A stretch of 64,000 nt of DNA from a virus, in IMG/VR virus record IMGVR_UViG_3300013108_000151, positions 1 through 64,000 of that record; one strand, written 5' to 3'. Under the pieces are notes generated by a model, which saw only the letters and a list, made by a program, of their open reading frames with translations, did no database searches and was not told the origin of the DNA. Both the position numbers and the translations under genes were made by a program. Numbering within the stretch: position 1 is the stretch's first letter; every line of letters starts with the position of its first letter. Positions 1 to 64,000 of this stretch are shown one piece after another.

Positions 1-77
1 CCTCCACCGCCTCCACAAGCAGTTAGCAGAAATATTAATGAACTTATTAATATACCTTTGATTGACTTTGATAGCAT
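1..77 (-). CDS. Lipoprotein, partial (cut by window start)
   Basis: Only the first 25 or so codons are inside the window. The start ATG at 77 has an AGGAGG ribosome site just upstream. The peptide begins with a short basic stretch, then a hydrophobic run ending in the lipobox LTAC followed by a glycine run, so it should be exported and lipidated on that cysteine. It starts right after the stop of the 55-residue gene at 77-244, so the two are probably one transcript. The mature function is unknown because the rest is missing. Confidence 0.6.
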   Translation of the reverse strand, partial: MLSKSIKGILISSLIFLLTACGGGG

Positions 78-244
78 TATGCCTCCTGGTTAATTACTGT
101 TAAAAAACCAAAAAAGATACCTGTGATAGCAAAAATAAAACAGCCTATCCAATTATCATTTTCATATCCTACTGGGCCGTCAATACAACCGACCGCAATA
201 ATTAAACTTATTATTGAAATTATAGCAAATGTTGTTTGTTTCAT
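77..244 (-). CDS. Small membrane protein, 55 aa
   Basis: A 55-codon frame starting at ATG 244 behind AAAGGAG and a sigma70-like promoter at 274-301. It has an N-terminal hydrophobic stretch ending in a cysteine (residues 5-20, a weak lipobox AVGC), a short polar hinge, then a second hydrophobic segment (about residues 32-51). Two membrane passes, or one lipoprotein anchor plus one pass, are both possible. It is followed at once by the lipoprotein gene at the window edge. The family is not recognised. Confidence 0.55.
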   Translation of the reverse strand: MKQTTFAIISIISLIIAVGCIDGPVGYENDNWIGCFIFAITGIFFGFLTVINQEA

Positions 245-273
245 ACTTTTTCTCCTTTTCTAACTATACATAC

Positions 274-301
274 ATTATAGCATCTTTTAGGAAAATGTCA
301 A
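274..301 (-). promoter_or_regulatory. Sigma70-like promoter for the 77-244 gene
   Basis: Reading on the minus strand, TTGACA at 301-296 and TATAAT at 279-274 are separated by 16 bases, about 30 bases upstream of the start codon at 244. Both hexamers match consensus exactly. Confidence 0.75.
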
Positions 302-375
302 CCATTTTGGCGAAAAAATATGGTGCTAAGACCCGCTTAAAATAAGGGTTTTGAAGAATATTATGAAATATTATA

Positions 376-513
376 TAAAAAGGTAAGCCTAACCCCACGG
401 TAGAACAGGATTAGGCTTGTATAGTTAGATAAGGAATAAACTACCGTTGAACTTTTGTACTTAATTAAAAATCTGTTAGGAAACACAACAATGTGTATTA
501 TTAACTTTAACTT
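376..513 (-). ncRNA. Candidate phage small RNA with hairpin and pseudoknot
   Basis: The 314-base stretch 245-558 has no convincing gene, but a strong promoter at 520-548 reads into it. The predicted transcript starts near 513. It contains a perfect 8-bp stem (385-392 with 411-418, AAGCCTAA/TTAGGCTT) followed after three bases by a run of five T (381-377), which resembles an intrinsic terminator. Seven loop bases (397-403) are complementary to 441-447 upstream, so an H-type pseudoknot is possible. Predicted length is about 135-140 nt. No known riboswitch or sRNA family was recognised. A long leader for the 244 gene is an alternative reading. Confidence 0.5.
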
Positions 514-519
514 TACACA

Positions 520-548
520 AGTATAACATTCATTAAATTAATTGTCAA
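520..548 (-). promoter_or_regulatory. Sigma70-like promoter reading into the ORF-free gap
   Basis: On the minus strand TTGACA (548-543), a 17-base spacer, then TATACT (525-520). It lies downstream of the cold shock gene stop at 559, so it cannot drive that gene. It points at the hairpin/pseudoknot region 513-376. Confidence 0.75.
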
Positions 549-558
549 CCAAAATGTA

Positions 559-765
559 TTATATTTTTTTGATATTGATCGCAGTAGGCTTTCCTCTGTT
601 TTCGCCAATGTCATAAGTTACATCTTCACCTTCGGTGATTTGATCTATCCCAGACTCTTGTAAAGCGGAAACATGTAGGAAGATATCTTTACCTTCTTCG
701 CCAGTATCTATAAAACCATAACCCTTTGTAGGATTAAACCATTTTATTTTACCAGTATTACTCAT
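559..765 (-). CDS. Cold shock protein (CspA family)
   Basis: A 68-residue single cold shock domain, the usual family length. It carries the RNP1-like motif KGYGFI (residues 14-19) and the RNP2-like DIFLHVSAL (28-36), the aromatic surface that binds single-stranded RNA or DNA. These proteins melt RNA secondary structure and act as transcription or translation chaperones in the cytoplasm. The start at 765 has AAGGA six bases upstream and overlaps the end of the preceding 86-aa gene by eight bases, so the two are co-translated. Phage copies may help translation of phage mRNA in cold ocean water; that role is inference. Confidence 0.95.
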   Translation of the reverse strand: MSNTGKIKWFNPTKGYGFIDTGEEGKDIFLHVSALQESGIDQITEGEDVTYDIGENRGKPTAINIKKI

Positions 766-1018
766 TGTTGTCCTTTGTATTATGTTGTTTATTAATAATG
801 CTTTCTAATAACTCTATAACTAACAAGTTATCAACTCTTGCGATACGCCATTCTTCTGAAATGTAATACATCTCAGTTGAAAGTTCATTATACATCGCAT
901 CTATGTGGGAACCCAAATGATCTATTCGATCACTTAATTTGTATATTGAGTGCCCAATCCAAAGTAATAGCACTATTAAAATTACTCTGAATATGTTTTT
1001 TATGTTCGTTTGTTCCAT
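758..1018 (-). CDS. Small membrane-anchored protein, 86 aa
   Basis: Residues 8-25 form one hydrophobic segment, followed by a hydrophilic, probably helical tail. This suggests a single-pass membrane protein with most of its length on one side. Its start at 1018 overlaps the stop of the 109-aa gene upstream, and its 3' end overlaps the cold shock gene, so it belongs to the 1591-559 operon. The family is not recognised. Confidence 0.65.
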   Translation of the reverse strand: MEQTNIKNIFRVILIVLLLWIGHSIYKLSDRIDHLGSHIDAMYNELSTEMYYISEEWRIARVDNLLVIELLESIINKQHNTKDNNE

Positions 1019-1347
1019 TACAATTTAATTTCAATTAACTTTAGTATATTGCCTGTTGGTATTACAGTACTTGACCCACCATCACCAAACTCACCATCTT
1101 TATTAAAATTATAATCACTCATTAATACATGAGTGTCTTTGTCTTTTTTAACCAGCCAACCTGTGCTAACACAAATGGCAGGCTTAGACGCTTGAATGTC
1201 TTTAAGAGTTCTCCAACTTGGATCACTCTCAATATCTTTCCAGTAAGCAACGTAAAACCCAAACTCCTGTACAGGAGTCCTATAGTCGGGTAAGGCGACC
1301 GAAGCCGCCTTATTCCCTAATTGCTTAGACGAATGTCTATTAGGCAT
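1018..1347 (-). CDS. Conserved-looking phage protein of unknown function, 109 aa
   Basis: ATG 1347 is preferred over the TTG one codon earlier. It overlaps the end of the HTH gene by eight bases. The protein is soluble and mixed alpha/beta, with GWLV, DYNF and a glycine/serine-rich GDGGSST stretch near residue 90. It has no membrane segment or signal. The layout (LVKKDKDTHVLMSDYNF) looks like a small beta-barrel domain, but I cannot assign it. Confidence 0.6.
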   Translation of the reverse strand: MPNRHSSKQLGNKAASVALPDYRTPVQEFGFYVAYWKDIESDPSWRTLKDIQASKPAICVSTGWLVKKDKDTHVLMSDYNFNKDGEFGDGGSSTVIPTGNILKLIEIKL

Positions 1348-1591
1348 CAACGCCTGTAGCCATTGCTTTGTACCCAGCCGAGATAATTTTACGGCTCGCA
1401 GTACCTAGACGGTACTTGTTAACACCATTTTTCTTAGTGTTAAGATAAATTGGGTATCCAGCAAAACGTAGTGATTGTACTACTGATTGTGGGTTACCAG
1501 CACCAAATCTTGTAGCGATTTGTTTGCTTGTAAGCTCTTGTCCTTTTTCGAACGCTTCAAGAACTCTCTGATTGATTGTTTTCTTAGTCAT
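1340..1591 (-). CDS. Small winged-HTH-like regulator, 83 aa
   Basis: The start at 1591 (MTKKTINQ) is chosen over the upstream ATG at 1654 because GGAGGG lies eight bases before it. Residues 5-50 read as a helix-turn-helix: a helix, then LTSKQIATRF (helix 2), GAGNPQSVVQSLRFAGY (recognition helix) and a basic wing. A similar small protein occurs in other T4-like marine phages. It probably binds DNA as a phage transcription regulator. It heads the 1591-559 operon under the promoter at 1664-1692. Confidence 0.7.
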   Translation of the reverse strand: MTKKTINQRVLEAFEKGQELTSKQIATRFGAGNPQSVVQSLRFAGYPIYLNTKKNGVNKYRLGTASRKIISAGYKAMATGVDA

Positions 1592-1663
1592 TGTCTTTAC
1601 CCTCCATAGGTATTTGATTTTAGTAATTACTATATCAAGATATTTTTCTAACATAGTGATTAT

Positions 1664-1692
1664 AGTATAGCAAAAATAAAACCTAAGGTCAA
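1664..1692 (-). promoter_or_regulatory. Sigma70-like promoter for the HTH-CspA operon
   Basis: On the minus strand TTGACC (1692-1687), 17 bases, TATACT (1669-1664). The predicted transcript has a leader of about 65 bases before the start codon at 1591. Confidence 0.7.
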
Positions 1693-1774
1693 CCTTTTTT
1701 TAAACTTTCTCCAAAAATCTCCAAAAAAAATAGGGAACCAAGTTCCCTATTTTATATTTTAACTTTCCTAAATT

Positions 1775-2308
1775 TTATAGGCCAAGTTTTTCTTTACCAT
1801 AGTCACCTCGTATCCAGTTGATAACTGTTCCAGGATCAGTATTTGAAAATGGATCAATATCGGCATTATCTTTTTTGCCTTCTTCAACCCATTGTTTAAT
1901 AATTTTACTATCTTTTACAATCATAGCATATCGCCAAGATCTTGTGCCCATTCCGTTATTTTGCTTGTCTACTAATTGCTCCATACGTTTAGTAAATGCT
2001 CCGTTACCGTCTGGTAATAGTTTAACATGTTCAATGCCCAAATCTTTACCCCAAGCATTCATTACAAAGCAATCATTTACTGAAATACAGTAAATTTCAT
2101 CAATACCTTCGTCAAGAAACTCTTGGTATCTATCTTCAAACCCTGGTAAATGGTTAGTTGAGCAAGTTGGTGTAAAAGCACCTGGTAGTGAAAATACCAC
2201 TACAGTTTTATCTTTGAACCAATGGTCGCTATCATATGTTTTATATTCGCCATCAATTCTCATCTTCCATTGAATAAAAGGTACGTTATGTCCTTCTTTA
2301 TGTGCCAT
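1775..2308 (-). CDS. Peroxiredoxin (Prx5/AhpC-TSA type)
   Basis: A 177-residue thioredoxin-fold peroxidase that reduces peroxides through a peroxidatic cysteine. The family signature PGAFTPTCS is intact (residues 42-50), with the catalytic Cys at about 49. The downstream motif around KLLPDGNGAFTKRM and an Arg in the GTRSWRYAMIV strand fit the Prx5 subgroup. A second cysteine (SVNDCFVMNAWGK) sits where Prx5 enzymes often have one. The start has GGAG nine bases upstream. A phage copy could protect the infected cell from oxidative stress; this is inference. It lies directly before FolE on the same strand. Confidence 0.93.
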   Translation of the reverse strand: MAHKEGHNVPFIQWKMRIDGEYKTYDSDHWFKDKTVVVFSLPGAFTPTCSTNHLPGFEDRYQEFLDEGIDEIYCISVNDCFVMNAWGKDLGIEHVKLLPDGNGAFTKRMEQLVDKQNNGMGTRSWRYAMIVKDSKIIKQWVEEGKKDNADIDPFSNTDPGTVINWIRGDYGKEKLGL

Positions 2309-2334
2309 ATTTTTGTTCTCCAGTTATAATGTTG

Positions 2335-3012
2335 TTATTTATTATGACCTTTCATGCTCAAACAAATATCATAGAATTCTTGTTTTAGAGCAGGATCTCT
2401 TTCAAAGCCACCTAGCATAATTGCTGTTGTCATGTCTGACTCGTGTTCACGTACACCTCTGTGAGTCATACAATGATGTTCTGCTTTTACTACCACTGCT
2501 ACATGTGGAGTTTTAGCATATCTTTGTAATTCTTCCGCAATCTGTGTGGTCATTTCTTCTTGAATCTGCGGGCGTTCAGCAATATGATGTACTAGTCTAT
2601 TAAACTTTGATAATCCAATTACTTCGTCTTCTGGTACAATGCCTACCCATGCTTTGCCTACAATGTTTTGAAAATGATGGGCACAGGTTGACCTAATAGT
2701 AATAGGACCTGATGTATATAAACTTTTATATCCCATATTTGGAAAACTTGTAACACGTGGTATAGGTTGAAACCTCCCGCCAAATATTTCTTTTACATAC
2801 ATTTTTGCTACACGTCTTGCGGTATCATTTGTATTATGGTCGTGTTCAGTGTCAATTACCAAACTTTCCATAACTTCTTGTAGTTTACCTTGAACTTCAT
2901 CTTGTAGTTGATCTAGTTCACCTTCATGAATAAACTCAGATATATTATCATTACAATGAAATCTTTTGTTCTTTGCTTTGATTCTTTCTTTAATTACTTT
3001 ACTTATTTCCAT
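2335..3012 (-). CDS. folE: GTP cyclohydrolase I
   Basis: Converts GTP to 7,8-dihydroneopterin triphosphate, the first step of both folate and 7-deazaguanine (preQ0) synthesis. The 225-residue protein has the zinc-site motifs STCAHHF (Cys and His, about residues 108-114) and EHHCMTHRGV with the second Cys. The substrate-binding GLSKFNRLV segment is also present. Length is typical for the type I enzyme. SD GGAGA precedes the ATG. Its place 1.7 kb from a QueD-like T-fold gene and 3.7 kb from a DpdA-like gene suggests it feeds a DNA 7-deazaguanine pathway rather than folate. Confidence 0.95.
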   Translation of the reverse strand: MEISKVIKERIKAKNKRFHCNDNISEFIHEGELDQLQDEVQGKLQEVMESLVIDTEHDHNTNDTARRVAKMYVKEIFGGRFQPIPRVTSFPNMGYKSLYTSGPITIRSTCAHHFQNIVGKAWVGIVPEDEVIGLSKFNRLVHHIAERPQIQEEMTTQIAEELQRYAKTPHVAVVVKAEHHCMTHRGVREHESDMTTAIMLGGFERDPALKQEFYDICLSMKGHNK

Positions 3013-3049
3013 TTTTTATTTCTCCGATGTTAAGGCAGTGGATTGCCAT

Positions 3050-4117
3050 TTAGAAAGTTTCAGTTGCTTCATATAGTCTTTTGCCATTAAAGAAAGATGA
3101 AACTTTGTCTGTTAGTTTGTTACATACTGACTCATAATCATTTAACGTCATCATTTTATTAATGTGTTCCATTAGTTCAGTTTTATGTTCCAAATAGTTT
3201 TCCCATGAACTTGTCCATTCACTAGGATATAATACTTCAGGTGTTGCCATTTCGCTATAACTTAACCTATCTGGTACTAATGGTAATGTTCCTACCAAAG
3301 CACCTTCATACCAACTAATACCAAGTGTTTCTTGTAGGTTGGCACTAAACACTAGTTTACTTGTAGCAAGTAATTTATGATATTCGTCTTTTGTTAGTTG
3401 CTTTTCTTGAGCAACTATCCAATTATATTGTGGCATACTTTCTGCCAAATCTTTAAAAATGTTTAACTGTTTTTCAGGAGCCAACCTGTGTGGAAATACA
3501 ATGTTATTGTATTTAGGTGCTCCAGCATATGGCTTTAATGTATCTTCTAAATATTCCATAGGCCATCCAACTAGTTTAATGCTATGTAATAATTGTCTAT
3601 CAATGTCTCTATCATCATTCCAAAATGTATTTGTAAACATATCTATATGAAACTTTGTAGCAAAGAAGTTGTCATCATAACAATTATACATGCTCATCTC
3701 AGCATTTCTAACCCAAGGCTTATCGCCTATTAATCTACCCAAAAAGTCTGCTGGATCATAACTGCCGGCGTGCCACATGCCTCCTATTTTAATTTTAACA
3801 CCTAATAATTCTGCCATATACTTTAATTGTATAACAGTAGGATTCCAAGCATCAGTATAAAGAAAGTAATCGCCATCTTTAATTTTACCATCACAAAACA
3901 TTTTTCCTATTTGCTCTAGTTGATTACTTTTGTAAACATTTGTACCACCAAAGTTTAAAAATGCTCCTGGTGTTGTTGCCTGAGGAGTTTCACCACCACT
4001 AATAACAATTACATCATCTGTATTATGATGTTCTGCTAATTGCTTTGGTAAGTGCTTTTTCCACTGTGATGTGTAACGAGTGTCTACGGCTTCAATGTCT
4101 ACAATATAAACAGTCAT
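3050..4117 (-). CDS. GT-B-fold glycosyltransferase-like protein, 355 aa
   Basis: The C-terminal half has the look of a GT4-type donor site: VFPHRLAPEKQL (about residues 208-219) followed by SANLQETLGISWYEG (about 258-272), with paired glutamates spaced as in the EX7E motif. The N-terminal half (VISGGETP, YLFYTDAWNP region, GGMWHAGS) is consistent with an acceptor domain. It could glycosylate modified bases, a virion protein or a host glycan; the acceptor cannot be read from sequence. Its start at 4117 abuts the stop of the 112-aa gene, so they are co-transcribed. Confidence 0.75.
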   Translation of the reverse strand: MTVYIVDIEAVDTRYTSQWKKHLPKQLAEHHNTDDVIVISGGETPQATTPGAFLNFGGTNVYKSNQLEQIGKMFCDGKIKDGDYFLYTDAWNPTVIQLKYMAELLGVKIKIGGMWHAGSYDPADFLGRLIGDKPWVRNAEMSMYNCYDDNFFATKFHIDMFTNTFWNDDRDIDRQLLHSIKLVGWPMEYLEDTLKPYAGAPKYNNIVFPHRLAPEKQLNIFKDLAESMPQYNWIVAQEKQLTKDEYHKLLATSKLVFSANLQETLGISWYEGALVGTLPLVPDRLSYSEMATPEVLYPSEWTSSWENYLEHKTELMEHINKMMTLNDYESVCNKLTDKVSSFFNGKRLYEATETF

Positions 4118-4455
4118 TATTTTCTCATCATACCGTGTACGCCAGGTGCTCCATCATTGTCTTTAAGTTCTGCTACCTTTTGTTCTGCTTGTTTTAGCAT
4201 AGTTTGAGTAGCATTAAGAACTTCAATAGATTTTTCTAATTCGGTTAGTATGGCTTTGGATATACCTAACATCATAGGACCGTGTTCTTTAAGTCCTGCC
4301 CAAAACTTCTTATAATCATCGCCTTTATAATTGTCTGCTTCAATTAATAAATTTTGAAAGTCTTGAATAATTTTATGCGGATCTTTACCTACGTCTGTTT
4401 TTTTAACAGTCTTAGGCGTTGCTACTTTTTTTACTTTTTTTGTTTTCTTTGTCAT
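4117..4455 (-). CDS. Lysine-rich small phage protein, 112 aa
   Basis: The first 22 residues are a lysine/valine/threonine-rich basic tail (KKTKKVKK...). The rest is predicted helical with a coiled-coil tendency near residues 70-98. It overlaps the next gene upstream by four bases (ATGA) and abuts the glycosyltransferase downstream. The basic tail might bind nucleic acid. The family is not recognised. Confidence 0.6.
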   Translation of the reverse strand: MTKKTKKVKKVATPKTVKKTDVGKDPHKIIQDFQNLLIEADNYKGDDYKKFWAGLKEHGPMMLGISKAILTELEKSIEVLNATQTMLKQAEQKVAELKDNDGAPGVHGMMRK

Positions 4456-4733
4456 TTGTTAAGTCCTAATAATGTTTCTATTTGAGTATCATTAAATTTA
4501 ATCAGTATAGCATCTTCCATGTCATCTGTCCAACTACTGTCATCCCATACAAAATCTTTACCGTATGTATAACCATGTTTACCAAGTTGATTACATACCT
4601 GACCAACAGCATCAACTAATGTATAGTTGGCATTAAGAGCACCGCCTTCAATACTATTGCCATTAGCATCAGTGTTCCATGGATGCCTGTTACTAAATCT
4701 AGAAATCTGTAAATTTAATTCTTTACTGTACAT
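4452..4733 (-). CDS. Unknown protein, about 93 aa
   Basis: An ATG at 4790 is possible, but it lies deep inside the QueD-like gene. The ATG at 4733, eleven bases inside the end of that gene, fits the tight overlaps seen elsewhere, so I use it. The protein is acidic, with DFVWDDSSWTDDMEDAI near the C-terminus, and has no membrane segment. No family is recognised. It sits in the 7-deazaguanine cluster, but no role can be inferred from its sequence. Confidence 0.55.
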   Translation of the reverse strand: MYSKELNLQISRFSNRHPWNTDANGNSIEGGALNANYTLVDAVGQVCNQLGKHGYTYGKDFVWDDSSWTDDMEDAILIKFNDTQIETLLGLNK

Positions 4734-5196
4734 CACGTCCATGTCCATATTGAACAAACGATCCGTTTTCTCCATCTTCAGAAACATCAATCCAAATAGT
4801 ACGACCAGGATAGCGATCTGCTATTTGGCTATGTAAATCATCACAAATCATTTCACACGATTTGTAATCAAGTTCTAATGTTTTTTCAGCATATAGTTTT
4901 TCTAACCATCGCTTAAATTGGATAAACTCAATATCTCTGTCATCATGAAATACTTCTATCCAAACTTTAAAATGAAAAATATGTCTATGAGGATAACCTA
5001 AGAAACTAACATCATATTCGTCACCTGTTGCTAGTTTTGGATCATCTAATGCCGCAGGATATTTATGTATACCTTCTTTTCTAAAAGTTACCCAGATCAT
5101 CTTTTTAGAGTTACTACGAGTTTCAGCAATACTTTCTTTTAGTGCCTGTTGCCTCATAGGACTATCATCAATGTTTACTACGTTTTCTTGGCTCAT
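4723..5196 (-). CDS. QueD-like (6-pyruvoyl-tetrahydropterin synthase/T-fold) protein lacking the catalytic Cys
   Basis: 157 residues. After an N-terminal extension of about 32 residues, the spacing matches QueD: His44 (GIHKYP), the pair His70/His72 (PHRH, in place of HGH), a beta strand FHFKVWIEV, DRDIEFIQFKRWLE in place of the IIDFAELK helix, and a C-terminal IWIDVSEDGENGSF strand ending in the family's Glu region. The three zinc histidines are therefore present. The cysteine that normally lies four residues before HGH is a leucine here. Whether it makes carboxytetrahydropterin is unclear. A promoter at 5222-5250 drives it, and FolE lies downstream. Related proteins occur in marine T4-like phages. 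Confidence 0.65.
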   Translation of the reverse strand: MSQENVVNIDDSPMRQQALKESIAETRSNSKKMIWVTFRKEGIHKYPAALDDPKLATGDEYDVSFLGYPHRHIFHFKVWIEVFHDDRDIEFIQFKRWLEKLYAEKTLELDYKSCEMICDDLHSQIADRYPGRTIWIDVSEDGENGSFVQYGHGRDVQ

Positions 5197-5221
5197 TTTA
5201 GTTCCTTTACTTTAAGTTAAT

Positions 5222-5250
5222 ATAATAACAGGTTGTGCTATTAAAGTCAA
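5222..5250 (-). promoter_or_regulatory. Sigma70-like promoter for the QueD-like gene
   Basis: TTGACT (5250-5245), 17-base spacer, TATTAT (5227-5222) on the minus strand, about 26 bases before the ATG at 5196. The SD AAAGGAAC lies in between. Confidence 0.75.
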
Positions 5251-5254
5251 CCTT

Positions 5255-5590
5255 TTAATATAATTTAAATTCATATCCAATTGTAATCCCCCAATTATTG
5301 TCTGGAGAAGTTTCATATGAAGGTGCCAAATACCAACTGTCTTTTGTTACTCTCGTCATTGGCACAATTTTCTCTCCACTGTATCCTGTTACTAATCCAA
5401 TTTCCAATTCCGAATTAAATGGTGTATCAAACTTTCTTCCAATATAAGCACCAACATTTGATTCGCTGTTATAATAAACTCCTGCTATTGTATTATCAAT
5501 TGTACATCTAGCATGTGGGTGAACAGCATTGTAATCTCCTTCTAGTCCAACGTGTAGCGATAACGCCACTAGCAAAGATATACAACTCAC
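5255..5590 (-). CDS. Secreted small beta-rich protein (possible outer-membrane-like), 111 aa
   Basis: The start is a GTG at 5590 overlapping the stop of the upstream gene (TAAGTGA), with GGAAGA as SD. The first 15 or so residues are hydrophobic and resemble a signal peptide or anchor. The remainder alternates polar and aromatic residues in short strands (VGAYIGRKF, LEIGLVTGYSG, WGITIGYEFKLY) and ends in an aromatic, as small beta-barrel outer membrane proteins do. Function is unknown. Confidence 0.55.
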   Translation of the reverse strand: MSCISLLVALSLHVGLEGDYNAVHPHARCTIDNTIAGVYYNSESNVGAYIGRKFDTPFNSELEIGLVTGYSGEKIVPMTRVTKDSWYLAPSYETSPDNNWGITIGYEFKLY

Positions 5591-5937
5591 TTATTCTTCC
5601 ATTTTAAGTAAAACAAGTCTAGCTCTTGATCACCTGCTAAGTATATCTTTCCAACTCCGCCTCGTCTTCTTCCAGGGTTTCCAAATTTAGAAGAAGAAAA
5701 ATCTGTATCAAAGCACCAACTACTATTACAAGCATAACTCCTTTTGTAATCATTATACCAATAATACTCGATTGACGGTCCCCAGGTTTCCCAACACCAC
5801 GCTCTCACCTCCAAAAATGTATGGGTTGGGATTTGTATTTGGTAATCAAACTCACCATAGAGTTTGTTTCTGCCGTCAATCTTTCTTATTTTGTGCCAAT
5901 TATTTTTAGGTCCTAATACTGGATATACTGATGTCAT
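5587..5937 (-). CDS. Unknown protein, about 116 aa
   Basis: Start at 5937 (MTSVYPV) chosen because GAGGA lies five bases upstream. A GTG start at 5973 overlapping the previous stop is the alternative. Rich in Trp and Tyr (WCWETWGPSIEYYWYNDY), two close cysteines (residues near 80), and a glycine/arginine patch GRRRGGVGK. No membrane segment is evident. No family is recognised. Confidence 0.55.
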   Translation of the reverse strand: MTSVYPVLGPKNNWHKIRKIDGRNKLYGEFDYQIQIPTHTFLEVRAWCWETWGPSIEYYWYNDYKRSYACNSSWCFDTDFSSSKFGNPGRRRGGVGKIYLAGDQELDLFYLKWKNK

Positions 5938-5972
5938 ATGGTTCCTCATCTTTAACGGGCCTAAGAAATTCA

Positions 5973-6167
5973 CTAAGTAGTTTCTTGTTGTAATCTTAAT
6001 CTGTTAATTTTATCTTTGATTGCTAATTTTTCTTTTTTCAATTCTACTAGATCGTATTTGCCACTTGTTGTGCGATCGTTTGCTCTACCCTTTTCCAAGT
6101 CAGTAGTTAACCTGTCGAGTTGCTTGTGTTTTTCTTGTAACTCTCTTATTTCAGTTTTATTTTTCAT
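5973..6167 (-). CDS. DUF465/YdcH-like small coiled-coil protein
   Basis: 64 residues, almost entirely helical and highly charged. The pattern of a short ELQEKHKQLD helix followed by a LVELKKEKLAIKDKINRL helix matches the small DUF465 proteins of proteobacteria, which form helical hairpins of unknown function. It overlaps its neighbours by one to four bases and sits between two unknown genes upstream of the QueD-like gene. Confidence 0.6.
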   Translation of the reverse strand: MKNKTEIRELQEKHKQLDRLTTDLEKGRANDRTTSGKYDLVELKKEKLAIKDKINRLRLQQETT

Positions 6168-6685
6168 TCTATCTCCTTGTCTTTAGTGTATTTGTCCCAA
6201 CTAGTAAATTTACTGTGATCCATTAAGTCATGTAATGTATGACTCCATACACCTGGGTTAGTCTTATTATAGCCTTTGTCGTCTATTTTAATACAAGTAT
6301 TATAATTCCATTGATTAACATATGGAATTACAACTCTAATTTGAGGAATAAAGTTATTAAATTCTGAATACCCGCCTTCTAACACCCATTCCAAATTAAT
6401 AGTACTAGGTATATCTAAACTACAAAGTATTCCTTCTTGTAGAAATGCTTTGATCATTAATTCCCAATCTTCAAATTCGTCGTTTGTTTTAGGATTGTAA
6501 CTATGGTTAGCACCAAAGAATATATGTTCACAGTTAAGATTTGTATACCAATCTTTAATAGTGTTATAGTCTTGTAAACCAGTAACAAACAATGTTTGTT
6601 TACCGTATGCTGGTGTTTTCTCTACTTCAATACCTGTAAAAAACTGTACGTTATCTTTTACTGTTCCGTTGTAATTTCTTTCCAT
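6164..6685 (-). CDS. Conserved phage protein of unknown function, 173 aa
   Basis: Soluble alpha/beta protein starting FFTGIEVEKTPAYGKQTLFV (residues 15-34), which reads like a beta-strand, loop, beta-strand opening. A central HIFFGANHS and a LQEGILCSLDIP stretch follow. The SD AGGTGA precedes the ATG at 6685, eight bases from the stop of the DpdA-like gene. Proteins like this travel with queuosine-type genes in marine T4-like phages as far as I recall, so a part in the 7-deazaguanine pathway is possible but not shown. Confidence 0.6.
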   Translation of the reverse strand: MERNYNGTVKDNVQFFTGIEVEKTPAYGKQTLFVTGLQDYNTIKDWYTNLNCEHIFFGANHSYNPKTNDEFEDWELMIKAFLQEGILCSLDIPSTINLEWVLEGGYSEFNNFIPQIRVVIPYVNQWNYNTCIKIDDKGYNKTNPGVWSHTLHDLMDHSKFTSWDKYTKDKEIE

Positions 6686-6692
6686 AAGTCAC

Positions 6693-8150
6693 CTATTCAA
6701 ATAAAGCATTAAATTGTGAACTAGCATTAACAGTTTTCTTACCAATAGCACCCCTAGTTCCAGGTACCATCATCCAAAGTTTTTGATGTTGTTCAATAAA
6801 ATCTAATGCTGTATCCCTATCGTCAATTTCAAATACTCGATCAATCACTTCACATACTGCTTGTCTTTCAAAAGTATCATTAACAAGCCAATTAGGATAT
6901 GAACCATTATCCATAGCCTTGTTTGCTTCTTGTACAGATCTAATGTGTGTGTAAACATTATGATTCATCATTAAGAAATATGAGAAACTATCCCAACTAG
7001 TGTTGCCTTCTTTATTGTTTTTGTTTAAATCGCCTGGGCCATATTTACAAATATCATTAACTAGTAGTCCTTCACTTAATGGACTAGGATTCCAATTAGT
7101 GTGATGTTTAGTACATTCTTCGTCCCAAGGTCTAGTGTCTTTACTAAAGGCTTTATCATCTGGGGCAGGTTCCATAATATAAGACCATTTACCGTTGTGA
7201 TCTAAACGCCAGTTTGTATATTGCTGTCCGTTGGCTGTACATAAAAATGGAGAAGCACAATCATATGTTACAGTAAAGTTTGGATTGTGATACTTTCGTA
7301 TAGCACGTTGAACAGCCGTTAGCATAAGGCCCCATTCAAGTTTTGATGTTCCTAAGAAATGCATGAAGTCTTGTTTGCCTTGTTCGATTAAACCATCAAA
7401 ACGTAATATTACTAATCGTTTAAGTGCTAAATGTATATCGCACATATTCTGTCCACCCATAGACCATCCATTAAAGTGGTTGTCTGGATAAACTTTAGGG
7501 TCACAAAAGTGTTTCATTTGCTCATACCAGTCATCTGCTTGAGCAAAGTTTTCACCTTGTAATACATTTAAAAATTTACAGTTACCGTTACGATTTTTAA
7601 TGAAGTATTCATTGTTAAACTTTGTGCCATCGACTGCCTCTTGATAGGAACTAATTTGACTAGCCGTCGCACCTTCTGGAGAACGTGATACCCAAGCCGG
7701 AATATCAAGTACCATCCCATAGTCCATAAACTCGTCCATCCAAGCAAGAACTTGCTCACGTTTCTTTTGTGCTTTAGGACATCCGCTATTTGCTTTCCAG
7801 TCGCCTTCCCATTTGCCTTTACCAATTTGGAAGCCGCCGGAGTCACCTAATAACCAACTGTTGTCACGATCTCTGTTACGAGTCATGTCTTCTTTATCAA
7901 CTTGTGTTAGTTCTAAATTGGCGTGTCCTGCCGAGTACAAACTCCATTTGTAATTCCACATACTAGCGGCCGGTTCTAACCAGTTACCACTTTCTACTCC
8001 ACATGCCATATTCTTTGGCACTCTATCATGAGCAATATATTCTGTATAACGTTGTTTACCTATAAACGTAGAATAAAAACTACTGATAGCAGGCAAAAAG
8101 ATAGCATAATCTTTCTGCTCTGTTGTTAGATTTGTGGGTAGTTCACTCAA
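6693..8150 (-). CDS. dpdA: DpdA-like 7-deazaguanine DNA transglycosylase (TGT superfamily)
   Basis: 485 residues with the ordered landmarks of tRNA-guanine transglycosylases. DSGGFQ is at residues 103-108 (general acid Asp103). LDIP (148-151), LNVLQG (194-199) and GWSMGG (228-233) follow, as substrate-pocket motifs. Then come FLGTSKLEWGL (265-275) and TYDCASP (295-301), with Asp297 in the nucleophile position. The zinc CxC...C...H site of bacterial Tgt is not evident, as in DpdA proteins. DpdA exchanges guanine in DNA for preQ0-type bases and shields phage DNA from restriction. The start is TTG with GGGGGTAAG upstream. FolE and a QueD-like gene lie downstream; QueE and QueC are not in this window. 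Confidence 0.85.
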   Translation of the reverse strand: MSELPTNLTTEQKDYAIFLPAISSFYSTFIGKQRYTEYIAHDRVPKNMACGVESGNWLEPAASMWNYKWSLYSAGHANLELTQVDKEDMTRNRDRDNSWLLGDSGGFQIGKGKWEGDWKANSGCPKAQKKREQVLAWMDEFMDYGMVLDIPAWVSRSPEGATASQISSYQEAVDGTKFNNEYFIKNRNGNCKFLNVLQGENFAQADDWYEQMKHFCDPKVYPDNHFNGWSMGGQNMCDIHLALKRLVILRFDGLIEQGKQDFMHFLGTSKLEWGLMLTAVQRAIRKYHNPNFTVTYDCASPFLCTANGQQYTNWRLDHNGKWSYIMEPAPDDKAFSKDTRPWDEECTKHHTNWNPSPLSEGLLVNDICKYGPGDLNKNNKEGNTSWDSFSYFLMMNHNVYTHIRSVQEANKAMDNGSYPNWLVNDTFERQAVCEVIDRVFEIDDRDTALDFIEQHQKLWMMVPGTRGAIGKKTVNASSQFNALFE

Positions 8151-8161
8151 CGTCTTACCCC

Positions 8162-8893
8162 CTATTTGCTTTGTGCTGGTAAGATATACTCGTAAACAGC
8201 AAGTCCGCTATCAACATTAATTTGTGCCGCACCTTGGTCTGAAATCATCATTGTTTTATCGCCCGGCAGTTTTAAAATTTGTTGTATTTGTAATACTGGC
8301 CATGCCCAACCGTGTGTAAGTTTACCTTCCACATCTGGCTGAAATACAAAACTACCAGCATGTGTAGAATGGTCACCAAATACAAACTCTAAATTACCAT
8401 TTGTAGTTTTAGCAATAAATGTTGACTCTTCTGAGTGTACTTGGGCCTGGTAAGCCAAACGTTGTATTGCCGCTACAGTTGGCTCTAGTGTTACTGTCCA
8501 TTCAACGCCTTTAAACTTAACTGATTTTAGTTTTTCACTAATAAGTTCACTAGTCATAAACCTGTAGTCATTGTTAAAGTCGCCACCCTCGTTTTCAAAG
8601 TGAATGCCTACTGGAACTTCTGTCCCATTACGCTCTTGCTTTGTTAGTTCTAGTTTAGCATTGTCCTTGTAAACTGGAATTTTTAATAGCAAGTCTAGTT
8701 TATTTAGGTTTGGCATACCAAACGTACCCATAAACTCTGCTATTGGGTTTTTAAACTTTGCTTTAATAATAACACTACGGTCTTCGGCTAAACCTTCTAG
8801 TACTGTTTCTTCGTCTGTACCTTCTACTTTAACTAGGTCAATAAAACCCAATCCGTGTGTATGTTGTACGATGTCTTGTAAATAATCTTTCAT
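8162..8893 (-). CDS. DNA polymerase sliding clamp, gp45-like
   Basis: 243 residues from the ATG at 8893, chosen because GGAGAAG sits eight bases before it; the ATG at 8908 lies inside that SD. The all-beta/alpha pattern, the clamp size (T4 gp45 is 228 aa) and the run VIIKAKF then FMGTFGMPNLNKLDLLLKIP resemble gp45-type clamps (loader-opened ring, tethers polymerase and, in T4, late transcription). The ending GLAVYEYILPAQ fits a final clamp strand. No catalytic motif is expected. It has its own strong promoter. Identification rests on pattern and context, so it is less certain than the polymerase. Confidence 0.7.
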   Translation of the reverse strand: MKDYLQDIVQHTHGLGFIDLVKVEGTDEETVLEGLAEDRSVIIKAKFKNPIAEFMGTFGMPNLNKLDLLLKIPVYKDNAKLELTKQERNGTEVPVGIHFENEGGDFNNDYRFMTSELISEKLKSVKFKGVEWTVTLEPTVAAIQRLAYQAQVHSEESTFIAKTTNGNLEFVFGDHSTHAGSFVFQPDVEGKLTHGWAWPVLQIQQILKLPGDKTMMISDQGAAQINVDSGLAVYEYILPAQSK

Positions 8894-8917
8894 TGATTTC
8901 TTCTCCATTTATATTGT

Positions 8918-8946
8918 ATTATAACTTGTTCGTATATTAAAGTCAA
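8918..8946 (-). promoter_or_regulatory. Sigma70-like promoter for the clamp gene
   Basis: TTGACT (8946-8941), 17 bases, TATAAT (8923-8918) on the minus strand. The -10 box is 25 bases from the SD-supported start at 8893. Confidence 0.8.
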
Positions 8947-9734
8947 GTCTTTTTTCGATGAATTTTATTCAATTCAACGGCTTTTTCTAATAACGATAAA
9001 TCTATTCCTAAATCTGTCGTTTCATTTAATAAGGCGTTAGTGTCTTTTGGAAAACAATGTCCTCCCCAACCAAACTTACCATCAGGACCAGGAACCATTG
9101 TATGTCCTGACCCAATCCTTGGATCCAATCCTAATAGATTGCTTACTGTATCGTAATTGGCTCCAGTTTTGCTACATAGTTCAAATAGTTCATTAAAGAA
9201 CGTTAGTTTTGTTGCTAGGAAACTATTAGCAAAATACTTCACCATACTTGCTTCTTCGAGTGTACAAGTGTGTATATGCTCTACTAATGGCAGACTTTGT
9301 CTTAACATATCTGCCCAAAACTTTGTTTTATCTCCGCCTAGTATACAATACTTTTGATTAACAAAATCTTCTAATGCTGTTGCTTCTCTTAAAAACTCCG
9401 GATAGTATGTAATTGATTGTTTGTTCCATGCTTTATTATATTCTTCCATCCGTGCTAACGAACTCCATGGTACTGTACTTTTAATTAAAATTGGCAAATC
9501 AATTTCACCAGTACTAGCATCTTTTAATACATTCCAAATATTACTATCATCACAAGAGCCGTTTTCTGCTGGCGGTGTGCTAACAGCAATTATAAGCCCA
9601 TCTGCTGTTTTAATATGGTCTTGTAATTTGTTATTGTTTAGTCTAGGGTCTACAGGTATTATCTCATGATGTTTTGATAATAGTTCTCCAATAGCACTTC
9701 CTACAAAGCCATATCCTGCTATAATTAACTTCAT
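8943..9734 (-). CDS. Short UDP-glucose/GDP-mannose dehydrogenase-family protein
   Basis: 263 residues, compared with about 400-450 for the family. The N-terminal Rossmann motif GYGFVGSAIG (residues 8-17), the central-domain helix with VKYFANSFLATKLTFFNE and the catalytic loop GWGGHCFPKDTNAL with its Cys are present. The C-terminal UDP-binding domain is missing. It may be a natural short form, acting with another protein, or using a smaller substrate. It overlaps the adjacent epimerase gene by four bases, so the two probably supply a modified nucleotide sugar. Their place between clamp and polymerase is unusual. Confidence 0.85.
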   Translation of the reverse strand: MKLIIAGYGFVGSAIGELLSKHHEIIPVDPRLNNNKLQDHIKTADGLIIAVSTPPAENGSCDDSNIWNVLKDASTGEIDLPILIKSTVPWSSLARMEEYNKAWNKQSITYYPEFLREATALEDFVNQKYCILGGDKTKFWADMLRQSLPLVEHIHTCTLEEASMVKYFANSFLATKLTFFNELFELCSKTGANYDTVSNLLGLDPRIGSGHTMVPGPDGKFGWGGHCFPKDTNALLNETTDLGIDLSLLEKAVELNKIHRKKT

Positions 9735-10462
9735 ACAATTTCCTTAATATATTCTTTTACATTGTATTTAGGTCGCCAGCCTGTTTTTACTAGCACTTCT
9801 ATGTCCGCAACATTCTCTGATGCTTCACACGGGTCTCCATCTTTTAAGGGAACATTAATATCAAAACTACTAGCAAGTTCGTTTATTTTTACGCCAATGC
9901 CTGTGCCAACATCAACAATACCGTTTAACTCACTATTACCTAAACTTTTAATAATAGCATTACATATATCATCTACATGGATAAAATCTCTTGTATGATT
10001 AGTTACATACTTTAATGTTTTATCTCTAATACGACCTATTAACATATCTCCTCTGCTACCTGGTCCATACACGGTTGTGAATCGCATACCTAAACTACGT
10101 TTAGGTGCTACTTCTTCCATAGCCTTTTTACTTGTACCATAAGGAGAAAGCCACCATTTTTTAGCACACGAACTACTAGCATATATAATTCTCATCTCAT
10201 ATAATGATGCTAAGTTAAATAGACGTTTACTTAATTCTACGTTATTATACCAATACTTTTCTGGTTCCTTCAAACTATTTCTAACATTGGCATATCCAGC
10301 CAAGTGTACAACAGCATCACAACCTTCAGGCTCCCACATTGAGATATCTCTGTTCTTACTAATGTTTCTATCCCATTCTATTACGTCGTGACCAAGGTCT
10401 CTTAGTAGTTGAGTTAGCCTACTACCTATAAAACCTTTGCTACCTGTTACACTTACTTTCAT
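9731..10462 (-). CDS. NAD-dependent epimerase/dehydratase (extended SDR)
   Basis: 243 residues from ATG 10462 (SD AGGAATAAA); the longer frame to 10519 runs into the polymerase gene and is rejected. GSKGFIGS (residues 7-14) is the NAD glycine motif. VVHLAGYANVR is the usual strand 4 region, SSSC plus YGTSK provides the catalytic Ser/Tyr/Lys, and a VYGPG segment follows. These enzymes epimerise, dehydrate or decarboxylate nucleotide sugars in the cytoplasm. It is co-translated with the sugar dehydrogenase-like gene downstream. Confidence 0.9.
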   Translation of the reverse strand: MKVSVTGSKGFIGSRLTQLLRDLGHDVIEWDRNISKNRDISMWEPEGCDAVVHLAGYANVRNSLKEPEKYWYNNVELSKRLFNLASLYEMRIIYASSSCAKKWWLSPYGTSKKAMEEVAPKRSLGMRFTTVYGPGSRGDMLIGRIRDKTLKYVTNHTRDFIHVDDICNAIIKSLGNSELNGIVDVGTGIGVKINELASSFDINVPLKDGDPCEASENVADIEVLVKTGWRPKYNVKEYIKEIV

Positions 10463-10469
10463 TTTATTC

Positions 10470-13124
10470 CTATTCAAAATCAAACAACGAATCAAATGTT
10501 GTTGACATATTTGTATCACTTTCTAAATCCCAATCTAGTACACCTAGTAAGTTATCTACTTTACTTGTTATTACACTTTGTTCCATTTCAGCATCGTTAA
10601 ATGGTAACTCTTTAAACCATTGTGGCAAGTGTAGTTGATCTGTTGGATATGCTACACTTACAAAGCCTAATGGATTTGGTTTCAGTTTACAAACAATTAC
10701 TTTTTGCCCATCCATAATTTGTTCACTGTACTTGTCGTGATTCATTCTACACAAAGTATTCCAGTTCATACTTGCTCTAACATGCCCTGGCATATTTGTT
10801 TTACCTTCACGTCTTTCTGCTTCAGTAAACTTTGTTAAATTATTACAACGTTTGGGTGAACCTTTTTCCCAAGCAGGCCTGTGTTTAAAGTCTTGCTTAA
10901 AGTTTTTAATTTTCTCAACAACTTGTTCTCTGTCGTCGCCTGTAAGTACACCTAGTAAAATATCACTTAAAAAGTCTTGTATTACTTTTGGTGTGTCACT
11001 ACGTTTTAAGTCTAAGCCCATTGCTTTTACTTTGCCTGGCTTGCCATGTTGATCTAAACGTGTTCCTTCTAAATCATATATTAATGCCGCATAACGTTTC
11101 TTAGTAATATACAAACCTTTTTCAGCAACTATTTCTCTGCCACCTTGTATAATCTCACCATTAGAGCGAGGGCAGTTAAAGGCTTCCTTCATATGCTTTG
11201 GAAACTCTACGTTCATCCTTTCAGATATGTTGTCATATAGTTTAACAGCCATATCTTTACCCCATTCCATTTCACCTTTTTCAACAGCATCTTTAATTAC
11301 TGGCCAAGCACTAAAATATACAGAGTCTGTATCACCATATATAATACTCTCACCTCTATGATCAAACTCACCTGTTATCATTTCATTAGTCTTAGCACTC
11401 ATAAACTTAGCAATAGTTCTACCTGTTAGTGTTGTACTCTGTCCAATACGTTTATCAAAGAATCTACAACCTGGATTAAGAATAGCACCATACAAACTAT
11501 TTAGGTTAATCTTTTTAACAAGTTGCCTTTTGTCAAAGAATGCTTTTTCAGCCGGAGTAGTTGCTGATGATTTAAGTTTTTGTATATCTTGTCTTTCCTT
11601 GTACCAACGTTCAAGTAGTCCTGGAATAATACCTTTTTGTTCATTTGTAAATATTGTACCATTAGCACTTAGTATCCATGGTTTGCCTTCTAAGAATATC
11701 TTCTTATAGATTTGAGCACCTGTTAATATTTCATTAGGAGCATTTTCCCATTCAACAACAATCTCATCTACTTTGTCTTGGTCCATAACCATTTGATATT
11801 CTGTGCTACCAAACTTGCCCTCCCATGCTTCAGCAAATGATTTCTTCTTTCCCATTGCCTCATTAACATGAGCGTCATTATAATCAGGTCTAAGTTGTCC
11901 TACGATAGTTGCTGGATCCATATTCAATGCTCTAATGGCACTTGGATATAGCGAATTAATATCAATAGCACCAATCCAGTCATGTAGTCCTTTCTTAGGA
12001 TAAGCCACATAAGCACCAGCGGCCTGTGTATTACCTTCGTGCTTACGTCTATCTGGAACTACAAAGCCTTGTTCGTGTGCTTCATTGATAATTGCTTGTT
12101 CTGTAACAGCAACAGCACCCATTGTTGTTTGTATTAAAACAGTATTAGCATGAGCAAGTTCGTTGCTTAGATCAGCAAATTTAAGTTTCTCATCTAGTTT
12201 GTTAAGTAGCATTGTATCTTGTCTAGAATATTCAATAAACTTTTCCCAGTCGTTATTATATAATTGATCTAATGTTCCTGTGTACGGAACTTTTTGATCA
12301 CCTAATTCATATTCACTAATCGCATCTAAAGAATAAGAATGCATCTCATGGTAGGTGTATTTTCGATACAGTTGCATATAGTCCATGTGTACACGGCCTA
12401 TTAAATCAAATGTAATTTGTTCCTTACCAAATCTTTCAAACTTACGTTCTTTTGGAAACTGCCCAAACAAACAAAAACGCCTTGTGTCGTCTTTACTTAA
12501 TACACGTTTAACTCTGTTAACCATGTACGGAATATCATAACCTTCACTATTCCAACCACTTAATACATCAGCATCTTCTATTAAGTCTAAAAACGATTTA
12601 AGAAGATCTTCTTCTTTATCAAATACAAATGTGTTATCAAACTTACTAACAATTTTATCAACTTCTTCTTTAGACATTCCTTTAGGCGGAACTAATAGTG
12701 TAACTAGTTGCTCTGCCCATTGTAAATATATAGAAATTGCTGTTACAGGATTAAACGGATCTTCTGGAGGACTAAAGCCTCTGCTAACATCAAAGTCTAC
12801 CTCAATATCAAAAAATGCTATTTGTAGTTTAGGAGCATTTTGACCTAAGTAGTTTTCTTCCAAACATCTAAACACAGGATTCATATCTGATTCATATGTT
12901 TTAACATTTACATGAAGTGCTTTCTCTCGTCTAAAATCTTTGTTACTACGACATTGAATCCTGCTCACAGGATTACCGTATATACTTTTAAACTTACCCT
13001 TGGGGTCGTCATAGTACATTACATACTTTGCCTGATGCTCGTAATATTGTCGTTGTTGATTTTTATCTCGCTCAACGATGTGGATTCTATCTCGTTGTCG
13101 ATCAAAGAAAGCGTCTACATACAT
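10470..13124 (-). CDS. DNA polymerase, family B (gp43-type)
   Basis: 884 residues, as for T4-like gp43. Exonuclease motifs: FFDIEVDFD (Exo I, about residue 104), LSGWNSEGYDIPY (Exo II) and EYSRQDTMLL (Exo III), so proofreading should be intact. Polymerase motifs: AIDINSLYPSAIRALN (motif A), KKINLNSLYGAI (motif B) and IYGDTDSVYF (motif C, with the catalytic aspartates). It replicates phage DNA with the clamp at 8162-8893 and the clamp loader at 47464-48393. The start ATG at 13124 has AGGAGC nine bases upstream. The order with sugar genes between clamp and polymerase differs from T4. Confidence 0.97.
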   Translation of the reverse strand: MYVDAFFDRQRDRIHIVERDKNQQRQYYEHQAKYVMYYDDPKGKFKSIYGNPVSRIQCRSNKDFRREKALHVNVKTYESDMNPVFRCLEENYLGQNAPKLQIAFFDIEVDFDVSRGFSPPEDPFNPVTAISIYLQWAEQLVTLLVPPKGMSKEEVDKIVSKFDNTFVFDKEEDLLKSFLDLIEDADVLSGWNSEGYDIPYMVNRVKRVLSKDDTRRFCLFGQFPKERKFERFGKEQITFDLIGRVHMDYMQLYRKYTYHEMHSYSLDAISEYELGDQKVPYTGTLDQLYNNDWEKFIEYSRQDTMLLNKLDEKLKFADLSNELAHANTVLIQTTMGAVAVTEQAIINEAHEQGFVVPDRRKHEGNTQAAGAYVAYPKKGLHDWIGAIDINSLYPSAIRALNMDPATIVGQLRPDYNDAHVNEAMGKKKSFAEAWEGKFGSTEYQMVMDQDKVDEIVVEWENAPNEILTGAQIYKKIFLEGKPWILSANGTIFTNEQKGIIPGLLERWYKERQDIQKLKSSATTPAEKAFFDKRQLVKKINLNSLYGAILNPGCRFFDKRIGQSTTLTGRTIAKFMSAKTNEMITGEFDHRGESIIYGDTDSVYFSAWPVIKDAVEKGEMEWGKDMAVKLYDNISERMNVEFPKHMKEAFNCPRSNGEIIQGGREIVAEKGLYITKKRYAALIYDLEGTRLDQHGKPGKVKAMGLDLKRSDTPKVIQDFLSDILLGVLTGDDREQVVEKIKNFKQDFKHRPAWEKGSPKRCNNLTKFTEAERREGKTNMPGHVRASMNWNTLCRMNHDKYSEQIMDGQKVIVCKLKPNPLGFVSVAYPTDQLHLPQWFKELPFNDAEMEQSVITSKVDNLLGVLDWDLESDTNMSTTFDSLFDFE

Positions 13125-13152
13125 TAATGTCTGCTCCTATTATAATAATTAT

Positions 13153-13434
13153 CTAAACCCATGCCATGGCTACTAAGAATCCGAATACGTTAACACATAC
13201 AAACCATCCAGTTAGTAGCATTACCCATGCCGCCCCTCTTCGAAATGAAGCATAGCATTGAGTAGTTGACCCAATAAAAAATAGCGGGTATATTAATCTT
13301 AAATCTGGGTCTAATGCTGTTAAGGCCAATGACAAACTAGCCGCAACAGTAAATATAAAACTTACAAGTTCAAACCCAAATGCTATTTTGTCACTGGTAT
13401 ATGAGTTAATCCAGAACCTTTTTATATTTTCCAT
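13153..13434 (-). CDS. Three-TM small membrane protein, 93 aa
   Basis: Hydrophobic segments at about residues 18-40, 47-60 and 68-92 separated by short charged loops (DPDLR, RRG). The start overlaps the stop of the DsbA-like gene. Small multi-pass proteins of this type are common next to replication genes in marine T4-like phages, but no function is assigned. Confidence 0.65.
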   Translation of the reverse strand: MENIKRFWINSYTSDKIAFGFELVSFIFTVAASLSLALTALDPDLRLIYPLFFIGSTTQCYASFRRGAAWVMLLTGWFVCVNVFGFLVAMAWV

Positions 13435-13694
13435 TAGGCACGACCGACTGTTGCTAGAATAGTTTCTAGCAAGTCTTGGTCTGTACTAACCTCGCTAAAG
13501 TTTCCTTTGTGTGCTGTTCTAATTGCTTTTTTAAGTACAGCAGGTTTGATTTCGAATTCTTCAGCAATGGCTTTAACTGTTTCGTTTAAGCCAGCATTTA
13601 AATCTTCTACTTCCTGCATTACTGTCATGCCCTCATTAATAATTTGGGTTAATTTGAGTTTTTCGTCTTGATTGAATACTCTATCAGATGTCAT
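13434..13694 (-). CDS. DsbA-like double-stranded DNA-binding protein
   Basis: 86 residues, helical, with length and charge pattern close to T4 DsbA (89 aa), a dsDNA-binding protein linked to late transcription. The sequence has a long central helix (EKLKLTQIINEGMTVMQEV) followed by EEFEIKPAVLKKAIRTAHKGN, a basic helix that could contact DNA. It lies next to the DNA polymerase and has its own strong early promoter (13735-13763). The assignment is by pattern and context, not by a catalytic motif. Confidence 0.6.
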   Translation of the reverse strand: MTSDRVFNQDEKLKLTQIINEGMTVMQEVEDLNAGLNETVKAIAEEFEIKPAVLKKAIRTAHKGNFSEVSTDQDLLETILATVGRA

Positions 13695-13734
13695 TATATT
13701 TCTCCTTAAGGTTATTTTAGTTATAACTCATTAC

Positions 13735-13763
13735 ATTATACTACCACTTTCTGTAGAAGTCAA
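13735..13763 (-). promoter_or_regulatory. Sigma70-like promoter for the DsbA-like gene and polymerase
   Basis: TTGACT (13763-13758), 17 bases, TATAAT (13740-13735) on the minus strand. The SD AAGGAGAAA precedes the start at 13694. Confidence 0.8.
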
Positions 13764-13786
13764 GTTCTTTTGTAGATAATTACATG

Positions 13787-13794
13787 TATAAATC
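13787..13794 (+). promoter_or_regulatory. Late promoter-like box (TATAAATC)
   Basis: TATAAATC lies 16 bases before the plus-strand start at 13811 and differs from the T4 late box TATAAATA at one position. It also supports 13811 over the ATG at 13784, which would precede the box. Confidence 0.5.
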
Positions 13795-13810
13795 AAATGG
13801 AGAATTATAC

Positions 13811-14656
13811 ATGAGTTTAAATATTGATGACTTTGGAAAGTTCAAAATCATACAAGATGATGGAAATTGGGTAGATAAAAATAGATTCATTTCTGTTATT
13901 GATTATTGGGCAAACTATTTTAATACAATGTCAGTATCAGGAACAGTTATACACAACGCTGGTGATCAACCAGATGTTAAATATGATCTTAGTAAAAAAC
14001 TTATAGCAATTAAAGGCCATACAGGAATTAATACATTGGCTATTGTGTTCGCCGCGGCTAAATGCGGCCATACCCTCTATTTTGATAATGCTAATAATTT
14101 AACTAAAGCATGGTATAACAAAGTTAAGCCTAATGTACTAATGGTCGGCGATGGAGACATGTGTATGGAAGGCGGAAGATACACAAGTGGCGAAGGCTGT
14201 GTACGTTTGCTGTTTACTAGAAGATTTGAAGGCCTCACTAGCAGGTACATATATCCAAATAAAAAAGTGGCAGGAACCCATGTTTTAATTCACCATAAAG
14301 ATAAAAAAGAAAGAAAAGTTACATTATCTAAATTAAATAAAAGTATTAGCGATTACAAAACGATGCCGGCTGTAGCATACATTGAAAATGATACAAAACA
14401 TCAAGTTGATCAACTAGTAGATACTATTCTTCCTTTAATGCACTCAGGTGCTAAGATTGTATTACATACAAAAATTTCAGGCTTTGATCAAAGACAAGCA
14501 CTAAAAGAACACAGACCAGATGTTATATATTGGAGTGAAGATATTCTTAAAATGGTTGAAGATAAAGAAAAGTTTTTAAGTGAATTAATTCCTGCTCCAT
14601 TATTCGTCCCACATATAAGAAAAACAAAACAGGTAAAAGCATCTAAAAGTAAGTGA
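13811..14656 (+). CDS. Unknown plus-strand protein, 281 aa (faint ANL-enzyme resemblance)
   Basis: The start at 13811 has GGAG seven bases upstream. The protein has no signal or membrane segment. Two stretches resemble the N-terminal region of adenylate-forming (ANL) enzymes: KLIAIKGHTGINTLAIVFAA with AKCGHTLYFDN (about 74-105), and LPLMHSGAKIVLHTKISGFD followed by a KEHRPDVIYWSEDIL-like segment (about 213-250). The TSGTTG/PKG phosphate loop and the C-terminal domain of ANL enzymes are absent, so if related it is not a standard ligase. The C-terminus is lysine-rich. It is the only gene in this plus-strand island. Confidence 0.6.
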   Translation: MSLNIDDFGKFKIIQDDGNWVDKNRFISVIDYWANYFNTMSVSGTVIHNAGDQPDVKYDLSKKLIAIKGHTGINTLAIVFAAAKCGHTLYFDNANNLTKAWYNKVKPNVLMVGDGDMCMEGGRYTSGEGCVRLLFTRRFEGLTSRYIYPNKKVAGTHVLIHHKDKKERKVTLSKLNKSISDYKTMPAVAYIENDTKHQVDQLVDTILPLMHSGAKIVLHTKISGFDQRQALKEHRPDVIYWSEDILKMVEDKEKFLSELIPAPLFVPHIRKTKQVKASKSK

Positions 14657-14880
14657 AGTGTGCTACCGTTTCCTTAATTAGTCCAAAGAATCCTTACATT
14701 GTTTGTTTACCCAATCTCGTTCAGGGTAGCACTTTTATGAACGGGTGACGAAAGATAACTAGTATTCCGACGCCTATCAATTACTTACTAACACACTCTA
14801 TTCAAGCCAGGGTGTTGCAACACCCCAAATTAGTAAATCTTTGACCAACTTAACCGATTGGGCTAAATTCGTTGCTCTTC
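14657..14880 (-). ncRNA. Structured intergenic region, possible late ncRNA
   Basis: No gene fits here, but three inverted repeats do. They are a perfect 16-base palindrome GGGTGTTGCAACACCC (about 14813-14828), a stem pairing GGTGACG with CGACGCC (about 14745-14775), and a closing helix of (A)AGTGTGCTACC near 14658 with GGGTAGCACTT near 14730. A TATAAATA box on the minus strand at 14886-14893 would start an RNA near 14880. The same sequence could also be a bidirectional 3' end between convergent genes. No known RNA family was recognised. Confidence 0.4.
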
Positions 14881-14885
14881 AAATG

Positions 14886-14893
14886 TATTTATA
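14886..14893 (-). promoter_or_regulatory. Late promoter box TATAAATA overlapping a stop codon
   Basis: A perfect TATAAATA on the minus strand embedded in the stop codon region of the SGNH gene (stop 14891-14889). It reads into the ORF-free structured stretch, not into a protein gene. Confidence 0.5.
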
Positions 14894-15578
14894 CAAGTTG
14901 TCCAAAATGGTGCCCTATAAGGCGAACAGTATCAGGACCAAAATGATGAGCGTCTCTGGCATAGTCCCATTCGTCTGTAACTATTTTTAAACGTTCAGGA
15001 AAGTTGTTATCTAACCAATCAATATCTGCCCAGTTATCTTCTCTAATCATTAGTTTATCAGGTATGAAACTGTATATAAAGTTTAAACCTTTAGTACACT
15101 CTACTATTCTATTAAAGTTGAATAACATACGTTCTTGACATCTTTTATAGTTAGTATCGTCAGCATAAAACTTACCTTCCAAATTATATCTATGTAAGTA
15201 ACTAAACATTACTAATACAGTTTTAGGCTTAAACTTATCCACACCCCACTCAACAATATCAGCAATAGTGTCGTTGCCAGCACCGTCCATGCCTAAGTTA
15301 ATAACAGGCTTACCAATGTGTTGCGGCCATGCCTCCCATTCAGGACCACCGTGGTGTTCTGTAAAACTATCGCCAACCGCAATTATATCAGCATCGGGAT
15401 AAGGTCCTGTTTGCCTAAAGCCGTCTTCGTTGTAAGTGTAATCAAAATCCTGCCATATATGATTTGCCCACCATTGAGCACCTTTGTGGCATTGTGCTGG
15501 ACTATCTAAAGGATGTTTGTCTCCTAGTTTAGGAGTATAGGATGTATTCTTACGAGTTGCTAATTCTTCGTTGATCAT
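14889..15578 (-). CDS. SGNH/GDSL hydrolase-family protein
   Basis: 229 residues. The block I motif IIAVGDSFTEHHGG (about residues 65-78) contains the nucleophile Ser. NLGMDGAGNDT (about 93-103) supplies the glycine of block II and a GND-like element. DARDAHHFGPD near the C-terminus fits the block V Asp-x-x-His. These enzymes remove acyl groups from lipids, sugars or glycans. No signal peptide is seen, so it acts in the cytoplasm or is packaged. Three more distant members of the same broad fold lie at 43498-45184 and 62286-63215. The target is unknown. Confidence 0.75.
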   Translation of the reverse strand: MINEELATRKNTSYTPKLGDKHPLDSPAQCHKGAQWWANHIWQDFDYTYNEDGFRQTGPYPDADIIAVGDSFTEHHGGPEWEAWPQHIGKPVINLGMDGAGNDTIADIVEWGVDKFKPKTVLVMFSYLHRYNLEGKFYADDTNYKRCQERMLFNFNRIVECTKGLNFIYSFIPDKLMIREDNWADIDWLDNNFPERLKIVTDEWDYARDAHHFGPDTVRLIGHHFGQLV

Positions 15579-15586
15579 ATTAGTAA

Positions 15587-15697
15587 TTAGTTAGTTAAAC
15601 TGTATATTACTAATAATGTGATAAGAATGGCTAACACATAAGGCCATTTTGGTTTCGGTTTTTTATATATGGTTATACGTTCGGTATAAAAGGGCAT
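15587..15697 (-). CDS. Tiny single-pass membrane protein, 36 aa
   Basis: A basic N-terminal half (about 17 residues) followed by one hydrophobic helix (WPYVLAILITLLVIYSL) and a very short tail. No clear SD is present. It fills the gap between the SGNH gene and the 15713 gene. Short membrane peptides like this are common in phages, but coding here is not certain. Confidence 0.45.
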   Translation of the reverse strand: MPFYTERITIYKKPKPKWPYVLAILITLLVIYSLTN

Positions 15698-15712
15698 GAG
15701 TTATATGGGTAT

Positions 15713-16135
15713 TTAATTTTCTAGGTCTTTAGATACTTTACTTTCGAAACTGTCGTATCCGCCCCAGTCGTTGTCGTCTTGATATTCAACACCCATGTCA
15801 TCGTCATAATCTGAACTGCTATGAGGATCGAAGTCGTCATCCTTGCCTAGTATTTCATCCATTAACTTATCTTGTATCCATTCATATGGATCACCGTCTC
15901 TGGCTTTCATAGTACCATAAGGCATATCCCCAGAGTTGCTATACAAGTCAAATAAATCTTGATAGAACTCTGGGTGATCTGATAAATCAAAATCTTCTGG
16001 GCTTCGTTTAAACAAAGCAACTTCTTTTGGGTGTGCTTGAAGTATGTCGTGTACACTTTGGTACGACTTTTCTTTAATCATATTATCACTTACCATTTTC
16101 ATGTAAGTGTTCATTTCTTTTACTATGTTACTCAT
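15713..16135 (-). CDS. Acidic unknown protein, about 140 aa
   Basis: The start at 16135 overlaps the end of the 260-aa gene by eight bases. An N-terminal helical part (NTYMKMVSDNM) is followed by a strongly acidic C-terminal third with many Asp/Ser (KDDDFDPHSSSDYDDDMG). It is probably soluble and partly disordered. It is the last gene of the 23373-15713 cluster, which may encode head-associated proteins. No family is recognised. Confidence 0.6.
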   Translation of the reverse strand: MSNIVKEMNTYMKMVSDNMIKEKSYQSVHDILQAHPKEVALFKRSPEDFDLSDHPEFYQDLFDLYSNSGDMPYGTMKARDGDPYEWIQDKLMDEILGKDDDFDPHSSSDYDDDMGVEYQDDNDWGGYDSFESKVSKDLEN

Positions 16136-16910
16136 CAAATATACTCTCTGTCTTAGCATAAGGTTTTTTATTTTTAACTTGTGCTTTAGTTTTGTTGTTT
16201 TGTTCGTCCTTATCCTCAGAGTCCATGCCTACTGTAATGCCATAAGATTCGCCAAGTGCCCCTTTTACTAATTGTGGGTAATATTTTTTGTTGATGTTGT
16301 GATACATCCATTCACTATCCATAGTGTCTGTGTATCCTTGTTTTCTATTTTTAGCAATAACTAGTTCTACCATTTTAATTTCTTTAGGTGTGCCAAATGC
16401 TTTTGCTAGTAATAAGTTGTTTTCTGAATGATAGTTGTTCTTTTCATTGTCTTTATACAATTGCATTAATGCTTTGCCTTCAAGGCCTTTAGCATCAAAA
16501 TCGTCTTCGTTCTTAATAGGTAGTTCAGGGTCAAATGCTTTCCATTCGTCATATGTTAAGTACATATCTGTATCTGGATCGTAGTACTTTCCTTCTACAT
16601 TATCATAATAAACTACTTTGCCTGAACGTGTCATAATAGGACCTTCTAGCCCATCGCGTGGTTGATACTTTTCTCTATCTATATCTGGAAGTCTAGCCCA
16701 ACCTTCGTTAGTTTTATGTAAGTAATGGTATAATGAATCTAGTTGCATTAATTCTCTTGGTGATAAATGATCACCTCTTCTTTTTAATTCATCAAATACA
16801 GCAATTTCTCTTTCTAGTTCTTCCCTATTCATCGCACCAGGATGTTTGCCTGATTGTGTCCACGGCGATCTGCTTGGGTCGATTTCTTTTATTAGATCTT
16901 TTGCTCTCAT
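16128..16910 (-). CDS. Possible head-internal protein, 260 aa (unknown)
   Basis: It begins MRAKDLIKEID, with an IKE triad at residues 7-9 that would fit the T4 prohead protease cleavage rule (L/I)xE. Two small repeats of YYDxxxGKYYDPDTDMYLTYDEWKAF type (about residues 98-125) look like an OCRE/WW-like tyrosine-rich element. The C-terminus is lysine-rich. It is three bases from the Cys-rich gene upstream. The function is unknown; packaging into the head is inference from the N-terminus and neighbours. Confidence 0.6.
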   Translation of the reverse strand: MRAKDLIKEIDPSRSPWTQSGKHPGAMNREELEREIAVFDELKRRGDHLSPRELMQLDSLYHYLHKTNEGWARLPDIDREKYQPRDGLEGPIMTRSGKVVYYDNVEGKYYDPDTDMYLTYDEWKAFDPELPIKNEDDFDAKGLEGKALMQLYKDNEKNNYHSENNLLLAKAFGTPKEIKMVELVIAKNRKQGYTDTMDSEWMYHNINKKYYPQLVKGALGESYGITVGMDSEDKDEQNNKTKAQVKNKKPYAKTESIFDE

Positions 16911-16912
16911 TT

Positions 16913-17833
16913 TTATTTTCCGTATATCTTTGTTTCTTCGTCCCAGTTAGCAATCATGCTCTTAAGTGTGTCTAACATTTTTTGTAAATCACCTGTGCCT
17001 ACTCTATCACCAGTTCCCATTATTTCTTTACTAAATTTGTATCTTTGTTCAATTGCTACATTTAACTGACCTGCTGTTTTTATTAGCATTGATTTAGTAT
17101 GATTAAGTTGACCTTTGTCTAAATCTCTATAATATTCAGTAGTTCCATGTTTTGCTACCTCGTTAGTTGATTCTTTACGATGGCGTCCTGTATTAAGTTT
17201 TTCAAAAGCATTATTATGAGCATCTTTAAGATCTGATAAAGCACCATGCATATTTCTAAGATCATTAACCATATCTGAACTATTATCTTTATCTTCTATG
17301 TCTGTTAATGCTAAAAGTGTTTTAGAAACTTGGTTTAATTGTTTTTTTAAATTATGAAGTTGAATACCTTTATAATCATTGTAATTCTTTTGTGCTACTT
17401 CACCTACTGCTTTTTTATTAAACTTTTGTACATCTGGATTTTGTTCTCCAGGTACTACTTTTAATGCTCTTGCTACAGCACCTTGTAAGCCTTGAACTGA
17501 TTTAGACATAGTAATAAGTTGATCATGTATGTCGCCTGTTCCAGTTACCGGTTTGCCTTCCCATTCTTCAGCACTATCCATAACACCTAAACGTTTGATG
17601 TGCTTTTCAATATCTACAAGTTTGCTGTATAATTCTTCTAATGATTGATATTTTCTATCATCTTGAAAGTCTTCATTTACTGAATGACAGTCACAACTTG
17701 AACACTCTGGGCCACAAGTACATTCTTCTTTTGTGCCACAACCACAACCACAAGATTCAACTACTTTGTTTTTTTCTTCATTTTGTATTTGTTGTAGTAC
17801 TGAATTTATTTCGTGTATGTCACCAAACTTCAT
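16913..17833 (-). CDS. Helical protein with N-terminal Cys cluster, 306 aa (unknown)
   Basis: The N-terminus MKFGDIHEI has an IHE triad (6-8). Residues 27-50 hold nine cysteines and a histidine within about 24 residues (CGCGCG, CTCG, CSSCDCH), which could bind zinc or an Fe-S cluster. The rest (60-306) is long helical segments with GTGD turns at about 97 and 275 and is coiled-coil-like. The Cys cluster is unlike anything else in the window. It starts one base after the preceding stop, so the genes are in one transcript. No known family. Confidence 0.6.
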   Translation of the reverse strand: MKFGDIHEINSVLQQIQNEEKNKVVESCGCGCGTKEECTCGPECSSCDCHSVNEDFQDDRKYQSLEELYSKLVDIEKHIKRLGVMDSAEEWEGKPVTGTGDIHDQLITMSKSVQGLQGAVARALKVVPGEQNPDVQKFNKKAVGEVAQKNYNDYKGIQLHNLKKQLNQVSKTLLALTDIEDKDNSSDMVNDLRNMHGALSDLKDAHNNAFEKLNTGRHRKESTNEVAKHGTTEYYRDLDKGQLNHTKSMLIKTAGQLNVAIEQRYKFSKEIMGTGDRVGTGDLQKMLDTLKSMIANWDEETKIYGK

Positions 17834-18472
17834 TTACTTGTCCTCTTTTTTGCCCATAGCCTTTTTGATTGCTTTATCTTTAGCGGCCATGTAATCATCT
17901 CCGTCAATGTCGCCATCTCCGTCGTGGTCTTTTTTCTTGCCTTCACTCATATCATGATTTTGTCTAAAATATTTTACAAAATCTTTAATTGTGTCACCGT
18001 CTAAGTAACGAACTAAATCGTCAAACACAGGATGGTCAGCACATTCTAATTCGTCGCATAAATCATAAATTGGATCAGCAAATTCACCAACTGCTTCTGG
18101 AGTGGGCTCTTCTTCTGCTACTGCCGTTTGTGGAGCAATTAAATCTCTAAATTGACTTGAGAGGTCAGCAATTAAATCTTCGTCAACTATGTCCTCGCCA
18201 ACAAGTTTACCTCTGTTGGCATTCTTAGTTGTTCCATCTGTTTCGCCGCTGGGTACGGATTTTGTCTTTTCTCTACCTTTTAAATGATTAGGTTTGGACT
18301 CGTCAATTGATTCAAGTAAATTAGCCATAGCATTTACATCTGGATCGTGATGTTTTTTCTCTTGCTTTGCTTTTTTAATTACTTTAATTTCTTTATGCTT
18401 TTGTGCTTGGTCGCCAGTTTCGCTCATTTCGTTTAACTTGGCTACTAAACTAGAAAATGAATTGTCTTCCAT
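17834..18472 (-). CDS. EF-hand-loop protein, 212 aa (unknown)
   Basis: Near the C-terminus the segment DHDGDGDIDGDDYMAAKD (about residues 184-201) matches a dockerin/EF-hand calcium-binding loop, with Asp at positions 1, 3, 5 and an acidic 12th position. The remainder is acidic and partly disordered, with lysine-rich ends. The N-terminal LNE triad (13-15) fits a prohead protease site. Similar EF-hand tails occur in marine T4-like phage proteins of unknown function. It overlaps the 162-aa gene by one base. Confidence 0.6.
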   Translation of the reverse strand: MEDNSFSSLVAKLNEMSETGDQAQKHKEIKVIKKAKQEKKHHDPDVNAMANLLESIDESKPNHLKGREKTKSVPSGETDGTTKNANRGKLVGEDIVDEDLIADLSSQFRDLIAPQTAVAEEEPTPEAVGEFADPIYDLCDELECADHPVFDDLVRYLDGDTIKDFVKYFRQNHDMSEGKKKDHDGDGDIDGDDYMAAKDKAIKKAMGKKEDK

Positions 18473-18960
18473 TATTTGTCTCCTTTGTTTTCGTTAGCCT
18501 GTTGTAATGCTTTAGCAACCTTAGGATGGTCTGCTAATCCTGGCTTCAACTTGTTAATCTTTTCAGCGGCACCCGTATAGTTACCACCTTTAAATTCAGG
18601 ATGATTAGCAATGGCTATTGCCTTTCTTACATCATCATCTGAAAATTCTTGTTTAAGCTCGTTCATACCTTCTGCTGGAACAGGAGTTGCTACGTCTATA
18701 GCAAGTTCAATATCACTTGGTGTTGATTCTAAGTGATGTTTAACACTTGAAATATAGTCAGCGGCTTTAGTAATTTTAGCCTGTACCCAACCTTCAAGTC
18801 CTTGTGCTTCAGATACATTTTTAAGCATTTTGTGTAGTTCAACGGAGTACTTTGCTAGTTTAAATAAATCTGCTCTAGCCATTTGTACTTCGTGGTCTGT
18901 TTCCATTACACGAGTGTCCATGGATAAATCTTCTTTTACGATTATTTGTTTAGCTCTCAT
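18472..18960 (-). CDS. Helical unknown protein, 162 aa
   Basis: Begins MRAKQIIVKED, nearly identical over its first four residues to the 16128-16910 protein. Predicted helices at 25-60, 62-82 and 105-155, the last containing DVRKAIAIANHPEFKGGNYTGA, which reads like a TPR-like pair of helices. The SD GGGGTT precedes the ATG. It probably belongs to a head-internal or core protein set, but this is inference. Confidence 0.6.
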   Translation of the reverse strand: MRAKQIIVKEDLSMDTRVMETDHEVQMARADLFKLAKYSVELHKMLKNVSEAQGLEGWVQAKITKAADYISSVKHHLESTPSDIELAIDVATPVPAEGMNELKQEFSDDDVRKAIAIANHPEFKGGNYTGAAEKINKLKPGLADHPKVAKALQQANENKGDK

Positions 18961-19012
18961 TTTTTAACCCCGAATTAATTAGTTGTTTAAGTTATTTATT
19001 TAATTTATAATA

Positions 19013-19255
19013 TTATCTCTTAACCATTGGACCACCAAATATGCTTGTACCTTTCATATCTAGGGCATTATCTGTTGGTTTTTGATTCTTAGGTTTAGGA
19101 TGTTTTGGTGCTTTACCCATTTTACCAGGGACTCCGGCATAACTTTTTTGTTGTGCTTTATTTCCAATAGCAATATGTGGGTTTACAACAGAAGCAATGT
19201 TACCACTTGCTGTGGCGCCTGCTGTTGCTGTTTCTATAATATCTTTTATTTTCAT
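19013..19255 (-). CDS. Small glycine/alanine-rich protein, 80 aa (unknown)
   Basis: Begins MKIKDIIETATAGA, with an IIE triad at 6-8. The rest is low in secondary structure and rich in Ala, Gly, Lys and Pro, ending KGTSIFGGPMVKR. Small proteins of this kind recur in marine T4-like phages near head genes. No SD is visible; a TAAATA box ends four bases before the ATG, so the mRNA may be leaderless. Confidence 0.6.
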   Translation of the reverse strand: MKIKDIIETATAGATASGNIASVVNPHIAIGNKAQQKSYAGVPGKMGKAPKHPKPKNQKPTDNALDMKGTSIFGGPMVKR

Positions 19256-19277
19256 AGTATATTTACTTATCCATTAA

Positions 19278-19502
19278 TTAAATGAAAAACTTTTTTAATA
19301 ATTGGCTATTAATACTTCTATCAGCCCTACGACTTGCTTTTTTCATCTTTTTTGCTTTTGCCCTAAGTACTTTTAATTCTGCTCTAGTTAGTTCTGGCCT
19401 TGTTGTAAAGCCTAGATAACGTAATGCTCTGTACTTAAAGTTTCCTTTCTTTTTGAAGTTGTTAATCGATACTGTTTCATGCTTTAGTTCCTCGTTTTTC
19501 AT
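19278..19502 (-). CDS. Small very basic protein, 74 aa
   Basis: More than a quarter of the residues are Lys or Arg, in two clusters (KKKGNFKYRALR, RAKAKKMKKASRRADR). This suggests nucleic acid binding or a packaged DNA-compacting protein. It overlaps the 3' end of the HAD-CCA gene by 26 bases in another frame. No family is recognised. Confidence 0.55.
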   Translation of the reverse strand: MKNEELKHETVSINNFKKKGNFKYRALRYLGFTTRPELTRAELKVLRAKAKKMKKASRRADRSINSQLLKKFFI

Positions 19503-21909
19503 TTTCCCAACTCCTTCTTAATAGGGCAACTCGTCCTTCACCTTTTACTTGTAGTCCGAGTTTATTAGCCTGTTTTGATGTTTCGCCCGGTTTAACATCT
19601 TTAGTTGTATTATATGGTGTTATAATTCCAACACCTTCATCTAAGTCTAACATGTCTGCCATACGTTTCATAGCAAAACTTTTAGATTCTGTAGTTACAG
19701 CATTTAGTAAATCGTCTGCTGATAAGTCATAATTGTTTTGTTTCCACAAGTCTTTTAATTTGTTTAGTGTAGCACCTAACCCAGGCCCAGGTGTCATGCC
19801 GTGTTGTATAAGATCTTTTCCTGTTATAGGAAACTCCGGCATTGTAAATTGTTCTATATAACTTGCTAGTTTTTCATTGCTTTGTATCTTTAATAGATTA
19901 CTAACTTTTACTTTATCGTGCCCATCAATAACCAAATGCTCTGCTTGTTCTTTTGTTAATTTTCTATTTTTGTAAGTTGTATAAAACTTTAAATCTTGTG
20001 CTTCGGCGTTACTTAATTTCCATTTGTTAGCAATAGAAGTATCATCAACTAAAACTGCTAATGCTATTACAGGATCTGTATTACCTTTTATATCTGTTAA
20101 TCTTGCTATCTTGCCTGTGTCTAATCCTATTACCTCGTCAACACCTGTTGCTGACATATAGGACAATGTTTGAATTACACTATGTCCTACTAATAGTTTG
20201 CCCATCTCCTGCCATATTCTCTCTACAGAAACTTGAGACAATCCTTTAGTGTTATCTTTAATAGCCTTTAATGTTTCTTTATCCCAAGTAGGACTTTCTA
20301 ATTTACTTTGAAATCTAAAGTATCTTAGTATTCTTAAGTAATCTTCTTTAATACGTTCTACTGGATCACCAACAAACTTACTAACTTTATCTTGTAAGTC
20401 GTCCATGCCTTCAAAGTAATCATACAAGTTGCCATCAAAGTCTAAACTCATAGCATTGTAAGTTAAGTCTCTACGTTTAGCATCTTCTTTCCAGTTACGA
20501 ATAAACTCTACGTCAGCATGTCGACCATCTGTATTAGTGTCTGCTCTTAACGTTGTAATTTCATATCCTTCGCCGTCAATAATTGCTGTAAGAGTTCCGT
20601 GTTCCATTCCAGTAGGCTTATGTTTAATACCTGCTTTGTCTAGTATAGCAACCATTTCGTCTGGTGTGGCATCTGATGCCAAGTCAATATCTTTAGGTGT
20701 TTTACCTAAAGCAATATCTCTAACAGCACCGCCAACTATTCTTATTTCAAACTTGTTCTTTTTGAATACGCTATCTAATTTTTCTAACGCTGGGTTCATT
20801 ATATTGTTAAACCCTTCTGTATCTAGTTCTTCACTTTCAACAGTAAACTCTTTGTTAGAAGTTTTAAAGTCTGCTTTCCTCATTACTGTTTTAGCAATAA
20901 GATCTAATTCTTTGTTATTTTTATCCCATACTAAAGCAAAAGGTACATTAACATCAGTTCTCATATCTTTCATTACTGCTTCAGCATCAGGACCCATTTG
21001 AGCAATAGGTCTTGCCCAGTATTTGTATTCTTGTTTAAATAAACGTGTTAGTTCTGCTGGTGTAATAGGTTTTTCGTTTCTAGCATCATTTACTCTATCT
21101 AAAAAATGTCTAGTAAATTCTACATCAATGCCTACTTTAGAAAATAGTCTGTCAGCATATGCTTCAATTTGTTTTAAGTCTTGTGGTGTAACATCTTCGT
21201 AAACTTTTCTTACATACTTCTTGTAATTTAATCCGTGTCCTGAACTAGGCCTATAGCCCATCTTAGCACCTTTAGGCTTTGGGTATCTTAGTTTTCCTGG
21301 AGTAGACTTTTTTACTTTTAAAGGCCTTCTAAATCCACCATAAGTTAATCCGCTGATACTTAATGGTCCACGTTCGTTTAAATATTGCTCTTTATAATCG
21401 TCCAAAGCATTTATAACTACATTCAACGAATCTTCATCTGCTTGATACTTAATACCGTAACCGCCTGCTTTATTCCAATTTTCAATGTTTAGTCCTCTGT
21501 CGTCAATTAATATATTAGGCGTACCATCTGGTTGTTTAGCAAATCTATCTTTGTTTGCTACTATAAGAGTGTTTGTAGGTTTAATTTTTAACTTTCTGCC
21601 AATCCAGTCAATTTTATGCTTTTTGCTGTTTTCATGATCATTTCTTAGTGGCGAGGAACATATACTATACGAGCCAAAACGATTTATAACTATTTGAAGT
21701 AATTTATCTGCTGTAGGAAATTTTTCTAACTTAGCAAAGAAGTCTGTGCCTATCATTCTATTAAGAGTAGAATTTACTTTGTCTTGGGGTATGTCTCTAT
21801 AAGTTTTAACACCTACCATTTTTGCCCAAGCACCAAAGAAGTCTGCTAGTACTCCATCCATGTCAACATAAACTATAGGCTGTTTGTTATCTACTTCACT
21901 TAGTTTCAT
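19477..21909 (-). CDS. HAD phosphatase - linker domain - CCA-adding/poly(A) polymerase fusion, 810 aa
   Basis: Residues 13-165 form a HAD domain: VYVDMDGVLADFF gives the DxD nucleophile pair, and ILIDDRGLNIENW gives the C-terminal acidic motif. Residues 235-350 are a separate unknown domain (VEFTRHFLDRVNDARNEKPIT). Residues 385-620 are a class II tRNA nucleotidyltransferase/poly(A) polymerase head. It has IVGGAVRDIALG and DIDLAS (metal-binding DxD), RRDLTYNAM, and ERIKEDYLRILRYFRFQ. The N-terminus MKLSEV holds LSE. Together this would repair RNA 3' ends: a phosphatase plus a CCA/A-adding enzyme. Whether it is packaged or acts in the cell is not known. Confidence 0.85.
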   Translation of the reverse strand: MKLSEVDNKQPIVYVDMDGVLADFFGAWAKMVGVKTYRDIPQDKVNSTLNRMIGTDFFAKLEKFPTADKLLQIVINRFGSYSICSSPLRNDHENSKKHKIDWIGRKLKIKPTNTLIVANKDRFAKQPDGTPNILIDDRGLNIENWNKAGGYGIKYQADEDSLNVVINALDDYKEQYLNERGPLSISGLTYGGFRRPLKVKKSTPGKLRYPKPKGAKMGYRPSSGHGLNYKKYVRKVYEDVTPQDLKQIEAYADRLFSKVGIDVEFTRHFLDRVNDARNEKPITPAELTRLFKQEYKYWARPIAQMGPDAEAVMKDMRTDVNVPFALVWDKNNKELDLIAKTVMRKADFKTSNKEFTVESEELDTEGFNNIMNPALEKLDSVFKKNKFEIRIVGGAVRDIALGKTPKDIDLASDATPDEMVAILDKAGIKHKPTGMEHGTLTAIIDGEGYEITTLRADTNTDGRHADVEFIRNWKEDAKRRDLTYNAMSLDFDGNLYDYFEGMDDLQDKVSKFVGDPVERIKEDYLRILRYFRFQSKLESPTWDKETLKAIKDNTKGLSQVSVERIWQEMGKLLVGHSVIQTLSYMSATGVDEVIGLDTGKIARLTDIKGNTDPVIALAVLVDDTSIANKWKLSNAEAQDLKFYTTYKNRKLTKEQAEHLVIDGHDKVKVSNLLKIQSNEKLASYIEQFTMPEFPITGKDLIQHGMTPGPGLGATLNKLKDLWKQNNYDLSADDLLNAVTTESKSFAMKRMADMLDLDEGVGIITPYNTTKDVKPGETSKQANKLGLQVKGEGRVALLRRSWENEKRGTKA

Positions 21910-21918
21910 TTAACTTCC

Positions 21919-23373
21919 TTATACAGTATCGAAGTTTACATCTTCAAATTGATAAGTTGACTCTGCTTTAATCTTTTTTAACAACATCATAATACGTTGT
22001 GTTTCTTCGGGGTCTTTTGATATTAGTTCTTTAAAAGCATCTGCGGCCGCAATCATTTGATTACGTGAATATTGTGTGTCACCGCGTTTCATTTTCATTA
22101 ATACTTGTAGTAACTGTTGTTTGTCTGCTACACCTGGAAGTTGTTTAGCAATCATTTGTGGACTAACGCCACCTGATAACTTGCCATCTTCGTCGTTAGG
22201 CGAGTCAGGTGTTACTAGTTCTTCTTTCTTTAATGTTGGTGTATCTATTCTTTGGTTAACCTTAGCAGGATCCATTCCCATTTTAGATGCTTGTCCGTAC
22301 TTTGCCATTGTCTTTTGTAAGTAAGCGGCTTTTCTTCTCAACCTAGCGGCTTTTTTAGCGGCAGGTGAAATTCCTTCTGTCATTACTGGGTCAAAGTTAT
22401 CTAGATAAAATCTTATTAATGTTTTAGTATCTATATCTTTAAATCCACCAGCAATGTTAGAAGCATACCAGCCTAAAGCATGGCGAAACGGTTTGCCAGC
22501 ATTTTCTTTTTTCTTTCTTTGTAAAACAGAGTGTAGTCTTTCTGCGGCATTTCTATATCCACGTCTGTTTAGTACAGGTGCTATTTTTCTTTTTAGCATT
22601 CCGTATGGAGTTTCTTCTTCAACAGATTCACCTTTTGCCCTTTTGGTGGCTACGGCATGCATTACACTCTCAGCATCTTTACCATAACGTTTTTCAAAGT
22701 CGCCTTTATGTTTTTTTAGTTTCTTAAAGTTTGCTTCTTTGCTACGTTTCTCTCCGCCGCTTAATTTTCGTTCTGTTGTTGTTTCTGCCAGACGTGTATC
22801 CAGTACCTGCTGAATTACCTCGTTATACGAACCGAACAAATCGGTTATAAACTCTTTCCTTTGTTCATCGTCTAGTGTTTTATACTGGTCTCTTAGTTGT
22901 GTGGCAGAAGAAGCCGGAGCACCTAGTACTGTGAAATTAACAGTTGGCGCCACGATTAAGTACCCATGCTTCTCATACCCTTCTAGTTCTTCAATTTTTT
23001 TGTTGTCTATTGGTTGGTAATATGTTGGGGTTCCATCTTTCTTAAGACCTGGTTTGAACCTTGGGTTTTCGTCCATGTCCTTTTGCCCTACAGCAAATAT
23101 AACTGCTGTATCTGGGCTAACACCTGACAGAGTATTTTCAGGTTTATATGGTGATGTTTCCTGTTTAATTGCTTTACCAGGAACACCAGCAAGTAACATC
23201 ATAGCACGTTTTTCTTTAAATGTAAACGGTGATCCAGGGCCTGTTTTATTGCTTGTACAAATGAAAGTATTATTTTCGCCAAACTTCTTGGCTATACTGT
23301 CATAAACAGCCTTGTGTCCTTTGTGAAATGGATGAAACCTGCCACCATATATTGCTATAATCTTACTAGCCAT
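21919..23373 (-). CDS. NMNAT-like nucleotidyltransferase with long C-terminal extension, 484 aa
   Basis: The first 190 residues form a cytidylyltransferase-like nucleotide-binding domain: IYGGRFHPFHKGHKAV contains the HxGH motif and SSATQLRDQY matches the ISSTxIR motif. These enzymes adenylylate NMN, pantetheine phosphate or similar. The remaining 290 residues are basic, helical and of unknown function (KKHKGDFEKRYGKDAESVMHAVATKRAKG, then AAKKAARLRRKAAYLQKTMAKYG). It lies ten bases before the HAD-CCA fusion, so the two large multi-domain genes are co-expressed. A late-type box at 23395-23402 precedes it. The exact substrate cannot be told from sequence. Confidence 0.8.
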   Translation of the reverse strand: MASKIIAIYGGRFHPFHKGHKAVYDSIAKKFGENNTFICTSNKTGPGSPFTFKEKRAMMLLAGVPGKAIKQETSPYKPENTLSGVSPDTAVIFAVGQKDMDENPRFKPGLKKDGTPTYYQPIDNKKIEELEGYEKHGYLIVAPTVNFTVLGAPASSATQLRDQYKTLDDEQRKEFITDLFGSYNEVIQQVLDTRLAETTTERKLSGGEKRSKEANFKKLKKHKGDFEKRYGKDAESVMHAVATKRAKGESVEEETPYGMLKRKIAPVLNRRGYRNAAERLHSVLQRKKKENAGKPFRHALGWYASNIAGGFKDIDTKTLIRFYLDNFDPVMTEGISPAAKKAARLRRKAAYLQKTMAKYGQASKMGMDPAKVNQRIDTPTLKKEELVTPDSPNDEDGKLSGGVSPQMIAKQLPGVADKQQLLQVLMKMKRGDTQYSRNQMIAAADAFKELISKDPEETQRIMMLLKKIKAESTYQFEDVNFDTV

Positions 23374-23394
23374 TAATTTACTCCAGTTATACTG

Positions 23395-23402
23395 TATTTA
23401 GT
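23395..23402 (-). promoter_or_regulatory. Late promoter-like box (ACTAAATA)
   Basis: ACTAAATACAGTATA on the minus strand, 22 bases before the NMNAT-like start. The same 13-base core (CTAAATACAGTAT) recurs at 54477-54484 before a fibre gene. Confidence 0.45.
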
Positions 23403-24099
23403 TTTTTTGGAGCAAGGCTATGTCACCTTGAAACGAATAATATCCTGTATGTGTTAATGGAATGCTGGTATCGGCATATATTTTTCCACCTAATTCTCTC
23501 CAACGTTTACAAAACGTATAGTCTTCGCTAAGGTAATTGCCTTGATCGTCAATATCTGTATCAAATAAAGCATACATAAATTGTTCTGCTTCATTGCTTA
23601 TGTTAATATTGTTTCTGTGTTTTAAGTTAGGAAAACTATCAAACATTTTTTGAATTACTTCACGTTTGATTAGTAAAAATCCTGTACCAATATCTTCTAC
23701 TTCTATTAAATCACCATCGCGGTTAGCATTAGGACTAGGATTAAAAACGTAATCAGGATCAAATGTTTTCTTGGGATATATACCACCTACAACATCTTTA
23801 TCGTGTGCTATAAGTTTATATACAGATTCTGGATTAAAGCCAACATCAGCATCTATAAACATTAAATGAGTTGCTTTAGGATTTAACATTACTTTTGCTA
23901 CAAGGTTATTTCTTGCCCTAGTAACAAGACTTTCGTTAGCCATTGTTTCTACACTAAATGTCATATCATTTTTCATACAAGCAATAGTGTATGAGATCAT
24001 ACTGACGTAGTGCTTCTCTGTAACTTGACCCCCATAACATGGAGTACAAATTGCTACGAAACTTTTTTGTATAATGTTTGCTTGTTCATCTGTGAACAT
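23398..24099 (-). CDS. GT-A-type glycosyltransferase-like protein
   Basis: 233 residues. It opens with a Rossmann strand FVAICTPCYGG. ESLVTRARNNLVAKVML follows, and then the metal-binding triplet in HLMFIDADVGF (DAD, about residues 76-78). DVVGGIYPKK and a C-terminal LSEDYTFCKRW segment (the ED pair, a likely catalytic base region) fit GT-A enzymes of phage genomes. It transfers a sugar from a nucleotide donor; the acceptor is unknown. It precedes the NMNAT-like gene in the transcript. Confidence 0.85.
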   Translation of the reverse strand: MFTDEQANIIQKSFVAICTPCYGGQVTEKHYVSMISYTIACMKNDMTFSVETMANESLVTRARNNLVAKVMLNPKATHLMFIDADVGFNPESVYKLIAHDKDVVGGIYPKKTFDPDYVFNPSPNANRDGDLIEVEDIGTGFLLIKREVIQKMFDSFPNLKHRNNINISNEAEQFMYALFDTDIDDQGNYLSEDYTFCKRWRELGGKIYADTSIPLTHTGYYSFQGDIALLQKN

Positions 24100-24110
24100 T
24101 GATTACCTAG

Positions 24111-24359
24111 TTAAATTGAAATTTCTAATGTGTGTTCTGGGATAGTCTTTGATAATACATTGGCTAGTCTATTAGCCTCATCCTCTGTGAATGCTGTTTT
24201 AAAAGTACAACCTAAGGCATTTTCTAATACGTCAATATACCAATCGTCTGTACTTTCTGTTAATCCTCTGCCTAACACCATAGCAATGGCACCAGCAAAG
24301 ATTCTTTGTTCTTGTACTGTAGGTTCGTGTCCTAAATCTAATTTAATCCAATTTACCAT
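24111..24359 (-). CDS. Unknown small protein, 82 aa
   Basis: Helical and acidic, with QEQRIFAGAIAMVLGRGL (residues 16-34) and FTEDEANRLANVLSKTIPE (57-76). No signal or membrane segment. It overlaps the 130-aa virion-like gene by one base. No family is recognised. Confidence 0.6.
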   Translation of the reverse strand: MVNWIKLDLGHEPTVQEQRIFAGAIAMVLGRGLTESTDDWYIDVLENALGCTFKTAFTEDEANRLANVLSKTIPEHTLEISI

Positions 24360-24751
24360 TAGTAATTAAACCTCAATTTGTTAATAGTACCTGCTGTAAA
24401 AGATGTTATACTAGCTCTAATGTTTACAAAGTTACCTGTAAAGTTAAAAGCCTTATGTGATGTTTCAGTCGAGTATGCTTGTGAAGTGCCACTAGCCGTT
24501 CCTGCCGGGTCAACTAATGTAACATCAAACCAATCAGTGCTTCCAGGTGTTTCTACTAGACTTGCTTGTATTGTAATTGTACCAGTAAATCCAGTTAACT
24601 GCCAACTAACAGTATGTAATCCATCGCTGTAACCGTAGTAGCCATCTCCTTTTGCTGAATCGCTTTGGAATGCTATAGAACTACCATCATAGTTGCCTGT
24701 GGCTGTACCATGTGTTGTACTTGCTATTAGAGTTGTTGCTGTTGCTGGCAT
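24359..24751 (-). CDS. Beta-sandwich virion-like protein, 130 aa
   Basis: Rich in Thr, Ser, Gly and Ala with alternating strands (HTVSWQLTGFTGTITIQASL, FVNIRASITSFTAGTINKLRFNY). Few charged residues and no enzyme motif, typical of small fibre or decoration proteins. It has an SD-like AGGAAA before the ATG and lies among other late genes. Exact place in the virion unknown. Confidence 0.6.
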   Translation of the reverse strand: MPATATTLIASTTHGTATGNYDGSSIAFQSDSAKGDGYYGYSDGLHTVSWQLTGFTGTITIQASLVETPGSTDWFDVTLVDPAGTASGTSQAYSTETSHKAFNFTGNFVNIRASITSFTAGTINKLRFNY

Positions 24752-24773
24752 AATATTTTCCTATTTTACTTAT

Positions 24774-25040
24774 TTATTTAATTTTGTATGCTTTAGCCAG
24801 ACGTTCTGGCGTCATGCTGTCAATTTCTTTTACATTTGAATAGTTAAAAGTAAAGTTTTCTCTGTGATCTCTTACAAAGTGTCCTATACCGCCATCTTCG
24901 TTGGCGTTTGTAATGCTTAATTCTTTCATAATTTCAATGTTTTCGTGGCTAAAGCCCTTTGATATTACTTTAGCATATACTCTTGTACCTGCTTTTATTA
25001 GTTTCTTGTTTAATAATTTAATCCAAAGTTGCTGATTCAT
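24774..25040 (-). CDS. Conserved-type small phage protein, 88 aa
   Basis: The C-terminus MTPERLAKAYKIK and the middle GGIGHFVRDHRENFTF look like a protein seen in many marine T4-like phages, but the function is not known. It overlaps the 271-aa gene by four bases (ATGA). No membrane segment. Confidence 0.6.
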   Translation of the reverse strand: MNQQLWIKLLNKKLIKAGTRVYAKVISKGFSHENIEIMKELSITNANEDGGIGHFVRDHRENFTFNYSNVKEIDSMTPERLAKAYKIK

Positions 25041-25852
25041 TTTGTTTCTTTCTTTACATATTTTATAACTCGAGAAATAAATTCTCCAAGTGTTAAGTCT
25101 ACTAATGTTAGATTATATTCATCTTCAACGTAGATCCAATCTCCTACGGGCCAATGTCCTCCGGGTTTGGATTTATTCATTTCTGCTAACCTTCTATCAG
25201 TAACTTTGATAACTCCTTGCTCATTTAATTCTGTTATTACTTTTGTTGTTGAAGTGTTTTTCCTACACTTATCTTTAAGTATAACACGATATTGATATTT
25301 GTCAAGCGGAAACTTATCACATTCAATTTCATCAGGTTGAATTTTAGGATTAACTAAATCAACTTCATATACATAGGTAGCAACATTTTCTAACAAAGAA
25401 AATACATTAGGATCATTTGTATAATGGTCTACATTTGTTCCTTCAATTCTAAGTTTAGGATTTGGACCTAAATTTTCATACATCCATTTTATTAATTCAA
25501 ATGTATTTTCGTATTCTTTATTCCATATAGATTTTTTACCAACTGGTACTATCCTGCTATAAGATTTTTCACAAATTTGCTTTAGTAATGACCTATCATC
25601 TGGTAGTAATCCTTTAACCCATTCTTTATACGATTTACTATTACTACCACTAAATTCTGTACGTCTAGCATAAAAGTAACGCCAATAATAAACAGGATAA
25701 AATCTTATACGAATTTGAAACTCACTATAAAATCTACTATCTGCTATCCTAATTCTAGATAAGAATCTACTAAGTTTGGGGTTTAAATTGGTCCAGTACA
25801 ATAAGACCGGATTTGTTGACTTGTGGAGTAGATTCGGCTTGTAACTCTTCAT
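25037..25852 (-). CDS. Unknown protein, 271 aa
   Basis: The frame overlaps the end of the ClpA-like gene by 83 bases if the ATG at 25852 is used. A later non-ATG start cannot be excluded because no SD is seen. The N-terminal 70 residues are rich in Arg/Tyr/Phe (RIRFYPVYYWRYFYARR). The C-terminal half is charged with GDWIYVEDEYNLTLVDLTLGEF. No family is recognised, and there is no clear membrane helix. It is co-transcribed with the unfoldase, so a link to its function is possible. Confidence 0.55.
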   Translation of the reverse strand: MKSYKPNLLHKSTNPVLLYWTNLNPKLSRFLSRIRIADSRFYSEFQIRIRFYPVYYWRYFYARRTEFSGSNSKSYKEWVKGLLPDDRSLLKQICEKSYSRIVPVGKKSIWNKEYENTFELIKWMYENLGPNPKLRIEGTNVDHYTNDPNVFSLLENVATYVYEVDLVNPKIQPDEIECDKFPLDKYQYRVILKDKCRKNTSTTKVITELNEQGVIKVTDRRLAEMNKSKPGGHWPVGDWIYVEDEYNLTLVDLTLGEFISRVIKYVKKETK

Positions 25853-28088
25853 TGTGATCTAGCTCTCCTTTGTTAATAGTAATTGTAAATTGATTATCTA
25901 CATAATCAATTAAAATTAGAGAGCCTTCAGGAACTGATTCAAATAAAATTTTCTTAGATAAAGGTATTTTAACTTTATCTTCAATTACTCTTGCTAATGG
26001 TCTAGCACCCATTTTCTTATCATATCCGAGCTCGGCTAATTGTGCCACTGCTTTTTCCATAAACTCGATCTTAACACCCTTCTCAGAAAGTAAGTCGTTA
26101 ATTTCTTCTTTAAATTTGCCAACAATTTTTCTTACTACTTCGGTTGATAGATGTTTAAATTTACATACGCCATCTAGTCTATTTCTAAATTCAGGTTTAA
26201 AGAAGTTTTTGACTGCTTTATCTTCCTCACCTGTTTTTTCGAGTCCTTGACTAAAGCCAATATTATTCATTTCGTTATCCATAGCACCTAAGTTAGATGT
26301 CATTAAGATAACTGTATTTCTAGCATCTGCTTTCTTACCATTTGTGCTAGTAATAAATCCTTCGTCCATTAGTTGTAACAATACATTACTAACATCAGGG
26401 TGTGCTTTTTCTATCTCATCAAACAATATAATAGAGTGAGGATTCTTTTCTATTTCACTTACTAGCATTCCGCCACCTAAGTTACCATCTTCGTATCCTA
26501 CATATCCTGGAGGAGCACCAATTAGTCTAGCGACTGTATGCTTCTCTTGGTATTCACTCATATCAAAACGTAATAGTTTTGCTTGTGAATATTCTGCTAA
26601 TAGTTTAGCAAATTCTGTTTTACCAGAGCCTGTTGGTCCTAGTAATAAAAATGTTCCTATAGGTTTATTAATACTTTTTAGTCCTGCTTTGCTTACCATA
26701 ATCTTATTAACTACAGTATCAATTACTTGATCTTGTCCGTATAGTTTAGTTTTAATATGAACATCTATTTCTGCTAAACTCTTTGTCTCTTCAGAGTTTA
26801 AATGTTCTATAGGTATCCTTGTCGCTTTAGAAAGTTCTTCTATAATGTTGTGTTTACGAATCTTAAAGTTCTTGTGTCCTAAGAAACGTTGCCTAGCACA
26901 AGCACTATCAATTAAATCAATAGCCTTATCTGGTAATTTTCTATCTGATTGGTGTCTGACGCTAAGGTCAACAGCGGCTTCAATAGCCTCTGGAAATATC
27001 TTTGCTTTATGAAAGTCCATAAAATACTTGTTAAGACCAGTAAGTATATCTTTCGCTACTTCTGGTGTGGGCTCTTCAACTGTTAGTCTATAAAATCTTC
27101 TCATAAACGCCCTGTCTTTTTCAAAACTAGACGTATAGTCTTCCCATGTAGTAGAAGCAATTACTTTTACTTCTCCTTTTGCTAATGCTGGTTTAAGCAT
27201 TTGCATGAAATCTGGTCCACTGTTTCCCCCGGCGCCGGCACCCTTCATTTGATGTGCTTCATCTATGAAGATTATAGTACCCGGCAGTTTCTTTGCCGCG
27301 GATATAATTTCTTTTAATCTTTCTTCAAATTCACCTCTGTATTTTGTTCCGGCAATTAAGCCACCAACGTCGAGATTAAATATTTTAGAATTTTTTAAGT
27401 ATTCAGGCACGTTGCCCGCGTTAATTCTTGCGGCTAGTCCTTCAGCAATAGCAGTCTTACCCACTCCAGGTTCGCCTATTAATAATACATTTGATTTGTT
27501 ACGTTTAGCAAGTACTTGGCACATTTCCTCTATCTCTGTCTCTCTGCCAATAACAGGATCAATCTTTTTGTTTTGTGCCTGTTCGTTTAAATTAACTGTG
27601 AACTCGTCCATAACTTCTTTAGCCATTTGTAAATGCATTTCTTCTTCATTTTCACCTGTGTAATTCATATTGAAGAATTCAGTTAGACTGTGCTTTGCTA
27701 CACCAAACTTCATAAAGAAGTAATAAGAGTGGCTACGTTCTTCAGCCATAATGCTTTGGAATAAGTCTATTGTTTGTAAATGTTGTCTGCCGCTAAACAA
27801 TACTTGAGTAAATGCTCTATTACATACTCTATCTAGTCCTTGTGTTTTTTGAGGATCTATATGGCCTTCTGTTGTTATAGGCAATGTTTCTACATACGCC
27901 TTAATTTCTTTTGCTAATTGTTCTTGATCACACCCGTACTCCTCTAACATTATTTTAAAGTTCTTATAGTTAACTAATGCTAATGTTAAATGCTCAATAG
28001 TAACGTATTTGTGCTTTAATTTTGCGGCAAATTCATATGCTTTGCTTAAAATTAAATCCATTTCCGGGTTGTGTTTTATTCCTGCCAT
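25770..28088 (-). CDS. clpA: ClpA-like AAA+ unfoldase
   Basis: 772 residues, close to E. coli ClpA (758). Order: ClpN domain (residues 1-140, EFAAKLKHKYVTIEHLTLAL), D1 AAA+ with GEPGVGKTA (about 209-217) and FIDEAHQ, D2 with GPTGSGKTE (about 490-498), LFDEIEKAH, and the ClpA-type C-terminal small domain (YDKKMGARPLARVIEDKV). In D2, NNIGFSQG sits where ClpA and ClpX have their IGL/IGF loop, so docking to ClpP is likely. It unfolds proteins using ATP and feeds a ClpP chamber, possibly the host's or the phage ClpP at 39307-39885. Phage-encoded ClpA with the ClpP loop is uncommon. Confidence 0.95.
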   Translation of the reverse strand: MAGIKHNPEMDLILSKAYEFAAKLKHKYVTIEHLTLALVNYKNFKIMLEEYGCDQEQLAKEIKAYVETLPITTEGHIDPQKTQGLDRVCNRAFTQVLFSGRQHLQTIDLFQSIMAEERSHSYYFFMKFGVAKHSLTEFFNMNYTGENEEEMHLQMAKEVMDEFTVNLNEQAQNKKIDPVIGRETEIEEMCQVLAKRNKSNVLLIGEPGVGKTAIAEGLAARINAGNVPEYLKNSKIFNLDVGGLIAGTKYRGEFEERLKEIISAAKKLPGTIIFIDEAHQMKGAGAGGNSGPDFMQMLKPALAKGEVKVIASTTWEDYTSSFEKDRAFMRRFYRLTVEEPTPEVAKDILTGLNKYFMDFHKAKIFPEAIEAAVDLSVRHQSDRKLPDKAIDLIDSACARQRFLGHKNFKIRKHNIIEELSKATRIPIEHLNSEETKSLAEIDVHIKTKLYGQDQVIDTVVNKIMVSKAGLKSINKPIGTFLLLGPTGSGKTEFAKLLAEYSQAKLLRFDMSEYQEKHTVARLIGAPPGYVGYEDGNLGGGMLVSEIEKNPHSIILFDEIEKAHPDVSNVLLQLMDEGFITSTNGKKADARNTVILMTSNLGAMDNEMNNIGFSQGLEKTGEEDKAVKNFFKPEFRNRLDGVCKFKHLSTEVVRKIVGKFKEEINDLLSEKGVKIEFMEKAVAQLAELGYDKKMGARPLARVIEDKVKIPLSKKILFESVPEGSLILIDYVDNQFTITINKGELDHNEELQAESTPQVNKSGLIVLDQFKPQT

Positions 28089-28096
28089 ATTATATC

Positions 28097-28570
28097 CTAA
28101 CTGTATTGTACTTCATTATTAAATCTTTGATCCATTGTTATACCTTGACAGTGATCATATTCGTGTAACCAACATCTTGCTTCAAGTCCTTCTAAATCCA
28201 TTGTTGTCCAAGTTCCAGCATAATCTTGAAACTTTACATGGCAATTATTAGGGCGAGTTATTTTTAATTCTTCGCCTTTAAAACTTAAACATCCTTCGGT
28301 GTCTGTTACCATATTATCATGACCCCATTCTCCATCCGTGTGTATTAATTCGGGATTGATACAAGTAAGTATGGTTTTATCTGCCCTCTTCATTACAAAC
28401 ATTTGTACATTAAGACCGCATTGGTTAGCCGCTAATCCCATACCGCCTTCTTCAAACATAAGACTAACAAGTTCTAAACTATACTTTTGGTATAATTTCT
28501 TACTTGCTTCTTTATCGTCCCAAGTAAGTTTTTTTCCTAATGTGTGTAAGTATGTTGGGTCTAATCTCAT
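28097..28570 (-). CDS. def: Peptide deformylase
   Basis: About 157 residues from ATG 28570 (ATGA overlap with the J-protein gene); ATG 28582 is an alternative. All three family motifs are present: GMGLAANQCGL (motif 1, GxGLAAxQ), EGCLSF (motif 2 with the metal Cys) and LHEYDHCQG (motif 3, HExDH). It removes the formyl group from nascent proteins in the cytoplasm. Phage deformylases with short C-termini are known from cyanophages. It sits between a J-protein and ClpA, forming a protein-processing block. Confidence 0.95.
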   Translation of the reverse strand: MRLDPTYLHTLGKKLTWDDKEASKKLYQKYSLELVSLMFEEGGMGLAANQCGLNVQMFVMKRADKTILTCINPELIHTDGEWGHDNMVTDTEGCLSFKGEELKITRPNNCHVKFQDYAGTWTTMDLEGLEARCWLHEYDHCQGITMDQRFNNEVQYS

Positions 28571-29385
28571 TTTGTATTCCATTTTATTATAGCATTTTTC
28601 TGTTCTTCTGTCAAGTTCTTAGGTATATTAATATGTAGCCTAATAAACAAGTCACCACCATCTAATCCGTAACCAGGTATACGTTGTACTTGATGATGTT
28701 GAGTGCCTTCTTTGATTGATATCTTTAATACCTTGTCGTCAATATGTGTATACTCTGTAACACCTCCTGTCATAGCGTCCCATACACTTATTTCATGTTC
28801 AGCAACAAGGTTGCCTCCCTCTATACTGTACTTATTATCACGCTGAATAAGAACAGTGATTATTAAATCACCTGGAGTACCCATTTGTCTAGGTGGTAAG
28901 CCGTGTCCTGTATAACGTATCTTTGTTCCGTTTTTAACGAACGGCGGCGTTTTTACACTTAGAGTATTACCATTTACTTGAAGTATATGTTCGTGTCCAT
29001 GCCACATTTGATAAAATGTTACTGGCAAATTCATTGCTATGTCTCTACCTTTTCGACTAGTATTACGATATTTTACATCAGGATGTGGGCCGCTTCTTTG
29101 ACCAAATATGTCTCCAAAATTTCCAAATCCTGATAGTATATCGTGTAAGTCGTCTTGTGACATTCCACTACTAGACCATGTGAAGGATGTATCACCAAAA
29201 GGATTTTGTCCAGTGTCGCCTTTTTTAATTCTATTATATGCTTCTGTGATTTCTTTCATTTTGGCTTCGCTACCACCTTTCCTGTCAGGGTGGTGCTTCA
29301 TAGCCAATTTCTTATAGGCTTTCTTTACTGTTGCTTCGTCTGATTCGGGGGATACACCCAGAACTGTATAAGGGTCCTGATTCAT
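28567..29385 (-). CDS. DnaJ/CbpA-type J-domain co-chaperone
   Basis: 272 residues. The J domain is residues 4-60, with the HPD triad in KHHPDRKGG that stimulates the DnaK ATPase. A short Gly/Phe-type linker (NPFGDTSF) follows, then two beta-rich C-terminal substrate domains. The cysteine zinc finger of DnaJ is absent, so it is a class B J-protein like CbpA. A perfect promoter at 29392-29420 places +1 on or next to the ATG, with no SD, so the mRNA is predicted leaderless. It would recruit host DnaK to phage targets. Confidence 0.93.
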   Translation of the reverse strand: MNQDPYTVLGVSPESDEATVKKAYKKLAMKHHPDRKGGSEAKMKEITEAYNRIKKGDTGQNPFGDTSFTWSSSGMSQDDLHDILSGFGNFGDIFGQRSGPHPDVKYRNTSRKGRDIAMNLPVTFYQMWHGHEHILQVNGNTLSVKTPPFVKNGTKIRYTGHGLPPRQMGTPGDLIITVLIQRDNKYSIEGGNLVAEHEISVWDAMTGGVTEYTHIDDKVLKISIKEGTQHHQVQRIPGYGLDGGDLFIRLHINIPKNLTEEQKNAIIKWNTK

Positions 29386-29391
29386 GTGTAT

Positions 29392-29420
29392 ATTATATAT
29401 GATAACTTAGCAGTTGTCAA
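29392..29420 (-). promoter_or_regulatory. Sigma70 promoter with predicted leaderless start
   Basis: TTGACA (29420-29415), 17 bases, TATAAT (29397-29392) on the minus strand. Six bases separate the -10 box from the ATG at 29385, so transcription should begin at or next to the start codon. Confidence 0.8.
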
Positions 29421-29430
29421 GTTAGAAATG

Positions 29431-29676
29431 TTACTCGGATTTACTAGAACTCTTTCCAGAACTACTACCTACATACAAACCAAACCAGGCCGCTCCAGCA
29501 CCAACTACTATTGATACTAAACCACTTTGTTCAAAGTTTGGCGCCTCAAGAGCCATAAACCAATGTACTACTTGATACAATAAGATGATGTAAACTGTAA
29601 TAAACACTCTTGGAAAAATTCTCCAAGCGTCAAAAGCCTTTGCTAAATCTAATATTCCTTTATATTTGTTTTCCAT
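29431..29676 (-). CDS. Small membrane protein, holin candidate, 81 aa
   Basis: Two hydrophobic segments (about residues 18-42 and 52-70) joined by a short acidic/polar loop, with a basic/Ser-rich C-terminus (SSSGKSSSKSE). The glycine-rich second helix (VSIVVGAGAAWFGLYVG) resembles small phage holin-like proteins. It sits at the end of a transcript carrying the endolysin and spanins, so a holin role is plausible but unproven; the 91-aa neighbour is another candidate. Confidence 0.55.
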   Translation of the reverse strand: MENKYKGILDLAKAFDAWRIFPRVFITVYIILLYQVVHWFMALEAPNFEQSGLVSIVVGAGAAWFGLYVGSSSGKSSSKSE

Positions 29677-29680
29677 TATT

Positions 29681-30121
29681 TTATTCCTTTTTTGATGCTT
29701 TCCTCATATTTGAGATTGCTTCTTTATTTTTTTCTATTTGTTCAGTTTGGGCATCGTCTAACATCTTTTGTATTTTCTGTGCTTTTTCAAACTGTGAATC
29801 TTTGTGTACTTCGTTGTTAATAACCTTCTCTAATTTGAGAATAGGTATTCTAGTATTAGGTACATATCTCCACGTATAACCGTTATCAGAGTAAATTCCA
29901 AATACTGTTTGTCCTACTCCAATTTTAACTATAGTGGCTTCAGCACCATCTAATAAGACTGTGTCGCCTTCGTTAAATGCTGGATTCATTTTAAACTTTA
30001 AGCCTTGTGCTAAATTAGTAACAAAGTCTTTTGTCCAAAAAGCAATCATTAATGATATAAGGATAGCGATCCAAGGACCTATAAATTCTGTTATTGCTAG
30101 TGCTTCTGGTGATGGTGTCAT
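29681..30121 (-). CDS. MscS-like beta-domain membrane protein, 146 aa
   Basis: One membrane helix (about residues 15-32) followed by a MscS-type beta domain: NEGDTVLLDGAEATIVKIGVG (roughly 47-67) and YTWRYVPNTRIPI match the small-channel family pattern. The C-terminal third is a charged helix. Full MscS has three helices, so this is a reduced form. It may form a small channel or scaffold near the lysis genes. The protein is predicted to be in the inner membrane. Confidence 0.65.
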   Translation of the reverse strand: MTPSPEALAITEFIGPWIAILISLMIAFWTKDFVTNLAQGLKFKMNPAFNEGDTVLLDGAEATIVKIGVGQTVFGIYSDNGYTWRYVPNTRIPILKLEKVINNEVHKDSQFEKAQKIQKMLDDAQTEQIEKNKEAISNMRKASKKE

Positions 30122-30124
30122 TCT

Positions 30125-30400
30125 TTATTTCTCCAGTTTGTTTAATCTGGCCTCTAGTTCGTCTATTTTCTTTGTAACGTGAGGGTACTTTTTACGCCAA
30201 GCATCGTCGGGTTGCTGTAACCATGTCCAACCCCAACGCTCTACAAGATAGTCTGCTATCCTGTCAAAATACCCATACATCCAAAGGCCAATTCGTGTAC
30301 CTTTGAAGTAAGTTGAAAACGCTAGTCCAAATAAAGAACCGACTAATGCTGTGTATATCCACAAGCGGTCGCTTGCCATTCGTTCGATCATTTCCCACAT
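30125..30400 (-). CDS. Small membrane protein, 91 aa
   Basis: The first helix (LWIYTALVGSLFGLAFSTYF, about residues 13-32) is followed by a GTRIGLWMYGYFDRIADYLVERWGW segment that may dip into the membrane, then a coiled C-terminal tail (VTKKIDELEARLNKLE). A late-type box (30427-30434) and AGGAG precede it. Located directly after the o-spanin gene in the lysis cluster. Holin or lysis-regulator role is possible. Confidence 0.6.
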   Translation of the reverse strand: MWEMIERMASDRLWIYTALVGSLFGLAFSTYFKGTRIGLWMYGYFDRIADYLVERWGWTWLQQPDDAWRKKYPHVTKKIDELEARLNKLEK

Positions 30401-30426
30401 AATTGACTTACTCCTGTTTATAGAAG

Positions 30427-30434
30427 TATTTATC
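30427..30434 (-). promoter_or_regulatory. Late promoter-like box (GATAAATA)
   Basis: GATAAATA on the minus strand 26 bases upstream of the ATG at 30400; a one-base variant of the T4 late box. AGGAG follows. Confidence 0.5.
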
Positions 30435-30444
30435 TATTATAGGG

Positions 30445-30885
30445 TTAGTTAAGTTGCCAGAATTTCTTTTGAGATTCCGCTTCTTTTTTGGCTTCTGCTT
30501 CGGCTTTATCTTCTTCGTTTTTGTTGTCTATTGCCTGTTCGGCATTTTCATAGTAGTTTTTATAAGCACCTATGATTGCTTGTTGCTGTTGTATTAATGT
30601 CATTATGTCAGACATGTTTAGAGATAGTTTTTCGTATCCATCATCAGTTAATCCAAACAGGACTATATCTTTTTTATCGTCTGATAATCGTGCCCAAACT
30701 TCCTCTACATTTTCTTCGTTAATAACAAACCACTCAACATCTTTTAAGTTTAGTGTGTCTACATCAGGTAAAACTAAAACTGGTTTTTCTATTGGTTTAG
30801 TTGTTACGTTAAGTTCTTTTACAGAACTACTACAGCCTGCTAAAAATACTGTGGCAATAATTGATAATACTAATAACTTCTTCAT
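30445..30885 (-). CDS. o-spanin (Rz1-like outer-membrane lipoprotein)
   Basis: 146 residues from ATG 30885, which overlaps the i-spanin stop (ATGA). It starts with a basic tip, a hydrophobic core and the lipobox FLAGC (Cys about residue 16). The mature part contains EWFVINEENVEEVWARL and DIVLFGLTDDGYEKLSLN, a pattern found in o-spanin-like lipoproteins of marine myophages. O-spanins sit in the outer membrane and fuse it with the inner membrane together with the i-spanin at lysis. A Glu/Lys-rich tail follows a coiled-coil part. Confidence 0.8.
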   Translation of the reverse strand: MKKLLVLSIIATVFLAGCSSSVKELNVTTKPIEKPVLVLPDVDTLNLKDVEWFVINEENVEEVWARLSDDKKDIVLFGLTDDGYEKLSLNMSDIMTLIQQQQAIIGAYKNYYENAEQAIDNKNEEDKAEAEAKKEAESQKKFWQLN

Positions 30886-31379
30886 AAGTTTTTCTTTTTC
30901 CATGCTTCTGATTGAATACTAGGATCAAAGTTAGGATTTGCTAACTCATAGCATTCCGGATTGATCTCACTAGGCTTAGTTGCTTGTATTTCTGATTCAA
31001 GTAACGGAGCACCACTTAATATTTCAGCACACCTTAAAGCATTGTCAGAACCTTTATTTAAAACATCTTCTGTCATGCCTGGTCTAGCGACACCTAGTAC
31101 ACCAATGTCATGCCTGCTTAATTTATTTTGTAATCTTTTTGATCTGTCTTCTGCTTCTTGGAATTTTTCATTAAGGATTTTATTTTCTTTAGCCATTGCT
31201 TCATATGATTCTTTCATAGCAAGTTTGGCCGCTTCTGCTTCTTTGGCCGCAAAAGTTGCCTTTGCTTCATTGGCAACTAGTATAGCCATTTTTTCTTGTG
31301 TATCATTATAATACCAATAGGCACCTCCGCCCATAGCACACATTAATACAAACATAATTAAAGATAACTTAAGACCCAT
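30882..31379 (-). CDS. i-spanin (Rz-like)
   Basis: 165 residues. One N-terminal membrane helix (about 4-23) is followed by a long coiled coil rich in Ala/Glu/Lys (30-90). Then comes LSRHDIGVLGVARPGMTEDVLNKGSDN, which matches the SRHDL..LA..KPGL element common in Rz-type i-spanins of T4-like phages. It lies between the endolysin and the o-spanin, the standard order. It spans the periplasm from the inner membrane to the o-spanin for final lysis. Confidence 0.85.
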   Translation of the reverse strand: MGLKLSLIMFVLMCAMGGGAYWYYNDTQEKMAILVANEAKATFAAKEAEAAKLAMKESYEAMAKENKILNEKFQEAEDRSKRLQNKLSRHDIGVLGVARPGMTEDVLNKGSDNALRCAEILSGAPLLESEIQATKPSEINPECYELANPNFDPSIQSEAWKKKNL

Positions 31380-31383
31380 AAAT

Positions 31384-32226
31384 TTATCCTAATAATTTTC
31401 CTAACGATTTTGGCCCCATTATACCATCTGCTGTTAAACCATTTTTACTTTGCCATTGTTTAACAACACGTTCCGTACCTGGACCAAAGTCACCATCTGC
31501 TGGTAAAATATTTAAAGCCCTTTGTACTTCTATAACCGTTTGTCCTTTCGAACCTTTTCTAACTGTGTTATAAGACTTTACTTCTGATGGTTTGTAATGT
31601 TCGCCAAATACTTCTAAAGCATGTTCGTAATGTTTCTTACGATCTTCAAGTCCTATTGTACCACCGTTAATTCTTTTTGTCATGCCAACTACATCTTGAG
31701 CATCAGCATACTTATTTAATCCATTTGTACTCCAAAACCAACAAGCACTTTCTAAAGCACCTTGTTTAGTTCCTAAGTATTCTACAACTTCTTCTGGCGA
31801 CTTATTAATACTTTTACCAAATCTAGTGTAGTTACTTCTGCCAGTTAATTGTATTACACCACGTCCACGGAATCTATATCCATCTCCTGACGCTGTGTCT
31901 CCGTTGTCCATCCTGTTAGCATAGATAACGTTAGCAATTTTCTCTGGCTGTCTATGATACTCTTCAGCATCTCTTCCAGCACGTTTAAAGTATTTTGGAA
32001 ATACTCTATTCAAAGCATCGGCACTATAATTTAAGTTTTCTTTTAAAACTGTAAACTGTAAACTTTCGTGTCCACATTGTGCTAAGAATCCTGCTACTCT
32101 GCTTTTAGTATCAATGTCATACTTTGGTAGCATTTTACTCATTAGTTCGTGCCATTCAGACACTTCTTTATTTTTAGTTAAGATATTTGATAATTTATCT
32201 TTTGTGAAATCAAATTTAAAACTCAT
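31384..32226 (-). CDS. GH19 endolysin with peptidoglycan-binding domain
   Basis: 280 residues. The GH19 (chitinase-like) catalytic domain covers residues 20-210: FLAQCGHESLQF contains the catalytic Glu, and GDGYRFRGRGVIQLTGRSNYTRFG is the second active-site segment. A C-terminal PG-binding type 1 domain (residues 218-279) has the repeats VRKGSKGQTVIEVQRALN and DGDFGPGTERVVKQWQ. It cleaves the peptidoglycan glycan at lysis and has no signal peptide, so a holin is needed for export. It heads the lysis cassette with spanins just downstream. Confidence 0.93.
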   Translation of the reverse strand: MSFKFDFTKDKLSNILTKNKEVSEWHELMSKMLPKYDIDTKSRVAGFLAQCGHESLQFTVLKENLNYSADALNRVFPKYFKRAGRDAEEYHRQPEKIANVIYANRMDNGDTASGDGYRFRGRGVIQLTGRSNYTRFGKSINKSPEEVVEYLGTKQGALESACWFWSTNGLNKYADAQDVVGMTKRINGGTIGLEDRKKHYEHALEVFGEHYKPSEVKSYNTVRKGSKGQTVIEVQRALNILPADGDFGPGTERVVKQWQSKNGLTADGIMGPKSLGKLLG

Positions 32227-32270
32227 CTTGATAGTTCCTTTCGTATGCTATACATACTTAGTGAAAGCAA

Positions 32271-32729
32271 TTATATGTTAATGGCTTTCTTGATATCGTC
32301 TATTAGTTTAGAATCGGATAAAAACCCGCTGTAAGATTCAGAAGAATTAGGTATTTGTGCTAGTGTTTCTTCTGTAACGTCTTTGCTTATAGAACTTTTG
32401 CTGTATCTCATTTTCCAATCTTCTAAGTCAGCAACTTTGCTTACTTCTTTAAGCATGTAACCTAAGTTATCTCTAATGTCAACATTTCGTTCCATTTCGA
32501 CAAACACCATATACTTTCCATGTCTGTTAGTACCTGGGGAAACAGCGGCATCTAGTATCCATTCATAGCCTGACTCTAAGAAGTTAACTAAGTCTTGTCC
32601 TGCTTCTTTATTTTCTACTTGAAAGTTAACAACACAAACATCTTCGTCTGTGCCCATCTTTGCTTTGTAACGATCAACTTCAAAGTGATCGCTAATTGTC
32701 ATTCTAAGGTCGCCGTGTTTAAGTCCCAT
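32271..32729 (-). CDS. Unknown conserved phage protein, 152 aa
   Basis: Mixed alpha/beta with EDVCVVNFQVENKEAGQDLVNFLE (about 28-51), a GTNRHGKYMVFVEMER strand (64-82) and a C-terminal Ser-rich helix. It begins with ATG overlapping the stop of the 180-aa gene. Located next to the lysis genes and in the late region, so it may be a virion or baseplate-associated protein; the sequence alone does not say. Confidence 0.6.
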   Translation of the reverse strand: MGLKHGDLRMTISDHFEVDRYKAKMGTDEDVCVVNFQVENKEAGQDLVNFLESGYEWILDAAVSPGTNRHGKYMVFVEMERNVDIRDNLGYMLKEVSKVADLEDWKMRYSKSSISKDVTEETLAQIPNSSESYSGFLSDSKLIDDIKKAINI

Positions 32730-33271
32730 TATAAATCTAACTCCGGTGTTGATTGAGTTTCTGGAGCAATAGTATCTGTATCTGTTAGTCCAGTTTCTTG
32801 TTGTGATGTAACATCTTCCATGTCGTATGTGTCACCTTCAATCTCAATGCTACCTCTGTATATTTCTGTCATTAGTTGTCTTGGCATAGTAATTTCTACT
32901 ATCCAAACTTTCTCCGAAACCATTTTAGGATATCTAGTACCTGGTTCCATTTGCTCCATTCTTTCAGCAGTATCGGCGGATAAGTCCACTGGAGTTTCTA
33001 AAACATCTCTTCGGTATTTAATGTTAGCACCATAGTCTAAAAGACGTCTAGCACCATCTGGATCTGGCATTTGCTTTTCAGGCCACATAAATGATGCTGT
33101 AACCCAATGGCGTTCAGTAACAGGTCCTAGAACTAATTCTCCATCTGTCCAGTTTTTATAACTGTAAAGATGAACAGCATCTAGTACTCGTTCAAAATCA
33201 ATCAGTGTTTCTGTAAAACTATCTGAGTTGTATAAACTCTTTAGTGTTTCTGCTATTTCTAATGCTTTCAT
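32729..33271 (-). CDS. Unknown phage protein, 180 aa
   Basis: Alpha/beta protein with IDFERVLDAVHLYSYKNWTDGELVLGP (near residues 24-50), and an acidic, Thr-rich C-terminus (TSQQETGLTDTDTIAPETQ). A late-like box CATAAATA (33301-33308) lies upstream, supporting late expression. The gene faces away from phoH. Similar proteins accompany structural genes in marine T4-like phages. No domain is assigned. Confidence 0.6.
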   Translation of the reverse strand: MKALEIAETLKSLYNSDSFTETLIDFERVLDAVHLYSYKNWTDGELVLGPVTERHWVTASFMWPEKQMPDPDGARRLLDYGANIKYRRDVLETPVDLSADTAERMEQMEPGTRYPKMVSEKVWIVEITMPRQLMTEIYRGSIEIEGDTYDMEDVTSQQETGLTDTDTIAPETQSTPELDL

Positions 33272-33300
33272 TTTTTATTCCGTATGAATGTTACTCACTG

Positions 33301-33308
33301 TATTTATG
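33301..33308 (-). promoter_or_regulatory. Late promoter-like box (CATAAATA)
   Basis: CATAAATA on the minus strand, 29 bases before the ATG at 33271. One base differs from TATAAATA. Confidence 0.45.
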
Positions 33309-33342
33309 TCTAAAATCAATAATATTATATAAGTTATGGCTT

Positions 33343-33371
33343 TTGACAATACTATCTTAAATACTTATAGT
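33343..33371 (+). promoter_or_regulatory. Sigma70-like promoter for phoH
   Basis: TTGACA (33343-33348), 17 bases, TATAGT (33366-33371). The predicted leader of about 65 bases includes a small stem (AGTGG/CCACT) before the AGGAGG of phoH. Confidence 0.75.
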
Positions 33372-33441
33372 GGTTCATTGATATCCACTTCGAGAATGAA
33401 TAGGATATTTGCCACTAAGACATTGTTTTATAGGAGGCACT

Positions 33442-34170
33442 ATGTCAAAGAAAAATAAACGACACAAGCATAACCATAATCTTGCTTATGCTGACAATAC
33501 TTTACATTTTGACAACATACGTCAGAAACCCCCACAAATGATCCCTAGATCACTAGCACAAGAGCATTATATTGATATCTTAACGGATGAAAATTGCCCT
33601 ATTGCTGTAACTAGCGGTCCTGCAGGTACAGGAAAAACGTACTTGGCCATGTTAGCGGCTATTAGAGCCTACCGAACGGGACAAGTAGAAAAGATAGTTT
33701 TAACTAGACCAGCGGTGGGCGTAGATGATGAGCGTCACGGATTCTTACCTGGTGATTTAAATGCCAAGATGGAACCCTGGACGAGGCCCCTCTTTGATGT
33801 ATTAAAAGAATACTACAATACAAAAGAAATAACTAGGATGTTAGATGAAGAAATTTTGGAGATCAGTCCACTGGCATTCATGCGAGGAAGAACTTTTAAA
33901 AAATCGTGGATCATAGCAGATGAAATGCAAAATGCCACCCCAAGTCAGATAAAGATGTTACTTACCCGCTTAGGAGAAGGATCTAAAATTGTAGTGACTG
34001 GCGACGTCAAGCAGGCAGATAGAAACAATCAACAAAATGGTTTATTGAATTTCGATACTATTACTAATGGTAAAGAGATGACATTTATCAGAACTTGCCG
34101 GTTCACTAACAAAGATATTGAGAGACATCCGGCTGTAGCGGAGGTATTATCATTATATGGTGACAATTAA
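33442..34170 (+). CDS. phoH: PhoH-like ATPase
   Basis: 242 residues from ATG 33442 (AGGAGG seven bases upstream). Walker A is GPAGTGKTY (about residues 56-64), Walker B is WIIADEMQN, and the PhoH-specific GVDDERHGFLPGD and LTRLGEGSKIVVTGD segments are present. PhoH proteins are cytoplasmic NTPases of the SF1-like fold, often carried by marine phages, with suspected roles in RNA or phosphate stress. It is the first gene of a plus-strand unit with its own promoter; a stem-loop at 34252-34275 follows. Confidence 0.95.
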   Translation: MSKKNKRHKHNHNLAYADNTLHFDNIRQKPPQMIPRSLAQEHYIDILTDENCPIAVTSGPAGTGKTYLAMLAAIRAYRTGQVEKIVLTRPAVGVDDERHGFLPGDLNAKMEPWTRPLFDVLKEYYNTKEITRMLDEEILEISPLAFMRGRTFKKSWIIADEMQNATPSQIKMLLTRLGEGSKIVVTGDVKQADRNNQQNGLLNFDTITNGKEMTFIRTCRFTNKDIERHPAVAEVLSLYGDN

Positions 34171-34251
34171 AATTTAAAAGCAATTCTAGGGAAAACTGCT
34201 CATATAACTTGTGGATAACTGTTTTCCCTGGAAAAAGTATGATTCAAATAC

Positions 34252-34275
34252 ATGGTTTTTGACGCCAAAAACCAT
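34252..34275 (+). terminator. Strong hairpin after phoH
   Basis: ATGGTTTTTG (34252-34261) pairs perfectly with CAAAAACCAT (34266-34275) around a four-base loop ACGC. No long T-run follows, so it could be a weak terminator or an mRNA-stabilising or processing hairpin. Confidence 0.5.
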
Positions 34276-34319
34276 TTCAGATGTTATAACTATGGATTGG
34301 CCTGGTAGTAAATAATACG

Positions 34320-34336
34320 CTGATTAACTTAATCAG
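34320..34336 (+). promoter_or_regulatory. Leader hairpin before the 77-aa membrane protein
   Basis: CTGATTA (34320-34326) pairs with TAATCAG (34330-34336), loop ACT. It ends about ten bases before the AAAGGAG site of the 34358 gene and may protect the 5' end of a processed mRNA. Confidence 0.4.
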
Positions 34337-34357
34337 TGAAAATAAAGGAGATCCAAT

Positions 34358-34591
34358 ATGGACATTATGACAAAAATAAAAGGTTGGGCATCGTCTCTAG
34401 CCGATACGGGCGTAAGCCTAATCGCTTTGGGCATTGTGCTTGAAGTTCTTTTTAGTGGACAAAACATACCGTTCTGGCCAAACATTTCTGTAATAGGTAA
34501 TGTACAGTCAATTCTAGCAGGTTTCTCAGAGCAAGGTTTACTTGGTTTGGTTGCTGTTTGGATTTTATATAACTTATACAAAGCAAAATAA
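34358..34591 (+). CDS. Two-TM small membrane protein, 77 aa
   Basis: AAAGGAG lies nine bases before the start. Two hydrophobic segments (about residues 17-34 and 53-72) are joined by a loop with PFWPN. The C-terminus is basic (NLYKAK). The hairpin upstream and good SD suggest high expression. Function unknown; a second holin-like or scaffold candidate. Confidence 0.65.
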   Translation: MDIMTKIKGWASSLADTGVSLIALGIVLEVLFSGQNIPFWPNISVIGNVQSILAGFSEQGLLGLVAVWILYNLYKAK

Positions 34592-34682
34592 ACGTATATG
34601 TTATTAGAGAACAAATCGTTCACTATGAGTTGGTATCGATCTATCGACTCAGATTTGCTCTTTAACAAAGGAGGAAATTGAA

Positions 34683-34790
34683 ATGATGAAAAATAAATGG
34701 ATATGGGGAGGAATCGTACTTGTTGTAGCAGTAGTGTTATGGCAACTAGGAATTTTCACTCCTTCACCTGCAGAAGTAACTACAGGTTAA
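34683..34790 (+). CDS. Tiny single-TM protein, 35 aa
   Basis: Start at tandem ATGs (34683/34686) behind AAAGGAGG. One hydrophobic helix (WIWGGIVLVVAVVLWQLG) and a short Pro/Thr-rich outer tail. A perfect intrinsic terminator follows it at 34816-34848, so it ends the phoH unit. Confidence 0.6.
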   Translation: MMKNKWIWGGIVLVVAVVLWQLGIFTPSPAEVTTG

Positions 34791-34815
34791 TCAATAATAT
34801 CAAGACGTTAAATGG

Positions 34816-34848
34816 AAAAGAGCAGTTCATATGATCTGCTCTTTTTTT
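34816..34848 (+). terminator. Intrinsic terminator of the phoH unit
   Basis: AAAAGAGCAG (34816-34825) pairs with CTGCTCTTTT (34836-34845) around a 10-base loop and is followed by more T (to 34848). A classic rho-independent terminator on the plus strand. Confidence 0.9.
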
Positions 34849-34867
34849 ATGGGTGAAATTTCAGTCA

Positions 34868-34921
34868 AAAAAAACCGCCAACTAAACCAATATTTTACGT
34901 TTACTTGACGGACTTGGTGGC
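34868..34921 (-). terminator. Possible terminator of the HAD gene
   Basis: On the minus strand CGCCACCAA near 34921 can pair, with one mismatch, with TTGGCGG before a run of eight T. The loop is long, so this is a weaker call than the plus-strand terminator beside it. Confidence 0.4.
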
Positions 34922-34924
34922 GCC

Positions 34925-35536
34925 TTATCCCACCTTGCGAATATCTATTACACTTTTATTTATGCCAGATACAATATTATATATGTCTCCCCAGTTCTTT
35001 GCTACAGGAAAGTCGTGTTCGGTATTCATGTTGTGACCATGTTCCATTACAATAGGTTTCAATCCTGCTTTAGCACCAGCAATAGCATTTTCTACTTTAT
35101 CTTCAATCCACCACATTTTACTATTCTCATATACAGATAGTGCTTCGTCTTTATCAGCACCAGTTCCTAAGCAAGTAACTTCTGTAAACACACCCTCGCC
35201 AAACAATTTATCTAAGTTTTGCTCACGTAATTTTTTAGCATGATATTGTGTAGACATACTAGTAATAGCATGGAATGTCCAACCTTCGTCTGCCAATTTT
35301 GTTACATATTCAACAGCATCTCGTAAAGGAGGTAGAAATCCCATTACAGCACTTTCGTTAAAAATCTTAATCAGTTTCTTTGCTTGTGATTTTTCAATGC
35401 TATATCGAATGTTCATTCCGTAAGCAAATTCTTCGCCTTCTTGCTTTTTGAATCCTTGTTCGTTCATCCAAACATCAAAAGCATACTCCCAATTTAGTAA
35501 TACACCGTCTACGTCTGTTAATATTGTCTTTTTCAA
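34925..35536 (-). CDS. HAD-superfamily phosphatase
   Basis: 203 residues from a TTG at 35536. That start is chosen because a perfect promoter (35567-35595) lies inside the longer ORF and AAGGAAAC precedes the TTG; the ATG at 35629 would be upstream of the RNA start. ILTDVDGVLLNWE gives the DxD motif (residues 8-10), HAITSMS the Ser/Thr motif and WWIEDKVENAIAGAKAG the Lys/acidic motif. It removes phosphate from a small molecule or nucleotide, like the HAD part of the fusion at 19477-21909. The substrate is unknown. Confidence 0.85.
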   Translation of the reverse strand: MKKTILTDVDGVLLNWEYAFDVWMNEQGFKKQEGEEFAYGMNIRYSIEKSQAKKLIKIFNESAVMGFLPPLRDAVEYVTKLADEGWTFHAITSMSTQYHAKKLREQNLDKLFGEGVFTEVTCLGTGADKDEALSVYENSKMWWIEDKVENAIAGAKAGLKPIVMEHGHNMNTEHDFPVAKNWGDIYNIVSGINKSVIDIRKVG

Positions 35537-35566
35537 TGGAGTTTCCTTATTGTTAATTATAGTATA

Positions 35567-35595
35567 ATTATACACTATTTTAGGCCGTTTGTCAA
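35567..35595 (-). promoter_or_regulatory. Perfect sigma70 promoter of the HAD gene
   Basis: TTGACA (35595-35590), 17 bases, TATAAT (35572-35567) on the minus strand. All twelve hexamer bases match consensus. Confidence 0.85.
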
Positions 35596-35751
35596 CCGGT
35601 TTTTTCATTAAATGACTAGTTAAGTACATACATTTTATTAGTTAAATACTACTATGAATAATAAAAGAAAAGTACCGAATAGAGGTATTGGCACAAGTCT
35701 AAGCCTAAATAGAAAGAATGGCTATAAAGTTTATGTGGAGAATAATACATT

Positions 35752-36621
35752 ATGTTTAAGTCATTTTTTCAAGAGACAAAGTGGTTCTTACTCGCGACTG
35801 TCATACTAGGTGTAATCTTAGTAGGCAACATATATTATTGGCAATGGGAAGATCAGCGCCAAGCAAGAGCTAACGAAGGTATCCCCGAGTGGATATGGAA
35901 TCCAAACTATTTAGAAGAACATAACCTAGTAGAAGAAAAGGGATTAGAGTTTAAAAAACTTTCAGCACAGTTGTATTCTATGACTGGTAATATTGCTGTA
36001 GACGATTGTGAAAAAATTGTCCCACTTCTACCAAAAGACGATATACCATTTACAGTTATCTTAGAGAGCCCAGGTGGTTCTTTATTTGATGGAATATGTC
36101 TAGCGGCGCATCTTAAACACAGAAATGTTGTAACAGTTGTTCGTGATACACCTATTGTAGACGACGAAGGCAACATATTATATGAGCCTGGACTAGTTGG
36201 CTTTAGTGATGATCAGCCTGCTATAATGGACGGCAAGGTTATTTGTGCTTCGTCATGTGCTTTTATATTTTTAGGTGGAGATTATAGATATTTGATAGGT
36301 GATGTTTGGTACGGCATACATGCCCCGAGGACACCTGAAGATGTACAAGGCGGTATTAGTAAAACAGCAATTGAAACACAAGCCTATCGTTCGGCTACTG
36401 GCATAATGATGCTACTTGATCAATTAGGTGTTACACATAATGAAATTAAGTATTTGTTTATACAAGTACCGTCGACGTCAATGTATTGGTTACACCCTAG
36501 AGACTTTGCTGTAACGCCAGCATTGGGTTTCATTGCTACACATTATAGAGATTTTTGGGATTTTAATTTTGAACAACCGGTATATGTAGGAACCGGTATA
36601 CCAGACAAAAAGGAGAAATAA
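35752..36621 (+). CDS. Membrane-anchored ClpP/SppA-like serine protease
   Basis: 289 residues. One N-terminal membrane helix (about 12-29) puts the rest in the periplasm. The fold signature follows: VILESPGGSLFDG (103-114), CASSCAFIFLGG with the likely nucleophile Ser167, and WYGIHAPR with His190, matching the ClpP Ser-His spacing and the COG3904-like ESPGGS...CASACA...GFH pattern of periplasmic ClpP relatives. It would cut peptides in the periplasm. GGAG lies about 12 bases upstream of the ATG. The next gene, SbmA-like, starts three bases after its stop, so they are one operon. Confidence 0.85.
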   Translation: MFKSFFQETKWFLLATVILGVILVGNIYYWQWEDQRQARANEGIPEWIWNPNYLEEHNLVEEKGLEFKKLSAQLYSMTGNIAVDDCEKIVPLLPKDDIPFTVILESPGGSLFDGICLAAHLKHRNVVTVVRDTPIVDDEGNILYEPGLVGFSDDQPAIMDGKVICASSCAFIFLGGDYRYLIGDVWYGIHAPRTPEDVQGGISKTAIETQAYRSATGIMMLLDQLGVTHNEIKYLFIQVPSTSMYWLHPRDFAVTPALGFIATHYRDFWDFNFEQPVYVGTGIPDKKEK

Positions 36622-36623
36622 AA

Positions 36624-37646
36624 ATGTTAAGATCATTTTTCTTAGACAAACAGAACGGCTTTTATGCTTGGACTATGTTAGCCTTGTTATTAGGATTGTC
36701 CTGGTATACTGTACAACTTCTTGTATTTTATAATGCTTGGAATAGAGAAATTTACGATACTTTACAATCATTACAGGAAGATAGATTTTGGGAATTATTC
36801 TTAGGCTGGGATTGGGGAAGGATACGAGAGTTAGTTATATTAAAAGAAGGCACTATGATGTCATTTTTAGAACTTATTGTCCTTTACGTTCCTATAGCCG
36901 TGTACGCCACGTGGCAAACACAACGATACTGTTTCAAATGGCGAGAAGCAAATACACATTATTATCTACGTAGATGGGAAGGTTGTGAGGCTAAAATTGA
37001 AGGTGGCAGTCAGCGTATACAAGAAGACTTAATGATATTTGGTAAAACATTACAAAGTTTGTTTACAGGTTTCTTTAGTTCTATACTAGTATTGTTTGCT
37101 TTCCTTCCTATACTTTGGACCTTATCAGAAGGGTTGCCTGTATGGAATGGACAAATTATTCCCGGCTTCCTTGTATGGGTAGCATTAGGTGTATCCTTAG
37201 GAGGTACTTTTATATCTGTTATACTTGGTTGGAAACTGCCTAGTTTAGAATACAACAACCAAAAAGTAGAAGCAACATTTAGAAAGCAACTAGTTTTTTC
37301 AGAAGATGATTTTAAAGCAAGGGCAACGGAAGTTTTATTTCCTATGTTTAGTTCTGTTAAGAGAAACTATTATAGACTATTTAATTGGTACATGGGATTT
37401 GGTGTATGGCAAACAGCATTTGGATTATGTGTAGGTAACTTAGCACTAATTGTTTTAGCACCAGCATATTTTGACCAACTTATTACACTTGGAGTTTTAT
37501 TCCAGGTACTTAATGCATTTGGACGAGTAGAAAGTTCAATGGGATTCTTTATTGATCGATGGACGACCATCGTAGACTTCATGTCTGTTATTAAACGTAT
37601 CCGTGAATTCAACACAGCCTTAGATACGGCAGAAATGGAGAAATAA
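36624..37646 (+). CDS. SbmA/BacA-family membrane transporter
   Basis: 340 residues, slightly shorter than SbmA (406). About five to seven membrane segments. The middle matches SbmA closely in pattern: FKWREANTHYYLRRW, EGGSQRIQEDLMIFGKTL, a LPILWTLSEGLPV loop, GWKLPSLEYNNQKVEATFRKQLV and YFDQLITLGVLFQVLNAFGRV. SbmA/BacA proteins import peptides and peptide-like antibiotics across the inner membrane using the proton gradient. It overlaps nothing and follows the periplasmic protease by two bases, with GGAG before its start. A phage copy is unusual. Confidence 0.88.
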   Translation: MLRSFFLDKQNGFYAWTMLALLLGLSWYTVQLLVFYNAWNREIYDTLQSLQEDRFWELFLGWDWGRIRELVILKEGTMMSFLELIVLYVPIAVYATWQTQRYCFKWREANTHYYLRRWEGCEAKIEGGSQRIQEDLMIFGKTLQSLFTGFFSSILVLFAFLPILWTLSEGLPVWNGQIIPGFLVWVALGVSLGGTFISVILGWKLPSLEYNNQKVEATFRKQLVFSEDDFKARATEVLFPMFSSVKRNYYRLFNWYMGFGVWQTAFGLCVGNLALIVLAPAYFDQLITLGVLFQVLNAFGRVESSMGFFIDRWTTIVDFMSVIKRIREFNTALDTAEMEK

Positions 37647-37648
37647 AA

Positions 37649-38137
37649 ATGATTAAAAAAACATTAGCCCGATGGTGGTTGATTACAACAATCACATTGT
37701 GTGGTGTTTATCCATTGTGGACGTTTGGTATATTTGGAGACATTTATATGGCAGACGTTACAAGCATTCATTTAATAATTTATGCTGTATTTGTACTTGC
37801 TACTATTCTGACAGGGATTGCGGCCTGGAGGACAAATACAAGTGATAGACGAACAGGGCATTACAATAAAACAACAACAAAGATTGTTGACATTTGTTGG
37901 TTCTTATCTGAGTCAATGATGACATTAGGTTTGATTGGAACAATAGCAGGAATGATATACTTGTTTAGTATGATATTTGGCGACATAGATGTTAGTGATC
38001 CTGATAGTTTAAAAGAAGCATTATCGCATATGGCCAGAGGACTTTCAACTGCTATGTACACTACAATCTGTGGTATGATTGGTGCTTTAATAACAAAAGT
38101 TCAATTAATGAATATAGAGTTTGACACAAATGAATAG
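37649..38137 (+). CDS. MotA/TolQ/ExbB-like proton channel protein
   Basis: 162 residues, four hydrophobic segments. The last two (MTLGLIGTIAGMIYLFSM and LSTAMYTTICGMIGALIT) carry the ExbB/TolQ/MotA helix pattern of small residues plus the Thr-rich channel-facing face. It ends DTNE, sharing eight bases with the next gene (ATGAATAG overlap). It would pair with the ExbD/MotB-like protein to use proton flow for mechanical work on an envelope partner. It is preceded by GGAG and lies two bases after SbmA. Confidence 0.8.
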   Translation: MIKKTLARWWLITTITLCGVYPLWTFGIFGDIYMADVTSIHLIIYAVFVLATILTGIAAWRTNTSDRRTGHYNKTTTKIVDICWFLSESMMTLGLIGTIAGMIYLFSMIFGDIDVSDPDSLKEALSHMARGLSTAMYTTICGMIGALITKVQLMNIEFDTNE

Positions 38138-38819
38138 ACAAAGATTCAAAGGCATGACATCGTTCTTAGATATGCTCTGGATACTGTTAGCAGGATTTGG
38201 AGCCATGTTTATTATTGCTTTTCTTCTTATACAACCACCGGCAAAGAATGCCGACATTATTAAGAAAGCAGAATACATTATTGTCCTTAGTTGGGATAGT
38301 GAAGTAGGAGATGATATTGACCTTTGGGTACGAGATCCGAAAGGTATTACTGTTAGTTTTAGAAACAAGACTGGCGGTCTTATGAATTTAGAAAAGGACG
38401 ACTTAGGCAGACAAAATGATGCTATAACAGATGAGTATGGTAACGTAACTGTAGTAAAAATAAACAGAGAAACAACAACACTTCGAGGAACAGTACCAGG
38501 TGAATACGAAGTAATGATTCACGTATACTCAAGAGAGTTTGTGCCTAGTACTAGAGAAAATGCTAAACCAGGTGCCCAACATCGACGTACAGGTCCTGTT
38601 GAATATAGTGTTGAAGTTATAAAAATCAATCCTTACAAAATAGTATATGCTACAGAGGGGGTATATGATCAAGACAAGCAAGAAATAAGTATTGTAAGAT
38701 TTACAATTGGTGATGATCACGAGTTTGAAGGGTTCAACAATAATCCTTCTAACATTATACAATTTACTACAGATTCTTATAATGGTAATACTCAAATTAA
38801 CGGGAGGCCTTTATTATGA
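38130..38819 (+). CDS. ExbD/MotB-like partner with DUF2135-like periplasmic domain
   Basis: 229 residues from the ATG at 38130, which overlaps the channel gene; a TTG three codons earlier also fits. One membrane helix (about residues 8-33) has an Asp at its cytoplasmic entry (SFLDMLWILLAGF), the proton-carrying position of ExbD and MotB. The periplasmic part contains VLSWDSEVGDDIDLWVRDPKG and later GTVPGEYEVMIHVYS, a beta-sandwich like DUF2135. It would be the second stator subunit of the pair. The OmpA-like peptidoglycan-binding motif is not seen. Confidence 0.7.
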   Translation: MNRQRFKGMTSFLDMLWILLAGFGAMFIIAFLLIQPPAKNADIIKKAEYIIVLSWDSEVGDDIDLWVRDPKGITVSFRNKTGGLMNLEKDDLGRQNDAITDEYGNVTVVKINRETTTLRGTVPGEYEVMIHVYSREFVPSTRENAKPGAQHRRTGPVEYSVEVIKINPYKIVYATEGVYDQDKQEISIVRFTIGDDHEFEGFNNNPSNIIQFTTDSYNGNTQINGRPLL

Positions 38820-39307
38820 CATTAGACATGGAACTAACTAAAATATTCTTAACATTATCTATATTTGTATTAATGTCCTTCTCGTTGTTTGTTGCTATAC
38901 GTTATGGTAGAGTTAACAAATGGACTTACATAATGATACCTGTTATACTAGTTTTATCTATGACTATTAAAACTAGTATAGAAGATATGTTAGGATATCC
39001 TACAAAGCAAGTAGCAAAAGAAGAACAGTTATACCTTACACACTTTGTTGGTATAGAGAAAAAATGGATATACATTTGGGCAATTGACAACAGTATATCT
39101 TGGGAGCCAAGGGCGTTTAAAATAGTTTATACTAAAGAAAACGAAAAAGCATTACAAGATGCTAAAGAACAACAACAAGCAGGCGTACCAATAGGTGTAG
39201 CCGTAGATGAGCCACCAAGAGTTGGCGGAGAGAAAGATCGACAAACAGTACGAGTAAATGTTTTTAACAAATCTCGTGGTGTACAAAAATCAAATGGAGA
39301 CTATTAA
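38816..39307 (+). CDS. Two-TM protein of the membrane operon, 163 aa (unknown)
   Basis: Two hydrophobic helices (about 6-30 and 37-52) followed by a periplasmic-type soluble part with WIYIWAIDNSISWEPRAFKIVY (residues 79-101) and a Gln/Ala/Lys-rich tail. It overlaps its neighbour upstream by four bases (ATGA) and abuts the ClpP gene downstream. The function is not recognisable; its place suggests a linker of the channel pair to the proteases. Confidence 0.65.
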   Translation: MTLDMELTKIFLTLSIFVLMSFSLFVAIRYGRVNKWTYIMIPVILVLSMTIKTSIEDMLGYPTKQVAKEEQLYLTHFVGIEKKWIYIWAIDNSISWEPRAFKIVYTKENEKALQDAKEQQQAGVPIGVAVDEPPRVGGEKDRQTVRVNVFNKSRGVQKSNGDY

Positions 39308-39885
39308 TGAGTGATAAGAAAGTATTAACACCAGCAGATATGATACCACCTAAAGTAGAATTGCTTATGAATGGTATGTATATGTTTATGGGAGATGTTT
39401 CTATGGAAACAATGAATCCTGTTATAGATTGGATTCTTGCCGAGAACATGAAAAAAACTAATAAAGCAAAAGAACTAACCTTAGGGATTTGTTCAAGAGG
39501 CGGTGACCTAAATGCCTGCTTTGCCTTAGTTGATGTTATGAGGGCTTCCTCTATACCAGTTAGGACAATAGGACTAGGCATGATTGCTTCATGCGGATTG
39601 TTATTGTTTATATCGGGTAAGAAAGGCCGCAGGATACTTACACCTAATACAGCAATATTATCACATCAGTATAGTTGGGGTAGTGCTGGTAAGGAACACG
39701 AACTATTTGCTCGTGTAAAAGAACTAGAACTAACAACAGAAAGAATGATTGAACACTATAAAAAGTGTACAGGTTTAACAGAAAAGAAAATAAGAGAGTT
39801 CTTATTGCCACCGCAAGATGTGTGGTTAAGTGCCAAAGAGGCTAAAGAATTAAAACTATGTGATAGGGTTGAAAACATAAAATAA
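39307..39885 (+). CDS. clpP: ClpP-type serine protease (cytoplasmic)
   Basis: 192 residues, the usual ClpP length, without signal or membrane helix. The catalytic triad is complete: Ser95 in GLGMIASCG (compare GQAASMG), His120 in ILSHQYSWG, Asp171 in PPQDVWLSAKEA, which lies as in E. coli ClpP. ICSRGGDLNACFALVDVM is the substrate strand. It should form a ring-shaped peptidase chamber and could work with the phage ClpA-like unfoldase at 25770-28088, whose IGF loop is intact, or with host ClpA/ClpX. It ends the plus-strand operon's main run. Confidence 0.92.
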   Translation: MSDKKVLTPADMIPPKVELLMNGMYMFMGDVSMETMNPVIDWILAENMKKTNKAKELTLGICSRGGDLNACFALVDVMRASSIPVRTIGLGMIASCGLLLFISGKKGRRILTPNTAILSHQYSWGSAGKEHELFARVKELELTTERMIEHYKKCTGLTEKKIREFLLPPQDVWLSAKEAKELKLCDRVENIK

Positions 39886-39907
39886 ATATACCGAAAGGAG
39901 GTTACTA

Positions 39908-40039
39908 ATGTATAATAGAAATGTTTGGACAGGAATACTAATATTAGCAATCTTATGTATGGCATTTTTTCTTAAGCCAGCACACGGTACAGAAATAAAT
40001 GTGTTTTCAAATAAAAAAGAGAATTTAACCTGCTACTAA
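39908..40039 (+). CDS. Tiny secreted or membrane peptide, 43 aa
   Basis: A strong GAAAGGAGG precedes the ATG at 39908. A hydrophobic segment (about residues 7-22) ending in a PAHG site resembles a signal peptide or a one-pass helix, followed by a short polar tail with one Cys near the end. It overlaps the last codon of the 2OG oxygenase gene on the other strand. It closes the membrane operon. No family is recognised. Confidence 0.55.
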   Translation: MYNRNVWTGILILAILCMAFFLKPAHGTEINVFSNKKENLTCY

Positions 40040-40680
40040 TTAGCGAAGTATCGCATTGTTATTGAATCTCTATTAAAGTCAGTCATGTCTTTAATTGGAT
40101 TTACTTTATGCCAGGAATGATCACTTGGTTTAATACACCAGACAACATTGGGTATATAAGATATCTCTTTTATCTCTGTAAACTGGTCATTATTTTTCTC
40201 TAATAATCTTACACCCAAATTAGAATGACTATCATCTATAGGACAATATAGTTGAAAATGAATTACAAAATCTCGCCAATCATCTGTATGTGGCTTTAAA
40301 TCTATATTAATCTCTCGTATTAATTCCGCGCCACCGTGTGCTTCTTGTTTAATATTAAACTTATTAAGTATTAGTTCTTTAACTTTTACATCTGATAATA
40401 ACGATTCAACTTCGGCATGTACGTTATCCGCTTTATACATGTTGTACGTTATTGTTCCTGCCTTATGTACATTCTCAGCCGTAGGCTTTTCAAATCCTTG
40501 CTCGGGGATTTCAATTTTTTCTATAGCATGAAGATTATCATTTGTTAAGTTATTATTAGCCTGTACTAACCTGTCATACAATTCTTGTGGCAAAAAGTCG
40601 TGTATAATAAAGTGAGGAAATGGTTTACTTGATATTAATGCTTTATTAATTTTTGATAATATATGTTCTAAATGTTCCAT
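40036..40680 (-). CDS. 2-oxoglutarate/Fe(II)-dependent oxygenase-like protein
   Basis: 214 residues. The metal triad is seen as HTDDWRDFVIHFQLYCP (His/Asp, HxD) and SDHSWHKVN (second His), with Arg in RDSITMRYF that would bind 2-oxoglutarate. These enzymes hydroxylate proteins, nucleobases or small molecules. A perfect late box (40686-40693) lies five bases before the ATG with no SD, so the mRNA is predicted to be leaderless. The target is unknown. A second distantly related 2OG enzyme is at 46841-47467. Confidence 0.8.
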   Translation of the reverse strand: MEHLEHILSKINKALISSKPFPHFIIHDFLPQELYDRLVQANNNLTNDNLHAIEKIEIPEQGFEKPTAENVHKAGTITYNMYKADNVHAEVESLLSDVKVKELILNKFNIKQEAHGGAELIREINIDLKPHTDDWRDFVIHFQLYCPIDDSHSNLGVRLLEKNNDQFTEIKEISYIPNVVWCIKPSDHSWHKVNPIKDMTDFNRDSITMRYFAN

Positions 40681-40685
40681 AATAA

Positions 40686-40693
40686 TATTTATA
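40686..40693 (-). promoter_or_regulatory. Perfect late box TATAAATA with predicted leaderless start
   Basis: TATAAATA on the minus strand. Five bases separate it from the ATG at 40680; in T4 late promoters +1 lies six bases after this box, so the start codon would be the first transcribed base. Confidence 0.65.
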
Positions 40694-40696
40694 CTC

Positions 40697-40788
40697 TGGT
40701 AGAAGTGCCCGGAATCGAACCGAGTCGAGAACGCTAATCTGGCGCTGAAAGGAATATAAACCCTCCCTGTGTACCAACACCCACTTCC
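40697..40788 (-). tRNA. Class II-like tRNA, anticodon uncertain
   Basis: A 92-base stretch with encoded CCA (TGG at 40697-40699 on the plus strand). The acceptor GGAAGTG pairs with CACTTCT. A perfect T-arm CTCGG-TTCGATT-CCGGG is present. The long variable region can form a five-pair stem (AGCGC/GCGTT). The best anticodon arm GAGGG-TTTATAT-TCCTT gives UAU (Ile), which is odd for a class II tRNA; the D-arm is short. An alternative arm in the variable region is weaker. It may be a divergent or decaying tRNA. Confidence 0.55.
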
Positions 40789-40802
40789 CGCAGAATAGAA
40801 TT

Positions 40803-40877
40803 TGGTAACACCTAGGGGAATCGAACCCCTCTTGCCAGGATGAAAACCTGGAGTCCTAACCGATAGACGAAGGTGTC
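40803..40877 (-). tRNA. tRNA-Glu (UUC)
   Basis: A full cloverleaf with encoded CCA. Acceptor GACACCT/AGGTGTT, D-arm GTC-TATCGGTTAG-GAC, anticodon arm CCAGG-TTTTCAT-CCTGG giving UUC, and a T-arm with GGTTCGATTCC. Glu codons are common in these AT-rich genes (GAA). The 5' end overlaps the stop of the adjacent CDS by two bases. It lies next to the class II-like tRNA. Confidence 0.93.
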
Positions 40878-41334
40878 ATGTTATACTGTGGGGTGTTGTT
40901 TGTGATATGTAGTAACCATACCAATGCTCCCCAAATCTATTATTAATCCTTTTGTAAAACTTTGGTTCAACTGTAACATCAACAATATAAACATTATCTT
41001 TGTCACTACGTTTATTGTAAAATAGCAAATAACAAGGTGCTTTGTGTTTTAAAGCATACTTTCTATACTCTAAAAGTTTTTCGTCAACACTCCAAAATCT
41101 TTCAGGGTGACCATTTACTTTATATGTTTCACGTTTGTTTTTGCTATCGTAAAAGGCAATTATTTTTTTCCCTTTCTTGATTATATGATCAGGAACTGCT
41201 AGACCATCCTCCCTAAACTCTTCAGGTTCGTGTATGCTACATTTAGGATGAATTCTCTCAATTACTTTGAGAGCATGATTCTTTTCTAGCCTGTTACCAA
41301 ACTTTAAATCTTTTTTAAACTGTTTCGATGTCAT
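40876..41334 (-). CDS. Unknown basic protein, about 152 aa (nuclease-like look)
   Basis: The start at 41334 (MTSKQFKK) overlaps the 3' end of the SH3-like gene by 20 bases; the frame up to 41442 has no SD and is rejected. Rich in Lys/Arg. DHIIKKGKKIIAFYDSKNKR followed by a KAPCYLLFYNKRSDKDNVYIVDV segment loosely resembles a small PD-(D/E)XK nuclease core, but no firm motif is present. The end of the gene overlaps the tRNA-Glu. Confidence 0.55.
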   Translation of the reverse strand: MTSKQFKKDLKFGNRLEKNHALKVIERIHPKCSIHEPEEFREDGLAVPDHIIKKGKKIIAFYDSKNKRETYKVNGHPERFWSVDEKLLEYRKYALKHKAPCYLLFYNKRSDKDNVYIVDVTVEPKFYKRINNRFGEHWYGYYISQTTPHSIT

Positions 41335-41632
41335 CAGCAACTCTAACGGCGGTAACATTTGCCCAAATAAAACTACGCCAACCTTCTGCTTTGACATCCC
41401 AAACACTTTGTAAGTGTTCCTTAGCAGGCTTAGGCTCTTCACCTTCTGCCAAAGGTTTAGGACGATTTTCTAATGGAATTGCTTCATTTACTAGTGTACA
41501 CGTCATTACACGTTGTTCGCCGTTTTTCTTAGTAAACGTAACTTCCATAATGTTTGACTGTAAGTCTTCTTTAACTTCAGCCTTACGGGTAGGATCGTCA
41601 AACCCTACATCTTCAAATAATTTTGATTCCAT
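41315..41632 (-). CDS. SH3-like beta-barrel phage protein, 105 aa
   Basis: Start at 41632 (MESKLFED) has GGAG six bases upstream; the ATG at 41644 contains that SD. IMEVTFTKKNGEQRVMTCTL, then an acidic Pro/Lys linker, then SVWDVKAEGWRSFIWANVTAV fit a small SH3-like beta-barrel family widespread in T4-like cyanophages. Role unknown. Confidence 0.65.
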   Translation of the reverse strand: MESKLFEDVGFDDPTRKAEVKEDLQSNIMEVTFTKKNGEQRVMTCTLVNEAIPLENRPKPLAEGEEPKPAKEHLQSVWDVKAEGWRSFIWANVTAVRVADDIETV

Positions 41633-41633
41633 T

Positions 41634-41948
41634 TTATACTCCAAAATAAAATTTCATTAGACCCATTCCAATTATAGCCACTAATACAGCATTTAAAACA
41701 ATAAGAGCCCTATCATGCCATAATAAACCTACCCAAAACCAGCCTAGAGTTCCAAAAAAACCAAACCATAAATCAACATGAGGTAATGTTCCTGTTGCTC
41801 TAGCCGATGTGGCTACTAGAATTAGTATAACTGAAACCCACTTAACATACCAAGATAAATCATACCTTGGGGTTATTTTCTTAAAAACCCTAGTTGAGTT
41901 TAGGGCTTTTATTTTGTCGTTAAGTTTTAATACTTTATTCTCAGCCAT
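41634..41948 (-). CDS. Three-TM membrane protein, 104 aa
   Basis: Basic N-terminus, then hydrophobic segments at about residues 31-47, 56-73 and 80-100. Overlaps the 36-aa gene upstream by eight bases. Similar small membrane proteins are common in the early region. No family is recognised. Confidence 0.6.
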   Translation of the reverse strand: MAENKVLKLNDKIKALNSTRVFKKITPRYDLSWYVKWVSVILILVATSARATGTLPHVDLWFGFFGTLGWFWVGLLWHDRALIVLNAVLVAIIGMGLMKFYFGV

Positions 41949-42051
41949 AAAAAAACTTACCTACTTCCCATACAATTAAAAACGATACCATAAACCATAC
42001 CGTGTTTTTCATTGAGTTTACTGAACGTTCTAACTTATCAATTGGCTTCAT
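41941..42051 (-). CDS. Tiny membrane protein, 36 aa
   Basis: A polar N-terminal helix (LERSVNSMKN) and a C-terminal membrane helix (TVWFMVSFLIVWEVGKFF). It has a strong SD GAGGAGAAAGT before the ATG and overlaps both neighbours by a few bases, so it is probably a real gene translated with them. Confidence 0.6.
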   Translation of the reverse strand: MKPIDKLERSVNSMKNTVWFMVSFLIVWEVGKFFYG

Positions 42052-42791
42052 ACTTTCTCCTCGACCTTTTTAACATAATTTAAACTTGTTTCCCAAGCAC
42101 CCTTGTAATGTTTACTAATACCAAGACGTTTAATCTTTGCCTTGATATTAATAACATCGTTCCTCTCTCCTAATTCTTTTCCGTTCCAAAAGTTAACAAG
42201 AAACTTGTCGTTGTATATTCCTGTATAAATGTAAGACTCATAGTTCTTAGAGTAAAATACATTTATAAGTTCAACATCACCTTCTATCTTGTCACCTACT
42301 GATCCAATATATTCATGTGTACAATTTGCTAGTACATCATCTTCTAGTTTTTCTTTGTTAATATCTCTAGCATAAGCAGACGGAGTTGACGTTAATAGTC
42401 CTACACCTAATGCTGGAATCTCTTCTGTGTCTAAAGTTTTCCAAATGTTTTCCACATAGTCATTTAATTGACCACCTAGTGCTTCAAACAGTTTGCCTTG
42501 GTAGTGTAATTTAATATCTTCTGCTAGACACTTATCTTCCATTGTAATTTCAATTTTTACTTTTTCTAAAAACTTATGTAATTCTTTATGGTATCCGTAA
42601 CTAGGAAGTCCTGACACTAAAAAATATACCAACGACTTGTTACTTGCCTTTACAACCTTATATGATGTATACCCTCCATCTCCTTTAAGGTATTCAGTCT
42701 TATCTTCTTTGAGGTATTCACCATTAAAACGTTGAGCGGCACAAGCCGCCTGTAATACTAAATCTGTATTATACATTTTTTTAGGTTTCAT
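42048..42791 (-). CDS. Unknown protein, 247 aa
   Basis: Start at 42791 (MKPKKMYN) has GAGGA eight bases upstream. Soluble alpha/beta protein with VLQAACAAQRF at the N-terminus (roughly 12-24), and VGDKIEGDVELINVFY-type beta strands near residues 185-200 that resemble a phage/viral small beta domain. No catalytic motif is evident. It belongs to the 43401-40876 early unit under the promoter at 43437-43464. Confidence 0.6.
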   Translation of the reverse strand: MKPKKMYNTDLVLQAACAAQRFNGEYLKEDKTEYLKGDGGYTSYKVVKASNKSLVYFLVSGLPSYGYHKELHKFLEKVKIEITMEDKCLAEDIKLHYQGKLFEALGGQLNDYVENIWKTLDTEEIPALGVGLLTSTPSAYARDINKEKLEDDVLANCTHEYIGSVGDKIEGDVELINVFYSKNYESYIYTGIYNDKFLVNFWNGKELGERNDVINIKAKIKRLGISKHYKGAWETSLNYVKKVEEKV

Positions 42792-42811
42792 TGTTTTATT
42801 CCTCAAATACA

Positions 42812-43099
42812 TTAAGCAACTCTGTTAGATGTGTAAGAGTCAAGTGCTTTAGCAAGTTCTTCATCTGTCATAGAACTAATGCCAATGCTTCTAGCATAAC
42901 TTTTAGAATAGTCATTTGCTACAACTTCATACAAACAACACTCATCTTGATACCTATCAAATTGAGCAGGAGTAGTAATACCATATTCTGCCCAATGTTT
43001 AGGATCTTCAACAATAGTACCAATCCAAAGATTAGGATTAGAATCCATCTCTTTTTTAGATTTTTCGTTAATTGCTTTGATGTGTTTAACTAATTCCAT
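42812..43099 (-). CDS. Unknown protein, 95 aa
   Basis: The start at 43099 (MELVKHI) overlaps the stop of the 100-aa gene (TAATG). Helical with NPNLWIGTIVEDPKHWAEYGITTP in the middle and SMTDEELAKALDSYTSN at the C-terminus. No family is recognised. Confidence 0.55.
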   Translation of the reverse strand: MELVKHIKAINEKSKKEMDSNPNLWIGTIVEDPKHWAEYGITTPAQFDRYQDECCLYEVVANDYSKSYARSIGISSMTDEELAKALDSYTSNRVA

Positions 43100-43401
43100 T
43101 ATGCCGCCATCCTTTCTTCTACTATAGTACGAATACAAATTTTGTAGTTTTCTTGTGTAGGTTTCATACCGTTTTGTTTACACAATTTCTTAGCCATTGG
43201 AGTCATAAACCCTTTTGACTCTAGGATTGTTAAAGGTGATTCACCTTCTTTGTAACGAGTAAAATACTCTTCAGGAGTAAAGTGCTTAATTAGAAAGTTC
43301 TTGAAAGAACCTTGATATTTTACATATTTAAAACGAGCAACGAATTCACCTTTATAAGTTAGGTATCCTCCGTAGTAATCGAACCCTTCTTTTTTAAACA
43401 T
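43099..43401 (-). CDS. Unknown protein, 100 aa
   Basis: Starts 35 bases after the promoter at 43437-43464, with AAGGAGTAA upstream. N-terminal beta hairpin (YYGGYLTYKGEFVARFKYVK) then helices. The first gene of the 43401-40876 early unit. No family is recognised. Confidence 0.6.
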   Translation of the reverse strand: MFKKEGFDYYGGYLTYKGEFVARFKYVKYQGSFKNFLIKHFTPEEYFTRYKEGESPLTILESKGFMTPMAKKLCKQNGMKPTQENYKICIRTIVEERMAA

Positions 43402-43436
43402 ATTTCTTACTCCTTCTTCTTATTAACTATACTACT

Positions 43437-43464
43437 ATTATACACGAATTAGGCCAAAAGTCAA
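43437..43464 (-). promoter_or_regulatory. Sigma70-like promoter for the 43401-40876 early unit
   Basis: TTGACT (43464-43459), 16 bases, TATAAT (43442-43437) on the minus strand, about 36 bases before the ATG. Confidence 0.75.
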
Positions 43465-43497
43465 CCAAAATCACGTCTTTTTTTCATATTTTTTTAG

Positions 43498-44313
43498 TTA
43501 TTTGAAGATTTCGTCGAAATATTCAGCAAATTTGGGCATATTTTTGGAATGTAAGTGGTTATCATCGTAACAAAACTGTTTAAGATGCTGTCTTACTACT
43601 TCTAAGTTGGTAACTTTTCCTATATCCTGCTCATACTTCCATTCACTTATATTATCTGGTTTAAGCAATGTCAATTTGTTAGAATTAATTTCTAATCCGT
43701 TAGGTTTCCAACTAAACCAAAATACCTTTTTACCTTTGCTTACTAAGAAGTCGTTTATTACTTCACATTGTGCTATTGTATCTAAAAACCTAGATTTCAT
43801 TCCGTCATCAAATGTTGATAGTACTCTTACATAACCTTGCCATTGCTTTGGTCCTAGGTGAAATGGCATATTTGTATGCTTCGTCCAATATTGATTTAAG
43901 TCATCAGAATCCATAAGCACTTGGCTATCATCTATTATTGATGCAGAAATTTTACGAAACTCCTCATCTAAGTTTTGAGGTTTTCCTGCCTGCCATATTT
44001 GTACAGGAAAATGTATATCATAGTTCTCTCCATACTCGTTATCTGTGTGTGCTAATATACGTTGAGCATTTGGTATTTCAAAAACAAATACATCAGGATT
44101 ATACCTATCTAGTAATGTTAGTAATCTTTTAAAATATGTAGTAATACCATGCCCACTTTCACTACAGTTATAGATTGTATTAGAGGGATGCCTTTCAGAT
44201 ACTGCTTGAATAAGGTTTGTTTGGAATTCAAACCTTAAGTTATCACTACTGCGATATTCGTCCTCACATGAGTGTAGATAACTTGTTCCTATGAAAGAAT
44301 AAGACTTACTCAT
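43498..44313 (-). CDS. SGNH-like hydrolase paralogue A
   Basis: 271 residues from ATG 44313, which overlaps its paralogue B by eight bases (ATGAGTAA). The nucleophile block is FIGTSYLHS (Ser of GTS, about residue 9), block II NCSESGHGI, a middle DRYNPDVFVFEIPN, and the C-terminal YDDNHLHSKNMPKFAEYFDEIF with DxxH. It shares all of these, in order, with paralogues B (44306-45184) and C (62286-63215). The GDS motif of ordinary SGNH is GTS here. Probably acts on acyl or sulfate-like esters of glycans; substrate unknown. Confidence 0.75.
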   Translation of the reverse strand: MSKSYSFIGTSYLHSCEDEYRSSDNLRFEFQTNLIQAVSERHPSNTIYNCSESGHGITTYFKRLLTLLDRYNPDVFVFEIPNAQRILAHTDNEYGENYDIHFPVQIWQAGKPQNLDEEFRKISASIIDDSQVLMDSDDLNQYWTKHTNMPFHLGPKQWQGYVRVLSTFDDGMKSRFLDTIAQCEVINDFLVSKGKKVFWFSWKPNGLEINSNKLTLLKPDNISEWKYEQDIGKVTNLEVVRQHLKQFCYDDNHLHSKNMPKFAEYFDEIFK

Positions 44314-45184
44314 TAATAAAAAGTGGATCAAAGTACTCACTAAAACTGATCATATGTTCGGCTTTTAAATGAGATCCGTTGTCATAACAAAAAGTATTAA
44401 AGTGGTTTTCGTACTTTTCGCCTAATGATATTAGTTGTTGCCTGTAAGGTGGTTGCTTTCCAAATTTCCTATAGTATTCCCATTCTATCATCGGAGTGTC
44501 GTCGTGTAATACATGAAAGTCATTAGGTATTTCTACCGTATGACTATCAGCATGCCATCTAAACCAATGAACTTCTTTACCTTTATTTTTTAAATAGTGA
44601 TCTATTAGTTTATATACTGCCATGTTATCTGAATGTCTAGCATGTACACCTTTTTCTAATTGTGATACTAGTCTTTTGAAAGCAAACCATTCGTTCTGTG
44701 TAAAATCAGCTCGTACTCCCTTTTCACTCCACATGTCATTTAAATCGCTAGTACTTAAAAAGCCGTGCCCTGTATCTAGTAATGGCTTATCGTAATATCT
44801 AAATGGGTCATCTTTGTTTTGTGGACTACCGCCTTTCCAAATTTGTATTGGAAAATGTTTATCATAATTAAAATAATACTCATCGTTGAAATGTAAAGTA
44901 TATCTCTCACCATCTGTAATTTCAATGACAAAAACATCTGGGTCATAACGATCAAGTAATGTGTGTACTCTTTTAGCATATAAATCAGTGCCGTGACCAC
45001 CTTCACTACAGTTATATAAAGTATGCTCAGGATACCTTTGTGATAATGCTCTAACGATATTCATTTTGCTAGAATATCTACCATGATCACTAACTGTAGG
45101 AAACGTTTCGTCTTGGTAGCCAGGTTCGCATAGCACTATGTAACTTGTTCCTATAAAAGCAATTTTTGGTGTTTTATGTTTCAT
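44306..45184 (-). CDS. SGNH-like hydrolase paralogue B
   Basis: 292 residues. Same family landmarks as paralogue A: AFIGTSYIVL (Ser near residue 15), YNCSEGGHGTDLYAKRV, DRYDPDVFVIEI, HFPIQIWKGGSPQN, YLKNKGKEVHWFRW, and CYDNGSHLKAEHMISFSEYFDPLF (Asp and His). The pair A/B is clearly a tandem duplication, since the middle HFPIQIW(K/Q)(A/G)G segments align. It is encoded four bases from the small gene upstream. An ester-hydrolase activity on host or phage glycans is inference. Confidence 0.75.
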   Translation of the reverse strand: MKHKTPKIAFIGTSYIVLCEPGYQDETFPTVSDHGRYSSKMNIVRALSQRYPEHTLYNCSEGGHGTDLYAKRVHTLLDRYDPDVFVIEITDGERYTLHFNDEYYFNYDKHFPIQIWKGGSPQNKDDPFRYYDKPLLDTGHGFLSTSDLNDMWSEKGVRADFTQNEWFAFKRLVSQLEKGVHARHSDNMAVYKLIDHYLKNKGKEVHWFRWHADSHTVEIPNDFHVLHDDTPMIEWEYYRKFGKQPPYRQQLISLGEKYENHFNTFCYDNGSHLKAEHMISFSEYFDPLFINE

Positions 45185-45186
45185 AA

Positions 45187-45561
45187 TTAAAAAGGTAAAT
45201 CATCTTCTTCAGGATCTGGTGGTGTTAGTAGTTCTAATGTTATATGCTTTTCGACTTCTAACTCATATGCTTCTGCCATTGCTTTAATGTGAGGGTGCTT
45301 TTCTTCCATTTCTTTGTTACGATTTAATTTAGCAGGAATACCTAATACTTTTTCAATCCTTTCTAACCTTGTATCTATGTCAGTGACAGTTCGTTCTGTA
45401 AAAGATTCTGTGCTGTTTTCTGTATCTGTGAAGTGTATGTCTTTATAATTACCAAGTGAAACAGTAACATCAGATAAGGTAGTTGAATAATTCCATTGAT
45501 CTAATGTCTTTTCGGCATCATCTAAGTCTAACTCTAATTGATATTCATCTTCTGGGTTCAT
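45187..45561 (-). CDS. Acidic unknown protein, 124 aa
   Basis: Starts with ATGA overlap on the radical SAM gene stop. An acidic N-terminal helix (EYQLELDLDDAEKTLDQW), a Thr/Ser middle and a coiled TRLERIEKVLGIPAKL segment, ending PDPEEDDLPF. No family is recognised. Its place suggests co-expression with the radical SAM enzyme upstream. Confidence 0.6.
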   Translation of the reverse strand: MNPEDEYQLELDLDDAEKTLDQWNYSTTLSDVTVSLGNYKDIHFTDTENSTESFTERTVTDIDTRLERIEKVLGIPAKLNRNKEMEEKHPHIKAMAEAYELEVEKHITLELLTPPDPEEDDLPF

Positions 45562-46841
45562 AATTCTATTCTCTCTTCTTTTTTAGATCGCAATTTTGTA
45601 GCAATTGATCCACAGTTGTCTATACAAATGTTAAGTCTAGGCTTTTCAGGATCATCTGTTCTATTGTTCCAACTGTCTTGTAAGTCTTCTTGAAAGAACT
45701 TATGATGTAAAATATCTTCTAACGTGTGATGACTAGTGTAGTTCCAGTTTTCATCATACTTGTTAACATAGTTATTATGATACTCGTTATCAGGTTGTCC
45801 TTGCTCGTTTGCTGAATCTTTATTCCATGGTCTACCAAAGTATGCTGTCATATGACAGCAAACATGTACACGACCGTCCCATTCGATTTGTAGTTTACCT
45901 TCGTTACCCCATTGACACCAAATGCTACAATTATTAGCATAGTCGTCCATGTCGTTATTAAACTCTTCAACTACAATTTCCTTTGCTTTCTTTTCCATGT
46001 CTTTGTATGCTTCTGTTGTATGGCTGTGTTCAGCACCTTCTGACATGTCTTTTTTCTTTACTTTAGTAAAGCCTGAGTGTTCATAACTTGTTTCTTTTTC
46101 TGCTACAGTCATTACACCTGTTCTAATTGCTTCTTCTCTTAATGAATTAGAAATGTGTTCTGCCATTCTACTACGTCTTATATCAAACCTAGAGAATCCG
46201 TATTCTTTTGCTAGTTGTTTGGCTTCTTCTATTTGATGTTTGTTGTGTTCAAATTCTATAAACTGCCATACTGCTACTCCGCCAGCATCCATAAACCATT
46301 TGGCTCTTTCTAAAACCGCTTCGTAAGGTACGCCACGACGGTACATTTGGTGTGTTTTATCGTCAACTCCTTCAAGAGCAAATATAACTTCCGAGTTATT
46401 AGGATTATATCTTTCACTAGCAATCTTGCCTAGTTCAGTCCAAAATGCTTTGTCTCTAACACCACCGTTTGTGCTAATCCACAAGTCAGTACGTCTATTA
46501 CGATCGTTTGCTTTACGTTGTTCTTTTTGTGAGTCACTTACGTCTGCTATGTAAGTTAATATTTCAATCAAATCTGGATGCATTATACAGTCACCAAACG
46601 TACCATTAAAGTCTAATGTTTTAAGTCCGCCCATTACTGTAGGAGTAAAAATATTCTTAACAGTTTCTAAAGGCATGTTACCTTTGTGTCCTACTTTAAT
46701 AGCAGGATTAATATCGCCCTCTTTAAGTCCTAGCCTTGGTACATCAGATGCTACACGTCGTAGACAACCTGGGCAGAAACTATTACAATTGGCTGTAATA
46801 TCTATTGTGATTCTTCTAAGTTTTTTTGGATTTAAAAACAT
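45558..46841 (-). CDS. Radical SAM enzyme with SPASM-like C-terminal cysteine region
   Basis: 427 residues. The Fe-S site CNSFCPGC (about residues 18-25) is the CxxxCxxC signature. The TIM-barrel core follows (TLDFNGTFGDCIMHPDLIEIL, STNGGVRDKAFW). The C-terminus has further cysteines (CSIWCQWGNEGK, HVCCHMTAYFG, ICIDNCG), like SPASM domains that bind extra clusters in peptide- and sugar-modifying enzymes. Too long and differently organised for QueE. It forms one transcript with a 2OG-like enzyme upstream (one-base overlap) and the SGNH paralogues downstream, suggesting a modification pathway. Confidence 0.88.
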   Translation of the reverse strand: MFLNPKKLRRITIDITANCNSFCPGCLRRVASDVPRLGLKEGDINPAIKVGHKGNMPLETVKNIFTPTVMGGLKTLDFNGTFGDCIMHPDLIEILTYIADVSDSQKEQRKANDRNRRTDLWISTNGGVRDKAFWTELGKIASERYNPNNSEVIFALEGVDDKTHQMYRRGVPYEAVLERAKWFMDAGGVAVWQFIEFEHNKHQIEEAKQLAKEYGFSRFDIRRSRMAEHISNSLREEAIRTGVMTVAEKETSYEHSGFTKVKKKDMSEGAEHSHTTEAYKDMEKKAKEIVVEEFNNDMDDYANNCSIWCQWGNEGKLQIEWDGRVHVCCHMTAYFGRPWNKDSANEQGQPDNEYHNNYVNKYDENWNYTSHHTLEDILHHKFFQEDLQDSWNNRTDDPEKPRLNICIDNCGSIATKLRSKKEERIEL

Positions 46842-47467
46842 TATATCATGTTGCTGTTATCTAGTATATACCCAGCACTATCCTTGTTAAGTAATACATT
46901 TAGCACTACCATAGTCATATTATCATAACCACAGTTGAATAGCAAATGTTGTTTACAAGTATTTACAAAATAAGTAGCACCGTAATCCCAATGTAGAATT
47001 CTGTCTTCCATTATCATATAACTATGTGTAGGATTCATATTCTCTAAAGGAATTAAAAGCCTAAATGAATCTATGTCTGTTCCATAACTATCAATGTGAG
47101 GAGGAAAGTATCCGCCTGGTCTTAGTTGTAGTACATGACATCTTACTAAATGCTCTTTAATGGGATCTAGTACTTCTTTAAATATATCATATATAGGTGT
47201 AGGAGTAACAAAGTCTAATTCAGTTAATTGTGTATTATGTTCTCTATTGTATTGTAATAAACTATCTAAGTCAGGCCCGGCACCTAACTTACCATCTAAA
47301 TTTGTTATGCTTAGACCCCATCTGTTGTTAACTGTACGTGGATTGTAGCGGGTATAATGCTTTTCGTAGGGTTTGAGTTGCTGTAATATATCATAAGGAT
47401 TTAGATCCTTATTAAGTTGAAACTGATCACCGTATGCTGTTAATGTATTGTATAACTCAAAACTCAT
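46841..47467 (-). CDS. 2OG-Fe(II) oxygenase-like (aspartyl/asparaginyl hydroxylase type)
   Basis: 208 residues. LQLRPGGYFPPHIDSYGTD contains the HxD metal pair (about residues 121-124), and a later KQHLLFNCGYDN contains the second His. FRLLIPLENM between them is the usual beta strand. This pattern fits asparaginyl/aspartyl or prolyl hydroxylase-like enzymes of marine phages. It overlaps the clamp loader gene upstream by four bases and the radical SAM gene downstream by one. It probably hydroxylates a protein or peptide. Confidence 0.75.
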   Translation of the reverse strand: MSFELYNTLTAYGDQFQLNKDLNPYDILQQLKPYEKHYTRYNPRTVNNRWGLSITNLDGKLGAGPDLDSLLQYNREHNTQLTELDFVTPTPIYDIFKEVLDPIKEHLVRCHVLQLRPGGYFPPHIDSYGTDIDSFRLLIPLENMNPTHSYMIMEDRILHWDYGATYFVNTCKQHLLFNCGYDNMTMVVLNVLLNKDSAGYILDNSNMI

Positions 47468-48393
47468 TTTTTACCAATCTGTGCTAACTCAACTAGTGTT
47501 GCCGACAGATTGATTTCAGGATCACTAACCATACTATGATTAACTAATCCTTTTCTAATTGTTAGAATTGCTTCGTCTTGACTTTCATCAGTTGTACCCC
47601 ATAACTCTAAGTTATCATACATCCAACGAAACAAGTCTTCCATTTCGTCTGCTCTTACTTGACTACACAATAGTTTTCTTGCTTCTCTAATTTGTCCAGC
47701 CTTAATCATGTCTACCATTTGTAGTCTATAATCTGCTGTAGTATTTTCTGCTTCTTGAGGACTTTGTAGTGTGTTATCAACTGTATTCATTTGACACAAG
47801 TTTAAACATTTTCTCAAGTCTGGATACGTTGCTTTTACATAACTGTCTAGTACATCTAGTTCTACTTCAACTTTTTCATTTACCAATACAGTTGCTACCC
47901 TAGTTGTAAAGTCTGTCATGTCTAGTTTCTCAATATGAAACCCTTGACATCTACTATGAAGTGCTGGAATAACTCTGTTAGGATAGTTACAAGTTAAAAT
48001 AAATCTTGCTGTGTTGGCATACATTTCCATAACACCACGTAATGCCGCCTGCCCGTTTGGACTAATATAATCTGCTTCATCTAGTAACACAACCTTAAAG
48101 TCGCCAAATGGCATTGTTTGTACAAAGCCTGTAATCTTATCTCTAATTGTATCTACGGAGTTTTCTCTACTAGCATTAATCTCTAGTATATCATACTCAT
48201 CTACTTCTAATACATTTAGTAATACTTTTGCTAGTGTAGTTTTACCCGTACCTGGAGCACCACTAAACAACAAGTGTGGAATTGCTTTATCATTGACCCA
48301 AGCCTGAACTTGTTTCTTTTGTGCTTCGTCACGAAACACATAGTCTTCGATTGTTTTAGGTCTATATTTCTCAGTCCAAAGTTGTTTCATCAT
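47464..48393 (-). CDS. Clamp loader ATPase subunit, gp44-like
   Basis: 309 residues (T4 gp44 is 319). WTEKYRPKTIEDYV opens the AAA+ domain, Walker A is GAPGTGKTTL (about 43-52), Walker B is VVLLDEADY, and the arginine-finger SRC motif is LHSRCQGF. It loads the sliding clamp for gp43. The small subunit gp62, next to gp44 in T4, is not seen beside it. It shares the promoter at 48505-48534 with a 42-aa ORF. Confidence 0.93.
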   Translation of the reverse strand: MMKQLWTEKYRPKTIEDYVFRDEAQKKQVQAWVNDKAIPHLLFSGAPGTGKTTLAKVLLNVLEVDEYDILEINASRENSVDTIRDKITGFVQTMPFGDFKVVLLDEADYISPNGQAALRGVMEMYANTARFILTCNYPNRVIPALHSRCQGFHIEKLDMTDFTTRVATVLVNEKVEVELDVLDSYVKATYPDLRKCLNLCQMNTVDNTLQSPQEAENTTADYRLQMVDMIKAGQIREARKLLCSQVRADEMEDLFRWMYDNLELWGTTDESQDEAILTIRKGLVNHSMVSDPEINLSATLVELAQIGKK

Positions 48394-48499
48394 TGCCTCT
48401 TATTAGTTTTATTATATTGTATATCAACCAACTAAATCCAACTGTGTTTACTATTAATACAATTATACTAAGTGTGTTCCAGTGTTCTAAGTAAGTCAT
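48371..48499 (-). CDS. Tiny membrane protein with leaderless start, 42 aa
   Basis: A hydrophobic core (TLSIIVLIVNTVGFSWLIY) spans most of the peptide. The ATG at 48499 begins five bases after the -10 box of the promoter at 48505-48534, leaving no room for an SD. It overlaps the start of the clamp loader gene by 23 bases in another frame. Either a leaderless small membrane protein or only the leader of the gp44 transcript. Confidence 0.45.
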   Translation of the reverse strand: MTYLEHWNTLSIIVLIVNTVGFSWLIYNIIKLIRGNDETTLD

Positions 48500-48504
48500 A
48501 GTAT

Positions 48505-48534
48505 ATTATACAACAATCCACCAGTATTTGTCAA
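48505..48534 (-). promoter_or_regulatory. Sigma70 promoter for the gp44 transcript
   Basis: TTGACA (48534-48529), 18 bases, TATAAT (48510-48505) on the minus strand. The hexamers are perfect. Confidence 0.8.
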
Positions 48535-48536
48535 GT

Positions 48537-48743
48537 TTAATATCGAGGAATATTGGCCATTGCTCTTTGAGTATCGGCATCGTTTTGGGCTGTTTGGACA
48601 GCCTTTTTTAACTCAGAATTTTCACGTCGTAAGCGTTTATTTTCAGTAATAAGATCGTCAATTCGTCTTTCCAAATCCAACGGGCCTCTATCATCAGGTA
48701 AACTGGCTATGTATTCATTTGCTGTCATTTTCTCTTTTGTCAT
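48537..48743 (-). CDS. Coiled-coil small protein, 68 aa
   Basis: Start at 48743 (MTKEKMTAN) has GGAG about ten bases upstream and an ATGA overlap with the halogenase stop. A long amphipathic helix (LERRIDDLITENKRLRRENS, then ELKKAVQTAQNDADTQRAMA) has strong heptad character. Function not recognised. Confidence 0.65.
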   Translation of the reverse strand: MTKEKMTANEYIASLPDDRGPLDLERRIDDLITENKRLRRENSELKKAVQTAQNDADTQRAMANIPRY

Positions 48744-49840
48744 AACATATTCTCCTTGAGCAAGTTCCAACTGTGTTTGCTCATCAATCCTTGGTGGCCG
48801 TGTTTACTATACTGTTTAATATCGGCTAAGGATTGCTCTTTGTATTGTTTAAAGTGATCCCAGTACGGACCTTTAGCACTATTAGTTCCATATAAAGCAT
48901 TCACCCATTTATGTATGCCTTCATATACTTTAGACATTAGCCTGTTATACACTTTAGGCTTATGACGTAATGCTATTAACTGTTTTATACTTGCCTGTGC
49001 TATAAAGTTCGCTGTAGCATTTAATGGTTCAATAAATCCAGCACTAATACCAACAGCAACAACATTGCCAACCCATTGCTCTACTGGCCTACGTGATTTA
49101 AATTTAATTACATTTTCTGCTTCAAGTCCTGTTTTTTCTGTAAACTCTTTTTTAGCATCTTCTATACTAATAAACTTACTACTAAACACATAACCATAAC
49201 TCATTCTACTTTGTAAACTAATACTCCACATCCACCCAGCATCCATCGTTTGTGCTCTAGTAAAAGGTTCGTATCGGGGCTCTCCGTTTGCCACTATAGC
49301 ATGATCATTAATAAGCACATCACTTTCAATATGTTTAACACCAACGTGTTTACTTAATATTCCACTTTCGCCTGTAGCATCAATAAACATATCAGTATCG
49401 TTGTAATCTTCTAAAGTAAAGTCTCTAGGAATAATTTTAAAATTAGGTTTGCTAACACAATGCTCTTTTAATAGTTCGCAAAATTTAGGAGCATCAATGT
49501 GATAACTAAATGTTTGACGTTGCTTTGTTGCTAGATTATTATCTTCATTTGCGGCATAGTATATCCAGTTATCATGGCTCCATCCTTCAAACACGTTACC
49601 ATATTTGAAGTAGCCATTAGATCTATCAACTAACTCTTGGTCAGTTATTCCTAGTATTTGACTAATCTCGTTGATAACTGGAATAGTGCTTTCGCCTATT
49701 CGCCTAATAATAGTGTTAGGGTTATTATACATTACTACTTGTTCACCATTTTCAACAAGGTATAGGGAAGAGATCCAACCAGCAACACCATTACCAACAA
49801 CTTGTACAGTTGTTCCGACATCGAATATTGTATTAGTCAC
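48740..49840 (-). CDS. Flavin-dependent tryptophan halogenase-like protein
   Basis: 366 residues (bacterial enzymes are about 500-530). VVGNGVAGWISSLYL is the GxGxxG FAD site (about 11-25), GESTIPVINE matches the GExxxP motif, and FKYGNVFEGW holds a Lys where the catalytic lysine of PrnA lies. GWMWSISL matches GWxWxIP except for the final Pro. Enzymes of this family halogenate aromatics with reduced flavin and chloride. Copies occur in marine phages, with unknown substrate. Neighbours are coiled-coil and GroES-like genes. Confidence 0.85.
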   Translation of the reverse strand: MTNTIFDVGTTVQVVGNGVAGWISSLYLVENGEQVVMYNNPNTIIRRIGESTIPVINEISQILGITDQELVDRSNGYFKYGNVFEGWSHDNWIYYAANEDNNLATKQRQTFSYHIDAPKFCELLKEHCVSKPNFKIIPRDFTLEDYNDTDMFIDATGESGILSKHVGVKHIESDVLINDHAIVANGEPRYEPFTRAQTMDAGWMWSISLQSRMSYGYVFSSKFISIEDAKKEFTEKTGLEAENVIKFKSRRPVEQWVGNVVAVGISAGFIEPLNATANFIAQASIKQLIALRHKPKVYNRLMSKVYEGIHKWVNALYGTNSAKGPYWDHFKQYKEQSLADIKQYSKHGHQGLMSKHSWNLLKENML

Positions 49841-49842
49841 GC

Positions 49843-50259
49843 TTACTCCATTTTCATAGGATTAGCAGGTGTAAATGTTGATATAGAACCAAACACTTCT
49901 TCTGGCATTTCATCTGATACAGCAAGTATTGATTCAGGCTCTGCTCGTCTTATTTTTACAATTTCACCTGTGTCGGGATCTTCTAAATCAATGCCTCTTC
50001 CCCAACGCCCGTGTTCAACTAATACCCATTGCCCAACTTCGTAATCGTCTTTGTTCTCAGGTCCTTTGGCAAATACTTTGCCCCAACGTGCTTTAATGCC
50101 TTCATCAGTGCCATCATCTGACTGTAGAATAATTCCACCTTTTGTGACTCTTTCATCAAAGTTCATGTCTGTAATTAATACATTGTCTTTGATTGGTCTA
50201 ATTTTACCTTTAATAGCGTTCAGTTGTTGTACTTTGCCGCCTATTTTACTTGTATCCAT
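49843..50259 (-). CDS. gp31/GroES-like co-chaperonin
   Basis: 138 residues (T4 gp31 is 111). IRPIKDNVLITDM starts the GroES fold, and ERVTKGGIILQSDDGTDEG matches the mobile loop with the GGI(I/V)L tripeptide that grips GroEL. WGKVFAKGP, YEVGQWVLVEHG, GRGIDLED and EPESILAVSDE follow as in GroES. T4 gp31 replaces host GroES for capsid folding; the same job is likely. It lies next to the FkbM gene. Confidence 0.88.
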   Translation of the reverse strand: MDTSKIGGKVQQLNAIKGKIRPIKDNVLITDMNFDERVTKGGIILQSDDGTDEGIKARWGKVFAKGPENKDDYEVGQWVLVEHGRWGRGIDLEDPDTGEIVKIRRAEPESILAVSDEMPEEVFGSISTFTPANPMKME

Positions 50260-51192
50260 TTATGCCTCTTCGAATAATTGTTGTGTTTGTTCTTCTGCTT
50301 CTGCTTTAAGTTGTTTTTCAATTCTACTAGGAACTGTTTTAGTTTCTTTAACTGCTACTTGGCCAACATAAGAATCATTTAGCAAACTCTTATGAATAAA
50401 GAATCTTTCCATCTTCTTAGTAAAGTGGTCCCATTCAGTTCCAGCATCTGTGCCGTCTGCCAATGTAATAACAAAGTCTCTTTCTAAGAACCAATCATAT
50501 ATATCTTGACAAGAATAACCAAAACGTTCAGGTTGTCCATGAACCATTTCTAATTGTACAATTGGCTTTTGTGTTACAATAGTTTGCTCAGCACCCATTA
50601 CAACTGGAAACTCATAACCTTCTGTGTCAACTTTAATAATGTCAACATCTTTAAAGTTATATGAGTCTAATGTTTTAACTTCAACAGTTACCTTTTCAGG
50701 CTCTACTGTTCTTCGTCTTGCTCTGCCACTTGGCAAAGGTACATCAATATTTTCTATATGATTGTGTCCAGCGTTGTCCTTTTTAATCAATATTTCAAAC
50801 GATCCAGGCTTATCTCCTAGTCCGTTATTATAAGTGTTAATTTTGCCTGTAGTTTCAAAAGCATTGTCGATGTGCCATGTTTTAAGTTCGTCTGCTTCAG
50901 TTTGTGCTTGTGCTAGTGCTATATTTTTAATAGCCATATCATATGTTTGTGGAGTAGGTTCAAACCCGTGTACCTCTTTACCCCAAGTAGAGTATTCGAT
51001 AGTGTTCATGCCAATGTTCATACCAACATCTATAATAGTACGAGCATTTGGTTTTAACTCTCTCAATCTTTTTAGGTTTTGTAACTGATAAGGTCCAGCA
51101 CCTGCGATTCGTTGCTGATAGAAAGCGTCATCTTTGTAGATCCAGTATTGCCTTCCGTAAGTATTTTGTACCAATTCTTCTGTGTATGCCAT
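50260..51192 (-). CDS. FkbM-family methyltransferase
   Basis: 310 residues. A SAM-binding motif IIDVGMNIGMNTIEY (about residues 54-68) with EVHGFEPTP at the end of strand 2, and VDIIKVDTEGYEFPVVMGA further on, are typical FkbM. These enzymes methylate sugars or small molecules. It has its own early promoter (51225-51253). In marine phages FkbM genes are often near glycosyltransferases; the target is unknown. Confidence 0.9.
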   Translation of the reverse strand: MAYTEELVQNTYGRQYWIYKDDAFYQQRIAGAGPYQLQNLKRLRELKPNARTIIDVGMNIGMNTIEYSTWGKEVHGFEPTPQTYDMAIKNIALAQAQTEADELKTWHIDNAFETTGKINTYNNGLGDKPGSFEILIKKDNAGHNHIENIDVPLPSGRARRRTVEPEKVTVEVKTLDSYNFKDVDIIKVDTEGYEFPVVMGAEQTIVTQKPIVQLEMVHGQPERFGYSCQDIYDWFLERDFVITLADGTDAGTEWDHFTKKMERFFIHKSLLNDSYVGQVAVKETKTVPSRIEKQLKAEAEEQTQQLFEEA

Positions 51193-51224
51193 CTGTAGTC
51201 CTTTTAAATTATAATATTACTGCT

Positions 51225-51253
51225 AGTATAACACCATTAACACAAAAGGTCAA
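51225..51253 (-). promoter_or_regulatory. Sigma70-like promoter for the FkbM and GroES-like genes
   Basis: TTGACC (51253-51248), 17 bases, TATACT (51230-51225) on the minus strand, followed by AAAGGACT before the ATG at 51192. Confidence 0.75.
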
Positions 51254-51261
51254 CTTTATTT

Positions 51262-51939
51262 TTATACTCGTTTTACTCCAGGCTTAGCCTTGATTTCTTG
51301 TTCTGCTGTCTTTTCTTTTACAACAGGTTTTGTAGTTTGGACTTTGGCAACTGCTGATGCTAATCCCCCTTTAGGCTTTGTTGTTATCTTGTTTTCTTCA
51401 ACAATTTCTTCTTTGGGTTCTTCAGTAACAGGAGTATCTTCTAGTTGTTCTAATACTTCTTTATCTTCTTCCATTATTTGTTCAGCAACTTGAACTACTT
51501 CTTCATCTGTCACAGATTTAGATGCTAATTCTTTTTGTTTTGCGACAACTTCGGGTGCCTGATATGGCGCCTCTTCTTCAACTTCATCGGCTGTTTCTGC
51601 CAAAGCCTTTGCTAAGTCATCACTAGTAATTGTACCATCATCAACTTCATCTGCTTGTATGCTAGGTGTCGCGTCTGCTGTTACTGGGGAATCCATAGGA
51701 CCAGCAGGGTCGTTATGATCAGGTATTGGCCTATCTTCAGGTATTGTTCCATTATGGATTCTGTAGTAATCAGCCATTACTTCTTCTCTAGTTTTTTCTA
51801 TAGCACCACCTGTACCTAATTTATCTCCACGAGCATTTACGCCCATGTTTCCAACAGCAATAACTTCCTCACCTTTGAGTTGCATGGTGTCAAAGTCTAT
51901 TCTTTTACCAGATGCTGTTTTATATTCTTTTTTCGCCAT
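51262..51939 (-). CDS. Acidic, Glu/Lys/Thr-rich phage protein, 225 aa
   Basis: N-terminal folded part (GKRIDFDTMQLKGEEVIAVGNMG), then EKTREEVMADYYRIHNGTIPEDRP, then a long disordered acidic tail with alternating Glu/Pro/Thr/Val and a basic end (KPGVKRV). A similar conserved protein is found in marine T4-like phages; the function is not known. SD GGAG precedes the ATG (10 bases). Confidence 0.65.
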   Translation of the reverse strand: MAKKEYKTASGKRIDFDTMQLKGEEVIAVGNMGVNARGDKLGTGGAIEKTREEVMADYYRIHNGTIPEDRPIPDHNDPAGPMDSPVTADATPSIQADEVDDGTITSDDLAKALAETADEVEEEAPYQAPEVVAKQKELASKSVTDEEVVQVAEQIMEEDKEVLEQLEDTPVTEEPKEEIVEENKITTKPKGGLASAVAKVQTTKPVVKEKTAEQEIKAKPGVKRV

Positions 51940-51979
51940 TTTGTTATCTCCAGTTATATATGTATATTACTATTACTTA

Positions 51980-52489
51980 TTATCTTAAGAACTCTGAGAA
52001 GTCTAAACTGTAATACATTGGATTAATCCTATTAATACCTATTTTGTATAATACAAAACTAGATACACTAGATCCTCTGCCTACACCCCATACTATATTA
52101 TTCTCTTTCATAACTTGTATCAAGTAGTACATAAAGTTTAATAAGGGCAATAAGTTACGTTCCTGAAACATCATTAGTTCTTTTCCGGCTCTCTGTAACT
52201 CTGCATCACTATTACATTGTTCTAATACCCATTTTGCTATATCAAAGTCTATATATTCTTTGGGCATAAACCAATTATTTTGATTATTTTTATCAAAATC
52301 TTCAATACTTGTATTAATGGGCACATATTGTTTTAACTTTGGTACATTGCTATATAAATCTTCTACTGCTTTATTAAATTTACTAGCATCGTCAAGTGTA
52401 ATTGTACTCATATCAATCTTAGGATTAGAATAGACTAGTTTCATAGCCTCTTCCTCATTTAAATAAACTTGTCCGTATTGATCTTTCAT
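51980..52489 (-). CDS. DnaE (DNA polymerase III alpha)-like fragment, 169 aa
   Basis: The C-terminal stretch NNIVWGVGRGSSVSSFVLYKIGINRINPMYYSLDFSEFL matches the conserved GxGRGSxxxSLVAYxLxIxxxxPxxxxLxFxRFL region of DnaE. The gene stops right after it. The upstream part (KWVLEQCNSDAELQRAGKELMMFQERNLLPLLNFMYYL) also fits DnaE. The PHP domain and the catalytic aspartates are missing. It cannot polymerise DNA, but might bind a host replisome partner. ATG 52489 is preferred over a TTG at 52507. Confidence 0.75.
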   Translation of the reverse strand: MKDQYGQVYLNEEEAMKLVYSNPKIDMSTITLDDASKFNKAVEDLYSNVPKLKQYVPINTSIEDFDKNNQNNWFMPKEYIDFDIAKWVLEQCNSDAELQRAGKELMMFQERNLLPLLNFMYYLIQVMKENNIVWGVGRGSSVSSFVLYKIGINRINPMYYSLDFSEFLR

Positions 52490-52496
52490 GTTTATA

Positions 52497-52763
52497 TTAC
52501 TCGCCAATATCTATTGGGTCGGTATTTTCTGGGTCTTTCTTTGGATCATGTTTTGGATCGTCTTCTTTTTTAACTTTTAACATATCCATACTTCTTTTTG
52601 CTAATGCTTCAGATGTTTCAAATACCATTGCTTGTACTTGATTACATACTGCTTGATTACCAGATTGCCTAGCACTTGTTAGACGAGCATTTAGTTTGCT
52701 TAGTCTTTTAGTTAACTCGTCTATGCTTAGTTCATTTAAATCTGGTGATAATGGATTGTACAT
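52497..52763 (-). CDS. Unknown charged protein, 88 aa
   Basis: N-terminal LNELSIDELTKRLSKLNARLTSARQ helix pair, then a lysine/aspartate-rich C-terminus (KKEDDPKHDPKKDPENTD). Overlaps the MazG gene by one base, so co-transcribed under the promoter at 53210-53239. No family is recognised. Confidence 0.6.
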   Translation of the reverse strand: MYNPLSPDLNELSIDELTKRLSKLNARLTSARQSGNQAVCNQVQAMVFETSEALAKRSMDMLKVKKEDDPKHDPKKDPENTDPIDIGE

Positions 52764-53176
52764 TATAAGTCGCCATCCTTGCGATTCTCACTATACCAAA
52801 CATCAAAGTCGCCATCTGGGTAACGTGATTTTAACTTGTGTACATTTTCAGCAATCACTTCATTAGGGTCCAAACCCAATGCCCGACAAGAACTAATCCA
52901 ATACCAAATAATATCGCCGAGTTCTCGTTTAGCATGAAAGATTGTGTCCTCATCCAATGGTTTACCTTGGAACACACATTTTTTAACAATTTCACTGAAT
53001 TCTCCTCCTTCACTAGCCATTCCAATCGAGCCAGTTAATAGTAGTGCTATGTTTACGCCTGTTGTATTTTCTAATACTTTTAATTGGCCAGTTAATGAAC
53101 CCGTGTTGTTTGATTCATTAGATGTAACTTTTGCTACAAAATCTTTGTAAGCATTTAAATCGATTTGTTTTGACAT
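52763..53176 (-). CDS. mazG: MazG-like nucleotide pyrophosphohydrolase
   Basis: 137 residues, single MazG domain. GMASEGGEFSEIVKKCVFQG gives the ExxE pair and KRELGDIIWYWISSC gives the ExxD pair that bind Mg2+; AENVHKLKSRYPDGDF is the family's C-terminal helix. It hydrolyses NTPs or (p)ppGpp-like compounds and is common in cyanophages and pelagiphages. GGAG precedes the start. It lies with a small gene and the DnaE fragment downstream. Confidence 0.9.
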   Translation of the reverse strand: MSKQIDLNAYKDFVAKVTSNESNNTGSLTGQLKVLENTTGVNIALLLTGSIGMASEGGEFSEIVKKCVFQGKPLDEDTIFHAKRELGDIIWYWISSCRALGLDPNEVIAENVHKLKSRYPDGDFDVWYSENRKDGDL

Positions 53177-53209
53177 TGATTAACTCCATTAATAATCATA
53201 CTATAGCAT

Positions 53210-53239
53210 AGTATAACACTAAATGGTGTATAAAGTCAA
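53210..53239 (-). promoter_or_regulatory. Sigma70-like promoter for the MazG unit
   Basis: TTGACT (53239-53234), 18 bases, TATACT (53215-53210) on the minus strand, 34 bases before the ATG at 53176. Confidence 0.7.
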
Positions 53240-53262
53240 GTAAAGTTTAAGAAAATTTGGAA

Positions 53263-54456
53263 TTATGCTACTGTACAACCTTGATTTGAAACAACTGTCC
53301 AACCTACTGAAGTAACATAAACTAACATAACAGTATCTTGAGCATCTTCAAATGTAATAGTTGATCCGTTAGCAAATGTTGTAGGTGTAAGTGTAGCATT
53401 ACCGCCACCATCTACTGCTAATGTAATAATCTTTATTTGGCCTACTGTGCCATTTGCTAGTGTTAAAGCCGCCGCTGATCCTGTTGTAGTAACTTCTGTA
53501 ACATGTGTTGTTAGATTAACTGCTCCAGCACCTGATAATGCTTGATGAGATCCAACTAAAGCACCTGTAAATTTAGTTGAATATATGTTACTAAACTTTT
53601 TAGTTGTGCTACCTAAAGGTCTAGTGTTAGTAGCGTCAGGTAGTATAGTACCAGTTATAGCATTTCCACCATTTCTTAATAGTCTATTACTATCTGCCTC
53701 GTCGGCGTGTATATCAACCTTTTTCCAAATACTTGTAGTACCGTCGTGTGTAGCGTTAGCAACATAAATCGCATCGCCATCTACTGCTATTTGCCCAGCC
53801 TTATCGCCTGCGGCTCCTGTGCCTGATTTTGGTGATGCTGTTTGTTGTATCTGAAGAACGTCACCGTGTATTACATTTGGTGCTCTGTTTAAGTCTTCAA
53901 TTGCTACTGTAGTTCCAGCATCAATAGTTGAAAATTTAAATCTATATTTTCCTGTTGTAGCAAAACTAATTTGTCTACTTGTGCTATTGTAGTCAGCAAG
54001 TTCGCTAATACCAATTGTACATTGTGTAGGAAGTGTTACTTTGTGAGCCGTGTTTGCTAAATCAACTTCAACAGTCACTTCACCGTATTTTGTTGTTGCT
54101 GGCCAGTTGCTAAATGATAAATCTATAGTACCACTTGTTTGAACTGTTTGGAAAGAACCAGCGGAGAAATCAATTGCTGTAGCACCAGTTAATGTACCTT
54201 TATTAACTGTTGTTGCTGACATATCTTTAAGTTCAAAGTCTTCCATTACAGAACCAGCACCGTCATTTGATAATGTTGTGCCAGTTAAAGCACTCTTAAC
54301 TATTACTTTTGCCTGTAAATCTTCTAACTCAGTTTTTGCTGAAGTTAAGTTAGTCTTAATATTATTAAAATTATCTCTAAATCCCTGAGAGTCGTTATCC
54401 TGCCCAGCAACTGGAAAGGTTACGCTTATATTGTTAGGGTTAATGCTACTTGCCAT
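53263..54456 (-). CDS. Tail fibre-like protein, 397 aa
   Basis: The start is at 54456 with CGGAG upstream and a late-type box at 54477-54484. The N-terminus SQGFRDNFNNIKTNLTSAKTEL resembles the attachment-type helix seen in the other fibre proteins here. The body is Gly/Thr/Ala/Ser-rich beta sheet (GTLTGATAIDFSAG, DATNTRPLGSTTKKFSNIY), and the C-terminus ends in a compact beta domain. These properties fit tail fibres or receptor-binding proteins. No enzymatic motif. Confidence 0.75.
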   Translation of the reverse strand: MASSINPNNISVTFPVAGQDNDSQGFRDNFNNIKTNLTSAKTELEDLQAKVIVKSALTGTTLSNDGAGSVMEDFELKDMSATTVNKGTLTGATAIDFSAGSFQTVQTSGTIDLSFSNWPATTKYGEVTVEVDLANTAHKVTLPTQCTIGISELADYNSTSRQISFATTGKYRFKFSTIDAGTTVAIEDLNRAPNVIHGDVLQIQQTASPKSGTGAAGDKAGQIAVDGDAIYVANATHDGTTSIWKKVDIHADEADSNRLLRNGGNAITGTILPDATNTRPLGSTTKKFSNIYSTKFTGALVGSHQALSGAGAVNLTTHVTEVTTTGSAAALTLANGTVGQIKIITLAVDGGGNATLTPTTFANGSTITFEDAQDTVMLVYVTSVGWTVVSNQGCTVA

Positions 54457-54476
54457 TTTCTATTCTCCGTATACTG

Positions 54477-54484
54477 TATTTAGT
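54477..54484 (-). promoter_or_regulatory. Late promoter-like box (ACTAAATA)
   Basis: ACTAAATACAGTATACGGAG on the minus strand, 20 bases before the ATG at 54456. Same core as at 23395-23402. Confidence 0.5.
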
Positions 54485-56801
54485 TCGGTGTGTCCATAAT
54501 TGTTTCTCTTGGGAACTTGAGATATGTGTCACCTGTATTCCAGTTTGTTTCTTCACTATCAACATTACCAAAAAAGCTCGTATTAGCACCCTCAAACGTT
54601 GTTGTGTCGTTATCAAACGTGGTTTCTGTTGTAGTTGTCCACTTTTGTGTGGATTTATTAAAATTCTTACTTCTACTGTTATCCCAAAGCAATCTATCTA
54701 CAGTAAAAGATGTTTTTTGTAATTCTTTTGCTGTATTTACAGCATCTAAGTAATATTTAACATGACCCGATTTGCCAGGTTTAGTATAACATAAAACTAC
54801 TGCCGGAACATATCCTAGTATTTCGCCATCTGCTTGAGTACTTCTCATCCATAAAGGTAATACTCTACTATCTTGATATCCTATTCCGTCAATTAATACT
54901 TTCCTCATAATTTCTATGCCGCTTGGAAATAGTTTAGTTTTGTTTTTAACATCACCTGTGATTAGGTTTGTGTTACCTTTAGTTATCTCATCAACAGTTA
55001 GTGGAGCATTATAATTGGATATTGTAGTTGCCGCATTGGCCGTAACTGCTACGTTACCCGGAACAAGTTTTCCATTTGAATTTCTTTCTGTTTGTCTATC
55101 AACAATGTCTACATAAACTACTTCGTATATAACTTTGTCTGTGTCAGGATCAACTGCTCTTGCTGTTTTAATCTCTCCGTGATTTAACTCTTGCTTGTAA
55201 AAGTTTTTCTGTAATACTTTCATGTATTCAGAACTTTCTTTAGGAGCAAGGCCGTGTGCTAGTAACATTCTAGCATCATGTTGTAATCCAAAATGAGGAT
55301 CATTTCGTCTATAAATTAAATCTAATGGAATATTATTAGTATTGTTTAGAACACCTCGCCATATGTCTCGTTGTTCTTGTAAAGATTGATTAACAAGATA
55401 TACATTTTCATATGGCTTATAGTTTTCATTTTTAACTGATATAGTAAATGTTCTTTCCGCTCTAATATCACCTCTGGCATTAAGTGCCTCTATGGTTACT
55501 TTGGTTGACTTATCAAATGTAGTTGTTTTCTTATCGTATGTTGTAGTATTATCGTCTGTTGAAAATGTTCCAAATCCTGGAACACCTTGTATACTACCGT
55601 CTGATAATAATTTTAATCCTTGTGGCAATCCACTTGTTGAACCAGGCTTAACTCTATAACGGAATGTTTCAGGTTGGGAACTAGTTACTTCTACGTATAG
55701 AGTACTAGCCTCTCCACTAGTAACTGATCCTAAGTTAGCAGGTGTTGTCCACTTAGGAGTAATTTCGCTATCAATAACAAGATTTATTGTAAACTCCATA
55801 TCATTGTAATAAGCGGCATCATCTCCTTTTGAAACTCTTACTGTAAATTTATATTGTTTTGTAATGTCTGTTATTTCAGGTAATGAACCAGTAATCCAAC
55901 CAGTTGTAGAATTAATAGATAATCCTGGAGGTAGTGTTCCAGCACTTATACTATAAACTGATGGTGTACCATCAAAGTCTCTACTGACTATTTGTTGTTG
56001 CCAATTGTTATTGTGTAATACATTGTCAAATACTTTTTGTCCATTTAATATTAATGGTGGATGTCTAACTTCAGCGTCTGCTGTAAATAGTTTTGTGTCT
56101 GCTGTTAGACCATCAAAACTTGCTCTTAAATTTTCACTAGATCTAACATCAATAGAGAATTCTCTTAATGATACGTCCTTGCCATCAGTTAACGAAACAG
56201 TAAATTTATAGTTCTTACTAATCCAACTGTCGGTAAAATCAAAACTATATAAATCAAAAAATGTTTGGTCAAACCCAGCATCAGGTGTTCCTTCTATTCT
56301 AGTTGGAACAATTTCTCCAAATACTTCACCACTGGAATTCATTTCTACACCAGGAGGTAATTCTCCATCTACTATTGTAAATGTGTAAGTATCATCTGGG
56401 TCTGGATCGTGTGCTGTTAATTGTTTTGAAATTTGTTCACCGTCTATAAATGTTCCTAAAGTACCTCCAGCGGTAACAAACATAGGAGCATCTTGACCTG
56501 TTACTGTTAATGTAAATGTTCTATCAGTTACAATATTATCTGCTACTGCTCTAACGGCAAACGTAGATGTAACATCCTGCCCTACTTCTTGAGGAATACC
56601 TGCTACGTCAACTTTAGTAGTGGGCTGTCCTTCAATAACACCGTCGCGTCTAATTAACAATCCTGATGGTAATGAACCTGCTATTAAGGAATAAACGATA
56701 TCAGAACCGCCTGCTGTTGCGATAACAGGAAGGTTATAATACTCGTTCTCTTGGATAGTACCAAGGTGTCCGGCGGGTGTTGTCCATACGGGTTTACTCA
56801 T
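54480..56801 (-). CDS. Large multi-Ig-like fibre protein, 773 aa
   Basis: At least four repeats of about 95 residues with the pattern Y.L..G.LP.GL.I...G.I.G.P: YSLIAGSLPSGLLIRRDGVIEG (about 41-62), FTIVDGELPPGVEMNSSGEVFG, YSISAGTLPPGLSINSTTGWITG, and FRYRVKPGSTSGLPQGLKLL. These are cadherin/Ig-like (dystroglycan-type) beta-sandwich modules seen in phage fibres. A C-terminal unique region from residue 470 follows. The ATG at 56801 begins five bases after a late box without an SD, so the mRNA is probably leaderless. Likely a virion surface adhesin. Confidence 0.82.
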   Translation of the reverse strand: MSKPVWTTPAGHLGTIQENEYYNLPVIATAGGSDIVYSLIAGSLPSGLLIRRDGVIEGQPTTKVDVAGIPQEVGQDVTSTFAVRAVADNIVTDRTFTLTVTGQDAPMFVTAGGTLGTFIDGEQISKQLTAHDPDPDDTYTFTIVDGELPPGVEMNSSGEVFGEIVPTRIEGTPDAGFDQTFFDLYSFDFTDSWISKNYKFTVSLTDGKDVSLREFSIDVRSSENLRASFDGLTADTKLFTADAEVRHPPLILNGQKVFDNVLHNNNWQQQIVSRDFDGTPSVYSISAGTLPPGLSINSTTGWITGSLPEITDITKQYKFTVRVSKGDDAAYYNDMEFTINLVIDSEITPKWTTPANLGSVTSGEASTLYVEVTSSQPETFRYRVKPGSTSGLPQGLKLLSDGSIQGVPGFGTFSTDDNTTTYDKKTTTFDKSTKVTIEALNARGDIRAERTFTISVKNENYKPYENVYLVNQSLQEQRDIWRGVLNNTNNIPLDLIYRRNDPHFGLQHDARMLLAHGLAPKESSEYMKVLQKNFYKQELNHGEIKTARAVDPDTDKVIYEVVYVDIVDRQTERNSNGKLVPGNVAVTANAATTISNYNAPLTVDEITKGNTNLITGDVKNKTKLFPSGIEIMRKVLIDGIGYQDSRVLPLWMRSTQADGEILGYVPAVVLCYTKPGKSGHVKYYLDAVNTAKELQKTSFTVDRLLWDNSRSKNFNKSTQKWTTTTETTFDNDTTTFEGANTSFFGNVDSEETNWNTGDTYLKFPRETIMDTPN

Positions 56802-56806
56802 ACAAG

Positions 56807-56814
56807 TATTTATC
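56807..56814 (-). promoter_or_regulatory. Late box (GATAAATA) with predicted leaderless start
   Basis: GATAAATA on the minus strand, five bases before the ATG at 56801, with no SD in between. Confidence 0.6.
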
Positions 56815-56831
56815 TAGTTTAAGGGTTTGGA

Positions 56832-57602
56832 TTATAATGCCGCTATACGGCTTTTGAAGTCAGCAAAGTCACTACTTGCCGCTACTTCTGTTTTTAACGT
56901 TGTTAGTGTAATTGTTTCTGCGGTTAAGTAATTCGAGTCGTTAGTCCATTGACTAATAGCACCTGCTTTATTTGTAAATGTATGTGAACTACTTGCTGTT
57001 ACACTATCAGTAATTCCATATCCTGCTATTGTAGTTGGCTTACCTGTTAATGAAGCAAATGATTGGGCTGGTACTGAAGTTAAGTAATTGCTATCGTTAG
57101 TCCACTGACTAATAGCACCGCTCTTGTTTGTAAATGTATCTGTACTTGATGCTGTAACAGAGCCAGACAAGTTAGACCAATTACCATTAGCATATCCTAC
57201 AAATTTATCTGTTGAAGTGTTATAATATAATGTACCTTCTACTGGTGAACTTGGTGCTGATGATTGAGCATTAAGAACAGTTTTGTCGGCATAAACTGTA
57301 TTGGCGTGTACGTTGTTCCAAGTCTTAGTTGTTGAACCTAAGTCTTTTGAATCTGTAGTATCAGGCTCAACGTTACTTGATAGTACTATTTTACCTGTAC
57401 CATTTGGGTCTAATGTAATATTGGCATTTGCTGTAACTGAAGCAATAGTTGTACCAGTTAAATCTAGATTAGTATCAACTGCTCCAACTTGCCATAAATT
57501 TTGAAAATTTGTATTTGTTTTTATTAAAGCGTCACGTAAGTAATCGCCAGATCCGTCGTCTGCTGTAGTTCCTACGTTTATAATCTCTCTTGTATATGCC
57601 AT
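56832..57602 (-). CDS. Fibre protein with repeat, 256 aa
   Basis: N-terminus NVGTTADDGSGDYLRDALIK with NTNFQNLW shares the NDGTGD.LR.A..K.N.NF pattern with the 222-aa neighbour. The middle holds SAPSSPVEGTLYYNTSTDKF, and the C-terminal half has two copies of a (D/H)TFTNK(S/A)GAISQWTNDSNYLT module (DNA repeats at 56923-57002 and 57079-57158). Probably a tail fibre or fibre-tip protein in the virion. Confidence 0.8.
   Translation of the reverse strand: MAYTREIINVGTTADDGSGDYLRDALIKTNTNFQNLWQVGAVDTNLDLTGTTIASVTANANITLDPNGTGKIVLSSNVEPDTTDSKDLGSTTKTWNNVHANTVYADKTVLNAQSSAPSSPVEGTLYYNTSTDKFVGYANGNWSNLSGSVTASSTDTFTNKSGAISQWTNDSNYLTSVPAQSFASLTGKPTTIAGYGITDSVTASSSHTFTNKAGAISQWTNDSNYLTAETITLTTLKTEVAASSDFADFKSRIAAL
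56923..57158 (-). repeat. Tandem 80-bp coding repeat in a fibre gene
   Basis: Two imperfect direct copies (about 56923-57002 and 57079-57158) encode the paired GAISQWTNDSNYLT modules. Such repeats allow length change by recombination. Confidence 0.7.
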
Positions 57603-57614
57603 TAGTAAAACCTA

Positions 57615-58283
57615 TTAATGTAAATCAACCCAAGCACCATTGGCTCTGCCTTTGAACTTATGGGCCGTACTATCATAATAGATCATACCGTTTGTTGGTG
57701 AACCTGGAGCCGTTCCTGGATTGTGTAGTGTGTGATTAGCACTTACAGAAGTACTTGCTGTAATTGTGCCACCAAATATTGTTAGCCATTGTTTAGTAGC
57801 ACTACCTAAACTCTTTTGAGCATCATCTGTAGGTCTAAGATCACTTGCTATTGCTACATGACCTGTTCCTGCTGGATCAAGTGTAATGCTTTCGTTAGTT
57901 GAAGTAGATGAAATTGTACTAGCATGAATTGACAAGTCTTCTACTACTAGTGTACCTGTTGTAGCATTCCATGTCATTCTAGCATCATGGCTTACGTCAC
58001 CGTCAGCATCCATATAAAGTACAGCATTGTCAGTGTGTGCTTCAATTCTTAAACTTGTTTGGGCGTCAACTACTACAATACCAGTCCCGTCAGCATCAAG
58101 TACTAAGTTACCGTTTGTATTAGTTGATTTAATTTTGTTACCGGATATATCAATATTTGTTCCTGTCGCAGATGCGGCATATATCTCATCAAAGTTATCA
58201 TTAATTTTATCAAAGGCTATTCTTAACGGATCACCTGTCCCGTCATTTGCTGAACTACCTAGATTTACAGTTTGTTTTGCCAT
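57615..58283 (-). CDS. Fibre protein, 222 aa
   Basis: N-terminus LGSSANDGTGDPLRIAFDK with NDNFDEIY is the clearest form of the motif shared with the 256-aa neighbour. The C-terminus contains APGSPTNGMIYYDSTAHKFK and ends in RANGAWVDLH, parallel to a similar passage in the neighbour. The rest is beta-rich (SLRIEAHTDNAVLYMDADG). Perfect TATAAATA lies 26 bases upstream (58309-58316). Very likely a virion fibre. Confidence 0.8.
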   Translation of the reverse strand: MAKQTVNLGSSANDGTGDPLRIAFDKINDNFDEIYAASATGTNIDISGNKIKSTNTNGNLVLDADGTGIVVVDAQTSLRIEAHTDNAVLYMDADGDVSHDARMTWNATTGTLVVEDLSIHASTISSTSTNESITLDPAGTGHVAIASDLRPTDDAQKSLGSATKQWLTIFGGTITASTSVSANHTLHNPGTAPGSPTNGMIYYDSTAHKFKGRANGAWVDLH

Positions 58284-58308
58284 TTTTGTGTTCCCGTTTT
58301 ATATATTG

Positions 58309-58316
58309 TATTTATA
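58309..58316 (-). promoter_or_regulatory. Perfect late box TATAAATA for the fibre genes
   Basis: TATAAATA on the minus strand in the short gap between the Fe-S carrier gene and the fibre gene (ATG 58283). Confidence 0.65.
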
Positions 58317-58319
58317 TTC

Positions 58320-58652
58320 TTATACAGCAAATGATTCACCACAACCGCAACTTGCCGTTGCTTGTGGATTTTTAACTGCTAGGAACGAACCGCCTAATTC
58401 GACAACATAATCAATGGTACTACCTAAAACATACATTTCTGCTAGTTTGTTGATCATTAGTTTATTATCTGAATCGTCGCTTAGGCTTACTTCAATCCAC
58501 TCTTCAGGGTCTTCTATTTCATTTGCCATTTGCCAATCATAAGTAAACCCGCTACAGCCTCCACCTTTTACAGTAAATGTAGCATATTTCTTATCATTTT
58601 TCGTTGTAGCGTCAAGTAAATAAGTTTTGGCTTTTTGTGTTACTTCTATCAT
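58320..58652 (-). CDS. A-type Fe-S carrier (IscA/ErpA family)
   Basis: 110 residues, the usual length. The three conserved cysteines are present: GGGCSGFTYDW (about residue 33) and CGCGESF at the C-terminus. The body DYVVELGGSFLAVKNP is the family strand. These proteins hold and hand over 2Fe-2S or 4Fe-4S clusters. It lies one base from the MIP18/SufT gene and just before a ferredoxin gene, forming an Fe-S block. Confidence 0.93.
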   Translation of the reverse strand: MIEVTQKAKTYLLDATTKNDKKYATFTVKGGGCSGFTYDWQMANEIEDPEEWIEVSLSDDSDNKLMINKLAEMYVLGSTIDYVVELGGSFLAVKNPQATASCGCGESFAV

Positions 58653-58653
58653 T

Positions 58654-59034
58654 TTAAAATCCTAGTTCTAGTTGGGCCAGTTCGCTCGCTAATTTTGGCC
58701 CAAATGTTGGTTGAAATGACAATTCAACTTTAACAGTATTTATACCTTCAACTTTTTCAACTGCCTCTTTTACCCATTTTGGCATTTCGCCTGCTACTGG
58801 GCAGAAAGCACTAGTTAATGTCATTATAATATCAACGTTATTGTCGTTGTCAACATCCATTTTATATATAAGTCCTAAGTCATGTACGTTTATGTGTATC
58901 TCTGGGTCATGTACTGTTCTTAGTGCTTCTTTAATTAGTTGTGCTTGTTTGATATTACCATTAGTTGTGACCCAATCAAATGTCATATCTTCGCTTCTAT
59001 ATCTATTGTATACGTCTGGTTGTTTCTCAGTCAA
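58654..59034 (-). CDS. MIP18/SufT-family (DUF59) Fe-S maturation protein
   Basis: 126 residues. EALRTVHDPEIHINVHDLGLI (about 37-57) is the DPE-x-VxDLGLI signature. VDIIMTLTSAFCPVAGEMP, with the conserved Cys, and VELSFQPTFGPKLA complete the domain. SufT/MIP18 proteins help place Fe-S clusters into target proteins. Overlaps the ferredoxin gene by eight bases. A TATAAATA string inside it (58737-58744) is more likely coding chance. Confidence 0.9.
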   Translation of the reverse strand: MTEKQPDVYNRYRSEDMTFDWVTTNGNIKQAQLIKEALRTVHDPEIHINVHDLGLIYKMDVDNDNNVDIIMTLTSAFCPVAGEMPKWVKEAVEKVEGINTVKVELSFQPTFGPKLASELAQLELGF

Positions 59035-59350
59035 TATGGTTTACTTTTACAACTAGGCTATCTGATTCTACACCACGTAATTCACATTGGCAACCTAGTC
59101 TGCTCTTTCCTTCTACCATGTCAGGAGCATAGTCTAACAAATCTAATTCACTTAGGTCTGTTGCTTGTCCTATGATTTCACTTCCTTTTTCTACTACTAC
59201 ATGGCAAGTAGCACAAATACAAGAACCTCCACAATCACCCCAAGGTTCCCCTTTGAAGTGATCGTAGAGTGCGATCATTATGTTGTCGTTGTCTGTGTAT
59301 TCCACATCAAACTCTCTGCCTGATCTTGTAATACACTTGAACGTTTTCAT
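59027..59350 (-). CDS. 2Fe-2S ferredoxin (adrenodoxin/ISC type)
   Basis: 107 residues. The four cluster cysteines are in DCGGSCICATC (CxxxxxCxxC spacing) and RLGCQCEL. ALYDHFKGEPWG before the site is in the place of the usual ARDAGI helix, which is typical of divergent ISC-type ferredoxins. It carries electrons for Fe-S assembly, oxygenases or radical SAM enzymes. Together with the two genes downstream it makes a three-gene Fe-S operon. Confidence 0.93.
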   Translation of the reverse strand: MKTFKCITRSGREFDVEYTDNDNIMIALYDHFKGEPWGDCGGSCICATCHVVVEKGSEIIGQATDLSELDLLDYAPDMVEGKSRLGCQCELRGVESDSLVVKVNHID

Positions 59351-59352
59351 AA

Positions 59353-59511
59353 TTAACCTTTTGTCAATACTTGATAAGCACCGTAGGCTATTGCGGCATA
59401 GGCGGCGATGTTAATCCAACTGCCCATAAACAAAATAACCAAACCCACAGCAACTAATCCTAGTCCACCATGAGATGCTTTTTCTTTAAGTCTATCTGTG
59501 ATAAAATCCAT
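59353..59511 (-). CDS. Tiny membrane protein, 52 aa
   Basis: Starts at ATG 59511 behind a strong AAAGGAGGTC. Two hydrophobic helices (GLGLVAVGLVILFMGSW and AAYAAIAYGAYQVL). Fills the gap between the ferredoxin gene and the glucosaminidase. Function unknown. Confidence 0.65.
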   Translation of the reverse strand: MDFITDRLKEKASHGGLGLVAVGLVILFMGSWINIAAYAAIAYGAYQVLTKG

Positions 59512-59552
59512 ATCGGACCTCCTTTATTGTGTGGCTGTTGTGCCACATTAAA

Positions 59553-60203
59553 TTAAGCATTTTCTAAGACCTTCCTAATGCTTAAAACTTTTTTCTTTAC
59601 CAAATCCGTATAAATTGGATTTGTACTCCAGTTGTTTAGGAGTTCTATCTGTTTATTGATATCGATGGAATTTGATTCTAATTGATGGCTTCTTTCTTCT
59701 CTGAACAATTCATAAGCATGATGATTGTTTATAGTACTTATCATGTGTTTAACTGAATCGCACTTGGTTTTGTATGCTCTTACACCCCATTTTACATCTG
59801 GATTTCCTAGTGGTTTTAATTGAGGTATTGATTCATCCCATGTTCTAATACCAAATAAGTTATTACCTTCGTTAGCAAATCTACTTTTACCATAGCCTGA
59901 TTCTAATACAGCCATTGCTATGATAATTTCTCTGTGTATTCTTTTCTCAGGAACTATGCTTAAATTAACATAATCAATACATCTTCCTACTGCTAATACA
60001 AACTCTTTATTGTTTGAGTATTCAATTGATGGTGCTTGGAATCCAAAATCATTCCATTGTTTTAATGTTTCTTGTTGGTATGATGTTTTTATTTTATCTA
60101 TTATATAATAATTAGGATAAAATGTTCCTACACCAAATGCTACTGCTACTGACAAAACTAATATAGCAATAGAAAGTACTATTACTTTTAATTTCTTTTT
60201 CAT
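59553..60203 (-). CDS. Bax-like glucosaminidase (membrane-anchored)
   Basis: 216 residues with one N-terminal membrane helix (about 5-25). The glucosaminidase/Bax signature HREIIIAMAVLESGYGKSRFA has the catalytic Glu (about residue 93), and GNNLFGIRTW and KWGVRAYKTKCDSVKHMIS follow, as in FlgJ/Bax-type GH73-like enzymes. It cuts peptidoglycan and, with its membrane anchor, could act from the periplasm. It is separate from the main endolysin at 31384-32226. Confidence 0.85.
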   Translation of the reverse strand: MKKKLKVIVLSIAILVLSVAVAFGVGTFYPNYYIIDKIKTSYQQETLKQWNDFGFQAPSIEYSNNKEFVLAVGRCIDYVNLSIVPEKRIHREIIIAMAVLESGYGKSRFANEGNNLFGIRTWDESIPQLKPLGNPDVKWGVRAYKTKCDSVKHMISTINNHHAYELFREERSHQLESNSIDINKQIELLNNWSTNPIYTDLVKKKVLSIRKVLENA

Positions 60204-60211
60204 AAGTTAAT

Positions 60212-60667
60212 TTAAACTTTCTTTCCGGCCGTTTTTAGTTCGTCTTTTGACACAACCATATAAGGGCCTTTGTTATATGCTGGAACAATTGAATATTGTT
60301 TACTAATTTCTAAACGTTCTTGTTGTTCTTTCCAATTACGTTTTGTACCACCATTACCTGGAATACTATTTGTACTCTTAGGTGTTGATGTTATACTAGG
60401 AACAATTTGTGTTTCTCTAACTTTTGGCAACGGAGCCGGTGCTTTTTTAATTACTTGGTTAGTAGAACGTGGCTTGTGATAACCTTGTACATAATCTATA
60501 TATTCATCTACTGTCATTTGTAGATTATGTAAATGCTTTTGCCTCATACGTTTATTGTATTGCTTAACTTCAATCTTCATGTCCTCTCTTTGCTTAACAG
60601 AAAGAACTTTACGTTTACGAGAACGTGTATTCAACGAGGTCATGCCTCGTACTAAACCCATTGTCAT
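60212..60667 (-). CDS. Basic unknown phage protein, 151 aa
   Basis: Lys/Arg-rich first half (RSRKRKVLSVKQREDMKIEVK) with a HLHNLQMTVDEYIDYVQGYHKP segment (about residues 45-66), a Pro/Thr-rich middle and a KGPYMVVSKDELKTAGKK C-terminus. Related proteins are found in marine T4-like phages without a known function. DNA binding is possible from its charge. Confidence 0.6.
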   Translation of the reverse strand: MTMGLVRGMTSLNTRSRKRKVLSVKQREDMKIEVKQYNKRMRQKHLHNLQMTVDEYIDYVQGYHKPRSTNQVIKKAPAPLPKVRETQIVPSITSTPKSTNSIPGNGGTKRNWKEQQERLEISKQYSIVPAYNKGPYMVVSKDELKTAGKKV

Positions 60668-60668
60668 A

Positions 60669-60926
60669 TTAAGATTTCTTTGCTAGATTAAATTCTACTG
60701 GTTCAAACTTATCTTCACTATTGGAATCAAAGTTCATCTTAGACATACCAAAATCTGTAGGTGCCATTGTATCTTCAAACTGTTTAAACTCTGCTAATTT
60801 ATAATCTAACATATTGTTTAAGATTTTAAGAATGGCTTGTTTGTTTTGGATATCGTTAGAAGAACCTGGAGCAAGTAATTTAATAACTTTTTCCAGGTCC
60901 TCAATGTCTTTTAAAGTGTCTATCAT
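60669..60926 (-). CDS. Unknown helical protein, 85 aa
   Basis: Start at 60926 (MIDTLKDIED) has GGGG upstream and is preferred over the TTG at 60938. DIEDLEKVIKLL, then QNKQAILKILNNMLDYKLAEFKQFE, form two helices; the C-terminus is acidic. Lies between the glycine-zipper gene and the basic 151-aa gene. No family is recognised. Confidence 0.6.
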   Translation of the reverse strand: MIDTLKDIEDLEKVIKLLAPGSSNDIQNKQAILKILNNMLDYKLAEFKQFEDTMAPTDFGMSKMNFDSNSEDKFEPVEFNLAKKS

Positions 60927-60938
60927 ACCCAACCCCAA

Positions 60939-61391
60939 TTAGAATTGGTGTATGTAGTCAACTGTATAACCTTTACCATCTACCATAAAAGTTAAAGTTG
61001 AATGAGAATAAACTTCTACTGAAGTTTCTTTATACCTAGTTTCAATACCACAATGTGTACCTGTAGTAGTATGACCAGGCTTGTTTTTGTTTGCCATATC
61101 AGCACCAATGATAGCACCTAAAATAGTAGCGGCATCGTTACCTTTACCTTTACCAATTTGGTTACCAATAATACCACCGATAATAGCACCACCTAGTACA
61201 TCACCTGAACTAGCACCACCTGAGTGTGTAGTAACTTCCCTACATACTTCTACATTATAAGGAACTTGTTGAATCACAGTCTTATAGTGATGGTATACAT
61301 TTGGTCTTTCAACGTTACCTGCCATTGCTGACGTAGTAACAAACATTACCATAATACCAGCAACTAAAGTTTTAATCATATTCTTCATCTT
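60939..61391 (-). CDS. Glycine-zipper 2TM (SlyB-like) exported protein
   Basis: 150 residues from ATG 61391 (GGAGAC before it), so the first helix is a signal peptide ending SAMAG. GGAIIGGIIGNQIGKGKG and ATILGAIIGADMAN are the paired glycine-zipper repeats of the 17 kDa/SlyB outer membrane family. Cysteines at VCREV and THCGIE may form a disulfide. A phage copy of a host envelope protein is uncommon. It has its own early promoter. Confidence 0.8.
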   Translation of the reverse strand, partial: KMKNMIKTLVAGIMVMFVTTSAMAGNVERPNVYHHYKTVIQQVPYNVEVCREVTTHSGGASSGDVLGGAIIGGIIGNQIGKGKGNDAATILGAIIGADMANKNKPGHTTTGTHCGIETRYKETSVEVYSHSTLTFMVDGKGYTVDYIHQF

Positions 61392-61434
61392 CGTCTCCTT
61401 TTTATTATTTGTTGTTATTAACATTTATACATAT

Positions 61435-61463
61435 ATAATAGCATCTTTCGGCCAAATTGTCAA
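61435..61463 (-). promoter_or_regulatory. Sigma70-like promoter for the glycine-zipper gene
   Basis: TTGACA (61463-61458), 17 bases, TATTAT (61440-61435) on the minus strand. Confidence 0.75.
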
Positions 61464-61521
61464 CCTTTTTCACGTCTTTTTTGGGTGTGTAAACCATTGA
61501 TTTTACTAGGTTTTTTAGAGA

Positions 61522-62289
61522 TTATTCAGATTTTATCTCTAAATCACGGAAAAACCACCAATAATTTTCATCATTTTCGGTGTTTGGAATGGTTTTTGTG
61601 TCCAAATATACCAGCATATCTTTCCAAGTTTGGCCATTAGGATCATCATAATCCATATATGGGTATTCTTTAGTATCTCTAACTGGTTGGTTAAAACTTT
61701 CAAATTGTATGTTGTTTTTTAACCCTGTATGTATTAGTAAACTTCCTGTGTGTTCTTTTAAATTACCAACCACACCATCTTTATGCTTCAACCAAAGTGG
61801 AGTATAATGATTGTGATGATTCTCTACACTTCGTTCAAATGCTGACCATTCTGTTCTATCAATACTAGGTCTAAAACCAGGCAAAACTTCACCATTTCTA
61901 AGTTTAATCTCATTATACATTTCTGTTATATTAACAAAGTAGCAACTGTTAAACATTCTCAAATAAAATCCTTCGTCTGTTCTATCTATCATATGTCCTA
62001 TTGCCCACCAAATTTTATCCTTGGTTTGCTCTAATACTAATTCAAATGTTTTGTTAGGCTCTAGGAATATATGCCCAGTACTAATAACACAGGCGATATC
62101 AATATTGTCTTTGTTTTTATCTATGTGTTTCCATATCTGTTTTTGTCTATAATCCTCATTTGGAAATGCCACTACTTCTGAGTCTGGATACATTAGTTTA
62201 GCATTCTCTACTGTATGATTAAACAATCGAGTTGTAAGTTCGTTTTCTTTATATGGGTTATTAACATATATTGTTAGTTTACGTTTCAT
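61522..62289 (-). CDS. Unknown protein linked to the SGNH paralogue, 255 aa
   Basis: Starts at ATG 62289 with AAGGAAAC and overlaps the SGNH paralogue stop (ATGA). The opening LTIYVNNPYKENELTTRLF and later VVAFPNEDYRQ, ACVISTGHIFLEP and WAIGHMIDRTDEG suggest a Rossmann-like alpha/beta fold, possibly a glycosyltransferase of the GT-A shape, but no DxD or SAM site is certain. It probably works with the SGNH-like protein. Confidence 0.6.
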   Translation of the reverse strand: MKRKLTIYVNNPYKENELTTRLFNHTVENAKLMYPDSEVVAFPNEDYRQKQIWKHIDKNKDNIDIACVISTGHIFLEPNKTFELVLEQTKDKIWWAIGHMIDRTDEGFYLRMFNSCYFVNITEMYNEIKLRNGEVLPGFRPSIDRTEWSAFERSVENHHNHYTPLWLKHKDGVVGNLKEHTGSLLIHTGLKNNIQFESFNQPVRDTKEYPYMDYDDPNGQTWKDMLVYLDTKTIPNTENDENYWWFFRDLEIKSE

Positions 62290-63215
62290 AGTTTCCTTGC
62301 TAAATTAAATATAGGATCGAAGTAACTAGCAACTAGTTTAAATCCTTCAAAGTTTAAATGACAATTATCGTTAGGTCTCAAAAATTTTGATATATGTTTA
62401 TCTTTTGGAGATTTTTCATTTGCCCATTTTAAAAGATATGTTTCATTAATTATGTTTTCTTTAAGGAAGTCAACATCGCTACTAGGAAAATTATCGTAAA
62501 ATCCTTGACCGTTATATTCATTACCGTGTTTTGTTGTTACAGGTTTATCCCATTGATAAAATTTAACTTGTTTTCCTTTGCTTGTTAAGTAACCATGTAT
62601 TAGTTTTAATATACTAACAACATGCTTTTGTCTTGCTTCATATGAATAAGTATTCATAAATTTAATTATAGGCCTTTGATCTTTTTTCGAAGCACGATCA
62701 TAAACTTCCCAATGAAACTGCTGGTTTAAATCTTTGTCATCTAGCATTGCCCAAGCATTATCAATTGTTGGTACTCTATTATATGTTTTGTCAATGTTTA
62801 GTAATTGGCCGTCTTGGTATATTTGTAGTGGATAAAAGTTTTCGTATTCAGTTAAGTACCTATCATCTACAAGCCATGATAGTCTTAAATAATTAGGTAT
62901 TTCGATACAGTATACATCAGGACTATAGTTTTCTTCAGTAAATATTACCCTTTCAGGCCACACATCAATACCACTGCCAGATGAACTTATATTATAAAGT
63001 TTAAATTTAGGGTTTTGTTTTGATAGTTCTTGTATTAAGTTTCTTCCGTCTATTAGTGTAGCAAAGTTGTTACCATCGTATGTGGACCAGTTTTCTAACT
63101 TATAAGTTTTAGGATCATGCTTTCCGAATTCTCTAGTCAATCTAGTTTTTGGTTTTGGTATTTCACCTTCTAGGTTAAGATACGAAGAGCCAACAAATGC
63201 TATTTTTTTAGCCAT
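62286..63215 (-). CDS. SGNH-like hydrolase paralogue C
   Basis: 309 residues. AFVGSSYLNL (Ser in GSS), YNISSSGSGIDVWPERV, YSPDVYCIEIPNYLRL, NFYPLQIYQDGQLLN, YLTSKGKQVKFYQW and RPNDNCHLNFEGFKLVASYFDPIF match paralogues A and B in order. The Asp/His pair at the end is preserved. Compared with A and B it has an extra stretch of about 30 residues near the N-terminus. AAGGAGCC precedes the ATG. Its neighbours differ from those of A and B, so it is a dispersed copy. Confidence 0.75.
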   Translation of the reverse strand: MAKKIAFVGSSYLNLEGEIPKPKTRLTREFGKHDPKTYKLENWSTYDGNNFATLIDGRNLIQELSKQNPKFKLYNISSSGSGIDVWPERVIFTEENYSPDVYCIEIPNYLRLSWLVDDRYLTEYENFYPLQIYQDGQLLNIDKTYNRVPTIDNAWAMLDDKDLNQQFHWEVYDRASKKDQRPIIKFMNTYSYEARQKHVVSILKLIHGYLTSKGKQVKFYQWDKPVTTKHGNEYNGQGFYDNFPSSDVDFLKENIINETYLLKWANEKSPKDKHISKFLRPNDNCHLNFEGFKLVASYFDPIFNLARKL

Positions 63216-63226
63216 TCAATGGCTCC

Positions 63227-63757
63227 TTAGTGTACAGTTTTAGATGCGATGTCTTCTGGAAGAACGGTTGTTTCAACTTTATTTCTAGTTTGATAAATGT
63301 GTGCGATAATTTGATCATATTCTTCTTGAGGTAGTATTGTTCTATAAAGTTTCATAGCCTCTGCCACTAACGGTCCAGCAATTACTAATCCACTTGTTGT
63401 TGATAAATGTCTTACAATTAGTGCTTCGAGTTCTGTTTGAAACATAATCATAGCATCACTTTTTGCTTCAGGATCATCAAAGTCATAATCTATTTCGCGA
63501 TGTCTTAATAAAAATTCATCTTCTTGTAGTAGTTTTAGTCCACTTTGATCTTGGCTTCTTTTTTCTTCTTCTAATTCTTTTAATGCTTGTTGGTCATCTT
63601 CGAATTGCTTTATTTCTTCGAATCGTTTTTCTTGTTGTTGTTTTGCTTTTTCAGAAAGGAATACCTTAAATGATTCTGGATCTCTCCCTAACAACCTGTC
63701 ACTAAACTGTAGTAATATTCTGGCTGTGTTTAATTTAAGTTTTTCTTTCCAGTTCAT
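63227..63757 (-). CDS. Coiled-coil unknown protein, 176 aa
   Basis: Residues 35-85 form a Glu/Lys/Gln-rich coiled coil (EKAKQQQEKRFEEIKQFEDD). The second half has an alpha/beta part (MIMFQTELEALIVRHLSTTSGLVIAGPLVAEAMKLYR). A TAAATA box lies five bases before the ATG and no SD is seen, so a leaderless mRNA is predicted. No family is recognised. Confidence 0.6.
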   Translation of the reverse strand: MNWKEKLKLNTARILLQFSDRLLGRDPESFKVFLSEKAKQQQEKRFEEIKQFEDDQQALKELEEEKRSQDQSGLKLLQEDEFLLRHREIDYDFDDPEAKSDAMIMFQTELEALIVRHLSTTSGLVIAGPLVAEAMKLYRTILPQEEYDQIIAHIYQTRNKVETTVLPEDIASKTVH

Positions 63758-63761
63758 TATA

Positions 63762-63929
63762 TTATTTATTCAAATTTTTCTTAGCCATTGCTTTTTCAGT
63801 TTTCTTGTAGATTTTATAGGCAATCTTGGCGGCTTTCCTACGTTCTTTTCTACTGTGTTCTACAGGCTTGGGACCAACATCTTGTGGAGATTTTTCCCAT
63901 CCGTACATAAACTCGCCAACTCTTGCCAT
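63762..63929 (-). CDS. Small basic protein, 55 aa
   Basis: Starts at ATG 63929 with AAGGA upstream. FMYGWEKSPQDVG is followed by a strongly basic helix (EHSRKERRKAAKIAYKIYKKT). It might bind nucleic acid. Adjacent to another basic tail at the window end. Confidence 0.55.
   Translation of the reverse strand: MARVGEFMYGWEKSPQDVGPKPVEHSRKERRKAAKIAYKIYKKTEKAMAKKNLNK
63763..63770 (-). promoter_or_regulatory. Late-like box (AATAAATA) with predicted leaderless start
   Basis: AATAAATA on the minus strand, five bases before the ATG at 63757; overlaps the stop of the 55-aa gene upstream. Confidence 0.45.
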
Positions 63930-63930
63930 A

Positions 63931-64000
63931 TTATTTTCCTTGTCCTCTATATTTTTTATAAACTCTACGTTTGGATTTATTCATTGAACTTGTTTTAATC
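63931..64000 (-). CDS. 3' end of a gene cut by the window edge (basic C-terminus)
   Basis: The frame ends with TAA at 63933-63931 and is open to the right edge. The last residues are very basic (NKSKRRVYKKYRGQGK). It may start at the ATG at 63984 as a 17-residue peptide or be the tail of a longer gene outside the window. Confidence 0.4.
   Translation of the reverse strand, partial: IKTSSMNKSKRRVYKKYRGQGK

Follow-up and report, generated by a model that had tools for sequence, protein, structure and literature searches.

An operon of marine phages combining an ExbB/ExbD-like motor, an SbmA-type importer and ClpP-related proteins, and its possible role in energised peptide uptake

Relation to described membrane motors, transporters and proteases

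The Ton (ExbB-ExbD-TonB) and Tol (TolQ-TolR-TolA) systems combine a MotA/TolQ/ExbB channel that contains a conserved Thr, a partner with one N-terminal helix and an invariant Asp, and a third membrane protein encoded alongside. All these features are shared by the products of three genes, exbB, exbD and tm5, that belong to an operon in the window, a 64,000-nucleotide stretch of viral DNA (positions 1 to 64,000 of IMG/VR record IMGVR_UViG_3300013108_000151). The phage motor differs from Ton and Tol in that the periplasmic domain of ExbD is a beta-sandwich, TM5 has two helices whereas TonB and TolA have one, and the motor is virus-encoded and linked to proteases and an importer. A Ton/Tol duplicate was rejected; a single-TM, periplasm-spanning third protein of the TonB/TolA type is absent.

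The Zorya system (ZorAB) likewise shares a MotA/ExbB-type channel and an Asp-bearing partner with the phage motor; the phage locus, however, has neither the long ZorA tail, nor the OmpA-like domain of ZorB, nor ZorC, ZorD or ZorE, and encodes an envelope protease and SbmA instead. The channel measures 162 aa, and its region gave the only PADLOC matches, weak ones to ZorA (5e-6), with none for ZorB, ZorC, ZorD or ZorE. A Zorya variant was rejected, and the contrast with Zorya drawn in the earlier note is right.

The SbmA/BacA and SLiPT transporters share with the phage SbmA the PF05992 domain and part of the proton-relay glutamate ladder of SbmA, which comprises E193, E203, E269, E276, E287 and E378 (PMC13316013). 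The equivalents of E193, E269, E276 and E287 are each kept in 32/32 sequences, whereas that of E203 is Gln in 27/32 and that of E378 is Asp in 26/32; the phage protein further differs in lacking the N-terminal TM0 domain and in being tied to a protease and a motor. With the ClpP/ClpA/ClpS N-end-rule protease, the phage system shares the ClpP triad, the IGF loop of a phage ClpA and, in some relatives, ClpS, but the phage ClpP is encoded in or beside an envelope operon, which also specifies a further protein of the ClpP fold that is exported. A close counterpart of the motor is an unnamed bacterial cassette in which exbB, exbD and tm5 follow one another as in the phages and ExbD has the same Asp. 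As the earlier note had supposed, no described system matching the complete set turned up in PADLOC, PHROGs and NCBIfam, nor in the open-access literature that could be searched.

Composition of the operon

The six plus-strand open reading frames that had been claimed between 35752 and 39885 were all found at those positions (Table 1). The span to 40039 given for the operon holds up to 39885, the end of the sixth gene; 40039 is the end of a small, exported-looking frame after clpP for which no clear conservation was found. The junctions between the six genes are, in order, +2, +2, -17, -4 and -1 bases, AGGAG- or GGAG-like sites precede most of the downstream genes, and the flanking genes are on the opposite strand; scanning the operon for promoters and terminators gave no more signal than shuffled sequence. 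In a Pfam scan of the six proteins, matches were obtained for genes 2, 3 and 6, and none for genes 1, 4 and 5.

Table 1. Features of the operon and the clpA-like gene in the window
Feature	Coordinates	Strand	Length	Remark
prot1 (gene 1)	35752..36621	+	289 aa	
sbmA (gene 2)	36624..37646	+	340 aa	
exbB (gene 3)	37649..38137	+	162 aa	
exbD (gene 4)	38121..38819	+		likely start ATG 38130
tm5 (gene 5)	38816..39307	+		two-TM protein
clpP (gene 6)	39307..39885	+	192 aa	
small ORF	39908..40039	+	43 aa	possible seventh gene; signal-peptide-like; strong ribosome-binding site
clpA-like unfoldase gene	25770..28088	-	772 aa	likely partner of the operon's ClpP

The identification of gene 3 as a MotA/TolQ/ExbB-like channel is borne out by a match to Pfam PF01618 (MotA_ExbB; 32.2 bits against a cut-off of 22.9) and by the invariance of Thr98 and Thr138 (69/69). 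ExbB is a minimal protein without a long cytoplasmic tail. Its two threonines, as judged from the motifs, appear to be the equivalents of TolQ Thr145 and Thr178, which are conserved and lie close to TolR Asp23 (PMC12215075).

ExbD contains one N-terminal transmembrane helix (residues 19-37 by hydropathy, 12-37 in the model) with an Asp (Asp17, TTG numbering) that is invariant in 74/74 sequences and also among the rhizobiophage and bacterial members. Because of its homologues, ATG 38130 is probably the start codon rather than TTG 38121. In the AF2 model (pLDDT 86.6), the periplasmic domain is a beta-sandwich with 2qng as the best solved match; neither Pfam nor Foldseek gave a match to ExbD/TolR, the fold is not that of ExbD/TolR/OmpA-like periplasmic domains, and leucocidin-type Foldseek matches were dismissed (probability <=0.2, TM ~0.1). 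Thus, the ExbD/MotB-like partner proposed in the earlier note stands with respect to the helix Asp, whereas the DUF2135-like domain assigned to it is weak (2/25 members, best E 0.02, none for the window protein); a Pfam scan of all ExbD members yielded chance-level matches only. The apparent kinship with ExbD/TolR partners comes from the N-terminal helix with its invariant Asp, the coupling to exbB and the matching ExbB threonines, and not from Pfam. When all ExbD members were merged into one widened alignment, its diversity was too great for scanning a collection. Taken together, ExbB and ExbD carry invariant residues predicted to line a proton path.

The two-TM protein expected after ExbD is indeed encoded there. 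In 109/120 TM5 sequences, the loop between the two transmembrane segments carries more positive charge than the N-terminus does, and the protein is predicted to be N-out/C-out, with a periplasmic C-terminal domain, and to be the third motor subunit; no TonB or TolA match was found. Searching PDB sequences with profiles from the alignments of ExbB, ExbD, TM5 and Prot1 returned nothing useful.

Prot1, for which Pfam scans of all members gave only chance-level matches, has an N-terminal helix at residues 2-40. All top Foldseek matches of its AF2 model (pLDDT 80.7) in PDB are ClpP (E 6.6e-7, prob 1.00, TM (target) 0.66), and all non-redundant homologues (47/47) keep both Ser167 and His190. We infer that Prot1 is a serine protease-like protein of the ClpP fold with N-in topology, anchored in the inner membrane and facing the periplasm; the outward-facing Ser167/His190 protease of the earlier note is thus upheld by the modelled fold and both residues, with orientation and activity as predictions.

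Gene 2 is classified by its HMM match as encoding an SbmA/BacA-type, putatively proton-coupled peptide importer: the relationship is firm (PF05992, SbmA_BacA, E 6e-78), and the failure of homology searches that was to refute it did not occur. In PDB, the match to E. coli SbmA (9g3d, E 2e-54) starts at chain residue 80, hence the missing TM0, and the window protein scores below the NCBIfam SbmA equivalog cut-off. An SbmA match in an Acinetobacter 'phage' (H2) was set aside as probably derived from a mislabelled bacterial chromosome, because it is flanked by bacterial genes for metabolism and transport.

ClpP matches PF00574 (CLP_protease, E 2.6e-28), and the full triad described for it is preserved across 29 homologues (Ser95 29/29, His120 29/29, Asp171 27/29). 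A head-maturation role was rejected because the operon contains no head genes and a ClpA is phage-encoded. The ClpA-like protein (TIGR02639, 803 bits, under the equivalog cut-off of 993) has an IGF docking loop, NNIGFSQG, near residue 610, and likely pairs with the operon's ClpP, a pairing missing from the earlier note. Among 31 contigs with the system, many of them fragments, ClpA was found in 16, ClpP in 17 and ClpS in 9; in L141 and L143, clpS is located between tm5 and sbmA.

Two modules in phages and a bacterial cassette

The gene cluster goes far beyond chance because it is found again in dozens of viral contigs, and by homology the set is conserved in many marine viruses of bacteria. 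Across these loci, it resolves into two modules, a motor (exbB-exbD-tm5) and an importer (protease-sbmA): exbB is present at 65/65 and tm5 at 62/65 non-redundant viral exbD loci, and sbmA directly follows prot1 at 42/43 loci. The modules are joined in five gene orders, opposite strands included, and in many phages lie apart within the same genome. SbmA is also encoded in 11/13 large contigs picked for exbD; exbD was found elsewhere in 3/3 contigs >190 kb picked for SbmA without a nearby motor, and both genes occur in 9/11 contigs >190 kb carrying either. SbmA stands alone in several smaller contigs, and no SbmA was found in the motor phages G009, G018 and W01, the last being the one rhizobiophage genome tested. 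The expectation that the six genes stay together in related phages is therefore borne out as linkage, but of two modules in variable order. In some phages, the protease adjoining SbmA is an exported Trypsin_2 protease, in some cases with PDZ, that is unrelated to Prot1; it lies directly upstream of SbmA in L036 and L054.

The earlier note missed the carriage of the motor by rhizobiophages and its presence on bacterial chromosomes. In the cultured rhizobiophages 16-3, NV1.1.1, TM3_3_14B and X2_25, a Trypsin_2-type exported protease adjoins the motor (in Sinorhizobium meliloti phage 16-3, the divergent form comprises p036, p038, p040 and p042), and P10VF/N34-type rhizobiophages carry the genes within the replication/sigma-factor region. 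The unnamed bacterial cassette is found in marine Gammaproteobacteria and others, its ExbD being ~31-40% identical to that of the window and its ExbB having a longer loop; most bacterial copies form a separate clade (SH-aLRT 99). In ~16 related gammaproteobacterial genomes, it occupies one fixed site amid housekeeping genes (fumarase, aconitase), outside defence islands. Neither SbmA nor Prot1 adjoins the cassette; SbmA is encoded in 3/34 bacterial genomes with the motor (those from which the motor loci analysed here come), and Prot1 in 0/19 in a search that had no positive control. Import is therefore not the sole role of the motor. Because the bacterial motor usually comes without SbmA and the rhizobiophage protease is unrelated, it is mainly in phages that a motor is coupled with an envelope protease and an importer.

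A candidate machine and the alternatives

Structure and linkage are well supported, whereas function is inferred. The explanation that we favour, with somewhat less than even confidence, is that, in an infected Gram-negative host, the operon products form an inner-membrane machine that runs on protons. ExbB and ExbD would assemble like the Ton/Tol/Mot motors and be driven by proton flow; the ExbD beta-sandwich and TM5 would pass the work to the periplasm, where the recipient could be the anchored protease or one of its substrates, or else the outer membrane; envelope or incoming proteins would be cleaved by this protease; SbmA would take in the resulting peptides; and ClpAP, with ClpS in some relatives, would help to break these down to amino acids for phage production. 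The near-inseparable modules, their re-joining in five orders, the co-occurrence of exbD and SbmA in large contigs and the invariant catalytic and proton-path residues count in favour of this scheme, as do the second, unrelated exported protease that takes the same place and the presence of ClpS, ClpA and ClpP. Counting against it are that SbmA by itself already draws on the proton gradient, that the bacterial motor mostly occurs without SbmA and Prot1, that the phage SbmA lacks TM0 and mostly the E203 equivalent, and that some motor phages appear to be without SbmA. Among the four roles proposed in the earlier note, peptide salvage seems to fit best.

The most serious competitor, which we consider rather less probable, is envelope remodelling or quality control, whereby the motor, together with the protease, strips away or cuts proteins of the host envelope (receptors, stress sensors or bacteriocin-type proteins), preserving the cell or timing lysis, and SbmA only clears the fragments. 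The adjoining protease and motor in rhizobiophages, one tested genome of which yielded no SbmA, and the solitary motor of bacteria, which fits a Tol-like envelope role, are consistent with this, but the constancy of SbmA beside the protease and its frequency in large motor contigs exceed the needs of disposal. It is unlikely that the modules are independent cargo, each suited to large marine phages, that became neighbours by happenstance: they do lie apart in many phages, and either can occur without the other, but repeated re-joining, overlapping reading frames and co-occurrence in most contigs >190 kb argue otherwise. Slightly less likely still is superinfection exclusion or anti-phage defence, in which a Zorya-like motor would sense or act on incoming phages, with the proteases as effectors; the motor type, the weak ZorA matches and the envelope location are compatible with such a role, but the absence of ZorB-ZorE matches and of the ZorA tail, the housekeeping surroundings of the bacterial cassette and an importer, unexpected in a defence system, speak against it. 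A proton leak through the ExbB/ExbD channel that collapses the gradient late in infection and triggers lysis is highly improbable, for although the two proteins make a proton path and are small membrane proteins, the conserved neighbours include no recurrent gene recognisable as encoding an endolysin, holin or spanin, the P10VF/N34-type genes sit in a replication/sigma-factor region, and a leak would disable the proton-driven SbmA.

Returning to the favoured machine, a further, doubtful possibility is that ExbB, the beta-sandwich ExbD and TM5 represent a new class of proton-driven envelope motor, chromosomal in bacteria, which phages have repeatedly adopted and coupled with a peptide importer and an exported protease, giving an energised machine for proteolysis and import at the envelope that feeds virus production. 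No report of a phage building its own proton-driven envelope motor was found in the searchable open-access literature; if true, no earlier nutrient-import machine is known that a virus encodes together with a motor to power it. Should the function hold, it would change the view of nutrient uptake by infected marine bacteria and give a role to a widespread, unnamed three-gene cassette of bacteria.

The operon and its surroundings

The virus record that holds the window comprises 64,881 bases, and the genes of the phage include those for a DNA polymerase, a clamp loader and PhoH. As described in the earlier note, six plus-strand genes (prot1, sbmA, exbB, exbD, tm5 and clpP) lie in a row at 35752-39885. 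They are flanked on both sides by minus-strand genes. The successive junctions measure +2, +2, -17, -4 and -1 bases, with AGGAG/GGAG-like sites before most of the downstream genes; judging by this spacing, the six genes would be co-transcribed. The 43-aa ORF that follows clpP has no clear counterpart at this position in relatives. A perfect sigma-70-type promoter falls within the 5' end listed for the HAD/NT5C-like gene, which suggests that this gene starts further downstream.

Features and gene orders in the window and in other loci (L-numbers)
Feature	Location	Strand	Detail
GTP cyclohydrolase	window 2335-3012	-	
Fusion, deoxyribonucleotidase + tRNA nucleotidyltransferase-like regions	window 19477-21909	-	
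HAD/NT5C-like gene	window 34925-35629		
Sigma-70-type promoter	window 35595-35567	-	TTGACA-17-TATAAT, 12/12 match
43-aa ORF	window 39908-40039	+	after clpP; strong ribosome-binding site; signal-peptide-like N-terminus; MYNRNVWTGILILAILCMAFFLKPAHG...
Tryptophan halogenase-like protein	window 48740-49840	-	PHROG 2928
Phage ClpS	L141 11151-11453; L143 11164-11466		between tm5 and sbmA
Phage ClpS	L072 3765-4067		after tm5
Phage ClpS	L023 685-984		beside motor or importer genes
prot1-sbmA-exbB-exbD-tm5-clpP	window, L001, L002, L006		
exbB-exbD-tm5-prot1-sbmA	L013-L018, L020, L021, L025-L027		clpP upstream or not
clpP-prot1-sbmA-exbB-exbD-tm5	L123, L144, L196		
exbB-exbD-tm5-clpS-sbmA	L141, L143		
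Modules on opposite strands	L174		~4 kb apart

Proteins of the operon

Pfam searches bore out the proposed identities of SbmA/BacA (6e-78), the MotA/TolQ/ExbB-like protein and ClpP, and gave no family for genes 1, 4 and 5. The structure model of Prot1, built from 25 homologues (pLDDT 80.7), consists of an N-terminal helix (2-40) followed by a ClpP fold, and every listed PDB match is a ClpP (best E 6.6e-7). The proposed catalytic Ser167 and His190 are both invariant in 47 non-redundant homologues and, given an N-in topology, the catalytic domain would face the periplasm. From the published list of six ladder glutamates of SbmA (PMC13316013), E193, E269, E276 and E287 (E. coli numbering) are kept in 32/32 sequences; Gln replaces E203 in 27/32 and Asp replaces E378 in 26/32. 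The TM0 of E. coli SbmA is missing from the window protein. The phage importer is probably active but altered.

The Asp that, as noted earlier, starts the ExbD membrane helix is invariant (74/74) and is present also in the rhizobiophage and bacterial versions; Thr98 and Thr138 of the ExbB-like protein are likewise invariant (69/69). The conserved Thr145 and Thr178 of TolQ are near the essential Asp23 of TolR in E. coli TolQR (PMC12215075). The periplasmic domain of ExbD is confidently predicted to be a beta-sandwich (pLDDT 86.6), and among PDB structures it matches only 2qng, whose function is not known, at better than 1e-3. TM5 has two helices, and the loop between them is more positive than the N-terminus in 109/120 proteins and than the C-side in 92/120, which under the positive-inside rule places the C-terminal domain in the periplasm.

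The window phage also encodes a ClpA with an IGF loop. Among 31 contigs with the system, many of them fragments, 16 encode ClpA (E < 1e-190), 17 ClpP and nine ClpS; ClpP and ClpS alone had been noted earlier in jumbo phages (PMC7824862).

Linkage of motor, importer and protease

IMG/VR searches with SbmA, ExbD and Prot1 yielded 80, 80 and 68 retained loci, respectively (321 ExbD relatives in all). After redundant ExbD proteins were merged at 95%, exbB adjoins exbD in 65/65 viral loci and tm5 does so in 62/65; prot1 is followed directly by sbmA in 42/43. The motor (exbB-exbD-tm5) and importer (prot1-sbmA) modules lie within 3.5 kb of each other in 26/65 loci, a value inflated by loci fetched via SbmA or Prot1. 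Two tests are less affected by this choice: SbmA is present in 11 of the 13 large contigs picked for ExbD, and ExbD is found elsewhere on all three contigs >190 kb that were picked for SbmA and lack a nearby motor. Nine contigs >190 kb carry both genes, one (G020) SbmA only and one (G009) ExbD only. Of the expectation that the six genes stay together in phages, the recurrent joining of the modules stood, but their order varies and in some contigs they are apart. The repeated re-joining is strong evidence of shared function.

In the motor-first order, a conserved protein of ~90 aa with two Cys, exported or membrane-anchored, is encoded between tm5 and prot1 (L010, L013, L014, L016, L025-L027) and is a possible further component. 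Inspection by eye of large-phage loci L098, L111 and L124 suggested that Fe-S assembly-like genes (A-type carrier, HscB-like J protein) and one for an acyl-carrier-like protein lie immediately before exbB.

In deposited records of phages, the motor was found only in those of Rhizobium and Sinorhizobium phages (27 records), with the exbB, exbD, tm5 order kept and weak matches for the group of phage 16-3. An exported trypsin-like protease is encoded just upstream of the motor in 16-3, NV1.1.1, TM3_3_14B and X2_25, and ~2 kb downstream in I3_11. Related Trypsin_2/PDZ proteases immediately precede SbmA in L036 and L054 and lie no more than a few kb from it in L317-L319, L039, L043, L049, L053, L071 and L074; none was seen near most other distant SbmA loci. 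That two unrelated protease folds occupy the same position speaks for an envelope protease as a component of the machine. Two INPHARED records labelled Acinetobacter phage (CAKLQH020000002.1 and CAKLQF020000003.1) look like bacterial chromosome, with transporters, threonine dehydratase, sbmA and an endopeptidase among their genes.

Bacterial relatives and the viral coupling

A scan of bacterial genomes gave 80 loci, nearly all exbB-exbD-tm5 and mostly from marine Gammaproteobacteria, some on contigs of up to 820 kb; in ~16 related genomes, the cassette is flanked by the same set of housekeeping genes. In an ExbD tree built by a quick method, most of the copies from bacteria fall into a single clade (SH-aLRT 99) away from the phage copies, and one marine alphaproteobacterial copy groups closer to phages L141/L143. 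Three loci filed under bacterial MAGs, L232 (PBDY01000027.1), L233 and L234, carry the phage operon or a phage-type motor; ExbD of L232 and L233 is identical to that of phage loci in the tree, so these are probably phage contigs binned with bacteria.

Each protein of the operon can be placed in a known superfamily or is similar to one. Searches of PADLOC, NCBIfam, PHROGs and the open-access literature gave no match either for a motor with a beta-sandwich ExbD and TM5 or for such a motor joined to an exported protease and SbmA. Given the cassette in bacteria and the rarity of SbmA there (3/34 genomes with motor loci), the motor has a bacterial role of its own, and being coupled with SbmA and Prot1 is chiefly a trait of its viral forms. 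We infer that the phage proteins would assemble into a machine in which transferred energy drives envelope proteolysis and the import of peptides, its putative substrate, and that its benefit would be to support phage production.
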